Virus record (IMG/VR): IMGVR_UViG_3300010430_000137
Span: 1 to 42,623 of that record
DNA length: 42,623 nt
Direction: 5' to 3' (one strand)
Source: a virus
In this document: positions 1 to 42,623 of the stretch, in pieces
How positions within the stretch are numbered: position 1 is the stretch's first letter
Layout: each line of letters opens with the position of its first letter
Program-made: the position numbers and the translations under genes
The notes under the pieces: model-generated
Database searches by the model: none
The model's input: only the letters and a program-made list of their open reading frames with translations
Told to the model about the DNA's origin: nothing

Positions 1-305
1 GGAGTCACCCTGTCTTTATCAGTTCCTGATACATGGATATCTAAAATCATGATATACATTTTATCCACTTGACTAGCCAGCCTGTCGATGCAATGATGTA
101 ATTCTTCTGTACATTTTTCCTGCCGTCGGATGATGTCATCATCTGTCTCTTTAATACCTGCCTTGCACTCTCTTATTGTATCCTTAACAAACTGTTTTGT
201 GGCATAACCCTTCAGAACCAAACCGCATAAAGAAATAATTGAAAGCACGACAACGGTAACAATCCATACGATCATCTCCCAATGTGCGTGCCACCAACCG
301 TCCAT
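1..305 (-). CDS. Small N-terminal membrane protein, holin-like (3' end outside window)
   Basis: The ORF opens at an ATG at 305 and is still open at the window edge, so the C-terminus is missing. The protein starts MDGWWHAHWE and has one strong hydrophobic segment at about residues 11-33 (IVWIVTVVVLSIISLCGLVL). A charged, probably helical, Cys-containing region follows (TIRECKAG, QEKCTEELHHC). Layout and size resemble the protein encoded just upstream (322-654): both have Trp-Trp near the start, one N-terminal membrane helix and a soluble tail with EC/CK motifs. They look like a tandem paralogous pair at the end of the structural operon. A one-helix membrane protein here suggests a lysis role (holin or antiholin), but no family was recognised, so that role is inference. 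Confidence 0.6.
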   Translation of the reverse strand, partial: MDGWWHAHWEMIVWIVTVVVLSIISLCGLVLKGYATKQFVKDTIRECKAGIKETDDDIIRRQEKCTEELHHCIDRLASQVDKMYIMILDIHVSGTDKDRVT

Positions 306-321
306 TCCAGCCCCTTAAAAA

Positions 322-654
322 TCATTTCATCTTATCTATATGCGCGATGAATAGATGATTCATTGTAGATAGCCCGGTTAATATATCTTTGTGATCTTCT
401 CGATTTACCTTTCGATCAGTTTTCATTTCTTCTCTACATTCGTTTCCAGCTACCTCTATATACTTCACAATCTCACTTTTACATTCTGCCATCTCTTCAT
501 GAGATACCTTGCCACTAAGATCGTGAATAATTCTAGAATACCGTTTTGACAATCGCCAAACTCCAATTACAACAGTCATCAGTGTGGACATTACAGCCAC
601 AACCATTGTCAACTTATAGTCAAATGTCACCCACCAGTCAGGATCTGAAATCAT
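322..654 (-). CDS. Small membrane protein with coiled-coil-like tail, holin candidate
   Basis: 110 aa. The N-terminus MISDPDWWVTFDYK is followed by one membrane helix at about residues 14-32 (LTMVVAVMSTLMTVVIGVW). A basic stretch RLSKRYSRII comes next, then a charged helical tail (HEEMAECKSEI, GNECREEMKTD). An N-out or N-in single-span topology with a cytoplasmic or periplasmic helical tail is predicted; the positive residues after the helix favour N-out. It lies 16 bp upstream of the similar gene at 1-305, so the two may be a holin/antiholin pair formed by duplication. Shine-Dalgarno is weak (AGAG). The lysis function is inferred from position and topology only. Confidence 0.65.
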   Translation of the reverse strand: MISDPDWWVTFDYKLTMVVAVMSTLMTVVIGVWRLSKRYSRIIHDLSGKVSHEEMAECKSEIVKYIEVAGNECREEMKTDRKVNREDHKDILTGLSTMNHLFIAHIDKMK

Positions 655-691
655 ATCTACGCTCTTCTATCATAAACCCCGCTGTTAGGAT

Positions 692-3600
692 TTAATGTGA
701 TATCGGATTTTCTGAAACTGTAACATCCTTAATATACATCTTCTGATTCTGCGGACCGAACCATTCCGGTTGAGTTTTAACCCCACCCAGATGAAAACTC
801 ATAATTATCTGGGTAACTTGTTGCCCAGCAATATCACGCCACTCGATCAACTCATCAACAACAAGATTGCCAGCCCACCATGCTTGATTTGCACCATCCA
901 CTGATCCTATCGAATTCATCTCCATTCTGCTTTCATAAGTCACATAAGAATCATTAATTAAGAATGGCTGAGGGTGTGGAATAGAATCCCTGCTTAATAC
1001 AGTTGGATCTACTAAATTAGCATACCTGTCATGCCTCACCCTGTTCTGGTGGTAGATATATGACCACAAAGAATTGTTTACTAGTCCAGGAACGATAGGA
1101 GTAGAGATTGAATCAATATACGTATTGTTACCACCTAGCTGGTGGAATGATGCAAACTGACCTGAAACGGGCTCGGACGAAGCAAGCCAGACATCACCAG
1201 TAATTATCGGTAGATGAATTCCTTTCGGGCAGATCCAATCATTGTCCACGCCATATTGTATAGCCAAATAAACATCATCATAACCGGCGCCAAGGGGGAT
1301 TTTCCATTGGCCACCAGTATCTGTATGACCTGCCACCCCTTCAATAAACTGGACAGAAAGAACTTTTTCATTACTGCCGAATGGATCTGTCTCCACCATG
1401 ATACGCCCGGCATCAAAAGCGTCAGATCCAACTCCATTTGTAATAGCGGGATTCTGGAAGATAACCGCTGCCTGTGTGCGCGTAAGGATTGTCCCTGCTG
1501 GATACGCGGATAGATCCATTTTATAAATTACACCACTGCTGCCGGATGACACAATTGTAAATGTCCATGCAGCTATAGATATCTGTTTCACATCTCCGTC
1601 AGTGTCTGTAATCCTGCCCTGAATATCTGCAACATATACACCAGGCGGAAGGGTCCCGCTTTGCGGGGTGAAAGTTGTAGAATTTGAATTGAACGTAAAT
1701 GATCCAGCAACCTCTGACCCACCGAAAGTAACGATGAAATCATTAACTACCAGTCCAGTCATATTAGCACACAGAGCTGTAACTACAGACTGGTTTGCCG
1801 TTGCTCCATTTTGTGGTGACAAGGTGGTTGGAGCTACCGTAGCTGAAGGAAGGGATACGGGATATATATTAGAATTTTCTGAGTTGTCGATAGGACTACC
1901 ACCAACAGAATATGTCGATGCAATGTATCCGTAGTTATCATCATTACCATTGCCTTTTACAGCAAGGTTTTCGTCAAGTGCTTCCGCCGTATCTGCATCG
2001 AAAGATGTACTGATATCGCGGGCTAGGCATACCCGATCATATTTAAAAGCATACTCTTGCTGATACACGCGAAAAACATATGCTCCAGCAGCCGCTATAT
2101 CGAACGTCCTTTGTGCCGCTGAACTATTATTGGTTACCCAGTCCCAGAATGTTGTTCCGCCGGCCCCAACTGAGGCATTATGGATGCCAAGCAGCGTGGC
2201 TTCGCCAAAGCAATTACCACCTGTGGCAGCACCAAACCCTGTATCAGGAATATCGAATACATTAGTACCCGCTGTACTTATGACATACCCGGTGTTGTTG
2301 TTGTACCCTGCAACAGACGCATCTTCAAAATAGATAATGTCCCCATTTGAATACCCGTGATTAGCTGGCAGTGTTACAAGTTGATTAGCCCCAGTACCTG
2401 AACCGTCCGCGCCAATTGACGTGACGCCACGCAATAACGCAAGGTGCGCCTTATCCGCTTTGCTCCCTGTTGCATTGCCTGCCCGCAGCCAGCAATCCCA
2501 CGTTCCGGTCTGTGTCAGGTTTACCTGATAATCAATATGTGGCGCGTCAACATCTAGCGTTGTTGAGTCCTCGTAATCATCAACGTTATTAGGCTTTACC
2601 CTAATATCTTCTAAACATCTGTCATCTGCCTCATCTGCCCACGTATTGGCCGGGTCATCACCAGCAACATGTCGAGTAACGCCCAAGGTTTCTTCAGCTT
2701 CAATAACTATATAAAAGTCAGTGCCATCTGTCTGTTCCGTGTACCCAGGATCTCCAGAACCTGATGAATCAATAATAAACTCACAAACTTCACGGCCAAT
2801 AGCTACATTAGCTGGTCGAGAGTCGTAATCAAGCTGGAGAAATGCCTGGTTATTCGTGGCTGACGATCTGTCAAATGTGGTTATTGTAACTGTCTCATTT
2901 CCAGGAGCCGCCCAATTTACTGTCTCACCAGATTTTCGAGTGAACTGACCACCTGTCGGATTAGTGGTTGTATCTGAGGCAGTTCCCTCAAATGTATCAA
3001 CGTCGATTGACGTTGTGCCTATACCGTCCCAGTTAATGGTTATATCTATTGTGGCCGGCTCAGTGGCTGAAAACGAAGCAGCAGTAATCGCAATAGTTCC
3101 ATTGGCCGCTGTGGGTGCGTTGTCAATCGTTACTTGGTCACTTTCAGAAGTATTGCCCGAGTTGTCTACTGCCTGACACGTCAGGATATAAGGATCTGTC
3201 CTTTCAGGTAAAGCAAGTGTGCCGGTTAATGCGGTGAAGCCTGAAAGAATAGGAGTGCCATTATCAAGAATTGAATACGTATTAGTAGACAATAGCCCTG
3301 TTCCTGAGTCAATTGGTGCGACAATAGTATATGCAAACGTCGTATCATCAACATCAAAACCCGCTGTCCCTGATAGCCATACAGGACCAAGCGTATCAAA
3401 TGGCGTTACAACTATTCCCCTGCCTCCATCCTGACGCAATTTCTCAGTTATACCAATTCCTTCAATCCACTGATAGAAATACAGCTCACCCGAAGCCCAT
3501 GTAACCATGTCATAAGTACTTGGAGTTGATCCTGACGTGAACCCAGTTGGAGGAGTAGATCCGACGCTATCATCATTCGGCGTTGTGTCAGAGTCTTTGA

Positions 3601-3898
3601 CGATAATCCAAGCGTCACCAGTGTACATAGAGACAAGAACATTAGCCGTTAGGGTGTTATCCAGGATAGTGACATTCCAAAACGCTGACGTTGGGTCTGG
3701 AACGGTGCCGGTTTCAAGTGCTCCTACCCTATCAGCCAGATCTGGAATGTCTAACTTAGAAGCAAGTTGACCAGAATTCATACCAACATTAGTTTGTATA
3801 TCATTAGAATCAACTTTAACAGCACCAATATAAAACTCAGAAGTTACATCAGATGCTGCTCCTGTGTCTTCGTCATAGACTGTTTTAAAATCTGGCAT
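692..3898 (-). CDS. Large modular virion adhesin / tail fibre with Ig-like, carbohydrate-binding and jelly-roll domains
   Basis: 1068 aa, the largest gene in the window. No enzyme motif was recognised; the protein is beta-rich and low in Cys. Approximate modules: an N-terminal segment including a short helix ADRVGALETG that may attach to the virion; Ig-like or cadherin-like repeats at 150-380 (TCQAVDNSGNTSESDQVT); a CBM6/CBM35-like region at about 390-640 starting with IVIEAEE and containing YQVNLTQTGTWDCWLRAG; inside it an insertion around NGDIIYFEDASVAGYNNNTGY that resembles an FCCH-type insert; a Big_5-like Ig domain near 690-790 (PQNGATAN, FTPQSGTLPPGVY); and a C-terminal jelly roll ending in YIKDVTVSENP, typical of ConA-like or polysaccharide-lyase-like folds. 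It most likely binds host surface glycans. It is less AT-rich than the genes upstream, which suggests exchange. Confidence 0.75.
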   Translation of the reverse strand: MPDFKTVYDEDTGAASDVTSEFYIGAVKVDSNDIQTNVGMNSGQLASKLDIPDLADRVGALETGTVPDPTSAFWNVTILDNTLTANVLVSMYTGDAWIIVKDSDTTPNDDSVGSTPPTGFTSGSTPSTYDMVTWASGELYFYQWIEGIGITEKLRQDGGRGIVVTPFDTLGPVWLSGTAGFDVDDTTFAYTIVAPIDSGTGLLSTNTYSILDNGTPILSGFTALTGTLALPERTDPYILTCQAVDNSGNTSESDQVTIDNAPTAANGTIAITAASFSATEPATIDITINWDGIGTTSIDVDTFEGTASDTTTNPTGGQFTRKSGETVNWAAPGNETVTITTFDRSSATNNQAFLQLDYDSRPANVAIGREVCEFIIDSSGSGDPGYTEQTDGTDFYIVIEAEETLGVTRHVAGDDPANTWADEADDRCLEDIRVKPNNVDDYEDSTTLDVDAPHIDYQVNLTQTGTWDCWLRAGNATGSKADKAHLALLRGVTSIGADGSGTGANQLVTLPANHGYSNGDIIYFEDASVAGYNNNTGYVISTAGTNVFDIPDTGFGAATGGNCFGEATLLGIHNASVGAGGTTFWDWVTNNSSAAQRTFDIAAAGAYVFRVYQQEYAFKYDRVCLARDISTSFDADTAEALDENLAVKGNGNDDNYGYIASTYSVGGSPIDNSENSNIYPVSLPSATVAPTTLSPQNGATANQSVVTALCANMTGLVVNDFIVTFGGSEVAGSFTFNSNSTTFTPQSGTLPPGVYVADIQGRITDTDGDVKQISIAAWTFTIVSSGSSGVIYKMDLSAYPAGTILTRTQAAVIFQNPAITNGVGSDAFDAGRIMVETDPFGSNEKVLSVQFIEGVAGHTDTGGQWKIPLGAGYDDVYLAIQYGVDNDWICPKGIHLPIITGDVWLASSEPVSGQFASFHQLGGNNTYIDSISTPIVPGLVNNSLWSYIYHQNRVRHDRYANLVDPTVLSRDSIPHPQPFLINDSYVTYESRMEMNSIGSVDGANQAWWAGNLVVDELIEWRDIAGQQVTQIIMSFHLGGVKTQPEWFGPQNQKMYIKDVTVSENPISH

Positions 3899-3900
3899 GA

Positions 3901-4731
3901 TTATGTACCTTGTCTATAGCCATATTGCTGAGTTTCACCACGATTCCAGCTTAATGGAGTTGGCTGGCCAAGAATATTTGAATATTGATTATAAGGAGTT
4001 GACTGCATGCCATACAATTGAGAATACATATTAGGAGCTGAAAATCCAAGATTCATGGCATTAGAACCTTGACCAAGAGCTTGTAGCCCTGTCTGATCAA
4101 TTCCCTGTCCAATCATTCGATTAGCATCTATACCGCGCAGCATATCAGTATTATATCCACCTGCAGCAGCCAATGCTCTATTCTGATCAGACTGATATTG
4201 ACCACCATAAAGATTGGTTCCAAAATCACCAATAGAATCCATTAGTCCTTGGGACGATAGTCCTTCTGCAATACCCTGTCGTGAGCCACCAAGACCTCCT
4301 GACATTTCAGAATTATTAGCAATACCGGGCATTATATTATTGCCCCAATTCTGGATCATATTTCCAGCGCCACTATTAAACATAGCATCAAGATATGGAT
4401 TGCCTTGAGGATTCATTAGATTTTGATAAGTATCAAATCCTGGTCCTTGTCCGGCTGCCATTTGGTTAGCTCCTGACATATCAGGAGTATATCCCCCAAA
4501 TTGCCCGCCTTGGAGGAAATTAGACCAAGCTGGCATAGCCTGATTAGTATAAGGTGCCATGTTGCCAATAGCTTGCTCGCCAGAACTCAGGGCACCTTGA
4601 ATATATGGGTTCGGCTGATTAAAGAAATTTCCAGCACCACTATAAAGATTTTGTAATCCAGCAGCCTGTGGCTCCCAGATACTTTGGCCACCTTGACTAT
4701 CGCTTTTACCAAAACTTAATCCCAAAGCCAT
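3901..4731 (-). CDS. Gly/Asn/Gln-rich virion protein
   Basis: 276 aa with strong bias to Gly, Asn, Gln, Ser and Tyr and no long hydrophobic segment. It starts MALGLSFGKSDSQ and carries the stretch GGSRQGIAEGLSSQGLMDSI, a pattern I associate with small phage virion or ejection proteins of podoviruses. The C-terminal half repeats GQG/MLRGID/QALGQGSNAM-like units, suggesting a disordered or fibrous structure. It lies 2 bp before the large adhesin and 4 bp after the next structural gene, with SD AGAGGA. A structural or DNA-ejection role is inferred from context and composition. Confidence 0.65.
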   Translation of the reverse strand: MALGLSFGKSDSQGGQSIWEPQAAGLQNLYSGAGNFFNQPNPYIQGALSSGEQAIGNMAPYTNQAMPAWSNFLQGGQFGGYTPDMSGANQMAAGQGPGFDTYQNLMNPQGNPYLDAMFNSGAGNMIQNWGNNIMPGIANNSEMSGGLGGSRQGIAEGLSSQGLMDSIGDFGTNLYGGQYQSDQNRALAAAGGYNTDMLRGIDANRMIGQGIDQTGLQALGQGSNAMNLGFSAPNMYSQLYGMQSTPYNQYSNILGQPTPLSWNRGETQQYGYRQGT

Positions 4732-4735
4732 TGTG

Positions 4736-5365
4736 CTATCCTCTATTTTTAATATATTCTATATCACTACCAAATGAATCTATTTGGTAATGAATATCAA
4801 ATTCTAATAACGCTGCTCGTGTTCCATATGATGCTCCCGCTGTAGCAATCCTAGAGATTTTGCAAATTAACATATCGGATATTTGAACGTCAGCGGCTGG
4901 AGTAATATCTGGCAATGCTGTTAGTGCATGTTGATAAGCGGTATCCCCATCACTCACATCTGGGGTTTCATCACTAACTGTTGTAAATGCAGCATCCATT
5001 ACCTCGCCGATTTTTGCCCATTTATAATCTAATTGCCAGCCAACTAAATTTGGTCCACTGGTAATTTTACACCAATGAACATGAGGCTTTAATATGGACC
5101 CGACTTTCCAAGCATGAGGAAGTTGGACTTGTATAAATAGATAATCACCAATACTAAATTCCTGCAATCCATTGGTGTTATCCCAGGTTGGCACTCCAGC
5201 TGTTCCAGGCTTTAAATTTGCCGCTGGAAATCTAAGATCATCCCATTTAGCTTCACTGGCAGCAATTAATTCATCTGATATACGAGTAAATTCTCTATGA
5301 ATCCATTCAGAAGTAATTTGATCAATATCAGATGGAGGTGCATCCGGAATGTAAGTAAAGGACAT
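4736..5365 (-). CDS. Conserved phage structural protein, beta-rich
   Basis: 209 aa. An N-terminal helix (IDQITSEWIHREFTRISDEL) is followed by a beta-rich domain with the pattern LKPHVHWCKITSG and WQLDYKWAKIG. I recognise this from small phage proteins encoded near tail genes; the fold may be Ig-like. The start ATG overlaps the stop of the upstream nozzle-like gene at 5365. A virion component, perhaps linking the tail to the fibres, is the likeliest role, but the exact function is unknown. Confidence 0.6.
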   Translation of the reverse strand: MSFTYIPDAPPSDIDQITSEWIHREFTRISDELIAASEAKWDDLRFPAANLKPGTAGVPTWDNTNGLQEFSIGDYLFIQVQLPHAWKVGSILKPHVHWCKITSGPNLVGWQLDYKWAKIGEVMDAAFTTVSDETPDVSDGDTAYQHALTALPDITPAADVQISDMLICKISRIATAGASYGTRAALLEFDIHYQIDSFGSDIEYIKNRG

Positions 5366-6942
5366 TATCGTTTGCCCCTTTCAACTACATCAACTCCAAT
5401 AGAACTAATACGAAATTCATTTTCACTCTCAAACCGCATAGCGCCATAACGACAATTTTTACGGGTATCAACTTTATAATCTTTAGATGGATCAAAATCT
5501 TTAGGCGGTGTCCAGGTGTATGGCCCTTCTATGTTATTTGCTCCACCAACTTGTACTCTCGCTATTGATCCTTGAATCTCTGGAATAATTGCTCTAATTT
5601 CCTTGCGACGTTCTGGCATTCCAAAGTCAATGCCACGCTTTTCTAAAAATGCAGTATAATCAGATCCTGAAAAACGAGTTGTATCATCAATTTTAAGAAA
5701 AGCATCTTGTTTACTCATTACTTCACTTGATTGAAGTATTGAATTATAAAATGCAGACCATGGAATATCTTCGCCAGCATTCCAAGAAGTATCAGGACCG
5801 GTATTCCAATCATCACCTGTTGGGGTAGATGTTGTTGTCGGGATACCATAAGCCATATCAGTTGCTTGATCTAAGTCCCTAAATGACCAAGCAGTTGTTT
5901 CATAATTCCAAATAGCCGCACGATTACATCTATCATTACCTGAGGTTGGATAACAGAACCATACCTCTTCTTGTGTTTTATTAGATGCTGTAAAACACCT
6001 AGTCAATCCTTCTTCGCTAATTTCTGCAAAAATAGCATTACGAACTTTCCTATCTGCAACACTTTGTTTTGTATTCCCATCATGCACAATAATATCTTGG
6101 TTATTAGTTGCCATAAAATGGAATGTGCCTTTAATTGGTGCAGCACATCTTGGAGCTAATAACCCTGTTTCCTTATAAAGCCTATCAAATGCAAATACAT
6201 CATTTGAAGGAACTCGTCGCATTACCCATGTTTCATTACGTTTGTAAACTATATTATTACCACGGAGTTGTAGGCAATCAACAAGATAATCCGCAGTATC
6301 ACCAAGAACAACATCTCCAGCTAATTTTGTCGTATCAGTAATATCCCAAGAACTTGGCACGGCATAAGGTTCTGCCGGATGAGACCACATCAACCGTGAT
6401 GGATTTCTGGCGGCACCTGATTCAGTAATATCCATAGCAATATAAAAATTACGGAATGAACGAAGTTGCTCTGCTATCATTCCAGCAGGCCAGGTGCTCA
6501 TTTGAACCATTAAGGCATCTAATGCAACTCCATCCCCTGCTCTTATCCAAACCCAAGGCGCAGCAGTTCCATTATTAAAATAAGGGACACCAGCAACAGT
6601 TCCGCTAGTCCATCCAGAGTGAGACGTATAAGGATCTCCTACATCTGCCGAAGTTCGATCTACGTGATTTGCTCCATCCCATGATAAAATTCGCATATCA
6701 GTAACATCATACCCGGCATATAACCAATATGCAGTGCCAGATTGAGGGTCTGGATAAAACATTATCTTTTCAGGAGAGTATGTATTACCATCAAAAATAG
6801 TACTATCACCCATTATACGTTGAGCAATACCATCCCTAAAAACAACATTATTCCCATTGGTCCAAGCATTATCAGGAAGTTCGCTAGGATGCATATCCCT
6901 AACAATACCTATTTCACCAAGTTGTTTAAAGGTGAGAATCAT
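5365..6942 (-). CDS. Tail nozzle / DNA stabilisation-type protein (P22 gp10-like or tubular B-like)
   Basis: 525 aa. The N-terminus MILTFKQLGEIGIVRDMHP, followed by the ELPDNAWTNGNNVVFRDG pattern, is typical of podovirus tail-hub/nozzle proteins with a beta-propeller core. These close the portal-adaptor channel. Repeated beta blades are visible (YWLYAGYD, IVVHDGN-like segments, Trp-rich turns WNTGPDTSWNAGEDIPWS). It sits between the adaptor/fibre genes and downstream tail genes, overlapping the preceding gene by ATGA. Assignment rests on the N-terminal motif, length and position; the subfamily is uncertain. Confidence 0.7.
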   Translation of the reverse strand: MILTFKQLGEIGIVRDMHPSELPDNAWTNGNNVVFRDGIAQRIMGDSTIFDGNTYSPEKIMFYPDPQSGTAYWLYAGYDVTDMRILSWDGANHVDRTSADVGDPYTSHSGWTSGTVAGVPYFNNGTAAPWVWIRAGDGVALDALMVQMSTWPAGMIAEQLRSFRNFYIAMDITESGAARNPSRLMWSHPAEPYAVPSSWDITDTTKLAGDVVLGDTADYLVDCLQLRGNNIVYKRNETWVMRRVPSNDVFAFDRLYKETGLLAPRCAAPIKGTFHFMATNNQDIIVHDGNTKQSVADRKVRNAIFAEISEEGLTRCFTASNKTQEEVWFCYPTSGNDRCNRAAIWNYETTAWSFRDLDQATDMAYGIPTTTSTPTGDDWNTGPDTSWNAGEDIPWSAFYNSILQSSEVMSKQDAFLKIDDTTRFSGSDYTAFLEKRGIDFGMPERRKEIRAIIPEIQGSIARVQVGGANNIEGPYTWTPPKDFDPSKDYKVDTRKNCRYGAMRFESENEFRISSIGVDVVERGKR

Positions 6943-7838
6943 ATTAATTCACGAGCAGTTAACTTAACAACAAACTCTTTATTACCACCGCTTACGTAGG
7001 TAAATTGTACTCTAATCTTGCCGGCTGTCGGAGCAGATGTAGATGATGGAATTACTCCTGCCCCAATGGGAATAGAATATCCATCACTATCCATTGCCCA
7101 TCCAGTAATTGTATCTGAATCTCCACTTGATCTTTTAACCTGTACATCCCACGCAAAACCTGTGCCAAAGCCAGTATCCCATTCTTGATCCCAAGTGCCG
7201 CTTCCGCCCATCGCGGTGATTGCTGTGTCATTAAAATTAGCATTCTTGGCAGCAGCGGTATCTAATGTTGAGACGCTATCAGCCGTTGCTAATAAATTAT
7301 CATCTACATATAAGCCAAGTGCTGTAGCCTCCACAGACAATGCATTTTGCCGAAGTATCAATTTAGCAACGCCTGATGCATTTAATATCCCAAAAGCATT
7401 CGGTCTTGTTCCATCATTATCTGCATATGTATACAAGTATACTAATGGGACTGGAGTTCCATTCTGAAGCACGATGAGCCCTGTGCCAACTGTTGCATTA
7501 TCTCGCTTAACATATAAAATGTTTTCGCTAACCTGGAAAGATCCAGTCGTTACATTATTCTCGTTAGTATGCATGATCGTAGGATCATCAATTTGATTCT
7601 GTATATTAGATGTAATCCCGTCGAGATAATTAAGTTCAGTAGTAGAAATAATCGCACCAGCAAGAATATTCAATTCTTCATCAGTACAATCAACTACTGC
7701 ATTAACAGATGAAAATGTTTTCTTAATAGCATCTTTTATTAAACGCAAATGATCATCACCTTCACGACGTGTTTCAGTCGTTAAAGGCCATGTTTCATCC
7801 AAACTCCAAATACCATTAATAGGTGATTCTATACCCAT
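6939..7838 (-). CDS. Tail fibre / collar-type protein
   Basis: 299 aa. The N-terminus (SPINGIWSLDETWPLTTETRREGDDHLRLIKDAIKKTF) is the head-binding type found in many phage fibres. It is followed by a triplet-like stretch ISTTELNYLDGITSNIQNQI, a signature of trimeric fibre shafts. The C-terminal part is beta-rich (FAWDVQVKRSSGD, IPIGAGVIPSS) and probably forms a small trimeric tip. Its stop overlaps the nozzle gene's ATG. Likely role: an appendage anchored to the tail that contacts the host. Confidence 0.75.
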   Translation of the reverse strand: MGIESPINGIWSLDETWPLTTETRREGDDHLRLIKDAIKKTFSSVNAVVDCTDEELNILAGAIISTTELNYLDGITSNIQNQIDDPTIMHTNENNVTTGSFQVSENILYVKRDNATVGTGLIVLQNGTPVPLVYLYTYADNDGTRPNAFGILNASGVAKLILRQNALSVEATALGLYVDDNLLATADSVSTLDTAAAKNANFNDTAITAMGGSGTWDQEWDTGFGTGFAWDVQVKRSSGDSDTITGWAMDSDGYSIPIGAGVIPSSTSAPTAGKIRVQFTYVSGGNKEFVVKLTARELI

Positions 7839-7847
7839 AATATTACC

Positions 7848-8066
7848 TTATAAGTCATTCCAAATAGTTTGTTCATCATCTAGGTCAGTAAATTGATTAC
7901 AAGCTAATTCATTAAATTCTTGATAAAAATCCCAATCATCACCAGTAGTTAATTCCCACGGAGTAACACTATCAATAAATGTCCAGGGTATAGATATAAT
8001 TGTCGGATTACAAGTATTTAAATCCGACCATATATTACCTACATCAGTTGAATCATTCCAACTCAT
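7848..8066 (-). CDS. Small Trp/Asp-rich structural-operon protein, unknown
   Basis: 72 aa, acidic and rich in Trp, Asp and Thr (MSWNDSTDVGNIWSDL, WDFYQEFNELACNQF). It sits between the adaptor and fibre genes; its start overlaps the adaptor stop by 4 bp (ATGA), so the two are probably translationally coupled. No family recognised. Small genes at this place often encode tail-assembly or minor virion proteins, but that is only positional inference. Confidence 0.55.
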   Translation of the reverse strand: MSWNDSTDVGNIWSDLNTCNPTIISIPWTFIDSVTPWELTTGDDWDFYQEFNELACNQFTDLDDEQTIWNDL

Positions 8067-8677
8067 GTTGCTCTAATCATTAATGAACCACCGCTGTGTC
8101 TGCCTTCGACAGCTTGTTCATTAAGCTCATCAATAATTCGTTCAAATTCAGTACGGATCAAAGGTATACGCTCATCATTATATAGATAAATTTCAGAGCT
8201 AAGAATGCCTCCATAAAGTAATAAAGCATATGCATTATCTAAAAGCCAATTAGTAGTATTTGACGCAGACAACTCAGCAAATTTTCTGTAATATGATATG
8301 AAAAGATTATTAGTTGATGCAGCCAAAATAATATCAAGTTTAAATTTACCATCTACAATAGTATACTGAGTTGGTGAACTATTACTATTATTAGATGGAG
8401 TTGTTAAACTCATTTGCTCAGGAGTCACATATCCTAATTTTTTATTAGGAGATGTATCTATGTAAATATTACGAGCAGCAATAAATCTCGGTGGCAAATC
8501 ATAATATTGACTTATGGTTGATAATGGAGTATATGAAATCTCTTCCATTTCAATGATTCGCAGTTTACGATAAATTTCTTGCTCACCTATTCTAATAAAT
8601 GTAGGGATAAGCGTAGCAAGATCATCACGATCTAACCAAGTAGCAATATCAGATTGTAATTGAGCATATGTAGTCAT
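8063..8677 (-). CDS. Head-tail adaptor protein (SU10/P22 gp4-like)
   Basis: 204 aa. The sequence MTTYAQLQSDIATWLDRDDL, with IPTFIRIGEQEIYRKLRI next, is the classic start of podovirus adaptor (head completion) proteins. These form the ring under the portal. LPPRFIAARNIYID, FISYYRKFAELS and a C-terminal helix FERIIDELNEQA also fit. Length matches the family. It is followed by the small protein and fibre genes, in the usual head-to-tail order apart from the inserted tailspike block upstream. Confidence 0.82.
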   Translation of the reverse strand: MTTYAQLQSDIATWLDRDDLATLIPTFIRIGEQEIYRKLRIIEMEEISYTPLSTISQYYDLPPRFIAARNIYIDTSPNKKLGYVTPEQMSLTTPSNNSNSSPTQYTIVDGKFKLDIILAASTNNLFISYYRKFAELSASNTTNWLLDNAYALLLYGGILSSEIYLYNDERIPLIRTEFERIIDELNEQAVEGRHSGGSLMIRAT

Positions 8678-8731
8678 TTCATTACCTTACCTGATATTGA
8701 CGTGGATGCCAGTTGTTTGGGAAGGAGATTT

Positions 8732-10222
8732 TCACAAATTCAACGGATGGAATGGATTGTTGGTTGCATCAGTAGGTTGTAAAGCCCCCCTGCACACATC
8801 AAAAGAAGGGAATGGCTCCCCGGTAATATCTACTGAAACGGGAGTATTAGTATTAACTCCGCTACTTACCAATGAATCAGCTGTTACGTCCCCATCAGAG
8901 TTAAGCTCAGGATCAACACCAAGTGCAAGTACATCAATCGCGCTACTGATCAACCCAGCGACGCTGTAGTTGGTGTCTCCAGTTATTGCAACAATATTGC
9001 CAAAGGTTGATTTGTAGTTATTGGCAGAGAGGACTTCTGTCCCTCCGGTAATTAATAATAGAGTGCCTGTAATCTGCCAGCCCCCATAATTTGTATCTTG
9101 CCCAGACTCTTGATAGAAAACGTTATTCTTGATCTCTAGATTATTCATGATGTCAATATGGAATCGACTGAAATAACGACCATATGCAAAGGTATTATTG
9201 TGTACCTTCCATTCATTGTCAACGCTATACATACCGTAAGTGCGAAGAACTCGATTACCAGCTACTATCCCGTCAACTACAGATCCGGCCGTTAGCGCCT
9301 CAATAAAGGATACTCCCCCCTCTATCGTATTGCCCAGTATTCTAATACGAGTACACGGAGTTGCACTGACGGTAACCTGCATAACCCGCGTAGTTGCTTT
9401 ACTGGTATTGATAGTGTTATTAACAACGTAAGTATCGTTACACCCTGCAAAGTTAATTCCAATGCCTGACTCAACTGCTCCCGGATCAACTCCAGTCAAC
9501 AGGTTGTCACCGATGATGTTGTCTCTAACGGTGCAAGAGCCGTGGTCTTCCAGTGCAAACCCGCCACCGTTATTGGAGATTACATTCTCATAAATCTCAA
9601 ACCCAGTTGCATTGAACTGGGTACTTGTAGCCGCATTATTTGAGTCTAATGAAATGCCCCACCTACCATTTCCAGTGATGGTATTGCGGCGGATAATGGT
9701 GTTAGTAATCTGACCAGTGGCGGAATAAGCGACAATGGCACGAACTAGATTGCCTGTCAGCGTGCAGTCCTCGATAACCGTGTCTGCACTGTCAACTACC
9801 TCGATAGCCTCAAAATAACAACCCGTCCCTGTAATGTTTTGAACCCTCACGCCAACTGACGTAGCAATGTCAATGCCAGACCCTGCTCCACCAGAACTGA
9901 TGTTCCTGACAGTGAGATTTTTAATATCTATATAGTCAGCGCCATTAGTCCACAATCCCTGAGTAATAGCCTCTCCTTCCCCATCAATAATCCCTGGATC
10001 TGCTGGATAATCGCCCCGAACCACTATCCTATTCGTTGCCGTACCATCATCGCCTATCTGCAACCGTTCAACATGAGTCCCGCAAATATACAGCGTGTCA
10101 CCAGCAACTACCCCACCGACGCCCCAAGTTATACCTGCGTTCCCATCCCAGGCATTGTCATAACTCGTGCCATCCTCAGTACCATACGAACCACCAGAAG
10201 GCCTTACATACCAAGTGCTCAT
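8732..10222 (-). CDS. Right-handed beta-helix tailspike, possible polysaccharide depolymerase
   Basis: 496 aa. The N-terminus MSTWYVRPSGGSYGTEDGTS and GDTLYICGTHVERLQI match secreted or virion beta-helix (pectate-lyase-like, DUF1565-type) proteins. Many coil repeats follow: IVVRGDYPADPGIIDG, IVDSADTVIEDCTLTGN, IIRRNTITGNGRWGISL, FEIYENVISNNGG, TVRDNIIGDNLLTG. The helix ends near 430 with a short C-terminal tail. Such proteins trim capsule or LPS during adsorption; no catalytic residues can be assigned by eye. The gene is clearly more GC-rich than the adaptor and fibre genes beside it, so it was probably swapped in. It overlaps the next upstream ORF by 1 bp. Confidence 0.75.
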   Translation of the reverse strand: MSTWYVRPSGGSYGTEDGTSYDNAWDGNAGITWGVGGVVAGDTLYICGTHVERLQIGDDGTATNRIVVRGDYPADPGIIDGEGEAITQGLWTNGADYIDIKNLTVRNISSGGAGSGIDIATSVGVRVQNITGTGCYFEAIEVVDSADTVIEDCTLTGNLVRAIVAYSATGQITNTIIRRNTITGNGRWGISLDSNNAATSTQFNATGFEIYENVISNNGGGFALEDHGSCTVRDNIIGDNLLTGVDPGAVESGIGINFAGCNDTYVVNNTINTSKATTRVMQVTVSATPCTRIRILGNTIEGGVSFIEALTAGSVVDGIVAGNRVLRTYGMYSVDNEWKVHNNTFAYGRYFSRFHIDIMNNLEIKNNVFYQESGQDTNYGGWQITGTLLLITGGTEVLSANNYKSTFGNIVAITGDTNYSVAGLISSAIDVLALGVDPELNSDGDVTADSLVSSGVNTNTPVSVDITGEPFPSFDVCRGALQPTDATNNPFHPLNL

Positions 10223-10770
10223 TAGACCCCCTGAGTGACCATGACAATCTGATCGGTGCTTGCTGTTCCATTCCCAAGCGCGGCATATCCGCCATTTTGA
10301 GCGTTTAGAGGAATACCTATTAGAAGGTCTGGAGCTACACCACCTGCCGTGGAATCGCCAGACTTTACGATAGCACCAGTTGTAGATGCGTTCGTAACAA
10401 TATTGAGATTGTCAATTGCATTTACACTGGATGTCCCAAAAGCAAGGACAGCGAATTCCGCAAGCCCCGTAGTTTCCAGACTCTGAAGGAGTAACCGCGT
10501 GGCCCCAGATGCAATTGCGAATGACACCCCAGCATTAACTGAGGTTATTTTCCCCGTGTATGAACTGGGTTTAAACCCATCAGCAACATGCGCCGTCCCG
10601 TTAGTACTAGTCTGTATCCACGATGTTCCATCCCATACATATTTATTACCAGAACTATCATATGATATTTCACCAGGATTACCGCCATCTACAAAAGATC
10701 CACTTGCAATTCCTGAATTAACAACGGTAGGAGTACTGCTTCCTTGCCCTTGTGCTATTGCTTGTCGCAT
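10222..10770 (-). CDS. Virion appendage protein, Ala/Ser/Thr-rich beta protein
   Basis: 182 aa. It begins MRQAIAQGQGSSTPTV and contains GEISYDSSGNKYVWDGTSWIQ, a collar-type motif common in phage fibre proteins. A beta-rich, low-complexity C-terminal half follows (GVSFAIASGATRLLLQSL, IPLNAQNGGYAALGNG). No Cys and no membrane segment. It directly precedes the beta-helix tailspike with a 1-bp overlap, so it may be the adapter that carries the spike or a small tip protein. Function is inferred from neighbours. Confidence 0.6.
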   Translation of the reverse strand: MRQAIAQGQGSSTPTVVNSGIASGSFVDGGNPGEISYDSSGNKYVWDGTSWIQTSTNGTAHVADGFKPSSYTGKITSVNAGVSFAIASGATRLLLQSLETTGLAEFAVLAFGTSSVNAIDNLNIVTNASTTGAIVKSGDSTAGGVAPDLLIGIPLNAQNGGYAALGNGTASTDQIVMVTQGV

Positions 10771-10771
10771 A

Positions 10772-11119
10772 TCAATACCTCTCTTGAACCAGATATTTCT
10801 TATTATCTGGATCTTTTAAAATTTTAGCCCAGGCAGCAGTTTTAACTTTGCCATCTTTAGAATCTAGATCAGGATACTTTTTCTTAAGCATCTGATAATG
10901 AAGCACTGGAATACACGCAACATGCCTCCCAAAAGAAAGGTCCCTTAATGGCTTTTCAATTCTTTTTCGCTCATTACGATTAAGAATAATATCTTCAGTT
11001 GGTTGTGTCTGCTTCGTATATACCTTACCAGGCTCATGTGCATGAGTGATAAACTCAGTACGTATCCCTGAATCATCATCGGCAACTCGGTGAGAACTGC
11101 CCCATTTAAGATCCTTCAT
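10772..11119 (-). CDS. Conserved small phage protein near capsid genes
   Basis: 115 aa. A basic, mostly helical protein with the pattern ILNRNERKRIEKPLRDLSFGRHVACIPVLHYQMLKKKYPDL, then DGKVKTAAWAKILKDP. I recognise this layout from phage structural operons, where it is listed as hypothetical. The ATG overlaps the upstream stop by 4 bp. It may be a minor head or head-tail protein. No enzymatic motif. Confidence 0.6.
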   Translation of the reverse strand: MKDLKWGSSHRVADDDSGIRTEFITHAHEPGKVYTKQTQPTEDIILNRNERKRIEKPLRDLSFGRHVACIPVLHYQMLKKKYPDLDSKDGKVKTAAWAKILKDPDNKKYLVQERY

Positions 11120-11343
11120 GTTGCTGCGGCTCCTGTGGGATTAGCGATACACGCATCAATTCCACTCGCCGCTGCTACATCAGTCACACCTTGCGCCCAT
11201 GCGATATATTCTGGTTCAGTTGTTACTGCAAATGGATTAGTAGGATTAGTAGCATTTTGGCGGGCTTCACAACCTTCTGCGTATGCCCGGATCGCTTTTT
11301 GATCCCATTGATTTACAGTGCCGTCAGTCATTTTGCCCGCCAT
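11116..11343 (-). CDS. Small RMF/CrpP-like-patterned protein
   Basis: 75 aa. The spacing of conserved positions, AIRAYAEGCEARQ, NPTNPF, then EYIAWAQGVTDVAA, follows the helix-G-x-A / NP / W-x-x-G layout of ribosome modulation factor and related CrpP-like mini-proteins seen in phages. The match is a pattern only; basic residues typical of RMF are mostly absent. It sits between the jelly-roll protein and the preceding small protein in the structural operon. A ribosome- or virion-linked role is speculative. Confidence 0.5.
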   Translation of the reverse strand: MAGKMTDGTVNQWDQKAIRAYAEGCEARQNATNPTNPFAVTTEPEYIAWAQGVTDVAAASGIDACIANPTGAAAT

Positions 11344-11355
11344 AATACTATCCTC

Positions 11356-12102
11356 TTACCGTTCCATCGCAAAACGAATATAATCAACAAGCCCGATATC
11401 AGTAGCATCTGCACCATTACTCCAACCGATAAATGGCACCATATTTACATCATCAGGAATTGTCGCAGTAACTACATCAGTATGTGACAATACTCCATCA
11501 ACATAGAAACTAACTGAATTAGCCCCATCACCCAGAATACCAAGTGTATGCCAAGTAGCATCCTCAAGATCAATAGTACCAGTCACTGCAGTTGTGCCGC
11601 CATTGTTTTTATCAATCAATGACTTAACAGTAGCATCACCATCAATAACACCAAAAGCAACAAGATCGGTAGAAGCAGTAGTCCAAAGATCTTCAGGATT
11701 GGTAGTTGCATTTGCAATACTAAGTCCAATCTGAAAGTCGCAATCATCGGCATCTTCAGCCTGGATACGTGCTTCCATAAACCACTTCTTAGTTCCAATC
11801 TGCATACACTTAGGAAGGTAAATAGATGCGCCCTCAGTTGTGCCATCAGAAAGAAACTTCAGAACACCGCCAGGAAACAAATCAGTAGCATACGCAGTTA
11901 CAGTAGCTCCGGTATCGATAACAGCCGTCCAACCTTCTGGAGCATTAGATGCTGGATCACCAATAAAGTCTTCAAAGTGCGAAAACCACGCATAACCAGG
12001 AAGTGCTGCCATGCGCCCTAAATAAGCAGATCCTGCGTTATCAGCCTTGCTTGCTGCGTAATCGTCCTCATCATGGAGAATTGGCTCACGAATAAATGTC
12101 AT
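11356..12102 (-). CDS. LamG/ConA-like jelly-roll protein, probable capsid decoration
   Basis: 248 aa. After an N-terminal arm (MTFIREPILHDEDDYAASK) the chain is a beta-sandwich with LamG-like strands: WFMEARIQAEDADDCDFQIGL, ATWHTLGILGDGANSVSFYVDG, HTDVV and a closing VDYIRFAMER. This is a typical carbohydrate-binding jelly-roll. It is the first gene after the capsid gene and is separated from it by a terminator-like hairpin. The arrangement fits a decoration protein displayed on the head at lower copy than the capsid protein. Binding target unknown. Confidence 0.65.
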   Translation of the reverse strand: MTFIREPILHDEDDYAASKADNAGSAYLGRMAALPGYAWFSHFEDFIGDPASNAPEGWTAVIDTGATVTAYATDLFPGGVLKFLSDGTTEGASIYLPKCMQIGTKKWFMEARIQAEDADDCDFQIGLSIANATTNPEDLWTTASTDLVAFGVIDGDATVKSLIDKNNGGTTAVTGTIDLEDATWHTLGILGDGANSVSFYVDGVLSHTDVVTATIPDDVNMVPFIGWSNGADATDIGLVDYIRFAMER

Positions 12103-12125
12103 TTCTAATTCCTCAATCTAGCCTT

Positions 12126-12149
12126 AAAAAACCTGCCCCGAAGGGCAGG
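12126..12149 (-). terminator. Rho-independent terminator downstream of the capsid gene
   Basis: On the minus strand a perfect 7-bp stem CCTGCCC / GGGCAGG with a TTCG loop is followed by six T. It lies just after the capsid stop and before the jelly-roll gene. It probably lets part of transcription stop so that capsid mRNA is more abundant than downstream tail mRNA. Confidence 0.85.
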
Positions 12150-12159
12150 AATGGAGAAG

Positions 12160-13245
12160 TTACGCAGTAGCCTGTGTGACAGCTGCCTCGTCATTGATAT
12201 CACAAATCGTAGCGTGAGCATCCAAAGAACTTACACGAAGTGTAAAGTCAACACACATCTGACGATTGTCAGCAGTACCAGTCTTAGCCAAAGGCTCTAC
12301 GCGATATCCAGCAAGATAATCAATTGCCATATAAGCAGGATCGATTACACCAACATTTACACGACGAGAACCAGTAGTTGCTACTTCAGGTTGCATGATA
12401 CGATTTGGAACAAAGTCCAAAGTGATACCAAAGTCAGTCACAAATACATTAACTGAACCTTTAGCAACAACCGCATCTTGAGCAGTACCTGTATCAGAAT
12501 ACAAAGATGCAATCCTCGCGGATGAAGTAAACAGATAATTAGAGAATGCACCAATCATCTGAGGTACAGACATCAAGTACCCCGGGTTACCCCCGTCCAG
12601 ATAAGCAAGCTCAGCAGCATCACGAACCAACTCTTCGGAAAGAGCACGAGTAGTACCTTCCGTAAAATCAGTAGTACTATAAGTACCGCCGTCAACTACA
12701 CCACTTACAAAACCAGGACGTACACCATCAGAAGCAACAAGAGCATTACCGCCTTTAGTGAGACTATCACGAATCATGGCAAAGAAACCAGCCGAACGTC
12801 CAGGAACTGCATCACCATTATCGGCGATAGAGCCCTGTTCAGAACATATGATAGCTTCAACATCCCGCTTTAGCTCGCGCTGCCGCATCATAACCTGATA
12901 GGCAAGTTCATCGGCTCGACCAATTGTATCAGAATCCTGTGCACGAGTCGAAACACGAACAACCTTATCAGGAATCTGACAATGGTTACCGATACGTTCG
13001 CCAGTTGCGGAATCATTACCAGAAGCATCCGCGCCGTCAACAGTACCGTTAGTCTTGTCAGGAGCAGCTAGCTCATCAGTTGTCCATTCTTTATAAGCAT
13101 TTTTACAGCTACCAGAACCAATCATATTAGTCAAAGGAAGTGGAATTTCAGAAATATCCCAAATCTGTTGCATGACATCTTCATTAATAAGACCGTTATA
13201 TGCGACAGCTTTCAGGTCTGCGCTGTCTAAGTTTGCAGTTGACAT
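12160..13245 (-). CDS. Major capsid protein, SU10/DUF5309-type HK97 fold
   Basis: 361 aa. Motifs of the SU10 major head protein family are visible: DISEIPLPLTNMIGSGSC, STRAQDSDTIGRADELAYQV, then MMRQRELKRDVEAII, which marks the long spine helix, and the later beta-rich domain YLMSVPQMIGAFSNYLF / SVNVFVTDFGITLDFVPNR. Length is usual for the family. It follows the scaffold gene by 2 bp and precedes a terminator. It forms the icosahedral shell. Confidence 0.9.
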   Translation of the reverse strand: MSTANLDSADLKAVAYNGLINEDVMQQIWDISEIPLPLTNMIGSGSCKNAYKEWTTDELAAPDKTNGTVDGADASGNDSATGERIGNHCQIPDKVVRVSTRAQDSDTIGRADELAYQVMMRQRELKRDVEAIICSEQGSIADNGDAVPGRSAGFFAMIRDSLTKGGNALVASDGVRPGFVSGVVDGGTYSTTDFTEGTTRALSEELVRDAAELAYLDGGNPGYLMSVPQMIGAFSNYLFTSSARIASLYSDTGTAQDAVVAKGSVNVFVTDFGITLDFVPNRIMQPEVATTGSRRVNVGVIDPAYMAIDYLAGYRVEPLAKTGTADNRQMCVDFTLRVSSLDAHATICDINDEAAVTQATA

Positions 13246-13247
13246 AA

Positions 13248-14276
13248 TTAACCTCTATTTTGCAAGAGTGCCCCAATAGCCTGTACTTTCACATCTGTGT
13301 TTTTAGACTTTGCGGCAGCATCGATTGTTTTCTGCAATTTTTGAGACTTTTGAACAGCAGCAGGAATAGTCCCTGCTTTTACAGTTTTAGGAACCTTAGC
13401 AACTTTCTTTAAGGTTTTCAAAGCTTTCACATTCTTCTGCTTAAACTGCCAAAGATCGCGAGCAAGACGCATAGCTCTATGGTCTGCTAATGCACTTATA
13501 TCATTATCTGAATAACCATATTCTTTCAGCATGATACGCATTTCATCCTGTTCTTTGACTCGGAGATTATTATCATTCCATTCTGGAATGGTTTTCAACA
13601 TTGCAGTACGTTGCTCTTGGTTCGATTTCTCAATCTCTGCCATTTGCTCCTGTTGATACTTCGCCACAAGACCCTGTTGCTCGTTCTGAGCCTCTTGGTA
13701 CGCAGTAGATAACTTTTGCTTCTGCAGTGCTGCTTCTCCAGGATTATCTTTTTCAAGACTCTCCCAATCATAAGCATTAAATTGACTAGCTATTGCAAAC
13801 GCTTTTGCTTGTGCTGCCACAATCTCTTGCGGTAGTTGTGCTTGCGTCTGAAGTTGCTGTGTTTGCTGCTGTTTATATTCCTCAAATTTTGCACGCTCGT
13901 TTTCCAGAACTTCAAGGTCTGCTGTAGTCCCGCGTTTAAACTGTGTGTAACCATCCTTAAGTTCCGATAAGGAAATAGGATCCATTTCGCCTGGCATCGG
14001 AATTTTAATACCATACAAAAATTCTGGTTCAACTTCAATCGCGGTGGCAAGGTCATTCAAGTTCTCGATATTGGTTTCTTGAACTTCCTCAACAACTTCC
14101 TCTTGTTCCTCAGTTTCTTCTGTAGTTTCAGGTGCAACAGACTCCTCAGTCTCTACAACTTCTTCTTCAGTTTCTACTGGCACTAGATCAGCGTCTACAA
14201 TCTCTGTCTCTGCTGTTTCTTGCTCGGCAACACTCTTTCTCAGAATGTCTCCTAGTTCTGCTTGGTTAATTGCCAT
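13248..14276 (-). CDS. Capsid scaffolding protein
   Basis: 342 aa from the ATG at 14276, chosen because GGAG lies 7 bp upstream; the longer reading frame uses TTG and has no SD. The N-terminal third is highly acidic and low complexity (EEEVVETEESVAPE). A helical, Gln-rich coiled-coil region (EQQGLVAKYQQEQMAEI) follows, then a basic C-terminus (KTLKKVAKVPKTVKAG) suited to contact the capsid protein. Location between portal and capsid fits. It acts inside the procapsid and is absent from the mature virion. Confidence 0.82.
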   Translation of the reverse strand: MAINQAELGDILRKSVAEQETAETEIVDADLVPVETEEEVVETEESVAPETTEETEEQEEVVEEVQETNIENLNDLATAIEVEPEFLYGIKIPMPGEMDPISLSELKDGYTQFKRGTTADLEVLENERAKFEEYKQQQTQQLQTQAQLPQEIVAAQAKAFAIASQFNAYDWESLEKDNPGEAALQKQKLSTAYQEAQNEQQGLVAKYQQEQMAEIEKSNQEQRTAMLKTIPEWNDNNLRVKEQDEMRIMLKEYGYSDNDISALADHRAMRLARDLWQFKQKNVKALKTLKKVAKVPKTVKAGTIPAAVQKSQKLQKTIDAAAKSKNTDVKVQAIGALLQNRG

Positions 14277-14505
14277 TGTTGTCTCCAACTATCTTTAGCG
14301 GGGTTCCATCAACAATCAAGGATCTCACTTGATTGTCAAACTCAGTTATTAAATCCATTGCAAATGAAATCCGTTGACGTGTCTCCAAGTCTACATTTGC
14401 GCAGAATTGTTCAAATAAATCTTTCTGTACATTTTCCCAGCATTCAGTCCATATTGGACTTTCTACCATTCGTTTAGCTTGCTCTGCTTTCTGTTCGGGA
14501 GTCAC
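14266..14505 (-). CDS. Small conserved protein between portal and scaffold
   Basis: 79 aa, helical and acidic. It begins MTPEQKAEQAKRMVESPIW and has a second helix DLETRQRISFAMDLITEFD. Proteins of this size and pattern are common between portal and scaffold genes in podoviruses and siphoviruses and are unassigned. It overlaps the portal stop by 1 bp and the scaffold start by about 11 bp, so translation is coupled. Confidence 0.65.
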   Translation of the reverse strand: MTPEQKAEQAKRMVESPIWTECWENVQKDLFEQFCANVDLETRQRISFAMDLITEFDNQVRSLIVDGTPLKIVGDNNGN

Positions 14506-16514
14506 TATCTCGGTGCTCCTTCATTTGGGATATCAGTACTATACTCTAGTTCCATATCCGTCCATTTACGCAGTTGCTCGTTCACTTTAATCGCGTAATC
14601 TAACTGCGCTTTCATCTTATCACTCTGCTCTTGCAGTTGTGATATTTGAAGTTGTGTTTGCAACAATTTATCATTTTGCGCGTCATCATGTTGTTGCTGC
14701 GCCATTGCACCTTGTTGATTCTGCTGTGCGGCTTGTTGCGACTCTTGACTTGCAGGGTTAATCCAGTATCTTTCTGGGTTCTCAATACCAGCGATTTTCG
14801 CACGATCTAACCTCGCAGAGTATAATGTCTGTAGCGACGCAGTTACACCACTTTTGCCTGATGCCATATCTTCTTTTTGTTGCGCTATCTCGTCAGTCAA
14901 GATCATATACTTTCTTTGACGCTCGGCCATTGAAAGCTGTATATTAATCTTTACTTTAGGCCGAGGTGGCCACATCATTGGGTTAGTTGAAACCATCTGT
15001 CCATCATTTTCATACGTCAATTCTTCAGGCATGAATGTACGCAATATTATATGACTTATACGGTATGTTTCTTTAATAAGTGTATTGGCACACATATTTG
15101 TCATCAAGTAGCCAAGTTGCTCTTGAGATGACATCCAACGTTCCATACCATGCGCAGTCTGACCCTGTACTGGCATATTTTCTGATGTTCCGAGATCAAG
15201 TTGTGCACCACCGGCTTCTTTACGTGTTTTGTCCATATAGCCGAGCATTTTGAAACCAGTGTCACCTAAACTTTGTACCGGCCACGGTGATACAGCATCT
15301 GTACGTTTTGCTCTTACAACACCATTTGGACGTGAAGAGAGTACATCATCCATATTAACTTGGTTTGAAACAACTGTAACTCGCTGATTAATAATACTTT
15401 CAGCATTGTCAAGTGTTTTACGTAGAAATGCTGTCTTTACATCCTGTGTTTGCTTAATCTTATCAAACATAGATAAACCATAAAATCTATGTGGCAGTAA
15501 GAAGGGAGTCCAAGCAGCAAATGGAACTACTGGAAATATTTCATTCTCAAGAATCTTTGAACCAGCTTTTATAATCCTACGACGTTCAGCAATCCCGTCT
15601 CCATCCATATCTACAAGATAAATACACTTCTCAATCTGAATACGTTCTCCAGCTTTTTGAGCTGCGTCTAGTTCATTTTCTTGTTCATCTCTAGACCTGG
15701 CTCTCGCGTCAATATCTGTTCTTGTTGTAGTTGCCGGCAAGTCATCTATAATCGCTGGGTCATATCCTTGTTGAATCAGCTCAGAACGAGTAGGAAACTT
15801 TGTGCGACATACAAATCGAGCATTATGTAAGAAGATAGAATTATGATCACCATTTACTCTAAATTCATCTGGTGCAACTGCCTCTACTGTCAATTGTTTG
15901 ACTTTATTCTGTTTCTTTAACTCTATATTGTAAGTAGGTTCTACGAGTATCTGACCTTCTTCAGTAAACATTCCTTCTTCGACAATATCGGCACCAGTTA
16001 GTTCTACATTTGGCATTTCTTCTAATTGTGATAAAGCAGATAGCGGAACGTTCTCAAAACTTTCTTCAGATATCTCTATATGCTCATCTATGTCTATTTC
16101 AATGATACCATTACGCTGCAATAGTCCATCTTTAACTGCTGCAATGAATTCTACTAATCCATTATTCTGAGTTAAGATAGCCCAGTTTACTGCTGCTGAT
16201 TCTGACTTTGCCTGAGTCGCTTCTGCTGCATTATATGCACTAAACTCTCCAAGATTATCAGTAGTAAGCGCTGGAACTATTTGCGCGACAGTCTGTTCGA
16301 CCATATCTGCCACATCCATAGATATGACTTTAGAACGACCATCTATTTCGTCACCGCGGGGTTTACCGAAATAATAATCTAATGCATCTTCCCATGCCTG
16401 AGTAAGCTCAGAATCTGAACCAGTAGTTTCACTACCACCTCCAAGAGTGTTCTGTAACTCGTTGTTAAGCAGCCCAACAAGTTCTTCTTCAGTTGTAGGG
16501 ATTATATCACTCAT
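14505..16514 (-). CDS. Portal protein
   Basis: 669 aa, a usual length for P22/SU10-like portals. Recognisable features are the N-terminal helical region WEDALDYYFGKPRGDEIDG, then RSKVISMDVADMVEQTVAQIVPAL, the wing domain YLVDMDGDGIAERRRIIKAG, the stem/clip segment PFAAWTPFLLPHRFYGLSM followed by DKIKQTQDVKTAFLRKTLDN, and a Gln-rich C-terminal barrel helix (QAAQQNQQGAMAQQQHDDA). It forms the dodecameric DNA channel at one vertex and docks the terminase. It overlaps TerL by 4 bp. Confidence 0.9.
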   Translation of the reverse strand: MSDIIPTTEEELVGLLNNELQNTLGGGSETTGSDSELTQAWEDALDYYFGKPRGDEIDGRSKVISMDVADMVEQTVAQIVPALTTDNLGEFSAYNAAEATQAKSESAAVNWAILTQNNGLVEFIAAVKDGLLQRNGIIEIDIDEHIEISEESFENVPLSALSQLEEMPNVELTGADIVEEGMFTEEGQILVEPTYNIELKKQNKVKQLTVEAVAPDEFRVNGDHNSIFLHNARFVCRTKFPTRSELIQQGYDPAIIDDLPATTTRTDIDARARSRDEQENELDAAQKAGERIQIEKCIYLVDMDGDGIAERRRIIKAGSKILENEIFPVVPFAAWTPFLLPHRFYGLSMFDKIKQTQDVKTAFLRKTLDNAESIINQRVTVVSNQVNMDDVLSSRPNGVVRAKRTDAVSPWPVQSLGDTGFKMLGYMDKTRKEAGGAQLDLGTSENMPVQGQTAHGMERWMSSQEQLGYLMTNMCANTLIKETYRISHIILRTFMPEELTYENDGQMVSTNPMMWPPRPKVKINIQLSMAERQRKYMILTDEIAQQKEDMASGKSGVTASLQTLYSARLDRAKIAGIENPERYWINPASQESQQAAQQNQQGAMAQQQHDDAQNDKLLQTQLQISQLQEQSDKMKAQLDYAIKVNEQLRKWTDMELEYSTDIPNEGAPR

Positions 16515-17899
16515 ATGACAGCTCGGTCATCATATTTCAATTGCTCACTATTCTCAAGATTACCAAGTACTTGACTATCTTCTCCAGCACCAAGTAATAA
16601 ATACTCAGCTGCTTCACAGACATGCGAGTAAATATTCTTATCAGGCTTATCGACGTAACGATCTGTACCTGATACATTTAACCGACGATATTTAAAGCCA
16701 CCTGCCAACCCGCGGCGTAGATACTTACAATTAGGTCCTACAACCAGGCCAGGTTCACCAGTAAATGTCATACGGCGTAACTGAACTGAAAGTGTCTCAC
16801 GACGAATAAGTACATCATTTGTATGTGCTGGAACAGCATCTATATCTAACGCGTTAAGTATCTCAAATGGCGTTCTTTCGTCAGTTTGTACACGCTGCTC
16901 ACCAGCAGGATCACCGGTGATAATGAGAGGATGCCCACGATAATGCCGACGTATGTGTTTACCCAGTAGAGTTCCAAACTTCACTGCTCCCATATCGCGT
17001 GTAACAACTTCGTCAAAGAATACCCACTGCCCATTATGCTCGAATGCAAATGCAGCCGCAGGAGTTAATCCAAAGTCGATACCAATAAAGATCTCACAGT
17101 CTTTTGGCAATTCTGTAATGTGGTGTGTAAAGTGTACATCATCATTATAATCAGAATGTACAGGATTACCTTCTTGCACAAAACCATATTTACCATGGAC
17201 GTATACATTAATCCACTCTTGATCTTTGCCAGGTGTCATATTCTTATAGTAATTCGGCGGCAAATTATCTACATTTTCACCATCTGGACCTACTCCAGAC
17301 GGTTGTGCAAATATCTTCCAGTTTTCGGGGCATACTTCTTCAAATACGCGATACCACCAACTATCAGTATCAGGTGGGTTAGTATCCATTATAACACCCC
17401 ACCAAGACGGTCCACCTTGTCTTTTAGAGGGATATCGTCCAACCCTGCCTTGTAACATCTCTATGATACGCAGTGGAATCTCTTTGGCTTCATTAACCCA
17501 TCCGCCCGTGAGTTCTAATGAGAGCAACTTCTTAACATCGTCTGGTTTGTCTAATGCACGGAACATAACTTCTAAATGGAGTGCTGTCCCATCTGGTAAT
17601 GATTTAACAATTGTATGAGATAGGTTCTGTGCACTCCATAACCCCATACTTTTAGGAAACCAGTCATTCCAAGTCTTGATAGTCGTATCAACTAGCTCGC
17701 GGTAGGTATTACGTATAATAACCCAGCGGCTCCTACGTACTCCTTCAAATGGCTCTTGCTTCATTGCTTTCATAAAGATTTCAAAGCACATACCTACGCT
17801 TTTACCCGAACCAATCGGCCCGCGTATGCCTCTAACAAAATGATCGTCTTTATGGAAGTCATTCAGTGTAGGAGAAGCTTTGTAGACTATTTCACTCAT
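16511..17899 (-). CDS. terL: Terminase large subunit
   Basis: 462 aa from the ATG at 17899; the longer frame uses TTG. Walker A is GPIGSGKS at about residues 27-34. An adenine-binding region precedes it, and LLSLELTGGWVNEAKEIP holds the Walker B-like acidic pair. The C-terminal RNase H-like nuclease begins EIFIGIDFGLTPAAAFAF with the first Asp. A second acidic site occurs at IITGDPAGEQRVQTDE, and the late HVCEAAEYLLLG supplies the last one. It cuts and pumps genome DNA into the procapsid. It overlaps the HExxH protein gene upstream by 8 bp, an unusual neighbour in a packaging module. Confidence 0.9.
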   Translation of the reverse strand: MSEIVYKASPTLNDFHKDDHFVRGIRGPIGSGKSVGMCFEIFMKAMKQEPFEGVRRSRWVIIRNTYRELVDTTIKTWNDWFPKSMGLWSAQNLSHTIVKSLPDGTALHLEVMFRALDKPDDVKKLLSLELTGGWVNEAKEIPLRIIEMLQGRVGRYPSKRQGGPSWWGVIMDTNPPDTDSWWYRVFEEVCPENWKIFAQPSGVGPDGENVDNLPPNYYKNMTPGKDQEWINVYVHGKYGFVQEGNPVHSDYNDDVHFTHHITELPKDCEIFIGIDFGLTPAAAFAFEHNGQWVFFDEVVTRDMGAVKFGTLLGKHIRRHYRGHPLIITGDPAGEQRVQTDERTPFEILNALDIDAVPAHTNDVLIRRETLSVQLRRMTFTGEPGLVVGPNCKYLRRGLAGGFKYRRLNVSGTDRYVDKPDKNIYSHVCEAAEYLLLGAGEDSQVLGNLENSEQLKYDDRAVI

Positions 17900-19178
17900 A
17901 AAAATTATGTGACTCTTCTTCAAATCTTTTTACACCAGTTTTATTAAATCTTTTTAACCAATTCTTTTTATAATCTTCAAAAGCTTCCTCTTTATTTTTA
18001 CCGAAACCCCAATTACCATCAGCAAGTCCCCCTTCATTTTCATTAAAATACCAAGATTTTTTTTCTCCATATATTCGGCCAAATCTATAATTATCTGGCA
18101 TTAAACTAAGATTTAACTGATCTTGTACTGCTTTAACTTTCGGATCAATCTTGGACGACATTGGTCCAGAGCCATAATCAACTACTTGCTCGCCCATTGT
18201 AAGAGGCATTTGACTTACTGGATTTTCTGTTTGAGGACGTAAACTCCGAGCTCCGACTACATTCGCCTCGATCTCACCCCCTAACCGCGGGTAATTAGGT
18301 TGCGTGTAATGTCCACCACGAGCAAATCCTTCTATATTCTGAATAGGATGTTGTATCTCATGAAACAATATTTCTCGTGCTAAATCTTCTGCTGGTCTAC
18401 CAGCTCGCATAGCTTCTTTTTCAATCTGCGTCCAATTAAGCAATATTTCGGGTACTACTCTGTCTTTTATATCAGTACCATTTCCATATATATCATATGT
18501 CATACCTAGTGCTTCTTCAGATTTAGGTAGACGCGCTCCTATTATAATTGGATTATAATCTGGGTATGCTTTCTTAAGATCAGGATGATCTATAAAGTCA
18601 TGAAGCCGCATTTCCTTCGGCATATTCATTCGCGTTTTAGGGCGAATCATGCTCATATCGGTAGCTATATCCCAATCAGGGATTTCAAACCTTAAGTCGG
18701 TTACATCCCAATTCCCAGATCTTAAGTCGGTCTCTGGTCCAAAATATGCTTTAAAATTATCCCATAAACTACTATTAAGTTTAGCTATATCTTTATCTCC
18801 AAAATCCATTGTATCGACAACAAGTTGTTCTGCTTTGTCATATCTATTTGGATTTAATCTCCCCATTCCTCTTGCGCCAGCCATAATTCCTGCCGCACCT
18901 ATTTTCGCAAGTCCTGCTATGTCTCCAAGTCCAGGAATAGTGGTTATTTGCTCCGTAAGCCCCTGCGCTCCATACGAAGCTGCATCCATTAACCGCATAT
19001 CGCGAAGTGCTGTCCCCATGCGGCCATAAGCCTCTACGGCACGCTTACCCGCGAGGACATCTCCGTAACCCGGTGACATATCATAGCCAATATCACGTAT
19101 AGTAGCATACATCGACGTCGGATCGAATTTAGGGGCTAGATTTAGACCCGATGGTGCTTGTGGTACATAGTTAGGCAC
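17892..19178 (-). CDS. Predicted HExxH metallopeptidase-like polyvalent-type protein
   Basis: 428 aa. The core motif is ILFHEIQHPIQNIEGFARGG (H273-E-x-x-H277), followed by RLGGEIEANVVGARSLRPQ, where Glu near 302-304 is a likely third metal ligand. This is the pattern of zincin-like domains found in phage polyvalent proteins, which are often delivered with DNA to disarm the host. The N-terminal 100 residues include a Gly/Ala-rich hydrophobic stretch (GLGDIAGLAKIGAAGIMAGA) that could help membrane passage. Placement between Tad2-like and TerL genes is unusual. Family knowledge supports a peptidase fold; the substrate and the delivery with DNA are inference. Confidence 0.68.
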   Translation of the reverse strand: MPNYVPQAPSGLNLAPKFDPTSMYATIRDIGYDMSPGYGDVLAGKRAVEAYGRMGTALRDMRLMDAASYGAQGLTEQITTIPGLGDIAGLAKIGAAGIMAGARGMGRLNPNRYDKAEQLVVDTMDFGDKDIAKLNSSLWDNFKAYFGPETDLRSGNWDVTDLRFEIPDWDIATDMSMIRPKTRMNMPKEMRLHDFIDHPDLKKAYPDYNPIIIGARLPKSEEALGMTYDIYGNGTDIKDRVVPEILLNWTQIEKEAMRAGRPAEDLAREILFHEIQHPIQNIEGFARGGHYTQPNYPRLGGEIEANVVGARSLRPQTENPVSQMPLTMGEQVVDYGSGPMSSKIDPKVKAVQDQLNLSLMPDNYRFGRIYGEKKSWYFNENEGGLADGNWGFGKNKEEAFEDYKKNWLKRFNKTGVKRFEEESHNFYE

Positions 19179-19447
19179 TATGTATATCCCAGTATATCCC
19201 AGTCTTCTGCCATAATATCACCTTGAGAAGCAATCCACGGAACAACAAAACCTTGTTGAGTTTTAATATCAATATGTGGTAGGTAATTAATTTCAGTGCC
19301 TTCGGGATAAATACCTAATAGTGGCGCGCGATTCACTGTAAAAGTCGATCCTGGCACTAAAAACACAAATTGATCAGGACCATTCCATCCAGTGCGGTAA
19401 ACACGTGCACCTTCTTTTATATGTTGCAAAGCTTTCGAAAAATCCAT
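19178..19447 (-). CDS. tad2: DUF2829 / Tad2-like protein, probable anti-Thoeris defence protein
   Basis: 89 aa, full family length. The two signature blocks are present: MDFSKALQHIKEGARVYRTG + WNG at the start, and VPWIASQGDIMAEDWDIL at the end, with IDIKTQQGFV between. This is the DUF2829 domain, now known as Tad2. The characterised SPO1 Tad2 binds and sequesters the signalling nucleotide made by Thoeris ThsB. Starts at ATG 19447 with GGAG 8 bp upstream; the stop abuts the HExxH gene start. Membership of the family is clear by eye; activity against a particular defence system is inferred. Confidence 0.82.
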   Translation of the reverse strand: MDFSKALQHIKEGARVYRTGWNGPDQFVFLVPGSTFTVNRAPLLGIYPEGTEINYLPHIDIKTQQGFVVPWIASQGDIMAEDWDILGYT

Positions 19448-19449
19448 GA

Positions 19450-19713
19450 TTATGTCTCCAAATTAAGCTCTAATTGCTTATCTTTTAAACCTAGTACCTT
19501 TTTATTAGTTACAGTCTTTTTCACTACTTTAGTCGCGACTGTAGCAGCTTCCCAGCGCTCAAGATCTTCGCAAGTGACGTTACGGTCTTTCTTATCTAGG
19601 ATTCGCGTGATCTCGGTATGAAGTACAGCACTTTTTACAATCTTGCCCTGTAGCTTTTTCATAAGATTAGGACAAGAGTGCGCGAGGTAAGTCAATAGAG
19701 GTGTGTCATTCAT
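19450..19713 (-). CDS. Small basic protein of unknown function
   Basis: 87 aa, basic, largely helical (NLMKKLQGKIVKSAVLHTEI, EDLERWEAATVATKVVKKTV) and ending in LKDKQLELNLE. It overlaps the TerS-like stop by 8 bp and is followed 2 bp later by the Tad2-like gene. No family recognised. It could be a packaging accessory or an anti-host protein given its neighbours; no evidence decides this. Confidence 0.6.
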   Translation of the reverse strand: MNDTPLLTYLAHSCPNLMKKLQGKIVKSAVLHTEITRILDKKDRNVTCEDLERWEAATVATKVVKKTVTNKKVLGLKDKQLELNLET

Positions 19714-20047
19714 TTAATAGTACCTTAAAGTTAAGACCAGCTCCGCCAGTTCCGATTCCTTCTTTTGGCCAGTCGTCTGTGTAATTCTGAAGATACTGAA
19801 CCGCGAGTGCACCTCCATTTCGGGCAGTTTTCATTTGAGAAAACAAATGATCGACAGCTTCAGTGAGTCCCTCAGCACGTCCGCGTGTGTGCATGGCTTT
19901 TAGGAACCGACGATCAGCCTCCGGTAACTCTTCTAACTCATAACCAAAGCAACGAGCACAATCGTCAAGCGAAATACCCTTAGAGATACGTTTGATCTCA
20001 ACATGATCTATATTGGTGTCAAAAACTTCACAGTCAGGAAAGTTCAT
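19706..20047 (-). CDS. terS: Probable terminase small subunit
   Basis: 113 aa. The N-terminal helix-turn-helix-like unit (KRISKGISLDDCARCFGYEL) is followed by a helical segment, RFLKAMHTRGRAEGLTEAVD then HLFSQMKTARNGGALAVQYL. The layout (GxS..A..xG, GRAxG, GN/GGxxA) matches small terminases that recognise viral DNA. It is the first gene of the leftward operon, about 35 bp downstream of the leftward promoter. The usual neighbour TerL is three genes away, separated by the Tad2-like and HExxH genes. Confidence 0.62.
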   Translation of the reverse strand: MNFPDCEVFDTNIDHVEIKRISKGISLDDCARCFGYELEELPEADRRFLKAMHTRGRAEGLTEAVDHLFSQMKTARNGGALAVQYLQNYTDDWPKEGIGTGGAGLNFKVLLNE

Positions 20048-20082
20048 GATAGCTTATCTTTGATTTGTGACTCCATATTTTG

Positions 20083-20112
20083 ATTATATAATAGTTAAAC
20101 GGAAAAGTACAA
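20083..20112 (-). promoter_or_regulatory. Leftward promoter of the structural operon
   Basis: On the minus strand TTGTAC (20112-20107), exactly 18 bp, then TATAAT (20088-20083). Upstream runs ATAAAATCTTTTTA, sharing ATAAAATCTTTT with the rightward promoter at 22075. It is the only member of the six-promoter set that reads left and is placed to drive TerS onwards. Confidence 0.8.
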
Positions 20113-20227
20113 TAAAAAGATTTTATAACCCTATAGATAATTCTTATAGGAAACTTGGATGATGAAAAAATAACAAATATGATAAGAAAAAATGACAAAA
20201 ATTATATCTGGAGCACAGCTGGGGCTT

Positions 20228-20242
20228 GGTTACCTGGTTACC
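20228..20242. promoter_or_regulatory. Doubled GGTTACC operator-like site
   Basis: GGTTACC occurs twice, separated by one T, inside an AT-rich control region; a C-tract follows. Each heptamer is nearly palindromic (GGTNACC). It lies between the leftward promoter and the repeat array and could bind a regulator of both directions. No binding protein is known. Confidence 0.4.
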
Positions 20243-20305
20243 CCCCACCACCCCTATAAGATTTCCCTATATATACATAGCTTATACTTATAACTTAGGT
20301 CATAA

Positions 20306-20530
20306 GTTCTATTTATACCTAGATAAGATATATTTATAACGTTGTTATAAGTTATATCTATCCGCATATAAATATATCTTATCTATCAGCTATCAGCTAT
20401 ATCTATACATATATAAGATATACTTATACGTATATTATTAGTTATATCTATGCTTATATTAATATAATCTATATCATTATTATTAATTATATTTATACCT
20501 GTATTAATATAATTGATTATACTTTTATAA
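20306..20530 (+). repeat. Five tandem 45-bp direct repeats (iteron-like)
   Basis: Units begin at 20306, 20351, 20396, 20441 and 20486, exactly 45 bp apart. A rough consensus is GTTATATCTATACCTATAT, then AAGATATA, with a more variable tail ending in ATTATTA or TTATAA. A partly matching degenerate copy precedes the first (from about 20267). Unit 5 is the upstream block of the rightward promoter, and the units resemble the region upstream of the promoters at 22075 and 26569. The repeats carry no spacers of foreign sequence. They look like binding sites of a phage regulator or initiator. Confidence 0.85.
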
Positions 20531-20546
20531 TTATTTATATTATAAT
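20517..20546 (+). promoter_or_regulatory. First rightward (early) promoter
   Basis: TTATAC (20517-20522), 18 bp, TATAAT (20541-20546). The -35 box differs from the other members by one base in the TTGTAC hexamer. The final 45-bp repeat supplies its upstream sequence. It would transcribe the gene at 20606 and onward. Confidence 0.68.
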
Positions 20547-20605
20547 TATTATACTGATTAAATAATTAATCAGGTTTATATTAATATTAATTGGAGTATA
20601 TTATT

Positions 20606-20827
20606 ATGTTAGAATTTCCTGGTGATGTAACTGTTGTTGTATTTTATTTCAACAGAGTTGATACTGATATTAGGGTTGATTGGTTCAGGGGTTGTGTTGG
20701 TGATGAAGAATTAATTAGAGAAGAAATTGCTACAAAGTATATAACTGAGTATCCAAATATTGGTGACGAACCTGGTTTTGATCCAGTTGAAGATGTGACA
20801 ATAGTTAAGATGTATCATATTGATTGA
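20606..20827 (+). CDS. Small acidic early protein, unknown
   Basis: 73 aa from ATG 20606 (GGAG 9 bp upstream); the ORF could extend to a TTG but has no SD there. Strongly acidic (DEELIREEIATKYI, YPNIGDEPGFDPVEDV) with a beta-rich hydrophobic N-terminus VTVVVFYF. First gene to the right of the control region, so probably the first transcribed after infection. Many phages place small acidic anti-host proteins or DNA mimics here, but no motif supports a specific role. Confidence 0.65.
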   Translation: MLEFPGDVTVVVFYFNRVDTDIRVDWFRGCVGDEELIREEIATKYITEYPNIGDEPGFDPVEDVTIVKMYHID

Positions 20828-20848
20828 TTGATACATAAGAACAACTGT

Positions 20849-20878
20849 GTGTACAAATAGTTTTAAATAGACTATTAT
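20849..20878 (+). promoter_or_regulatory. Early promoter in front of the 111-aa helical protein gene
   Basis: GTGTAC, 18 bp, TATTAT. Sequence around the -35 (GTACAAATAG) is identical to that at the 24147 promoter, and TACATAAGAACAAC just upstream matches the same columns of the other promoters. An inverted repeat GTATCA / TGATAC lies further upstream. Confidence 0.65.
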
Positions 20879-20910
20879 TTAATCTCACTCACAAACAAAG
20901 GATATTAATC

Positions 20911-21246
20911 ATGAATAACACTATTGTTGAATTAGCTCAAACTATCTTTGATTCTGGTGTATCAAAGAGTGCTTGTAAGTTGGCTCTTAAGAAGAAAGGA
21001 TACAACAAAGAAGATATCAATGAAGCCACCGATTCTGTTTATGGCGAGACAAAAGAAGCCAAGTGTGATTGGACAGCGAGGGTCGCGAGACTTCGTGAGT
21101 TGGTTACACAAAACAAGACACAAAAAGAGATGGCTCAGATTTGTGTCGATGAAGAGTTGTTCGGTGGTATGGCATCGGCTAAACAATGTATGCCATACAT
21201 CAAGATGGCTCAAGAATGGGCAAAGCAAGAATCTATGACCGAATAG
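20911..21246 (+). CDS. Helical-repeat protein, paralogue of the 201-aa protein; candidate regulator
   Basis: 111 aa. All helical with two similar units, each of the type L..G.S....L...GY: VELAQTIFDSGVSKSACKLA + LKKKGYNKEDI, then RVARLRELVTQNKTQKEMAQ. The C-terminus ASAKQCMPYIKMAQEWAKQE matches STAAHFVNYIPMAKEWARQE of the protein at 26667-27272 (YI.MA.EWA.QE). Both genes are preceded by a shared-type promoter; this one is followed 14 bp after its stop by a strong terminator, so it is made as a short, abundant transcript. A DNA-binding or transcription-regulating role is a hypothesis. Confidence 0.72.
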   Translation: MNNTIVELAQTIFDSGVSKSACKLALKKKGYNKEDINEATDSVYGETKEAKCDWTARVARLRELVTQNKTQKEMAQICVDEELFGGMASAKQCMPYIKMAQEWAKQESMTE

Positions 21247-21260
21247 AATAATCCTATAAT

Positions 21261-21286
21261 GCCGACCTTCGGGTCGGCTTTTTTTT
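21261..21286 (+). terminator. Rho-independent terminator
   Basis: Perfect stem GCCGACC / GGTCGGC with TTCG loop followed by eight T. It ends the short unit that begins at the 20849 promoter. Confidence 0.92.
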
Positions 21287-21309
21287 CACTTCAAAAAGGA
21301 GTTAAGACA

Positions 21310-21483
21310 ATGACAAACGAAATTGAACGGCTTGTAATGGAACGCCGTGATGAGCAAGAAGCATCAGCATGGTATCAGGTTACCTATTGTGTCTGTTGCG
21401 GCACGCCTACCGGAATTGACGGGCCCGATGTTTGCGAGTTCTGCGGCGATACCGATTATCTCCCGGAATGGGCCACTGAGTAG
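21310..21483 (+). CDS. Small zinc-ribbon protein
   Basis: 57 aa from ATG 21310 with AAAAGGAG 8 bp upstream; the reading frame open from 21259 has no SD and runs through the terminator hairpin. N-terminal helix ERLVMERRDEQEASAWYQV, then two Cys pairs, YCVCCGTPTG and VCEFCGDTD, which form a classic zinc-ribbon knuckle. Located just after the terminator. Possibly binds nucleic acid or host RNA polymerase; no further assignment. Confidence 0.7.
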   Translation: MTNEIERLVMERRDEQEASAWYQVTYCVCCGTPTGIDGPDVCEFCGDTDYLPEWATE

Positions 21484-21509
21484 TTATCCGGACAAGTAAC
21501 TTCTTATGG

Positions 21510-21558
21510 TTGGCAAAAGACCCTGCATAGGTGCAAACCTATCGCGGGGTGATGCCAG
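21510..21558 (+). ncRNA. Structured RNA hairpin with GCAA tetraloop and K-turn-like internal loop
   Basis: Inner stem ACCCTGC plus ATAGGT pairs with ACCTAT, a bulged C, then GCGGGGT, capped by GCAA, giving 13 bp. An outer 6-bp stem TTGGCA / TGCCAG is separated by AAAGA-type/GA asymmetry (three extra A then GA opposite GA), resembling a kink-turn. No poly-T follows, so it is not a terminator. Not matched to a known RNA family by eye. Confidence 0.55.
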
Positions 21559-21729
21559 TTCTGGGTGCTAACATGAAAAGAGGAAAAATAACTGGTAAGA
21601 GGGGGTGTGAAGAGCTATAATACCTATAATATACATATATATATATATATATATACTTATTATACTTAGATACCCCCCTATCAAACTGGTTCGGGTTTTG
21701 AGTCATGGAATGCCTTTATCCACCCGGTT

Positions 21730-21790
21730 CGTATGAGTTAATACGGGTATGTGTCAATTTTCTGACACTTTACTTGTATTAACTCGTACG
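21730..21790. repeat. Nested inverted repeat (cruciform-like)
   Basis: Outer arms CGTATGAGTTAATAC (21730-21744) and GTATTAACTCGTACG (21776-21790) pair with one mismatch. Between them GTGTCA / TGACAC (21751-21768) forms a second hairpin. Could be a protein-binding site or RNA element. Confidence 0.65.
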
Positions 21791-21847
21791 AGTCAGCACA
21801 GACACGCGAGCGCAAGCTAATTTGCTTAGAAATTTAAAAAGTTGTCT

Positions 21848-21943
21848 AACTTGTTGAATTTGTTAGACAATCTTCTAAATTTGTCTCTTTTAATTATTTT
21901 GTACGAATAAGGTTTGATTAACTTATTGAATTTGTTAGACAAT
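21848..21943. repeat. Two 24-bp direct repeats with an inverted-repeat core
   Basis: Copies at 21848-21871 and 21920-21943, 72 bp apart, differ at one base (AACTTGTTGAATTT versus AACTTATTGAATTT, then GTTAGACAAT). The first copy also pairs with TTGTCTAAC before it, forming a 9-bp hairpin. A shorter degenerate third copy lies near 21960. Likely binding sites. Confidence 0.75.
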
Positions 21944-22074
21944 TTCTCTCTTTAAGCTAAGTTGTTGAAATATATAGCTTTTTGGAATAATGGAGACATA
22001 ATATCAGAGAAACATAAGGCACACCCCGCGAATACCTGTATAAGTTATATTTATAAGCGTATAAAATCTTTTAA

Positions 22075-22104
22075 TTGTACTTTTAATATTTAACATTATA
22101 TAAT
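22075..22104 (+). promoter_or_regulatory. Early promoter of the 22.1-24.1 kb small-gene cluster
   Basis: TTGTAC, 18 bp, TATAAT. The 43 bp ending at the -35 box align without gaps to the leftward promoter and to the ones at 24147 and 26569. ATAAAATCTTTT is identical to the leftward one. The first gene starts 42 bp downstream with TAGGAGA. Confidence 0.85.
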
Positions 22105-22145
22105 GAATGTTGAATTAATGATAAACTGTAATAGGAGAATACAAA

Positions 22146-22421
22146 ATGCTTACATATGTACATTTAATCCGCGATACAAAAAATGGTTTTACGCACGCAC
22201 TCGCTATAAAAAATGAAATTACAAATGAAATTATCAACCAAGGTTCTTGGGTAGGTTATAATTCTCCTGCCTCTATGAAATATTTAGATAGTGTTTATAT
22301 AGTGACTACAGATTATTTTAAAGACTCTGTAGAATTTCCTATTCCAGGCGAACTCTATCAAATTACATCGCATCAAATTACATCACGTGCAAAAACTAAA
22401 GAAATATATGATTCAGTGTAA
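22146..22421 (+). CDS. Unknown small early protein
   Basis: 91 aa. ATG 22146 with TAGGAG 8 bp upstream. Mixed alpha/beta with no Cys and no membrane segment; it begins MLTYVHLIRDTKNGFTHALA and ends ITSRAKTKEIYDSV. First gene of the small cluster behind the 22075 promoter. No family recognised. Position suggests a host-takeover or counter-defence factor, without direct support. Confidence 0.6.
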   Translation: MLTYVHLIRDTKNGFTHALAIKNEITNEIINQGSWVGYNSPASMKYLDSVYIVTTDYFKDSVEFPIPGELYQITSHQITSRAKTKEIYDSV

Positions 22422-22469
22422 ATCATTAGGTCATGAAGAGATAGAAGTTCATAACATTTGGAGAAAATA

Positions 22470-22886
22470 ATGACTGATCAAGAGTTATATGACTTTTATA
22501 ATGATTATAATAAAGTTTATCTTGCCAATAAAACTATTGATCTCACACCAATTGTTTTAGAAGCTGGACTTAAAAGTCGGGCGTATCATAGAATTATTAT
22601 CAAACAATTTCATAAAATTAAACATAATTGGAATAATTATTCTATAAAAGAACGACAATCGGCTGACTTTTTATATAAAACTATAAGAGGAGAACGGAAT
22701 GCTGTAGACATACTAACTAGAAAAATACTTACTGATCGAATAACTAAATATGACACTCACGCGACAAGAGTTTTAAAAGAGCGCATTAGACGATTAGAAC
22801 AAGAAATCAAAGCACTTGAAATTAAATTAAAAACTCGAGATGAAAGAGTTAAACAAGGTAAAACATGGATAAAAGAACGGCAATAA
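22470..22886 (+). CDS. Small basic coiled-coil protein, unknown
   Basis: 138 aa from ATG 22470 (GGAG 8 bp upstream); the frame also opens at a TTG at 22458 lacking an SD. Basic, helical. The C-terminus is a coiled coil (RIRRLEQEIKALEIKLKTRD). Tyr-rich N-terminus (ELYDFYNDYNKVYLANK). No family recognised. Confidence 0.6.
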   Translation: MTDQELYDFYNDYNKVYLANKTIDLTPIVLEAGLKSRAYHRIIIKQFHKIKHNWNNYSIKERQSADFLYKTIRGERNAVDILTRKILTDRITKYDTHATRVLKERIRRLEQEIKALEIKLKTRDERVKQGKTWIKERQ

Positions 22887-22939
22887 TATGGAAGGTATTA
22901 GCGATTGTTGTTTTAATATTAATTATGTTGGAGTGGTGA
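22865..22939 (+). CDS. Possible 24-aa single-span membrane miniprotein
   Basis: A frame starting at ATG 22865, with AAGG 5 bp upstream, encodes MDKRTAIIWKVLAIVVLILI + MLEW and stops at 22939. It is a basic N-terminus plus one membrane helix. It overlaps the end of the preceding gene and lies six bases before the start of the next. Such tiny membrane proteins occur in phage early regions, but the frame is short and could arise by chance. Confidence 0.4.
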   Translation: MDKRTAIIWKVLAIVVLILIMLEW

Positions 22940-22944
22940 ATAAT

Positions 22945-23232
22945 ATGAAATCTTATACAATACATGAATATCAAGCCGCGGGATGTCTGCAATACTCAAG
23001 CCTAGAAGTTACGGCTACTATGCTAGCGCTTCACACAGTTATGGGTGGCAAGGTTTGCGACACCGGCTGTTCTTTTTTTGACTCCGGGCGATGTCCTGCA
23101 TACAAGAGCCTAGTACGTGATACAAAAACAGCCATATCAGTACATACTGAAACTGTCAGAAAAGAGGCAACGCGACGCGGCGTCAGCATCAAGCAGGTAC
23201 GCCGCGAACGTCGTGAAGCACAAATGAAATAA
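22945..23232 (+). CDS. Small Cys-containing protein, unknown
   Basis: 95 aa from ATG 22945 preceded by GGAG; the longer frame begins at an ATG at 22888 with no clear SD. It contains VCDTGCSFFDSGRCPAYKSL, a three-Cys cluster that may bind metal or an FeS cofactor, and a basic tail (RRGVSIKQVRRERREAQMK). Preceded by LQYSSLEVTATMLALHTVMG. Family not recognised. Confidence 0.6.
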   Translation: MKSYTIHEYQAAGCLQYSSLEVTATMLALHTVMGGKVCDTGCSFFDSGRCPAYKSLVRDTKTAISVHTETVRKEATRRGVSIKQVRRERREAQMK

Positions 23233-23246
23233 TGGAGTGGTGAATT

Positions 23247-23588
23247 ATGAAAGTAACTAGAACTGAACGTGGTTGGGCTGGACATTTTATATGTGCACTA
23301 GAATGTCGTTTTAGACGAAATACATTACTTGAAGCAGGCGAAACAAGAATTATTGTGAGTACTGTTGGAAATTATGTATATGACAATAAAGTACAAGAGA
23401 TAGGGTTAGATAGGTACCATGAAACTATGGCATTTCATGCTGAGTGGGAAGATCCATATTGGGAGGTAGATGTACACCGCGAAGTTCCTTTTGAAAGTAA
23501 CTGGTCATTAGGCGATATTAAAGATGATAATATTGTCAATGAGATGCATGAGACTGTTGTAAATGAAATAATGAGGACTATGAAATGA
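23247..23588 (+). CDS. Conserved phage protein of unknown function
   Basis: 113 aa with a block RGWAGHFICALECRFRRNTL then ETRIIVSTVGNYVY, which I recognise as a phage-conserved family without a function. SD GGAG at a short distance from ATG 23247. The stop overlaps the next gene start by 4 bp. Acidic C-terminal helix. Confidence 0.65.
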   Translation: MKVTRTERGWAGHFICALECRFRRNTLLEAGETRIIVSTVGNYVYDNKVQEIGLDRYHETMAFHAEWEDPYWEVDVHREVPFESNWSLGDIKDDNIVNEMHETVVNEIMRTMK

Positions 23589-23752
23589 GTGCACTAGCAC
23601 AGAGTTATATGGAACATTACCACAAAGTAATCCGCGGACAGACGCTTTGGATACGTGGGCGGAATGGGAAGTGGTGTCATGCTACGCGGCAAGAAAGTAA
23701 ACAAATGGCTAAGGGGCTGTTGATTGAAGCGCAATTAGGAGAGATTAAATGA
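23585..23752 (+). CDS. Small basic protein
   Basis: 55 aa, in a frame of its own between two longer genes and joined to both by 4-bp ATGA overlaps. This argues that it is real although short. Sequence starts MSALAQSYMEHYHKVIRGQT, with RGRNGKWCHATRQESKQMAK following. Basic, possibly nucleic-acid binding. No family recognised. Confidence 0.65.
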   Translation: MSALAQSYMEHYHKVIRGQTLWIRGRNGKWCHATRQESKQMAKGLLIEAQLGEIK

Positions 23753-24090
23753 AAGCTAAAATGATATTAGACACACCTGAAGATATAATTTTTGCGTTAA
23801 CAACACAACATGAAATAAAAGTTGAGGCGAGTGGTCCTTATTATTTCTATAAAGTAGGAAAGGTAAGAGAGAACACTGCAATTGCTGTATTGGCTACAAA
23901 CTATGACAATTTTGGTTTTAGGTATTTTAATAATCTTGTAACACCTTGGGATTCAGATCTTAAGTTTACTGCTAGTGACCCGCGAATGGCTGTTGAATGT
24001 GCGATTAGAGCGGGACGTACGGTTTATAGAGTTGATACGTTTTACGAGATAGTTGAAATATGCGATAGTGAAGAGTTTCAAAACTCATGA
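23749..24090 (+). CDS. Unknown early protein
   Basis: 113 aa. ATG 23749 overlaps the preceding stop (ATGA), with GGAGA upstream inside that gene. Alpha/beta: MKAKMILDTPEDIIFALTTQ, then a Tyr/Phe-rich middle (GPYYFYKVGKV, NFGFRYFNN) and a C-terminal half with ECAIRAGRTVYRVDTFYEIV. No recognised motif. Last gene of the small-gene cluster. Confidence 0.6.
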   Translation: MKAKMILDTPEDIIFALTTQHEIKVEASGPYYFYKVGKVRENTAIAVLATNYDNFGFRYFNNLVTPWDSDLKFTASDPRMAVECAIRAGRTVYRVDTFYEIVEICDSEEFQNS

Positions 24091-24146
24091 AGATAATAGA
24101 AGTCTGACCTTATAGATAGGATTTATAAGGACATAGAGACAATTGA

Positions 24147-24176
24147 TTGTACAAATAGAGAGAAACGTGAGATAAT
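24147..24176 (+). promoter_or_regulatory. Promoter of the primase-helicase unit
   Basis: TTGTAC, 18 bp, GATAAT. Inverted repeat CCTTATA-N9-TATAAGG sits upstream (24108-24130), matching columns of the other promoters. Confidence 0.75.
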
Positions 24177-24207
24177 TATTAATGGCTTGTAAAAAGCCTT
24201 ACTCCTG

Positions 24208-24253
24208 GTAAAATGAGAAGTCCTGGTCAGCGACGGTTGGCCAGGCATTTTAC
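24208..24253 (+). ncRNA. Structured leader hairpin upstream of primase-helicase
   Basis: GTAAAATG (24208-24215) pairs perfectly with CATTTTAC (24246-24253). Inside it CCTGGTC pairs with GGCCAGG (one G-T). Between promoter and start codon, no T-run follows. Probable mRNA leader structure. Confidence 0.6.
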
Positions 24254-24297
24254 ATGGAGCACCTACATATGTACATTAGGTAAACTAGGAGAGTAAT

Positions 24298-26532
24298 GTG
24301 CCAGAAGTAATGAAGTACAGTGTTTGCGTCGGAGGACGTGAAGCGGTTGCATTAAAAGAACAAAATCAAGCAGTTTACAAATTCTTCAGTATGTTTACAC
24401 ATCCAAAAGTCATACCAGATGAAGAGACATACGGATTAACAGAAGAACAAATAAAAAGCATTTACAAAGAGTCTGCGGGATACTTTACTGTAGGACAGGC
24501 AACTCAGCGAAAGAATGCGTTAATGCCCACTGCGACTATGTTTGTCATAGATGGTGACATTGCAGTAGATGATAAAGATTTATGTAAGTTAGAAACAGTT
24601 CATCATACGCTGACTCAGCGGAAAATAATCCATTGCATACATAGTAGCTTTAGTCCTGGACGCTGGCGACTCATCATACCATTAGATACTGAGATCATGG
24701 CAGAAGAGTTAGTCGGACTTACTAAAGCATTTGTCAGTGAGTTACAAGAACTAGGTTTTAACATAGCATGGGTTAAAGAGAATGGAATAATCTCACAACC
24801 TTGGTTTAAACCTGTAACACTCGCAACTGGTAGACAATATGTCGTTAAAAAGAATCTAGTAGGTAATAAACTTGATCCACTTGATTATGTATATGGCGAG
24901 AGTGGAGGAGAGAAACGTAAGAAGTTTGATAAAGAAGAAGCACTTAAAAAGATTCTAGGTGGAGAAGAGTTACATCATACTACAAACAGTATGATAATGT
25001 CTATGATCAGTTATGGCTTTTCTGCGATTGACGTACAGAATGCTGTTCAAGGAATGTTGCTTAGTGCTAAACATGAATTCTTAGAAAGAAATGATTATAG
25101 TAGAAGTAAAGATATAGATGATAGAATTAAGGATCTACCGCGAAGCATTACTGGAGCGTTAGAGAAAATAGATGGTAAGAAGTTTACATTACCAGATATA
25201 CCTAAAAAAGAACAAGATGCCCGCACTTTAACAATGCCACCTGGAGTAATAGGTGAACTCGCGGATCTTATGTACGAGAAATCTATTTACCCAGTTAAAG
25301 AAGTATGTATTGTTGCAGCATTTGGATTAGTTGCAGGAATAGGTGGTCGTACATATAATGTACAAAGAAGTGGCATTAACTTATACCTTACATTACTTAT
25401 GCGAACAGGTATGGGTAAAGATGCAATTCAAAAGTTTATTGGACAAATATTGGCACAGTATAAGCATGAGGGCCAATCATTTCTAGGAGCTAAAACATAT
25501 ACATCGGGTAAAGGATTAGCAGAAGATTTAAGAATAGCTAGATCGCGTTTATGTGTATTTACAGAAGCTGGTTTTATGTATAAAACATCATCTGGTAATA
25601 CTGAATCGCTACAAAGAAATATATTAGATTATTTTAGTAAATCAGGAATGAATGATCTAGCAATGCCTGAACGCTATAGTGATGGAAATAATAGCATAGC
25701 AGAGATAAAGGCGCCTGCGCTAACAATTATAAATGAATCGACTCCAGAGATATTTAACAAAACAATGCTTCAACGCGATGCAGCTAACACAGGTGAGCGC
25801 GCACGTATGCTTGCATTCAATGTTATGAAAAAGAAACCTCATATTAATCCAGACCATGATGCATTAATACTTACTAGTAGTTTAAGAAACCAGTTTGATA
25901 CATTCTTTAAACTCTGTCGCGGGAATCAACAAAAAGACTTACCTGATGTAATTGATATAAAACCATTTGCCAGTTATAATGATATAATAAATAGTTACGT
26001 TGATAGAGAAAATAAAGCTTGGGATAATAATTCAAAACTTGAAGCTACATGTCTTACAAGAGTAGGTGAAAAACTTAATAGAGTAACTGGATGCATGGCT
26101 GCGATTGAGAATCCTGGTGCACCTGTTATTACACAAGAGATTGTTGATTGGGCACTTAGTCTTATCGAGTATGAACTTGCCACTGTATATAACTTTGTTG
26201 GAGCAGAAAGTGAAGGTAACTTCTATCGCGATTTAGTCGCACCTATTATTGTACAGTTACTCAAAAATGAAGGACCGAGAACTACACATGATCTTAAAAT
26301 GCATAAGAAAAACCGGTTTTCATTATCACATCTAAATATAATGTTGGGGCAACGTCGTGAAGTAGCACAATATTTAGGTACAGAGTGCAGGGCTTTACAT
26401 ACTTTAGAAATAGTAAGATACTTTGTAGACTTAGGATATATGCATGAACCGCGGGCAATAGGCGGACAGCGTAAGATTTGTGAAGTAACACATGGTTTCT
26501 TAGAGTTATTTGACACTGAGATAGATTCTTGA
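24298..26532 (+). CDS. Primase-helicase (AEP-like primase fused to DUF3987/D5-like ATPase)
   Basis: 744 aa, GTG start at 24298 chosen for AGGAG 7 bp upstream. N-terminal archaeo-eukaryotic-primase-like motifs: MFVIDGDIAV (D85/D87) and IHSSFSPGRWRLIIPL near 115. Central region 310-430 carries a DUF3987-type P-loop: YLTLLMRTGMGKDAIQKF (Walker A about 369-376) and RLCVFTEAGF (Walker B-like about 418-423), with NESTPEIFNKTM and ERARMLAFNVM further on. C-terminus is a helical winged-helix-like region (HDLKMHKKNRFSLSHLNIML). Probably primes and unwinds DNA for the family A polymerase. It has its own promoter and a structured leader. Confidence 0.82.
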   Translation: MPEVMKYSVCVGGREAVALKEQNQAVYKFFSMFTHPKVIPDEETYGLTEEQIKSIYKESAGYFTVGQATQRKNALMPTATMFVIDGDIAVDDKDLCKLETVHHTLTQRKIIHCIHSSFSPGRWRLIIPLDTEIMAEELVGLTKAFVSELQELGFNIAWVKENGIISQPWFKPVTLATGRQYVVKKNLVGNKLDPLDYVYGESGGEKRKKFDKEEALKKILGGEELHHTTNSMIMSMISYGFSAIDVQNAVQGMLLSAKHEFLERNDYSRSKDIDDRIKDLPRSITGALEKIDGKKFTLPDIPKKEQDARTLTMPPGVIGELADLMYEKSIYPVKEVCIVAAFGLVAGIGGRTYNVQRSGINLYLTLLMRTGMGKDAIQKFIGQILAQYKHEGQSFLGAKTYTSGKGLAEDLRIARSRLCVFTEAGFMYKTSSGNTESLQRNILDYFSKSGMNDLAMPERYSDGNNSIAEIKAPALTIINESTPEIFNKTMLQRDAANTGERARMLAFNVMKKKPHINPDHDALILTSSLRNQFDTFFKLCRGNQQKDLPDVIDIKPFASYNDIINSYVDRENKAWDNNSKLEATCLTRVGEKLNRVTGCMAAIENPGAPVITQEIVDWALSLIEYELATVYNFVGAESEGNFYRDLVAPIIVQLLKNEGPRTTHDLKMHKKNRFSLSHLNIMLGQRREVAQYLGTECRALHTLEIVRYFVDLGYMHEPRAIGGQRKICEVTHGFLELFDTEIDS

Positions 26533-26568
26533 TATAAGTTATTTTTATAAGTACATAAAAACATTCTA

Positions 26569-26598
26569 TTGTACTTTTCTTAAAAGTAAGAATATAAT
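26569..26598 (+). promoter_or_regulatory. Promoter of the 201-aa protein gene
   Basis: TTGTAC, 18 bp, TATAAT. The upstream block TATAAGTTATTTTTATAAG is almost identical to that of the 22075 promoter. ATG follows 68 bp downstream after GGAG. Confidence 0.85.
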
Positions 26599-26666
26599 AT
26601 TATATAGAAGTTAAGTATTAGAGGCTATTTAACTTTCTACCTTTAACTGTCTCTGGAGATTATAAT

Positions 26667-27272
26667 ATGAATGCAGTATTTGAAGATGAGAATGAAGCTG
26701 TCGAAACTGACGTAGAAGTTGAAGTTGTAGACGTGTCTGCGCCAGAAGGTGAGATGCGTGAAGTTGACGATAACCCGCTGCTTGCTGAGTTCAGTGAGAA
26801 GTTTACTGGTGGTAATGCTGATGAAGTGATTCTGTGGTTGCGCGACAGTCAGGAGATTACCTTCCCTGCGGCTGTGCGTATGTTTGCTGAATTGCGCAAA
26901 TCTACCGCACCTGATGCTAGTGAATCTAAGTCTGCGCAGGTAAGTACATTCATTAAGAGCAAGTACGAAGAAGGTTATAGTCGTGCTCAGATTATTCAGC
27001 TTTTGCAGGACAAGTTTGACTACTCACCTAAAAGTGCAGCTAGCGTGTACAGTACTGCTGGTCGTACTCTTGGTATTCTTAGTGGCACTGGTCGTTCCGG
27101 AGGTGCTCGTGTACCTATGGATCAGATCGTAAGTACACTGCGGAGTTGCAATCAGTCCAAGGCTGCGTATGTGGCTGCTTTAGTTGATCTTGGTTACTCC
27201 GAGTCTACTGCGGCACACTTCGTTAATTACATTCCTATGGCAAAGGAATGGGCACGTCAGGAAGCTGAGTGA
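26667..27272 (+). CDS. Helical-repeat protein, paralogue of the 111-aa protein; candidate regulator
   Basis: 201 aa. Acidic N-terminal arm (ENEAVETDVEVEVVDV) then repeated helical units: EEGYSRAQIIQLLQDKFDYS then PKSAASVYSTAGRTL, and MDQIVSTLRSCNQSKAAYVA then ALVDLGYSESTAAHFVNYIP. C-terminus matches the 111-aa protein (YI.MA.EWA.QE). The gene uses clearly different codons from its neighbours (rich in CTG/GGT/CGT), suggesting high expression. Downstream lie structured RNAs. May be an abundant DNA-binding or regulatory protein; function not established. Confidence 0.72.
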   Translation: MNAVFEDENEAVETDVEVEVVDVSAPEGEMREVDDNPLLAEFSEKFTGGNADEVILWLRDSQEITFPAAVRMFAELRKSTAPDASESKSAQVSTFIKSKYEEGYSRAQIIQLLQDKFDYSPKSAASVYSTAGRTLGILSGTGRSGGARVPMDQIVSTLRSCNQSKAAYVAALVDLGYSESTAAHFVNYIPMAKEWARQEAE

Positions 27273-27292
27273 TTCCGGGCTAAGGTGTATCT

Positions 27293-27391
27293 GTCGCTGA
27301 TAGCTCAATGTAAATGTGGAAACACGCCCGGCAGGGTTGGAAGAGCAAACTCGGCAGAGTTGGGTAGTCGGTTCGAATCCGGCCAGCGGCA
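27293..27391 (+). ncRNA. tRNA-like element with D-loop insertion
   Basis: A 7-bp acceptor GTCGCTG (27293-27299) pairs with CAGCGGC (27384-27390, one G-T). The T arm is perfect: GTCGG-TTCGAAT-CCGGC (27367-27383). A D stem GCTC / GAGC is present, but its loop holds about 29 extra bases between GCTCA and GTTGGAA. The anticodon arm is AACTC / GAGTT with only 4 loop bases (GGCA), so a normal anticodon loop is missing. CCA is not encoded. Partly overlapping is a CCGGGC...GCCCGG pair (27275-27331) formed by other segments. A decayed or remodelled tRNA gene is the simplest reading. Confidence 0.5.
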
Positions 27392-27431
27392 TCACAGTAA
27401 TTCGGCATAGTGTAATTTATTAGTTGTAATA

Positions 27432-27460
27432 ATGCTGGTCGGTGAGATTCCGGCCAGCAT
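27432..27460 (+). ncRNA. T-arm-like hairpin, partial copy of the preceding element
   Basis: An 11-bp stem ATGCTGGTCGG / CCGGCCAGCAT with a 7-base loop TGAGATT. GTCGG...CCGGCCAGC repeats the T arm/acceptor end of the tRNA-like element 71 bp before it. No T-run, so probably not a terminator. Confidence 0.55.
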
Positions 27461-27487
27461 CACCTAATTAACAGTGGAGATTATCGA

Positions 27488-27790
27488 ATGAATCGACTAG
27501 ATACAAGACATGCAGCAGAGGTGATGCTCCATGAGGCAGATGGCGGGAAGGTGGAGCGGCTTGATCTGAATAATATACAATCTGGATGGCTAGAGCATGT
27601 TGTTGGCCATTGGGATTGGACCTCTTTTGACTACCGAGTTGCCAAGCCTGAACCAAAGACTATCTGGATTAATGAGTACTCAGGGACGAATCTATGCGCC
27701 CACACAACTCGGGAGGCAGCAGTCTTTAACTGTGCGCCGATTACTGTTCAGAGACAGGCCGTTGAATATAAGGAGGTGACAGATGAGTGA
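27488..27790 (+). CDS. Conserved phage protein
   Basis: 100 aa. ATG 27488 with GGAG 8 bp upstream. Core GHWDWTSFDYRVAKPEPKTIW is a pattern common to phage proteins of unknown function. N-terminus RHAAEVMLHEADGGKVERLD is helical. It is followed by an unusual CAHTTREAAVFNC stretch. No known activity. Confidence 0.65.
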   Translation: MNRLDTRHAAEVMLHEADGGKVERLDLNNIQSGWLEHVVGHWDWTSFDYRVAKPEPKTIWINEYSGTNLCAHTTREAAVFNCAPITVQRQAVEYKEVTDE

Positions 27791-27807
27791 TCCAGACAGG
27801 AGGGGAT

Positions 27808-27948
27808 ATGACTAATAGACCGAAGAACTACTGGGGATTTCTCAATCAGAACGCTACCCTAACAGCTGAAAATCTTGAGCTAAGGCGGCAGATAGATAAG
27901 AAAGATGAGCTATATCAGAAACTAAAAGTGCATCTGGAAACCTGCTAG
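27808..27948 (+). CDS. Small coiled-coil protein
   Basis: 46 aa. ATG 27808 after AGGAGGGGAT (strong SD). Sequence MTNRPKNYWGFLNQNATLTA then ENLELRRQIDKKDELYQKLK is almost entirely helical with heptads, so a short coiled coil. No family recognised. The strong SD supports it being real. Confidence 0.55.
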   Translation: MTNRPKNYWGFLNQNATLTAENLELRRQIDKKDELYQKLKVHLETC

Positions 27949-27978
27949 GATGCTTATGATCGAGATCTGGAGATGAAT

Positions 27979-28233
27979 ATGCGTGAAATTGAAACTACTG
28001 AATTTGAACTTGCATTTGAATCATATTTATTTAATACTTTGAAACTTAAAATTCGATATATACATAACGAAGGTAAAAATGTAGAATTGTATGGTGTTTA
28101 TTTATGGCAGGATGAGCTGCGGACATCACCAAACACAACTAATGATGTGAACATTATATCATTCCTTACAATGGATACTTGTCATGAAATTGAAGTCGCA
28201 ATATTCCAGGAATTAGAAGGAATACCATCTTGA
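27979..28233 (+). CDS. Unknown small protein
   Basis: 84 aa from ATG 27979, six bases after GGAG; the ATG at 27973 directly abuts the SD. Acidic alpha/beta protein: MREIETTEFELAFESYLFNT then LKLKIRYIHNEGKNVELYGV. No motif recognised. Confidence 0.55.
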   Translation: MREIETTEFELAFESYLFNTLKLKIRYIHNEGKNVELYGVYLWQDELRTSPNTTNDVNIISFLTMDTCHEIEVAIFQELEGIPS

Positions 28234-28279
28234 TTAAAATAGGCCTTAAATTTAAATTTAAATGTAAATGGAGTAAATC

Positions 28280-28594
28280 ATGAAAGTTAAATTAGCAGAA
28301 GCTTTGTTGCGACGTAAAGAGTTACAAGCAAAATTAGATCGATTAAATGCTATAAACCAGAAAGATTTGTATGAAACAAAAACTGGTCGTAAACGTGTTG
28401 AAGATGGTATGGACGATGTTATAGCACAAGTCTCTAAAGTATCCTTTCAACAGTTTACACATTGTTATGATTGGCACGCGAAACAGTTGCGGTTATGTGA
28501 TGCAGCAATACAGCAGGCTAATTGGACATCCGAGATCGATTTTGAATCTTCCGATATAATGGGTGATTATATAGATCCTTATGTTAAGGATTAA
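28280..28594 (+). CDS. DIP1984-family-like protein
   Basis: 104 aa. N-terminus KLAEALLRRKELQAKLDRLN and the late RLCDAAIQQANWTSEIDF follow the pattern of the DIP1984 (septicolysin-like) family of small helical proteins found in phages and bacteria. It is the last gene before a 360-bp non-coding stretch. Activity unknown. Confidence in the family is moderate. Confidence 0.55.
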   Translation: MKVKLAEALLRRKELQAKLDRLNAINQKDLYETKTGRKRVEDGMDDVIAQVSKVSFQQFTHCYDWHAKQLRLCDAAIQQANWTSEIDFESSDIMGDYIDPYVKD

Positions 28595-28622
28595 GTAAAA
28601 AATGTATCAGTGGGCGCAGGTA

Positions 28623-28652
28623 TAAGGGTTTGCAGTTGTCCCTTAAACAACT
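28623..28652 (+). promoter_or_regulatory. Two overlapping, mutually exclusive hairpins
   Basis: TAAGGG (28623-28628) pairs with CCCTTA (28640-28645); AGTTGT (28634-28639) pairs with ACAACT (28647-28652). Because the second uses the loop of the first, only one can form easily, as in an attenuator. Small, so chance pairing is possible. Confidence 0.35.
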
Positions 28653-28680
28653 TAGATGTACCGGGTATGTCGTTGCATAT

Positions 28681-28811
28681 GGTCGCTCACCTTACGAGCA
28701 CATCCCTGATAAGGATGCCATTGGGAACTGTGGGTCGCGGGTTCAAGTCCCGTCGGAGAAATCCGTAGCTCAGCTGGTTAGAGCAACAGTACGGCTTAGG
28801 AGTATACTGGT
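28681..28811 (+). ncRNA. tRNA-Ile(GAT)-derived element in permuted order
   Basis: In order: D-like stem GCTC-7-GAGC; a perfect anticodon arm CATCC-CTGATAA-GGATG (anticodon GAT, Ile); a longer than normal variable region; a perfect T arm GCGGG-TTCAAGT-CCCGT; then CGGA-GAAA-TCCG, which is the inner acceptor helix closed by a GAAA loop; TA; and a perfect D arm GCTC-AGCTGGTTA-GAGC followed by a weak CAGTA/TACTG stem. No matching 5' acceptor strand exists before the anticodon arm. This is either a permuted tRNA-like RNA or the 3' half of one decayed tRNA joined to the 5' half of another. Confidence 0.55.
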
Positions 28812-28955
28812 GAAACTCAGCCAGGTTACTTTTAATACCCGAATAGTAGAACATTTAGATCCGACTATGAGAATATCCGAATGTTTGAACTATAATTTGA
28901 GAAGCCCGACTAACCACATACCTGGACACTGATACACTTAATTTAGAGGTATTAA

Positions 28956-29645
28956 ATGATTAAAATATCTAAACCTGTTGGAATACAGCATACACAAAAT
29001 GTTAATGCACTTGTATATGGTGAAGCCGGAATAGGAAAGACAGTACTAGCCACCACCGCGAGTGATTCATTACTTGTTGCGGCTGAACCTGGTATTCTTT
29101 CTATTCTCGATACTCAACAAGATGTGACAGAAGTTAAGTCACTCAAAGATGTAAAGGAGGTGTATGCATTCTTAAAGAAAGATAATCCATACCAAACAGT
29201 GACACTTGATTCTATCTCCGAGATCGCACAGGTAGTACTTAATGAATATAAGGCATTAGAGCGGGACCCGCGTCAAGCATATATGAAAATGGCTGAAGAA
29301 ATTATATCAGTTATTCGTGCTTTTCGTGATCTACCAATGAATGTTATATTTATTGCGAAACAAGATAGAATCACTGATGAGTTATCAGGACGCACAATGT
29401 ATGGTCCTTTGTTTCCTGGTAAACAATTAAAAGCTGAGATACCTTATCAACTTGATATCGTGATGGCAATGCGTTTTGTACGTAAAGATGGAGTGACGCA
29501 CCGTAAACTACAAACTGAAGCTGATATTCAATATACTGCGAAAGATAGAACAGGTAAGCTTGAGAAGTATATCGATCCTAATCTCGATGCATTATTTGAA
29601 ACAGCATGTGCAATTCAACAAACTAACCTTGAACTTAGGAGCTAA
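28956..29645 (+). CDS. Sak4-like RecA-family ATPase (single-strand annealing/recombination)
   Basis: 229 aa. Walker A YGEAGIGKTVLATTA near residues 23-36; Walker B YQTVTLDSISEIAQVV near 75-90; VIFIAKQDRITDELSGRTMY holds the sensor region. This is the AAA_24/Sak4 pattern of phage RecA-like ATPases that anneal single strands. It is the first gene of a recombination cassette followed by DUF669 and Cas4-like genes, the classic partners. Confidence 0.85.
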   Translation: MIKISKPVGIQHTQNVNALVYGEAGIGKTVLATTASDSLLVAAEPGILSILDTQQDVTEVKSLKDVKEVYAFLKKDNPYQTVTLDSISEIAQVVLNEYKALERDPRQAYMKMAEEIISVIRAFRDLPMNVIFIAKQDRITDELSGRTMYGPLFPGKQLKAEIPYQLDIVMAMRFVRKDGVTHRKLQTEADIQYTAKDRTGKLEKYIDPNLDALFETACAIQQTNLELRS

Positions 29646-29650
29646 CAAAG

Positions 29651-30076
29651 ATGGCACTTTTAAAAGATACTTTTATTACCGAAGAAACTGAAAGCATTAG
29701 TTTTGATCCGATTCCTGCAGGTAATTATGAAGCACAGATCGTTAATTCTGATCTAAAAGTTACCAAAGATGGAACGGGTGAATACATTGCGTTGACTTGG
29801 GAAGTTCTTGATCCTGAATATGCAGGACGTCGAATCTTTGACAATCTAAATATTATCAACAAAAACGAAAAGGCAGTCGCTATTGCAAAGTCTAAACTGA
29901 AACAAATTTGTGAAGCTATGGAGCTTGCCGAGTTTGTAGATACACAAGAGCTTCATGGACAACCTGTCCGTATTGTAGTAGGTATCAAACCAGCAAGCGG
30001 TGGTTATGATGCGCAGAACAATATCAAAAAAGTACTGTCTTTTGATTCTGCGGTAAATGAACCTGATCCGTTCTAA
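29651..30076 (+). CDS. DUF669 protein, single-strand DNA binding-type recombination factor
   Basis: 141 aa. The DUF669 pattern is clear: PAGNYEAQIVNSDLKVTKDG then TGEYIALTWEVLDPEYAGRR, IFDNLNIINKNEKAVAIAKS and LKQICEAMELAEF. These OB-like proteins pair with Sak4 and exonucleases. Overlap and order fit. Binds ssDNA by family inference. The next gene begins right after its stop. Confidence 0.82.
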   Translation: MALLKDTFITEETESISFDPIPAGNYEAQIVNSDLKVTKDGTGEYIALTWEVLDPEYAGRRIFDNLNIINKNEKAVAIAKSKLKQICEAMELAEFVDTQELHGQPVRIVVGIKPASGGYDAQNNIKKVLSFDSAVNEPDPF

Positions 30077-30889
30077 ATGACTGATTATACACCAAAAGAA
30101 ATTGCTGAAGGTCTTAGACTTGAGATTGATTCCAAGTCTAAGACTGAGCAACCACGCCCCTATCTAGGTATGTCACAGATAGGTGATTATTGTCCTCGTA
30201 AGTTGTGGTATAGTTTTAGATGGGCAAAATCCCAGACATTTACTGCACGACAACTACGTATCTTCAGTCGAGGACACCATGAAGAACCGCGACTGATTAA
30301 AATACTAGAAAGTATTGGAATAGTTGTAGAAGAATCGCAAACACCTATGGAAGATTGTGAAGCTCACTTCCGCGGGCATTTGGATGCAGTTCTTTCTAAT
30401 GTTCCAGGTTTAGAGGGGCGTGGACTTGGTGAGTTTAAAGCTGTAAAGGATAGCACATGGCAAAACTTTAATGCAACTGGGTTACTTAAAAATAACCAGC
30501 AGTATTATGCACAATGCCAAATCTATTCGTATTATGCAGGATTGAAGTGGGCATTGTTTATTGCAGTCAATAAAGATACCGAAGAACTTTATTTCGAAGT
30601 GATTTCTATTGATAAAAAAGTAATAGAAAAGCTTCAAAAACGTTCAGTAGATATTATTAATTCAGATGAGCCGTTACCGCGTGCATTCGATAGTTTTAAG
30701 TACTTCAGATGTGGGTGGTGTGAATACAAAGGAATATGTTGGGAGAATGAGAACTATGAAAAGAACTGTCGTACATGCAAATATAGTGAACCAGTCGCAG
30801 AAGGGCAGTGGGTGTGTAACTTATTAGGAACTATACTCACTTTGGATGTTCAACGAAAAGGTTGTGATAGTTACGACTCAAAAAGATGA
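30077..30889 (+). CDS. Cas4/RecB-like PD-(D/E)XK exonuclease
   Basis: 270 aa. N-terminus LGMSQIGDYCPRKLWYSFRW holds a Cys of the FeS/zinc cluster. The catalytic part is HFRGHLDAVLSN (Asp) followed by GEFKAVKDSTW (Glu-x-Lys), then QYYAQCQIYSYYAGLKWAL. A C-terminal Cys group FRCGWCEYKGICW and CRTCKYS complete the layout. Such nucleases resect 5' or 3' ends to feed the Sak4/DUF669 annealing system. ATG directly follows the preceding stop. Confidence 0.82.
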   Translation: MTDYTPKEIAEGLRLEIDSKSKTEQPRPYLGMSQIGDYCPRKLWYSFRWAKSQTFTARQLRIFSRGHHEEPRLIKILESIGIVVEESQTPMEDCEAHFRGHLDAVLSNVPGLEGRGLGEFKAVKDSTWQNFNATGLLKNNQQYYAQCQIYSYYAGLKWALFIAVNKDTEELYFEVISIDKKVIEKLQKRSVDIINSDEPLPRAFDSFKYFRCGWCEYKGICWENENYEKNCRTCKYSEPVAEGQWVCNLLGTILTLDVQRKGCDSYDSKR

Positions 30890-30904
30890 TGAATAGGAGG
30901 GGAG

Positions 30905-31099
30905 ATGAGTTTAGATTGTAGAAAAGATGGTTTTGACAATAAATACCCGTGGAGAGTAGTTGACAATGAGGACAAGTGTATAGCTGTGGGCAAGGATAGG
31001 GAACAAGCATGGGTTAGGGCCGCAGATCGACTTGAATCCATGCTAGAGGCGCTTAGGGAAGACGTGAATAGAGCCTTATCTGACAGCTTTGATATGTAG
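30905..31099 (+). CDS. Small protein, unknown
   Basis: 64 aa. Very strong SD (AGGAGGGGAG). Sequence MSLDCRKDGFDNKYPWRVVD then AWVRAADRLESMLEALREDV resembles short phage proteins with a two-strand start and one helix. Function unknown. Located between nuclease and helicase. Confidence 0.6.
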   Translation: MSLDCRKDGFDNKYPWRVVDNEDKCIAVGKDREQAWVRAADRLESMLEALREDVNRALSDSFDM

Positions 31100-31171
31100 C
31101 TTGACCAGCTGGATACCAATTCCAGAACTACCATTGACCAACCCGGATGAATCGGAAACAATGAATAGGAT

Positions 31172-32737
31172 ATGAAATTAAGATATTATCAATCTGCAGC
31201 TATCAATGCAACGATGGCTTTCTTTCGATCTAAAGAGGTTGGGAACCCTCTTATCGAAATGCCTACTGCATCTGGTAAGTCGCATGTACTTGCAGGTATT
31301 GTACAGAAAGTACAGGATACATGGGGAGAAGTGCCCACATTAATATTATCTCATAATAAAGAAATACTTGAACAAGATTATCAAAAGCTTAGAATATACT
31401 TACCAGATAAAGTTATTGGTTTGTATTCATCTGGCTTAGGAATGAAAGAGATACAATCTATCACAGTTGCTGGTATTCAATCGGTGTTTCGTAAACCTAA
31501 GTTGTTTAAACACTTTAAACTTATCATAATTGATGAGTGTCATTTGATACCAGCAACTGGTGAAGGGATGTATCAATCTTTTCTAAAAGGTATAGGAAAA
31601 TATAAACTAGTCGGACTAACTGCGACTCCTTTTAGAACAGGTTTCGGTAGCCTTACTGATCCAGGTCATATATTCACGCGGACAATATATCGTATAGATA
31701 TTGAGACACTTATTAAACAAAAGTTCTTGTCTCCTTTAATATCCAAAGCAGCAGACTTTCAAATGGATCCATCTAAAGTTAAAGTTACTGCAGGTGATTA
31801 TGTTGTTAAACAATTAGGTATGGCATTTGATCAGAATACTATAACTAATAAAATTTGTAAGGAGCTTGTTAAATATGAAAAGATTAGGAAGAATTGGTTA
31901 CTCTTTGCTATCGATATTGCTCACGCCGAACACGTGGCGACTGAGCTTTCTACTTATGGTATCAAAGCTATGTATGTCCATAGCAACATGCCTATCGAAT
32001 TACGCGATGAAATTATCAGACTCTATCGAGAAGGAAGCATCAAAGCTCTCGTCAATGTCGCGGTATTAACTACTGGGTTTGACTATCCAGAAATAGATAT
32101 GATCGCGCTGCTTAGACCGACGCGGTCTCCTGTTCTTCATGTACAGATGATTGGACGTGGTTCTAGAATAGCACCTGGTAAGAAAGATTGTCTTGTACTT
32201 GATTTTGCTGGAAACTTACAAAGACTTGGTCCTGTAAATTCTAACTTTGATTTTAAAGTAGCAAAGGGAGGTGGAGAAGCACCTACAAAAGTATGCCCAG
32301 AATGTAATGAAGTATTGTATCTTTCTGCAAAAGAATGTCCTTGCGGGTATAAGTTTATTTCATCAAAAGTACCAGATCTTACAGTAACTGCGGCTACTAA
32401 CCAGGTTATTGCAAGTCATAAAATTTATAATGTTGAAAAAGTATACTATCATAGGCATAAAAAGAAAGGTAGTCCTGATTCTTTAAAAGTTACATATGTA
32501 TGTAAACCAATGCAAACTATTAAAGAGTGGGTACCTTTTGAACATCCTTTTGGTAGAAATCGTGCAATCAAATGGTGGGAGCAACATGGAGTTGGTCCTG
32601 TTCCTAAAACCGTAACAGAAGCTCTGGAGAAAATGAATGAGTTTATTAGACCCCGACAACTTAGAGTTGCCAAAGACGGAAAGTACCTTAAAATTATTGG
32701 AAAAGTTTTTAATCGATCCAAGAAAAGTGGTACTTGA
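31172..32737 (+). CDS. RadD-like SF2 helicase
   Basis: 521 aa. Motif I EMPTASGKSHVLAGI (about 28-42), motif II IIDECHLIPATG, motif III LVGLTATPFRTG, and motif VI MIGRGSRIAPGKKDC are all intact. The C-terminal zinc site is CPECNEVLYLSAKECPCGY. This is the RadD/DEAD-like ATPase organisation used in DNA repair and phage recombination. It would work with the upstream Cas4/Sak4 genes. The last 101 bp overlap the deaminase gene. Confidence 0.85.
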   Translation: MKLRYYQSAAINATMAFFRSKEVGNPLIEMPTASGKSHVLAGIVQKVQDTWGEVPTLILSHNKEILEQDYQKLRIYLPDKVIGLYSSGLGMKEIQSITVAGIQSVFRKPKLFKHFKLIIIDECHLIPATGEGMYQSFLKGIGKYKLVGLTATPFRTGFGSLTDPGHIFTRTIYRIDIETLIKQKFLSPLISKAADFQMDPSKVKVTAGDYVVKQLGMAFDQNTITNKICKELVKYEKIRKNWLLFAIDIAHAEHVATELSTYGIKAMYVHSNMPIELRDEIIRLYREGSIKALVNVAVLTTGFDYPEIDMIALLRPTRSPVLHVQMIGRGSRIAPGKKDCLVLDFAGNLQRLGPVNSNFDFKVAKGGGEAPTKVCPECNEVLYLSAKECPCGYKFISSKVPDLTVTAATNQVIASHKIYNVEKVYYHRHKKKGSPDSLKVTYVCKPMQTIKEWVPFEHPFGRNRAIKWWEQHGVGPVPKTVTEALEKMNEFIRPRQLRVAKDGKYLKIIGKVFNRSKKSGT

Positions 32738-33344
32738 AGAAGCAGAAAGATCTAAATGTATTAAACGTCGAGTAGGTGCTGTAGTTGTTGATAAAAATGA
32801 TAACATACTTAGCAAAGGTCATAACTATCGATTAACTGGTCCATGTGAAGATGATGATGGAAATACATTTGAAGATGTTAGACATGCTGAGAAAGTAGCT
32901 ATTGAATCGTTAACTGATGGACAAATTGCTCATAAAATTTATGTAACACATCCGCCTTGTACAGACTGTATGACTTTGATTGAGAACTATGGCCTAGAGC
33001 TTGAAATTATACAAGATTGTATTAAGTTTGATACTGGTAAACTGCGTTATGATCTTGTACCATCTGAAGCGTATAGAGGCATCGCAGAAGTAATGACATT
33101 TGGTGCTCGTAAATACAAACCTGGCAATTGGAGAACAGTTGATGATGTGCATAGGTTTATGGCAGCAGCTGAACGACACTACCAGGAATTCAAATATGTA
33201 ATGGAAACAGGAGATTGTACAAAACTATATGATGAAGAAACAAAACTGCATGTGTTAAAACATGTGTTGACAAATATTACATTTATTATGGAACTTGTTA
33301 GAGACGAACGAGCAGTGGAGGAATGGTATGAAAAACTATCTTGA
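32637..33344 (+). CDS. Fusion of dCMP-deaminase-like and DUF5664 (MazG-like) domains
   Basis: 235 aa from ATG 32637 with GGAG 7 bp upstream. N-terminal zinc-dependent deaminase: RRVGAVVVDKND, VRHAEKVAIES (H83-A-E85), and THPPCTDCM (C108, C111). C-terminal half, about 129-225, is a DUF5664-type all-alpha nucleotide pyrophosphohydrolase (KFDTGKLRYDLVPSEAYRGI, then FGARKYKPGNWRTVDD and the helices HRFMAAAERHYQEF). These act on deoxynucleotides; related MazZ/DUF5664 enzymes act on dATP/dGTP. It is joined to the thymidylate-synthase-like gene by a 17-bp overlap. Likely supplies or removes deoxycytidine nucleotides; exact substrate is not shown. Confidence 0.8.
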   Translation: MSLLDPDNLELPKTESTLKLLEKFLIDPRKVVLEEAERSKCIKRRVGAVVVDKNDNILSKGHNYRLTGPCEDDDGNTFEDVRHAEKVAIESLTDGQIAHKIYVTHPPCTDCMTLIENYGLELEIIQDCIKFDTGKLRYDLVPSEAYRGIAEVMTFGARKYKPGNWRTVDDVHRFMAAAERHYQEFKYVMETGDCTKLYDEETKLHVLKHVLTNITFIMELVRDERAVEEWYEKLS

Positions 33345-34128
33345 TTTGATTGCTAAAGTATTTGAAGAAGGTGAGTGGCACGAAACACGTAACTCACGTA
33401 CTTTAAGTATCTTTGGTGTAATGATGGAATGGGATTTACAACTAGGTTTTCCTATTCTTACTACTAAACAAATGAAACTCAAGAGTATTGCATCTGAGTT
33501 AGCATGGATACTTGAAGGTTCTAATGATGATAACAGACTCAAAGACTTAAATGGAACTAATCGCACTATATGGACTGACAACGCAGATACATATAAAGGA
33601 GATTTTCCAGGAGACGTCGGACAAATCTATGGTCCATTACTTCGCGGGTTTCATGGCGTAGATCAGTTATATAATATTGTAGATAAACTTAAGAATAACC
33701 CAACTGATCGCAGGATGCTTGTCAGTATGTGGGACCCGAGTGCAGCAAAGAAACAATGCCTTCCCACTTGTCATTATGCTTGGCAAGTATATGTCCGCGG
33801 GGGTGAGTACCTTGATCTTATGTGGCACCAACGGTCAGTAGATGTTGGACTTGGCTTGCCTTATGATATTGTACATTATGCAATGATGATTCATTTGCTT
33901 GCTAAGACAACTGGCTATCGTCCTGGTAAACTTAAATGTACATTAGGTGATACCCATATCTATGAGTCTCACATTGAGATGTTAACTTATCAAACTACAC
34001 GAGATCCTCTATCTTTGCCTAACTTATATTTAGATCCAGGAGCAGATATATGGCATTTTGAACCTAATGATGCTGGACTTATTAACTATCAACACCACTC
34101 ACCAATTAAACTGGAATTTATAGTATGA
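33328..34128 (+). CDS. Thymidylate synthase-family protein, probable dCMP (hydroxy)methylase
   Basis: 266 aa from ATG 33328 (GGAGG 6 bp upstream), close to the E. coli ThyA length. Invariant ThyA residues are visible: SRTLSIFG, ASELAWILEG (Glu), LPTCHYAWQ (catalytic Cys148), WHQRSVDVGLGLPYD, and GDTHIYESH. At the substrate-selecting position, where ThyA has Asn177 (LGLPFN), this protein has Asp180 (LGLPYD). In T4 dCMP hydroxymethylase and engineered ThyA, Asp at this place gives dCMP recognition. So the enzyme more likely makes 5-hydroxymethyl- or 5-methyl-dCMP than dTMP. Reaction type cannot be fixed from sequence. The upstream gene is the deaminase fusion. Confidence 0.82.
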   Translation: MKNYLDLIAKVFEEGEWHETRNSRTLSIFGVMMEWDLQLGFPILTTKQMKLKSIASELAWILEGSNDDNRLKDLNGTNRTIWTDNADTYKGDFPGDVGQIYGPLLRGFHGVDQLYNIVDKLKNNPTDRRMLVSMWDPSAAKKQCLPTCHYAWQVYVRGGEYLDLMWHQRSVDVGLGLPYDIVHYAMMIHLLAKTTGYRPGKLKCTLGDTHIYESHIEMLTYQTTRDPLSLPNLYLDPGADIWHFEPNDAGLINYQHHSPIKLEFIV

Positions 34129-34150
34129 AACTTAAAGTAGAGGAGTAGAT

Positions 34151-34399
34151 ATGGACACTGTGCTATATAGATACCAAAATGACCCTGAATTCAATAAGTT
34201 GGTTACTTGGATAGAGACGATGATTATGAATGCTGAATTTTCTGGGGCAGAAATCAGACAAGCTGCAATGATGGCATGTATAAACGTTGAGTCGATGAAG
34301 TTGCGGCATTACACCGTCATTCCAAGAGAAGCTGAGGAAGCATTGCAGGTTTTGGATAAAATCATTGTTGACCAACCCTTGACTAGCAAAGATAAATAG
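34151..34399 (+). CDS. Small conserved phage protein
   Basis: 82 aa. ATG 34151 with GAGGAG upstream. Helical; YQNDPEFNKLVTWIETMIMN and GAEIRQAAMMACINVESMKL follow a pattern of short phage proteins near nucleotide-metabolism genes. No function known. Confidence 0.6.
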   Translation: MDTVLYRYQNDPEFNKLVTWIETMIMNAEFSGAEIRQAAMMACINVESMKLRHYTVIPREAEEALQVLDKIIVDQPLTSKDK

Positions 34400-34410
34400 G
34401 ACAACTTAAA

Positions 34411-35241
34411 ATGAAACTTAAAGCTCAAATGCAAAAAGCGAAAGTACTAACTATAGAGAATGGCATTCTCCAAGCCCAATATAATGGAGTATTATTTCAA
34501 GATTATGATGAAAGGTTTGCAAATATACAATTTGCGGGTAATGCTAAACAAATCTTTGAAGCAATGACTGTTCTTGATAAAGACTTTTATTGTAGCGGAG
34601 ATCATGCAACATTACTTATGACAGATGGTTTTCAAGAATTTAATATACAAGGTGAAGTACCAGATAAGATACTATATCTTTCAAATTACCATAAGACTTG
34701 GTCTCGTGGTAACACTATTAGTTTTTTTAAACTTCGTCCATTTGTTACACAAGACTACCCAGCATACTTTTGTACTAAAGAATATACAGAAGTCATACAT
34801 CCATCAATGATAGTTAGGGGTGCAAGTTACCATTTAAACGCAGTTTTAAATGTATGTGATTTAAGTAATCAACAAATAGATTGGATAGCACATCCAGATG
34901 GTCTTTGTATTACATTAGGTGATAATGCTAATGTATGCATGGGTTACCTTGATATAGAAAAACCTAACACCGATATATACTTTAAAAACTTTGCAAAAAC
35001 CAATCCAATACCTCAAGTAATAAAAAATAGATGGGTTCCATGTGAATGGGCTGAGTTTACACCTGATGGTTTACTATTAGATGAACGAGTACTTATTGAA
35101 GAAGTTAAAGGTTATGGTAAATATGATGGCAAGTTACTTGCTAAAGTAATTAAGAATTGTACTCATTGGGAAATGGATACAGAACTTATGTACTTTAAAA
35201 ATGATTGGATTACAGGAGTTCTTGAAAATGTTAAACATTGA
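34411..35241 (+). CDS. Unknown beta-rich protein upstream of DNA polymerase
   Basis: 276 aa. No recognised family. Beta-rich, with few charged clusters: KVLTIENGILQAQYNGVLFQ, FEAMTVLDKDFYCSGDHATL, LNAVLNVCDLSNQQIDWIAH. It overlaps the polymerase gene by 14 bp, which suggests a linked function, possibly a processivity or clamp-like factor or a polymerase accessory. That is only position-based. No enzymatic motif. Confidence 0.55.
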   Translation: MKLKAQMQKAKVLTIENGILQAQYNGVLFQDYDERFANIQFAGNAKQIFEAMTVLDKDFYCSGDHATLLMTDGFQEFNIQGEVPDKILYLSNYHKTWSRGNTISFFKLRPFVTQDYPAYFCTKEYTEVIHPSMIVRGASYHLNAVLNVCDLSNQQIDWIAHPDGLCITLGDNANVCMGYLDIEKPNTDIYFKNFAKTNPIPQVIKNRWVPCEWAEFTPDGLLLDERVLIEEVKGYGKYDGKLLAKVIKNCTHWEMDTELMYFKNDWITGVLENVKH

Positions 35242-37171
35242 AAGCTTTAAACAACAACGACGTAATCATAAGATTATACTTCCGCAAGTATCTAGTAATT
35301 GGACACCTCCTAAAGAATTACCTAACTTGTCAGGAGCAACTCGTCTAGCTATTGATACTGAAACATATGATCCTGAGCTTCTTGAGGCAGGACCAGGATG
35401 GGCACGCGATAGAGGACATATTGTAGGAGTGTCACTCGCGACTGAGGATACTGCTTGGTACTTTCCACTACGGCATGAACTTGATCGCGAAATGAATATG
35501 GATCCAATTCAAGTATTCGCTTGGTTGAATGAAGTACTAGGTACTAACATTGATAAAATATTCGCGAATGCTTCTTATGATATTGGTTGGCTTAATCAAG
35601 AAGGTGTAAATATACGAGGTAAATGTTATGATGTCCAAGCGGCAGAAGCTCTTATTGATGGTAATAAATTTACTTATTCATTGGAATCGCTTGCTCAACA
35701 ATACCTTGATGAGGGCAAAGAGTCGAATGAACTCTACAAATGGTGTGCCCGTGCATATGGCGGTAAAGATAATGGGAAGCAAAGAGCGAATATATATCGT
35801 GCCCCAGTGTCCCTTGTCGGAGCGTATGCAGAATCAGATGCAAGACTCCCTTACGCAATCTTCGAACAACAATGGAAAATAATGGAACGTGATGGATTAC
35901 TTCGTGTCTTTGATTTAGAGACACGTATACTACCAATGCTTATAGCAATGAGAAAACGAGGCGTAAATATAAATGAAGAAGCACTACTTGTGGCCAGAGA
36001 TTCATTGGCACAACAGATTAACGACTTACGTAGTAAACTTGATAGCGCTGTTGGCTTTAATGTCAACGTTAACAGTTCTAATGACCTTGCTGTACTTTGC
36101 CGTAAATTTGATATACCCTATGAAGTAACATCAAAAGGTAATCCAAGCTTTCAAGCAGTGTGGCTAGAACGTCAGCCATATGAAATCTTACATTGGGTAC
36201 GAGAGATTCGCAAGTTATCCAAAACTGTCTCTACATTCATAGATGGTCTTCAATCAAAGAATATAGATGGGAGGATTCATGGACAATTTAACGCTCTTCG
36301 CTCTGGTGGCGCTGGTACTATTACTGGGCGGTTTAGCAGCAGTAGTCCTAACCTCCAGAATATACCCTCACGCGATCCCATTCTTGGTCCTCTCATGCGT
36401 AGTATCTTTATACCTGATGATTATTATCCTAATTGGTGTAAATTAGATTATAGCAGTATCGAGTTTAGATGCTTTGCACACAGGGCAGCAAGTCCTGAGT
36501 TACTCGAAGCTTATAAGAATGATCCAAAGACTGACTTTCATGCAGTTGTCGAAAAGATGGTAGGAGGCAACTTACCTCGTGTGGCATATAAAACATTTAA
36601 CTTCAGTCGAATGTATGGTGGTGGCATTAATACTATTACTACTCAGATGTTAAGATCATTTGATGATGCAGAACGTACTGAACTTATTAAGAACATGGGA
36701 TTCATACCGTTAACTAATACTGCGGAACAATTAGCCCGTATTCTTATGACTCGTTATGATGAACGATTTACAATGGTTACTGATCAGTTAAATGCTGAGA
36801 TGGAACTTGCAGAGATGACAGGTGAAACCCGTACTGAGCTTGGTCGCCGAATTACATTTAATGAACGTACTATCTCAAAGAATGGTCAAAGATACCACGG
36901 ATCCTATAAAGCTTTGAACTATTATAACCAGGGCACAGCCGCGGATATAATGAAGAGTGGAATGGTACTTGCTTGGGAGGACGGTTTGTTTAATGAAGAA
37001 CGGTTAGGAGCGCCTCATCTAACAGTACATGATGAACTTGATTTAAGTTATCATCCAGACATGGAAGGAGATATCAAAGACCTTAAGTTTATTATGGAAC
37101 AAGCAGTTCAATTAAATGTTCCTATTGTAGTAGATGAAGAATATGGCACAAATTGGGGAGACGTAAAATAG
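35228..37171 (+). CDS. Family A DNA polymerase with 3'-5' exonuclease
   Basis: 647 aa from ATG 35228 (GGAG 9 bp upstream). Exo I LAIDTET, exo II FANASYDIGWL, exo III YAESDARLPY are intact. Polymerase motif A is CKLDYSSIEFRCFAH, motif B RVAYKTFNFSRMYGGG, motif C TVHDELDLSYH, all with the expected catalytic Asp residues. Motif B has Phe at the position that excludes dideoxynucleotides, as in E. coli Pol I. No 5' nuclease domain. Replicative polymerase of the phage, working with the primase-helicase and the Sak4 cassette. Confidence 0.92.
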   Translation: MLNIESFKQQRRNHKIILPQVSSNWTPPKELPNLSGATRLAIDTETYDPELLEAGPGWARDRGHIVGVSLATEDTAWYFPLRHELDREMNMDPIQVFAWLNEVLGTNIDKIFANASYDIGWLNQEGVNIRGKCYDVQAAEALIDGNKFTYSLESLAQQYLDEGKESNELYKWCARAYGGKDNGKQRANIYRAPVSLVGAYAESDARLPYAIFEQQWKIMERDGLLRVFDLETRILPMLIAMRKRGVNINEEALLVARDSLAQQINDLRSKLDSAVGFNVNVNSSNDLAVLCRKFDIPYEVTSKGNPSFQAVWLERQPYEILHWVREIRKLSKTVSTFIDGLQSKNIDGRIHGQFNALRSGGAGTITGRFSSSSPNLQNIPSRDPILGPLMRSIFIPDDYYPNWCKLDYSSIEFRCFAHRAASPELLEAYKNDPKTDFHAVVEKMVGGNLPRVAYKTFNFSRMYGGGINTITTQMLRSFDDAERTELIKNMGFIPLTNTAEQLARILMTRYDERFTMVTDQLNAEMELAEMTGETRTELGRRITFNERTISKNGQRYHGSYKALNYYNQGTAADIMKSGMVLAWEDGLFNEERLGAPHLTVHDELDLSYHPDMEGDIKDLKFIMEQAVQLNVPIVVDEEYGTNWGDVK

Positions 37172-37316
37172 CTAAGGTTTGAAAAAAGTTGATTTAAAAG
37201 CTAGTCTAGGTCGCACACAGTCGATTCTAAGACACTTTAAATTTAGGCCTATAGGCTAACATAGGTTGAATTTTAAAGCCTCACAGGGCTTCTAAGGAGC
37301 TCATTAGGAGTATGGT
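37172..37316. promoter_or_regulatory. Intergenic region with palindrome before the resolvase gene
   Basis: 145 bp without a gene. It holds a perfect 10-bp palindrome GCCTATAGGC (37247-37256) and a small hairpin AAGCC / GGCTT (37276-37291) just before the SD. CCTATA/TATAGG echoes the repeat upstream of the leftward promoter. No TTGTAC-type promoter was found here. Confidence 0.45.
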
Positions 37317-37832
37317 TTGAATAATTATAAAGAATGGGTATTAGGTATTGATCCAGGTGTTCACGGAGCACTTTCATTAATCGAACCAGTATCGCGTACT
37401 ATTATTAATATCTGGGATATGCCTAATTATAGTGAAGTACTTACTACAGGTAAGAAAAGAGTAAGTATTGACGTTGATAAACTAGGTGAAATCTTTAAAA
37501 CTATGGGGTTTGCAGCAGCAGGAGATGATGTACAGATAAGAGTTCAGATCGAAAAAGTACAAGCATATGGAAAACAAAGTGCTCCTGCTGCATTTAACTT
37601 TGGATACGCGGCTGCAATACCATACATATACTGTAAAATACTAGAGTGGCCAGTTACATTTATTAGTGCAGTATCATGGAAGAAACAGTTTGGCATTACA
37701 GCAACAAAGAAAGATGCTGCTAGGTTGCTTGTTATCCAATACTTTCCTAATCACCGCGACTACTTTACACGTAAGATGGATGTAGATCGTGCTGATGCAA
37801 CATTAATCGCAATGTATAGAGGTGCTAAATGA
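37317..37832 (+). CDS. RuvC-like Holliday junction resolvase
   Basis: 171 aa, TTG start at 37317 chosen for AGGAG 6 bp upstream; the nearby ATG is out of frame. RuvC/RNase H-fold signature: VLGIDPGVHGALSLI, IEKVQAYGKQS, KKDAARLLVIQYFPNHR and DRADATLIAMY at the end, giving the usual Asp-Glu-Asp-Asp site. Resolves branched DNA for packaging and recombination. Its stop overlaps the ligase start by 4 bp. Confidence 0.82.
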   Translation: MNNYKEWVLGIDPGVHGALSLIEPVSRTIINIWDMPNYSEVLTTGKKRVSIDVDKLGEIFKTMGFAAAGDDVQIRVQIEKVQAYGKQSAPAAFNFGYAAAIPYIYCKILEWPVTFISAVSWKKQFGITATKKDAARLLVIQYFPNHRDYFTRKMDVDRADATLIAMYRGAK

Positions 37833-38875
37833 GTCTTCTTGATTTACCAGCTACTACGCTTTACAAGCAAGGTGCTTCACATATCCAAGAGTGGTCTATT
37901 TATGTGTTAGAAGAAACAATCTATATTGAACATGGAGTATTACATGGCAAAAAACAGATCAAGACTGAAACAGTACCTCGTGGTAAAGCTGGACGCTCTA
38001 TGCACCAACAAATTACTTCGCGGGTTAATAGTCGTATTAATAAGCAAAAGCTGCAAGGTTACAAAGATACAATCGAAGAGGCAAAAGAAGGCCCGAGTAA
38101 CGCATTAGGTTTAATTCAGCCTATGCTAGCACAACCTTTGAATAAAGTAAAAGTTGATATAAGTGAAGCATGGGTTCAATACAAGTATGATGGAAATCGT
38201 TGTCTAATTACAAAACAAAACGGTAGGAATATAGCATATTCTCGCCGCGGGAAAGTAATAGATACTATTGGGCATATTACTGATGCTATTAGATTAAATG
38301 AGGGAGAGACAATTGATGGAGAGCTCTATGCCCATGGAGCAACACTTCAAGAGATTGTAAGCTGGGTACGTAGAGACCAACCTGGTACAAGGCGTGTGCA
38401 GTTTCATGCGTATGACTATGTAAGTAATATCCCATATTCAGGACGACTACTGCAACTAAGATCACTTACAATGGGAAGTAATAGTCAGATTGTTCCTACT
38501 AAGCATATGTCTCAAATCAAAAGCCTAGACACTCATTTTGGTGAAGCAAGAGAATTAGGATATGAGGGACTTATACTTCGTGTAGGTAATGCTGGGTATG
38601 AGATGAACAAGCGTAGTAAGTCATTACTTAAAGTTAAAAAGTTTTTAGATGCAGAGTTTAAAGTATATGATATACAGATGTCAGAAAAAGAAGTACCAGT
38701 CGTAGATTGTGGTCATTTCAAAGTAACAGCTCCTGGTAGTTTTGAAGAGAAGCAACGAATCTTTGAGAATAAAGATGACTATATTGGACAATGGCTAACA
38801 GTTGAGTTTAGTGGATTCACTGCAGATGGTATTCCATTTCATCCAGTAGCACTTAGGTTTAGGAGAGATATATAA
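37829..38875 (+). CDS. ATP-dependent DNA ligase with N-terminal WGR-like region
   Basis: 348 aa. Nucleotidyltransferase motif I is QYKYDGNRCLI (Lys), with GETIDGELYAHG (motif III) and EGLILRVGNAGYEMNKRS (motif IV) and SLLKVKKF (motif V). N-terminal HIQEWSIYVLEETIYIEHGV then GKAGRSMHQQITSRVNSRI is a WGR-like unit seen in phage ligases. Seals nicks after replication. It overlaps RuvC by 4 bp and the next gene by one. Confidence 0.88.
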   Translation: MSLLDLPATTLYKQGASHIQEWSIYVLEETIYIEHGVLHGKKQIKTETVPRGKAGRSMHQQITSRVNSRINKQKLQGYKDTIEEAKEGPSNALGLIQPMLAQPLNKVKVDISEAWVQYKYDGNRCLITKQNGRNIAYSRRGKVIDTIGHITDAIRLNEGETIDGELYAHGATLQEIVSWVRRDQPGTRRVQFHAYDYVSNIPYSGRLLQLRSLTMGSNSQIVPTKHMSQIKSLDTHFGEARELGYEGLILRVGNAGYEMNKRSKSLLKVKKFLDAEFKVYDIQMSEKEVPVVDCGHFKVTAPGSFEEKQRIFENKDDYIGQWLTVEFSGFTADGIPFHPVALRFRRDI

Positions 38876-39039
38876 TGGCATTAGTATTAGAAGACCTTAT
38901 TAAGATTATAGACGAGTATACTGCTACTATCCAAAGAATGGGTACCAAGGAACTTATAGAGTATACATTGATTAGAGAACATTGTCAACCACTTGAACGT
39001 GAGCTGGCACTACGATTAAAGAGGTTTATAGAGAAATGA
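38875..39039 (+). CDS. Small helical protein downstream of ligase
   Basis: 54 aa. ATG 38875 overlaps the ligase TAA (TAATG); SD AGGAGAGAT inside the ligase gene. Two helices: MALVLEDLIKIIDEYTATIQ and ELIEYTLIREHCQPLERELA. It overlaps the next gene by 4 bp. No family recognised; the tight coupling supports it as a real gene. Confidence 0.6.
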   Translation: MALVLEDLIKIIDEYTATIQRMGTKELIEYTLIREHCQPLERELALRLKRFIEK

Positions 39040-39314
39040 CTATTAAGAGTTTTATTATATATTGTTGTATTATGTATTTAATGTTATTGACGGCAGAACA
39101 TGTTATTGCTGATCAATCATTTGATAATATGATGATGCAACAACAGTTACAAATGATTGAATGGCGGCAACGACAACATCAATTTAACTATGACATGGAT
39201 CAGATAGAACGAAGGAGTACTCCATATCAGAGTACCCCTTTTGACTGGAAAAAGTTCTTAGGTCATGGACAACCTTACAAACCCGGTTTTAACGAGGAGG
39301 GTCTCGATCCATAA
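39036..39314 (+). CDS. Secreted Gln-rich protein with signal peptide
   Basis: 92 aa. Signal peptide MTIKSFIIYCCIMYLMLLTA then EHVIA, with probable cleavage after VIA. The mature part is Gln/Met-rich (DNMMMQQQLQMIEWRQRQHQ) then Pro-rich. It is the last rightward gene and its 3' end overlaps the facing gene by 26 bp, with no terminator in between. An envelope or lysis (spanin-like) role is possible but unproven. Confidence 0.6.
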   Translation: MTIKSFIIYCCIMYLMLLTAEHVIADQSFDNMMMQQQLQMIEWRQRQHQFNYDMDQIERRSTPYQSTPFDWKKFLGHGQPYKPGFNEEGLDP

Positions 39315-41070
39315 GACCACCACGGAATGGGCCACTTACTGCACCTGCTCCAAATAGAGGTGCAGTTTGTGGTAAGCGTAACAAACCTTTCTTTGGATTT
39401 GCAAATGCATATCGCGTGACAGCAGCACTAGGTAGCCATTTAGTATCAGCTCCGAATCTAGTAAGATTTCCAAAGATACCTCTTTGATTCGCACGAGATC
39501 CCATTATAGTATTTACTTCGCTCTTCATTCCAAGAGTAGTATTACGAGCATCCTCGATATACTTACCTAAATGAGCTGCTTTTGCCATATCAGACCAAGG
39601 TCCCCTGAAAGATGCAAGTTGTCCTGGCATCTTAGAATTCATTGCACGGTATAATCTCTTAGCGTCTACTTGTCCACTCTCTAATATTTTATTATCTTCT
39701 AAGAATCTAGCAGCAGCATACTTAGAATCTAAGGTATCCCATTTGCTAATAATTTTCGGGTCTCTAGTACCTCGTTTCATTGTATCTCGTAATATCTGGA
39801 GATAATCTTGTGCCATTGATTTCTCGGCAAGACTTGTACGATCTAGTGCATATCCACTTCTTCTATTTATTATAGTTTTGAGTTCATTTTTCATAGTACG
39901 ATATGCATCTAAATTTATTGCTCCACTATTTTCTCCAAATAATGCTTTGCCCGTAGGTGTCGGGCCAACTAGTTCGAATGCATCTGGTTCCATTATTTTA
40001 TTAAATTTATTTTGAAGATTGTCAGCCCATTTTGGATTTAAGTTTCCACTTAGATCGTCATAAGCAGCGCGGGCAGTCGCAACTTCAGCAACGGTTTGAT
40101 CTGAAAATATAGGAGTAGACTTTCTTTCAAGTTTATCGTACTCTTTACCAAGCGTACGTTGGTGTTTATAAAGATCACCAGGATTTATTACATCTGCATC
40201 AAGACCTGCAACATTTAATACTTTTCGATTGATCTCTTGTTGTGGCACATTAAACCTATGAGAGACTGCTTGCCGTGCTTGACTGTTTGTGGCAATCGCA
40301 TCATCTACTTCTTTAAAACCAATATTCCCTGTACGAGCACCAGGCATCATATAATCATAAACAGATTTATTAGGATGTCCTGTTATCTTCCAATCCTTTG
40401 CAATGCCTAACATATCTTTTGAATACTGGTCCAGATTAGTTATACCGCGGGATAATGGTTTGGTTAGCATTTGTCCTACAACATTACCAGCAGCACCAAT
40501 AGCCGCACCTTGTGTACCAGACTGATAAGGGTTTGCCGCCGCAATGAGTCCACCTTCAACTGCTCCAGGAATCATGGCAGAAGGTAAAGTACGGGCAAGT
40601 GTGTTGCGGGCAAAACCGGGTGCCATCTTACTGACACCTTTCATATATAAACCCTGTGCCGCTGGAGCAGTTGCTAGGTATGGTACTGTCTGCCCTGCCA
40701 TTGTAGGAACTGGGTATGCGTCGCGAAGTTGCTGAGTATGTGCTTCCATACCCGTTGACAACCCTTCTAGCCATCTATTAATATTAGGAGTTGCACCGAG
40801 CCCAGATGCTTTCATTCCAGCACCAAGAAAAGGTTGCACAGTCTCATTACCCATTGCAGTGAGTCCTGCTTCCCACGGACCATATGCTTCTTGAGTAGCA
40901 GCTATAGTTTCTTGCCTAGCTCTTTCCTCTGCACCAAACTGATCTCTCGCTGTACCCTGTGCGATAGTGGTTTTTGGATCAGTATATGGGATCTGAGGAG
41001 AAACAGGCGCAACTAATTCTGCTTCCCACGGAACACCTTTACCCTTTGCAGATTGTTCCCAAGGTTTCAT
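39289..41070 (-). CDS. Ejection/internal virion protein with glycine zipper (DNA injection)
   Basis: 593 aa from ATG 41070 with GGAG 9 bp upstream; the frame extends to a TTG that has no SD. N-terminus KPWEQSAKGKGVPWEAELVA has two PWE units common in phage ejection proteins. A Gly/Ala-rich hydrophobic stretch AVEGGLIAAANPYQSGTQGA and AAIGAAGNVVGQML near 185-220 can insert into membranes. The rest is helical and basic, with a disulfide-free C-terminus. Likely enters the host envelope with the DNA. Stop overlaps the facing rightward gene by 26 bp. Confidence 0.72.
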   Translation of the reverse strand: MKPWEQSAKGKGVPWEAELVAPVSPQIPYTDPKTTIAQGTARDQFGAEERARQETIAATQEAYGPWEAGLTAMGNETVQPFLGAGMKASGLGATPNINRWLEGLSTGMEAHTQQLRDAYPVPTMAGQTVPYLATAPAAQGLYMKGVSKMAPGFARNTLARTLPSAMIPGAVEGGLIAAANPYQSGTQGAAIGAAGNVVGQMLTKPLSRGITNLDQYSKDMLGIAKDWKITGHPNKSVYDYMMPGARTGNIGFKEVDDAIATNSQARQAVSHRFNVPQQEINRKVLNVAGLDADVINPGDLYKHQRTLGKEYDKLERKSTPIFSDQTVAEVATARAAYDDLSGNLNPKWADNLQNKFNKIMEPDAFELVGPTPTGKALFGENSGAINLDAYRTMKNELKTIINRRSGYALDRTSLAEKSMAQDYLQILRDTMKRGTRDPKIISKWDTLDSKYAAARFLEDNKILESGQVDAKRLYRAMNSKMPGQLASFRGPWSDMAKAAHLGKYIEDARNTTLGMKSEVNTIMGSRANQRGIFGNLTRFGADTKWLPSAAVTRYAFANPKKGLLRLPQTAPLFGAGAVSGPFRGGLMDRDPPR

Positions 41071-42107
41071 TTTACTTCTCTCCAACTATTAGGATCTTTA
41101 GGATCTTCACCTATTCGTTCCCAATTTGCTCCAGTATCTTCATCAGTGTATGTATCATATATAACATCTTGGTTTAGTCCGCGCAGATCTGACATAGATT
41201 GCATCATACCTGTAATGTTACGTTTAGTATTTGAAAGGTTTTCTGCAAATAGTGTGTCGTCTTGGCCAAATTGTGGTAATTGTTTTGCAAATAATTTTTG
41301 CTCTTCTGGACCTACTTGCGCACCACGAATCATTGCAAGTACTAAGTTTTCAAGCTGTGTGATATTAGATTTAGATTTTGCCTCATCTGGTGAAAGATTT
41401 ATAAAATTAGAAACAATAGGAATTGTAGAACCCGTTGCACGAGCCCAAGTTAAAGGATCAGAAGGATCAAGAGTTCCAGCATTGAGTTGTTCTTCAATCT
41501 CTGCAAGCATTTTCAGTGCAATACTACCTTGTCCAAACTGCTTAGCTTCTCCAGATGAAACTCGCGAAGGGGCTGGTGCTCTAATTTCACCACGACCTGT
41601 AATATAAGAACCAGGTGGCATATTATATGTACTGAGTTCTTGTGGTGTCAATGGAGTAGGAGTACCCCCTTGATTAATATTAATTTGAGAGGTAGGTTTC
41701 ATTGTACGCTCTCTAATATATTTTGCATACTCTTCCGTACCTGGTTGTAACCCAATAGCAACAGCATCTTTCATCGGCCCGGTTGCTTGTGAAGTACGTG
41801 GTTGTGGTTTTAAAAGATTTTGCATAAGCTGTTGACCAAGTGCTGCATAAGGTCCACCTAGCTGCATCATCTTTTGGGCATACTGTAAAGGTTGAAGCTC
41901 TCCACCCATAAGACCAGTACCAGGAGACATTAGTGGACCACCCTGCCGCGAGGGGCCAGTGAGTTCCTGCCCTGGAGCTCCTAGCAATGACTGTGCTTGT
42001 TGATCCATTAATCCTTTTTGTTGCATTGCTTTATTTTGGCTATATTTATTGGCAAGTGTGTTTGCACCTATACCTAGACCAAAAAATGCTAGAAGTGGTA
42101 ATGGCAT
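41067..42107 (-). CDS. Ejection/internal virion protein
   Basis: 346 aa. N-terminal Leu/Gly-rich membrane segment MPLPLLAFFGLGIGANTLAN, a Gln/Gly-rich linker (QAQSLLGAPGQELTGPSRQG), and a C-terminal helical domain with TQLENLVLAMIRGAQVGPEE, then QKLFAKQLPQFGQDDTLFAE and NTKRNITGMMQSMSDLRGLN. This C-terminal layout is typical of podovirus internal virion proteins. It overlaps the larger ejection protein by ATGA. Acts with it in DNA delivery. Confidence 0.7.
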   Translation of the reverse strand: MPLPLLAFFGLGIGANTLANKYSQNKAMQQKGLMDQQAQSLLGAPGQELTGPSRQGGPLMSPGTGLMGGELQPLQYAQKMMQLGGPYAALGQQLMQNLLKPQPRTSQATGPMKDAVAIGLQPGTEEYAKYIRERTMKPTSQININQGGTPTPLTPQELSTYNMPPGSYITGRGEIRAPAPSRVSSGEAKQFGQGSIALKMLAEIEEQLNAGTLDPSDPLTWARATGSTIPIVSNFINLSPDEAKSKSNITQLENLVLAMIRGAQVGPEEQKLFAKQLPQFGQDDTLFAENLSNTKRNITGMMQSMSDLRGLNQDVIYDTYTDEDTGANWERIGEDPKDPNSWREVK

Positions 42108-42151
42108 AATATTTAATTCCTATATAATAAATTCACGTAACCAGCATCGAA

Positions 42152-42520
42152 TTACTGACTCACGCAGATCCCAGGGGCCACAGGAGGCGTTAGCGGAATG
42201 CCTACACTATTTGATGGAGCAGATAGATTATAATCTGTATCTGCCGTTTTCATCGTAATAATATGTGGAGAAGACATATCAATATCAAGTATTGCATTGG
42301 TTTCCCCTGGCCATGCATATGTTGTATAGATACCATCTACATAAATAGCATACGCTAATATCTGGTCTAACGGTAAATCTGTACCATCTTCCCGCTCAGT
42401 AGGTTCAGTCCACTGCAAAGTATATGGTTCTGCCAAAACAAATCCAACAATACCAAACCACATAACTGCGCCGAGAATACAACTCGGAGCAATCCACCAG
42501 CCACAGGGGAATCTATTCAT
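42152..42520 (-). CDS. Secreted single FN3-domain protein
   Basis: 122 aa. Signal peptide or anchor CGWWIAPSCILGAVMWFGIV then GFVLA, with a likely cleavage site at VLA. The rest is an FN3-like domain: YTLQWTEPTEREDGTDLPLD, ILAYAIYVDGIYTT, HIITMKTADTDYNLSAPSNS. It could sit in the periplasm or on the cell surface during infection. ATG 42520 overlaps the previous gene stop by 8 bp. Confidence 0.65.
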   Translation of the reverse strand: MNRFPCGWWIAPSCILGAVMWFGIVGFVLAEPYTLQWTEPTEREDGTDLPLDQILAYAIYVDGIYTTYAWPGETNAILDIDMSSPHIITMKTADTDYNLSAPSNSVGIPLTPPVAPGICVSQ

Positions 42521-42623
42521 ATTTCACAGTTATCTCGCCGGTACATTGCGTGCCAAATTCAGCCCATGTCCTCCCTGTCCCCGATAGGATAGGGATATCA
42601 CGTGTGTTGTGCGTTGATGCCAC
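42513..42623 (-). CDS. Partial ORF at window end
   Basis: A frame open from the window edge encodes at least 36 residues: VASTHNTRDIPILSGTGRTW and AEFGTQCTGEITVKYE, then a stop at 42513-42515. It overlaps the start of the FN3 gene by 8 bp, as coupled phage genes do. Its first codon in the window is GTG, so it may be complete if the window ends are joined; otherwise the N-terminus is missing. No family recognised. Confidence 0.5.
   Translation of the reverse strand: MASTHNTRDIPILSGTGRTWAEFGTQCTGEITVKYE

Follow-up and report, generated by a model that had tools for sequence, protein, structure and literature searches.

A relative of thymidylate synthase that probably acts on cytosine nucleotides

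A phage can do without ordinary cytosine altogether: in the DNA of Xp12, 5-methylcytosine replaces all of it (PMC7653180, PMC9206674). Enzymes of the thymidylate synthase (TS) fold are known to be diverted from dUMP by the change of a single residue, N177D in the E. coli enzyme and N229D in that of L. casei, both of which become dCMP methylases (Hardy and Nalivaika, and Liu and Santi, as cited in PMC8670742). Asp177 is enriched among contigs with modified cytosine, and position 147 is altered in such contigs as well (PMC8670742). The hydroxymethylases carry a signature of their own: at the third position ahead of the catalytic Cys they have Asp or Glu, at the second position ahead of the active-site Tyr they have Ser or Thr, and the C-terminal tail is missing (PMC6400193). 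In the CMP hydroxymethylases of the MilA type, Lys and Ala replace Arg126 and Ser167 (PMC5175136). Finally, among the T4-like phages, the DNA of VR7 is described as unglycosylated with modified cytosines and that of VR5 as glycosylated, in the account given by PMC6326788, whose main text does not specify the chemistry of the VR7 modification.

An aspartate in an otherwise complete active site

The window considered here is the whole of an IMG/VR virus record derived from environmental DNA, IMGVR_UViG_3300010430_000137, 42,623 bp in length and free of end repeats, with a structural half on the minus strand and a replication half on the plus strand. Within the latter lies the gene of interest (Table 1), whose ATG has GGAGG a short way upstream and whose start overlaps the preceding gene by 17 nt. 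Its translation is covered from end to end by the TS profile, and a profile search of the entire record gave no other match to that family.

Table 1. Positions of the TS-family gene, its diagnostic codons and its neighbors in the window
Feature	Position	Strand	Basis
TS-family gene, predicted dCMP C5-methylase, 266 aa	33328..34128	+	PF00303 1.6e-76, phrog_160 4.5e-90, alignment
L145-P-T-C148-H149 codons: catalytic Cys, TS-type Leu at -3, His at +1	33760..33774	+	alignment
GAT codon, Asp180 (E. coli Asn177), pyrimidine-selecting residue	33865..33867	+	alignment
TS-type C-terminal tail PIKLEFIV, missing from T4 gp42	34102..34125	+	alignment; tail role per PMC6400193
Fusion gene, dCMP-type deaminase and PF18909	32637..33344	+	PF00383 7.6e-14, PF18909 3.6e-21
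Deaminase domain of the fusion	32727..32996	+	PF00383, residues 31-120
PF18909 domain of the fusion	33024..33305	+	PF18909, residues 130-223
Family A DNA polymerase, same module	35201..37171	+	PF00476 1.1e-59
ATP-dependent DNA ligase, same replication module	37829..38875	+	phrog_114 4.4e-64

The preliminary description of this DNA had placed an Asp at the site of Asn177 amid intact TS motifs, and alignment with T4 gp42 and with reference ThyA from E. coli MG1655 confirms it. The catalytic Cys, Arg and Asp residues of the superfamily are present. In ThyA numbering, the protein retains R21, E58, W80, Y94, R126, R127, L143, C146, H147, Q165, R166, S167, D169, G173, P175, H207 and Y209, and Phe176 has become Tyr. 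An enzyme specific for dUMP requires Asn177; Asp at this position is the mark of a dCMP methylase of the TS type. The presence of Arg126 and Ser167 sets the protein apart from the MilA type. I consider it likely that the gene encodes a TS-fold methylase specific for dCMP.

Could Asp180 be a recent single-base accident or an error of assembly? The same Asp codon occurs in IMGVR 3300005590_000313, identical over 5,882 bp and so perhaps not an independent sample; exact peptide seeds from the window's proteins found no close relative among viral contigs besides this 5.9-kb one. Either is unlikely all the same, because the relatives that share its partner gene have Asp177 too.

Methyl or hydroxymethyl

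The preliminary description had left room for a hydroxymethylase, a reading that draws on the coincidence of Asp180 with Asp179 of T4 gp42. The resemblance does not extend further. At the positions of TS Leu and His, gp42 has Asp and Thr. The protein of the window has Leu145 where T4 has Asp145, Gln where T4 has Ser94, two residues before Tyr96, and the full TS tail that gp42 lacks. No match in the window was found with T4 gp42 as the query. It had also been remarked that no hydroxymethyl-dCMP kinase or glucosyltransferase was obvious, and searches of the window with Pfam, PHROGs and NCBIfam profiles bear this out, finding no kinase, glycosyltransferase, carbamoyltransferase or ThyX. On the residues and the tail I reject the hydroxymethylase half of the earlier reading; it is very improbable that a gp42-like enzyme here provides 5-hydroxymethylcytosine for the DNA. 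The TS-type Leu and tail, together with the Gln, point to a reaction finished by hydride transfer, with 5-methyl-dCMP as the predicted product. The comparison distinguishes enzymes of the two kinds by sequence.

The company kept by Asp177

The choice of dCMP over dUMP, already suspected in the preliminary description, is well supported by residue 177 and by the genes that accompany Asp177 in cultured phages. In AXL1, which is related to Xp12, the only PF00303 protein carries Asp177 and is encoded between the genes for a deaminase and a pyrophosphohydrolase, in an operon that also includes dihydrofolate reductase (DHFR). The fusion of a deaminase with PF18909, at a coverage of at least 80%, is found in three distinct cultured lineages of podoviruses, KF-1, Amaethon and PH1. 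In each, an Asp177 TS and PolA belong to the same cassette and a ligase follows it, an architecture that matches the window more closely than any other.

The T4-like phages provide a different kind of evidence. Asp177 in td goes with the absence of gp42 in all six Gaprivervirus genomes compared (VR7, SP18, ECML-359, VR20, VR25 and VR26), while Asn177 goes with a gp42 homologue in the six others (T4, its residue taken from chain 1tis, and S16, myPSH1140, Pet-CM3-4, ECp13 and VR5). The homologue in VR5 is distant (24% identity), yet it has Asp177 and Glu143. Fisher's test over the twelve gives p = 0.002, a value that overstates the case since the Gaprivervirus records are close kin and represent one evolutionary event rather than six. 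SP18 and ECML-359, relatives of VR7, retain a dCTPase of the T4 type. Considering that VR7 combines an Asp177 td and no gp42 with reported cytosine modification, I propose its td as a candidate gene behind that modification. Apart from the report on VR7, I found nothing in the open literature on a known modification in KF-1 or Gaprivervirus, nor any measured modified nucleoside for the present virus, KF-1, Amaethon or PH1.

How common is Asp177? Eighty viral TS proteins were retrieved by their N-terminal halves only, and residue 177 proved to be Asn in 76, Asp in three (VR26, a marine contig and the contig of this virus itself) and truncated in one, a sample tilted towards ordinary TS because most of the seeds came from ordinary enzymes. 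A scan for the Asp177 pattern brought out 73 viral contigs, mostly from one marine clade. The members of that clade, about 40 contigs or more, have Tyr79, Leu262 and a recurrent neighbor that looks MazG-like, and in the records searched they have neither a PF00383 deaminase nor ThyX. Judged by sequence, a related Asp177 TS in two viral contigs (L045 and L049) seems to carry a DHFR-like domain fused at its N-terminus, which fits a reaction that yields dihydrofolate.

In the best tree computed from an alignment stripped of column 177, no more than two switches between Asn and Asp are required, of which one falls inside Gaprivervirus, and the protein of the window groups with those of KF-1, Amaethon and PH1 (SH-aLRT 80). 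This agrees with descent of the window's enzyme from an Asp177 ancestor, although the AU test is also compatible with a place beside the Asn177 clade (p = 0.56, the window's branch being long and other long rows having been removed).

The neighborhood

The gene overlapping the TS homologue was described earlier as a dCMP-related fusion. That much is real. Its deaminase domain has intact zinc motifs (HAE and PCxxC) and is joined to PF18909, the N-terminal family of dATP/dGTP diphosphohydrolases; the AlphaFold model of the whole is poor (pLDDT 37). Probably the fusion acts on the same nucleotide pool as the TS homologue. Its value as support cuts both ways, since 5-methyl-dCMP might be a substrate of the deaminase and so become dTMP.

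The replication module further comprises a primase, Sak4-like and Cas4-like proteins, a helicase, PolA, a resolvase and the ligase; no DHFR gene was found in the window. Between the TS homologue and PolA is a protein of 276 aa (34411-35241) for which neither Pfam nor PHROGs nor NCBIfam gave a match. The best NCBIfam model for PolA is DpoZ_1, a polymerase that incorporates aminoadenine, with a score of 314 bits where the cut-off is 500. The pairing of PF18909 with such a polymerase might bring to mind a genome containing 2-aminoadenine, an idea I set aside: the score falls short of the cut-off, and no PurZ-like gene was recognised among the large open reading frames.

Thymidylate in Uhrbacteria

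There are cellular Asp177 enzymes as well. A pattern scan of bacterial genomes found them in three Uhrbacteria MAGs and in two contigs of one Rickettsiales MAG. The latter has ThyX besides, and its TS resembles that of the marine viral clade. In the three Uhrbacteria, the TS is the sole PF00303 protein, ThyX is absent and the TS gene belongs to an overlapping operon with genes for a DHFR/RibD_C-like protein and a deaminase. Asp177 is found in every aligned TS from the group (these three and 27 more, 30 of 30), and the further 27 have Asn143 and Pro147, as AXL1 does. Among 43 genomes of one Uhrbacteria family, TS is present in 36 and missing from seven. ThyX occurs in five of the seven and in none of the 36 (Fisher p = 2.2e-5, to be taken as a guide only, because the MAGs are related and their completeness is unstated). 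By a count made by hand, 28 of the 36 have a PF00383 deaminase downstream of TS, with contig and strand in common and no more than about 7 kb away. Most simply read, the Asp177 TS stands in for ThyX and hence makes dTMP, whether through methylation of dCMP followed by deamination or through an activity on dUMP that was kept or regained.

The fate of 5-methyl-dCMP

The residues are observed, as are the gene cluster and the fact that it recurs; substrate, product and fate I infer from them as follows. Asp180 would pair with the cytosine ring and protonate it, and Cys148 would attack C6. The one-carbon unit would come from methylene-tetrahydrofolate, and a final hydride transfer of the TS kind, in place of the addition of water by which T4 gp42 works, would give 5-methyl-dCMP and dihydrofolate. 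The upstream fusion, with its pyrophosphohydrolase-type and dCMP-type deaminase domains, probably acts on this pool. 5-Methyl-dCTP would enter viral DNA in place of some or all of the cytosine and block restriction, as in Xp12, provided that the family A polymerase accepts the modified nucleotide. The presence of 5-methylcytosine in the DNA is the leading fate, still unproven, and the chance that the gene is a dCMP methylase whose product ends there seems to me about even. Speaking for it are Asp177 within an otherwise complete TS site, the patterns seen in AXL1, in the T4-like phages and in KF-1, Amaethon and PH1, and the reported modified cytosine of VR7. On the other side, no kinase for 5-methyl-dCMP is visible in the window (though hosts might provide it), dCMP or 5-methyl-dCMP might be lost to the deaminase next door, the Uhrbacteria enzyme looks like a maker of thymidylate, and His147 is kept here, at a position that differs in AXL1 (Pro) and in the modified contigs of PMC8670742.

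The Uhrbacteria suggest another fate. 5-Methyl-dCMP would be made as before, but the deaminase would turn it into dTMP, so that dTTP is reached without passing through dUMP and the cytosine of the virion is left unmodified. The dCMP deaminases of human and T4 can act on 5-methyl-dCMP, and in the window, as in KF-1, Amaethon, PH1 and AXL1, a deaminase adjoins or nearly adjoins the Asp177 TS. The constancy of Asp177 in Uhrbacteria, the exclusion of ThyX and the linkage to a deaminase argue in the same direction. However, the same enzymes are present in phages of the Xp12 type, and since Xp12 has 5-methylcytosine in place of all its cytosine (PMC7653180, PMC9206674), modified DNA can go with such a cassette. 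The phage VR7, whose td has Asp177, has modified cytosine by the account of PMC6326788, and the marine clade has its Asp177 TS in about 40 contigs without a PF00383 deaminase. I found no such route to dTMP in the open literature. For this virus I regard it as a minority reading. The broader idea, that an Asp177 TS with a linked deaminase forms an unrecognised thymidylate route, the sole source of dTMP in Uhrbacteria and carried also by this virus and its relatives, is offered just as tentatively. The two fates can coexist. It is less likely again that compensating changes have preserved the use of dUMP, supplied from dCMP by the deaminase in the classical way. The retention of His147 and of every other TS residue checked is what such an enzyme would display, the AU test does not reject a place beside the Asn177 clade, and the proteins of KF-1, PH1 and VR7 are annotated simply as thymidylate synthase. 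Nonetheless, 76 of the 79 viral TS proteins readable at the position have Asn177, Asp177 has been kept across very divergent lineages with two changes on the tree, and its appearance in T4-like phages is accompanied by the loss of gp42. An ordinary TS is therefore improbable.

Comparison with known systems

The genes behind modified cytosine are open to direct testing in cultured phages, namely VR7, SP18, KF-1, PH1 and Amaethon. If the pattern in Uhrbacteria is what it appears to be, then there is a third cellular route to thymidylate beside ThyA and ThyX.

The known system that invites comparison first is that of Xp12, judged here through the genome of its relative AXL1 (Bosa and DLP4 are others) and not through its own. 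AXL1 likewise has an Asp177 TS as its sole PF00303 protein, together with a dCMP deaminase and a pyrophosphohydrolase. The two TS proteins are 29% identical, AXL1 has Asn143 and Pro147, and its DHFR gene has no counterpart found in the window. T4 gp42 shares with the window's enzyme the TS fold and the Asp at 177; the hydroxymethylation residues belong to gp42 only, and the TS tail only to the enzyme of the window. With E. coli ThyA N177D and L. casei TS N229D the likeness lies in a full TS site in which Asn has become Asp, but the present enzyme is natural, is part of a phage operon and is 38% identical to ThyA. The td proteins of Gaprivervirus (VR7, SP18) also have Asp177 in a TS-type site and are the closest cultured BLAST matches, at 41%; by the tree, their switch from Asn took place independently, inside the T4-like phages, and no deaminase is linked to them. 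KF-1, Amaethon and PH1 resemble the window in placing an Asp177 TS near a deaminase-PF18909 fusion, PolA and ligase. Their TS proteins are 31-36% identical to that of the window, and residue 176 is Ser or Ala in them. Between the two genes stands one for a separate pyrophosphohydrolase, and the order of the genes is the opposite.
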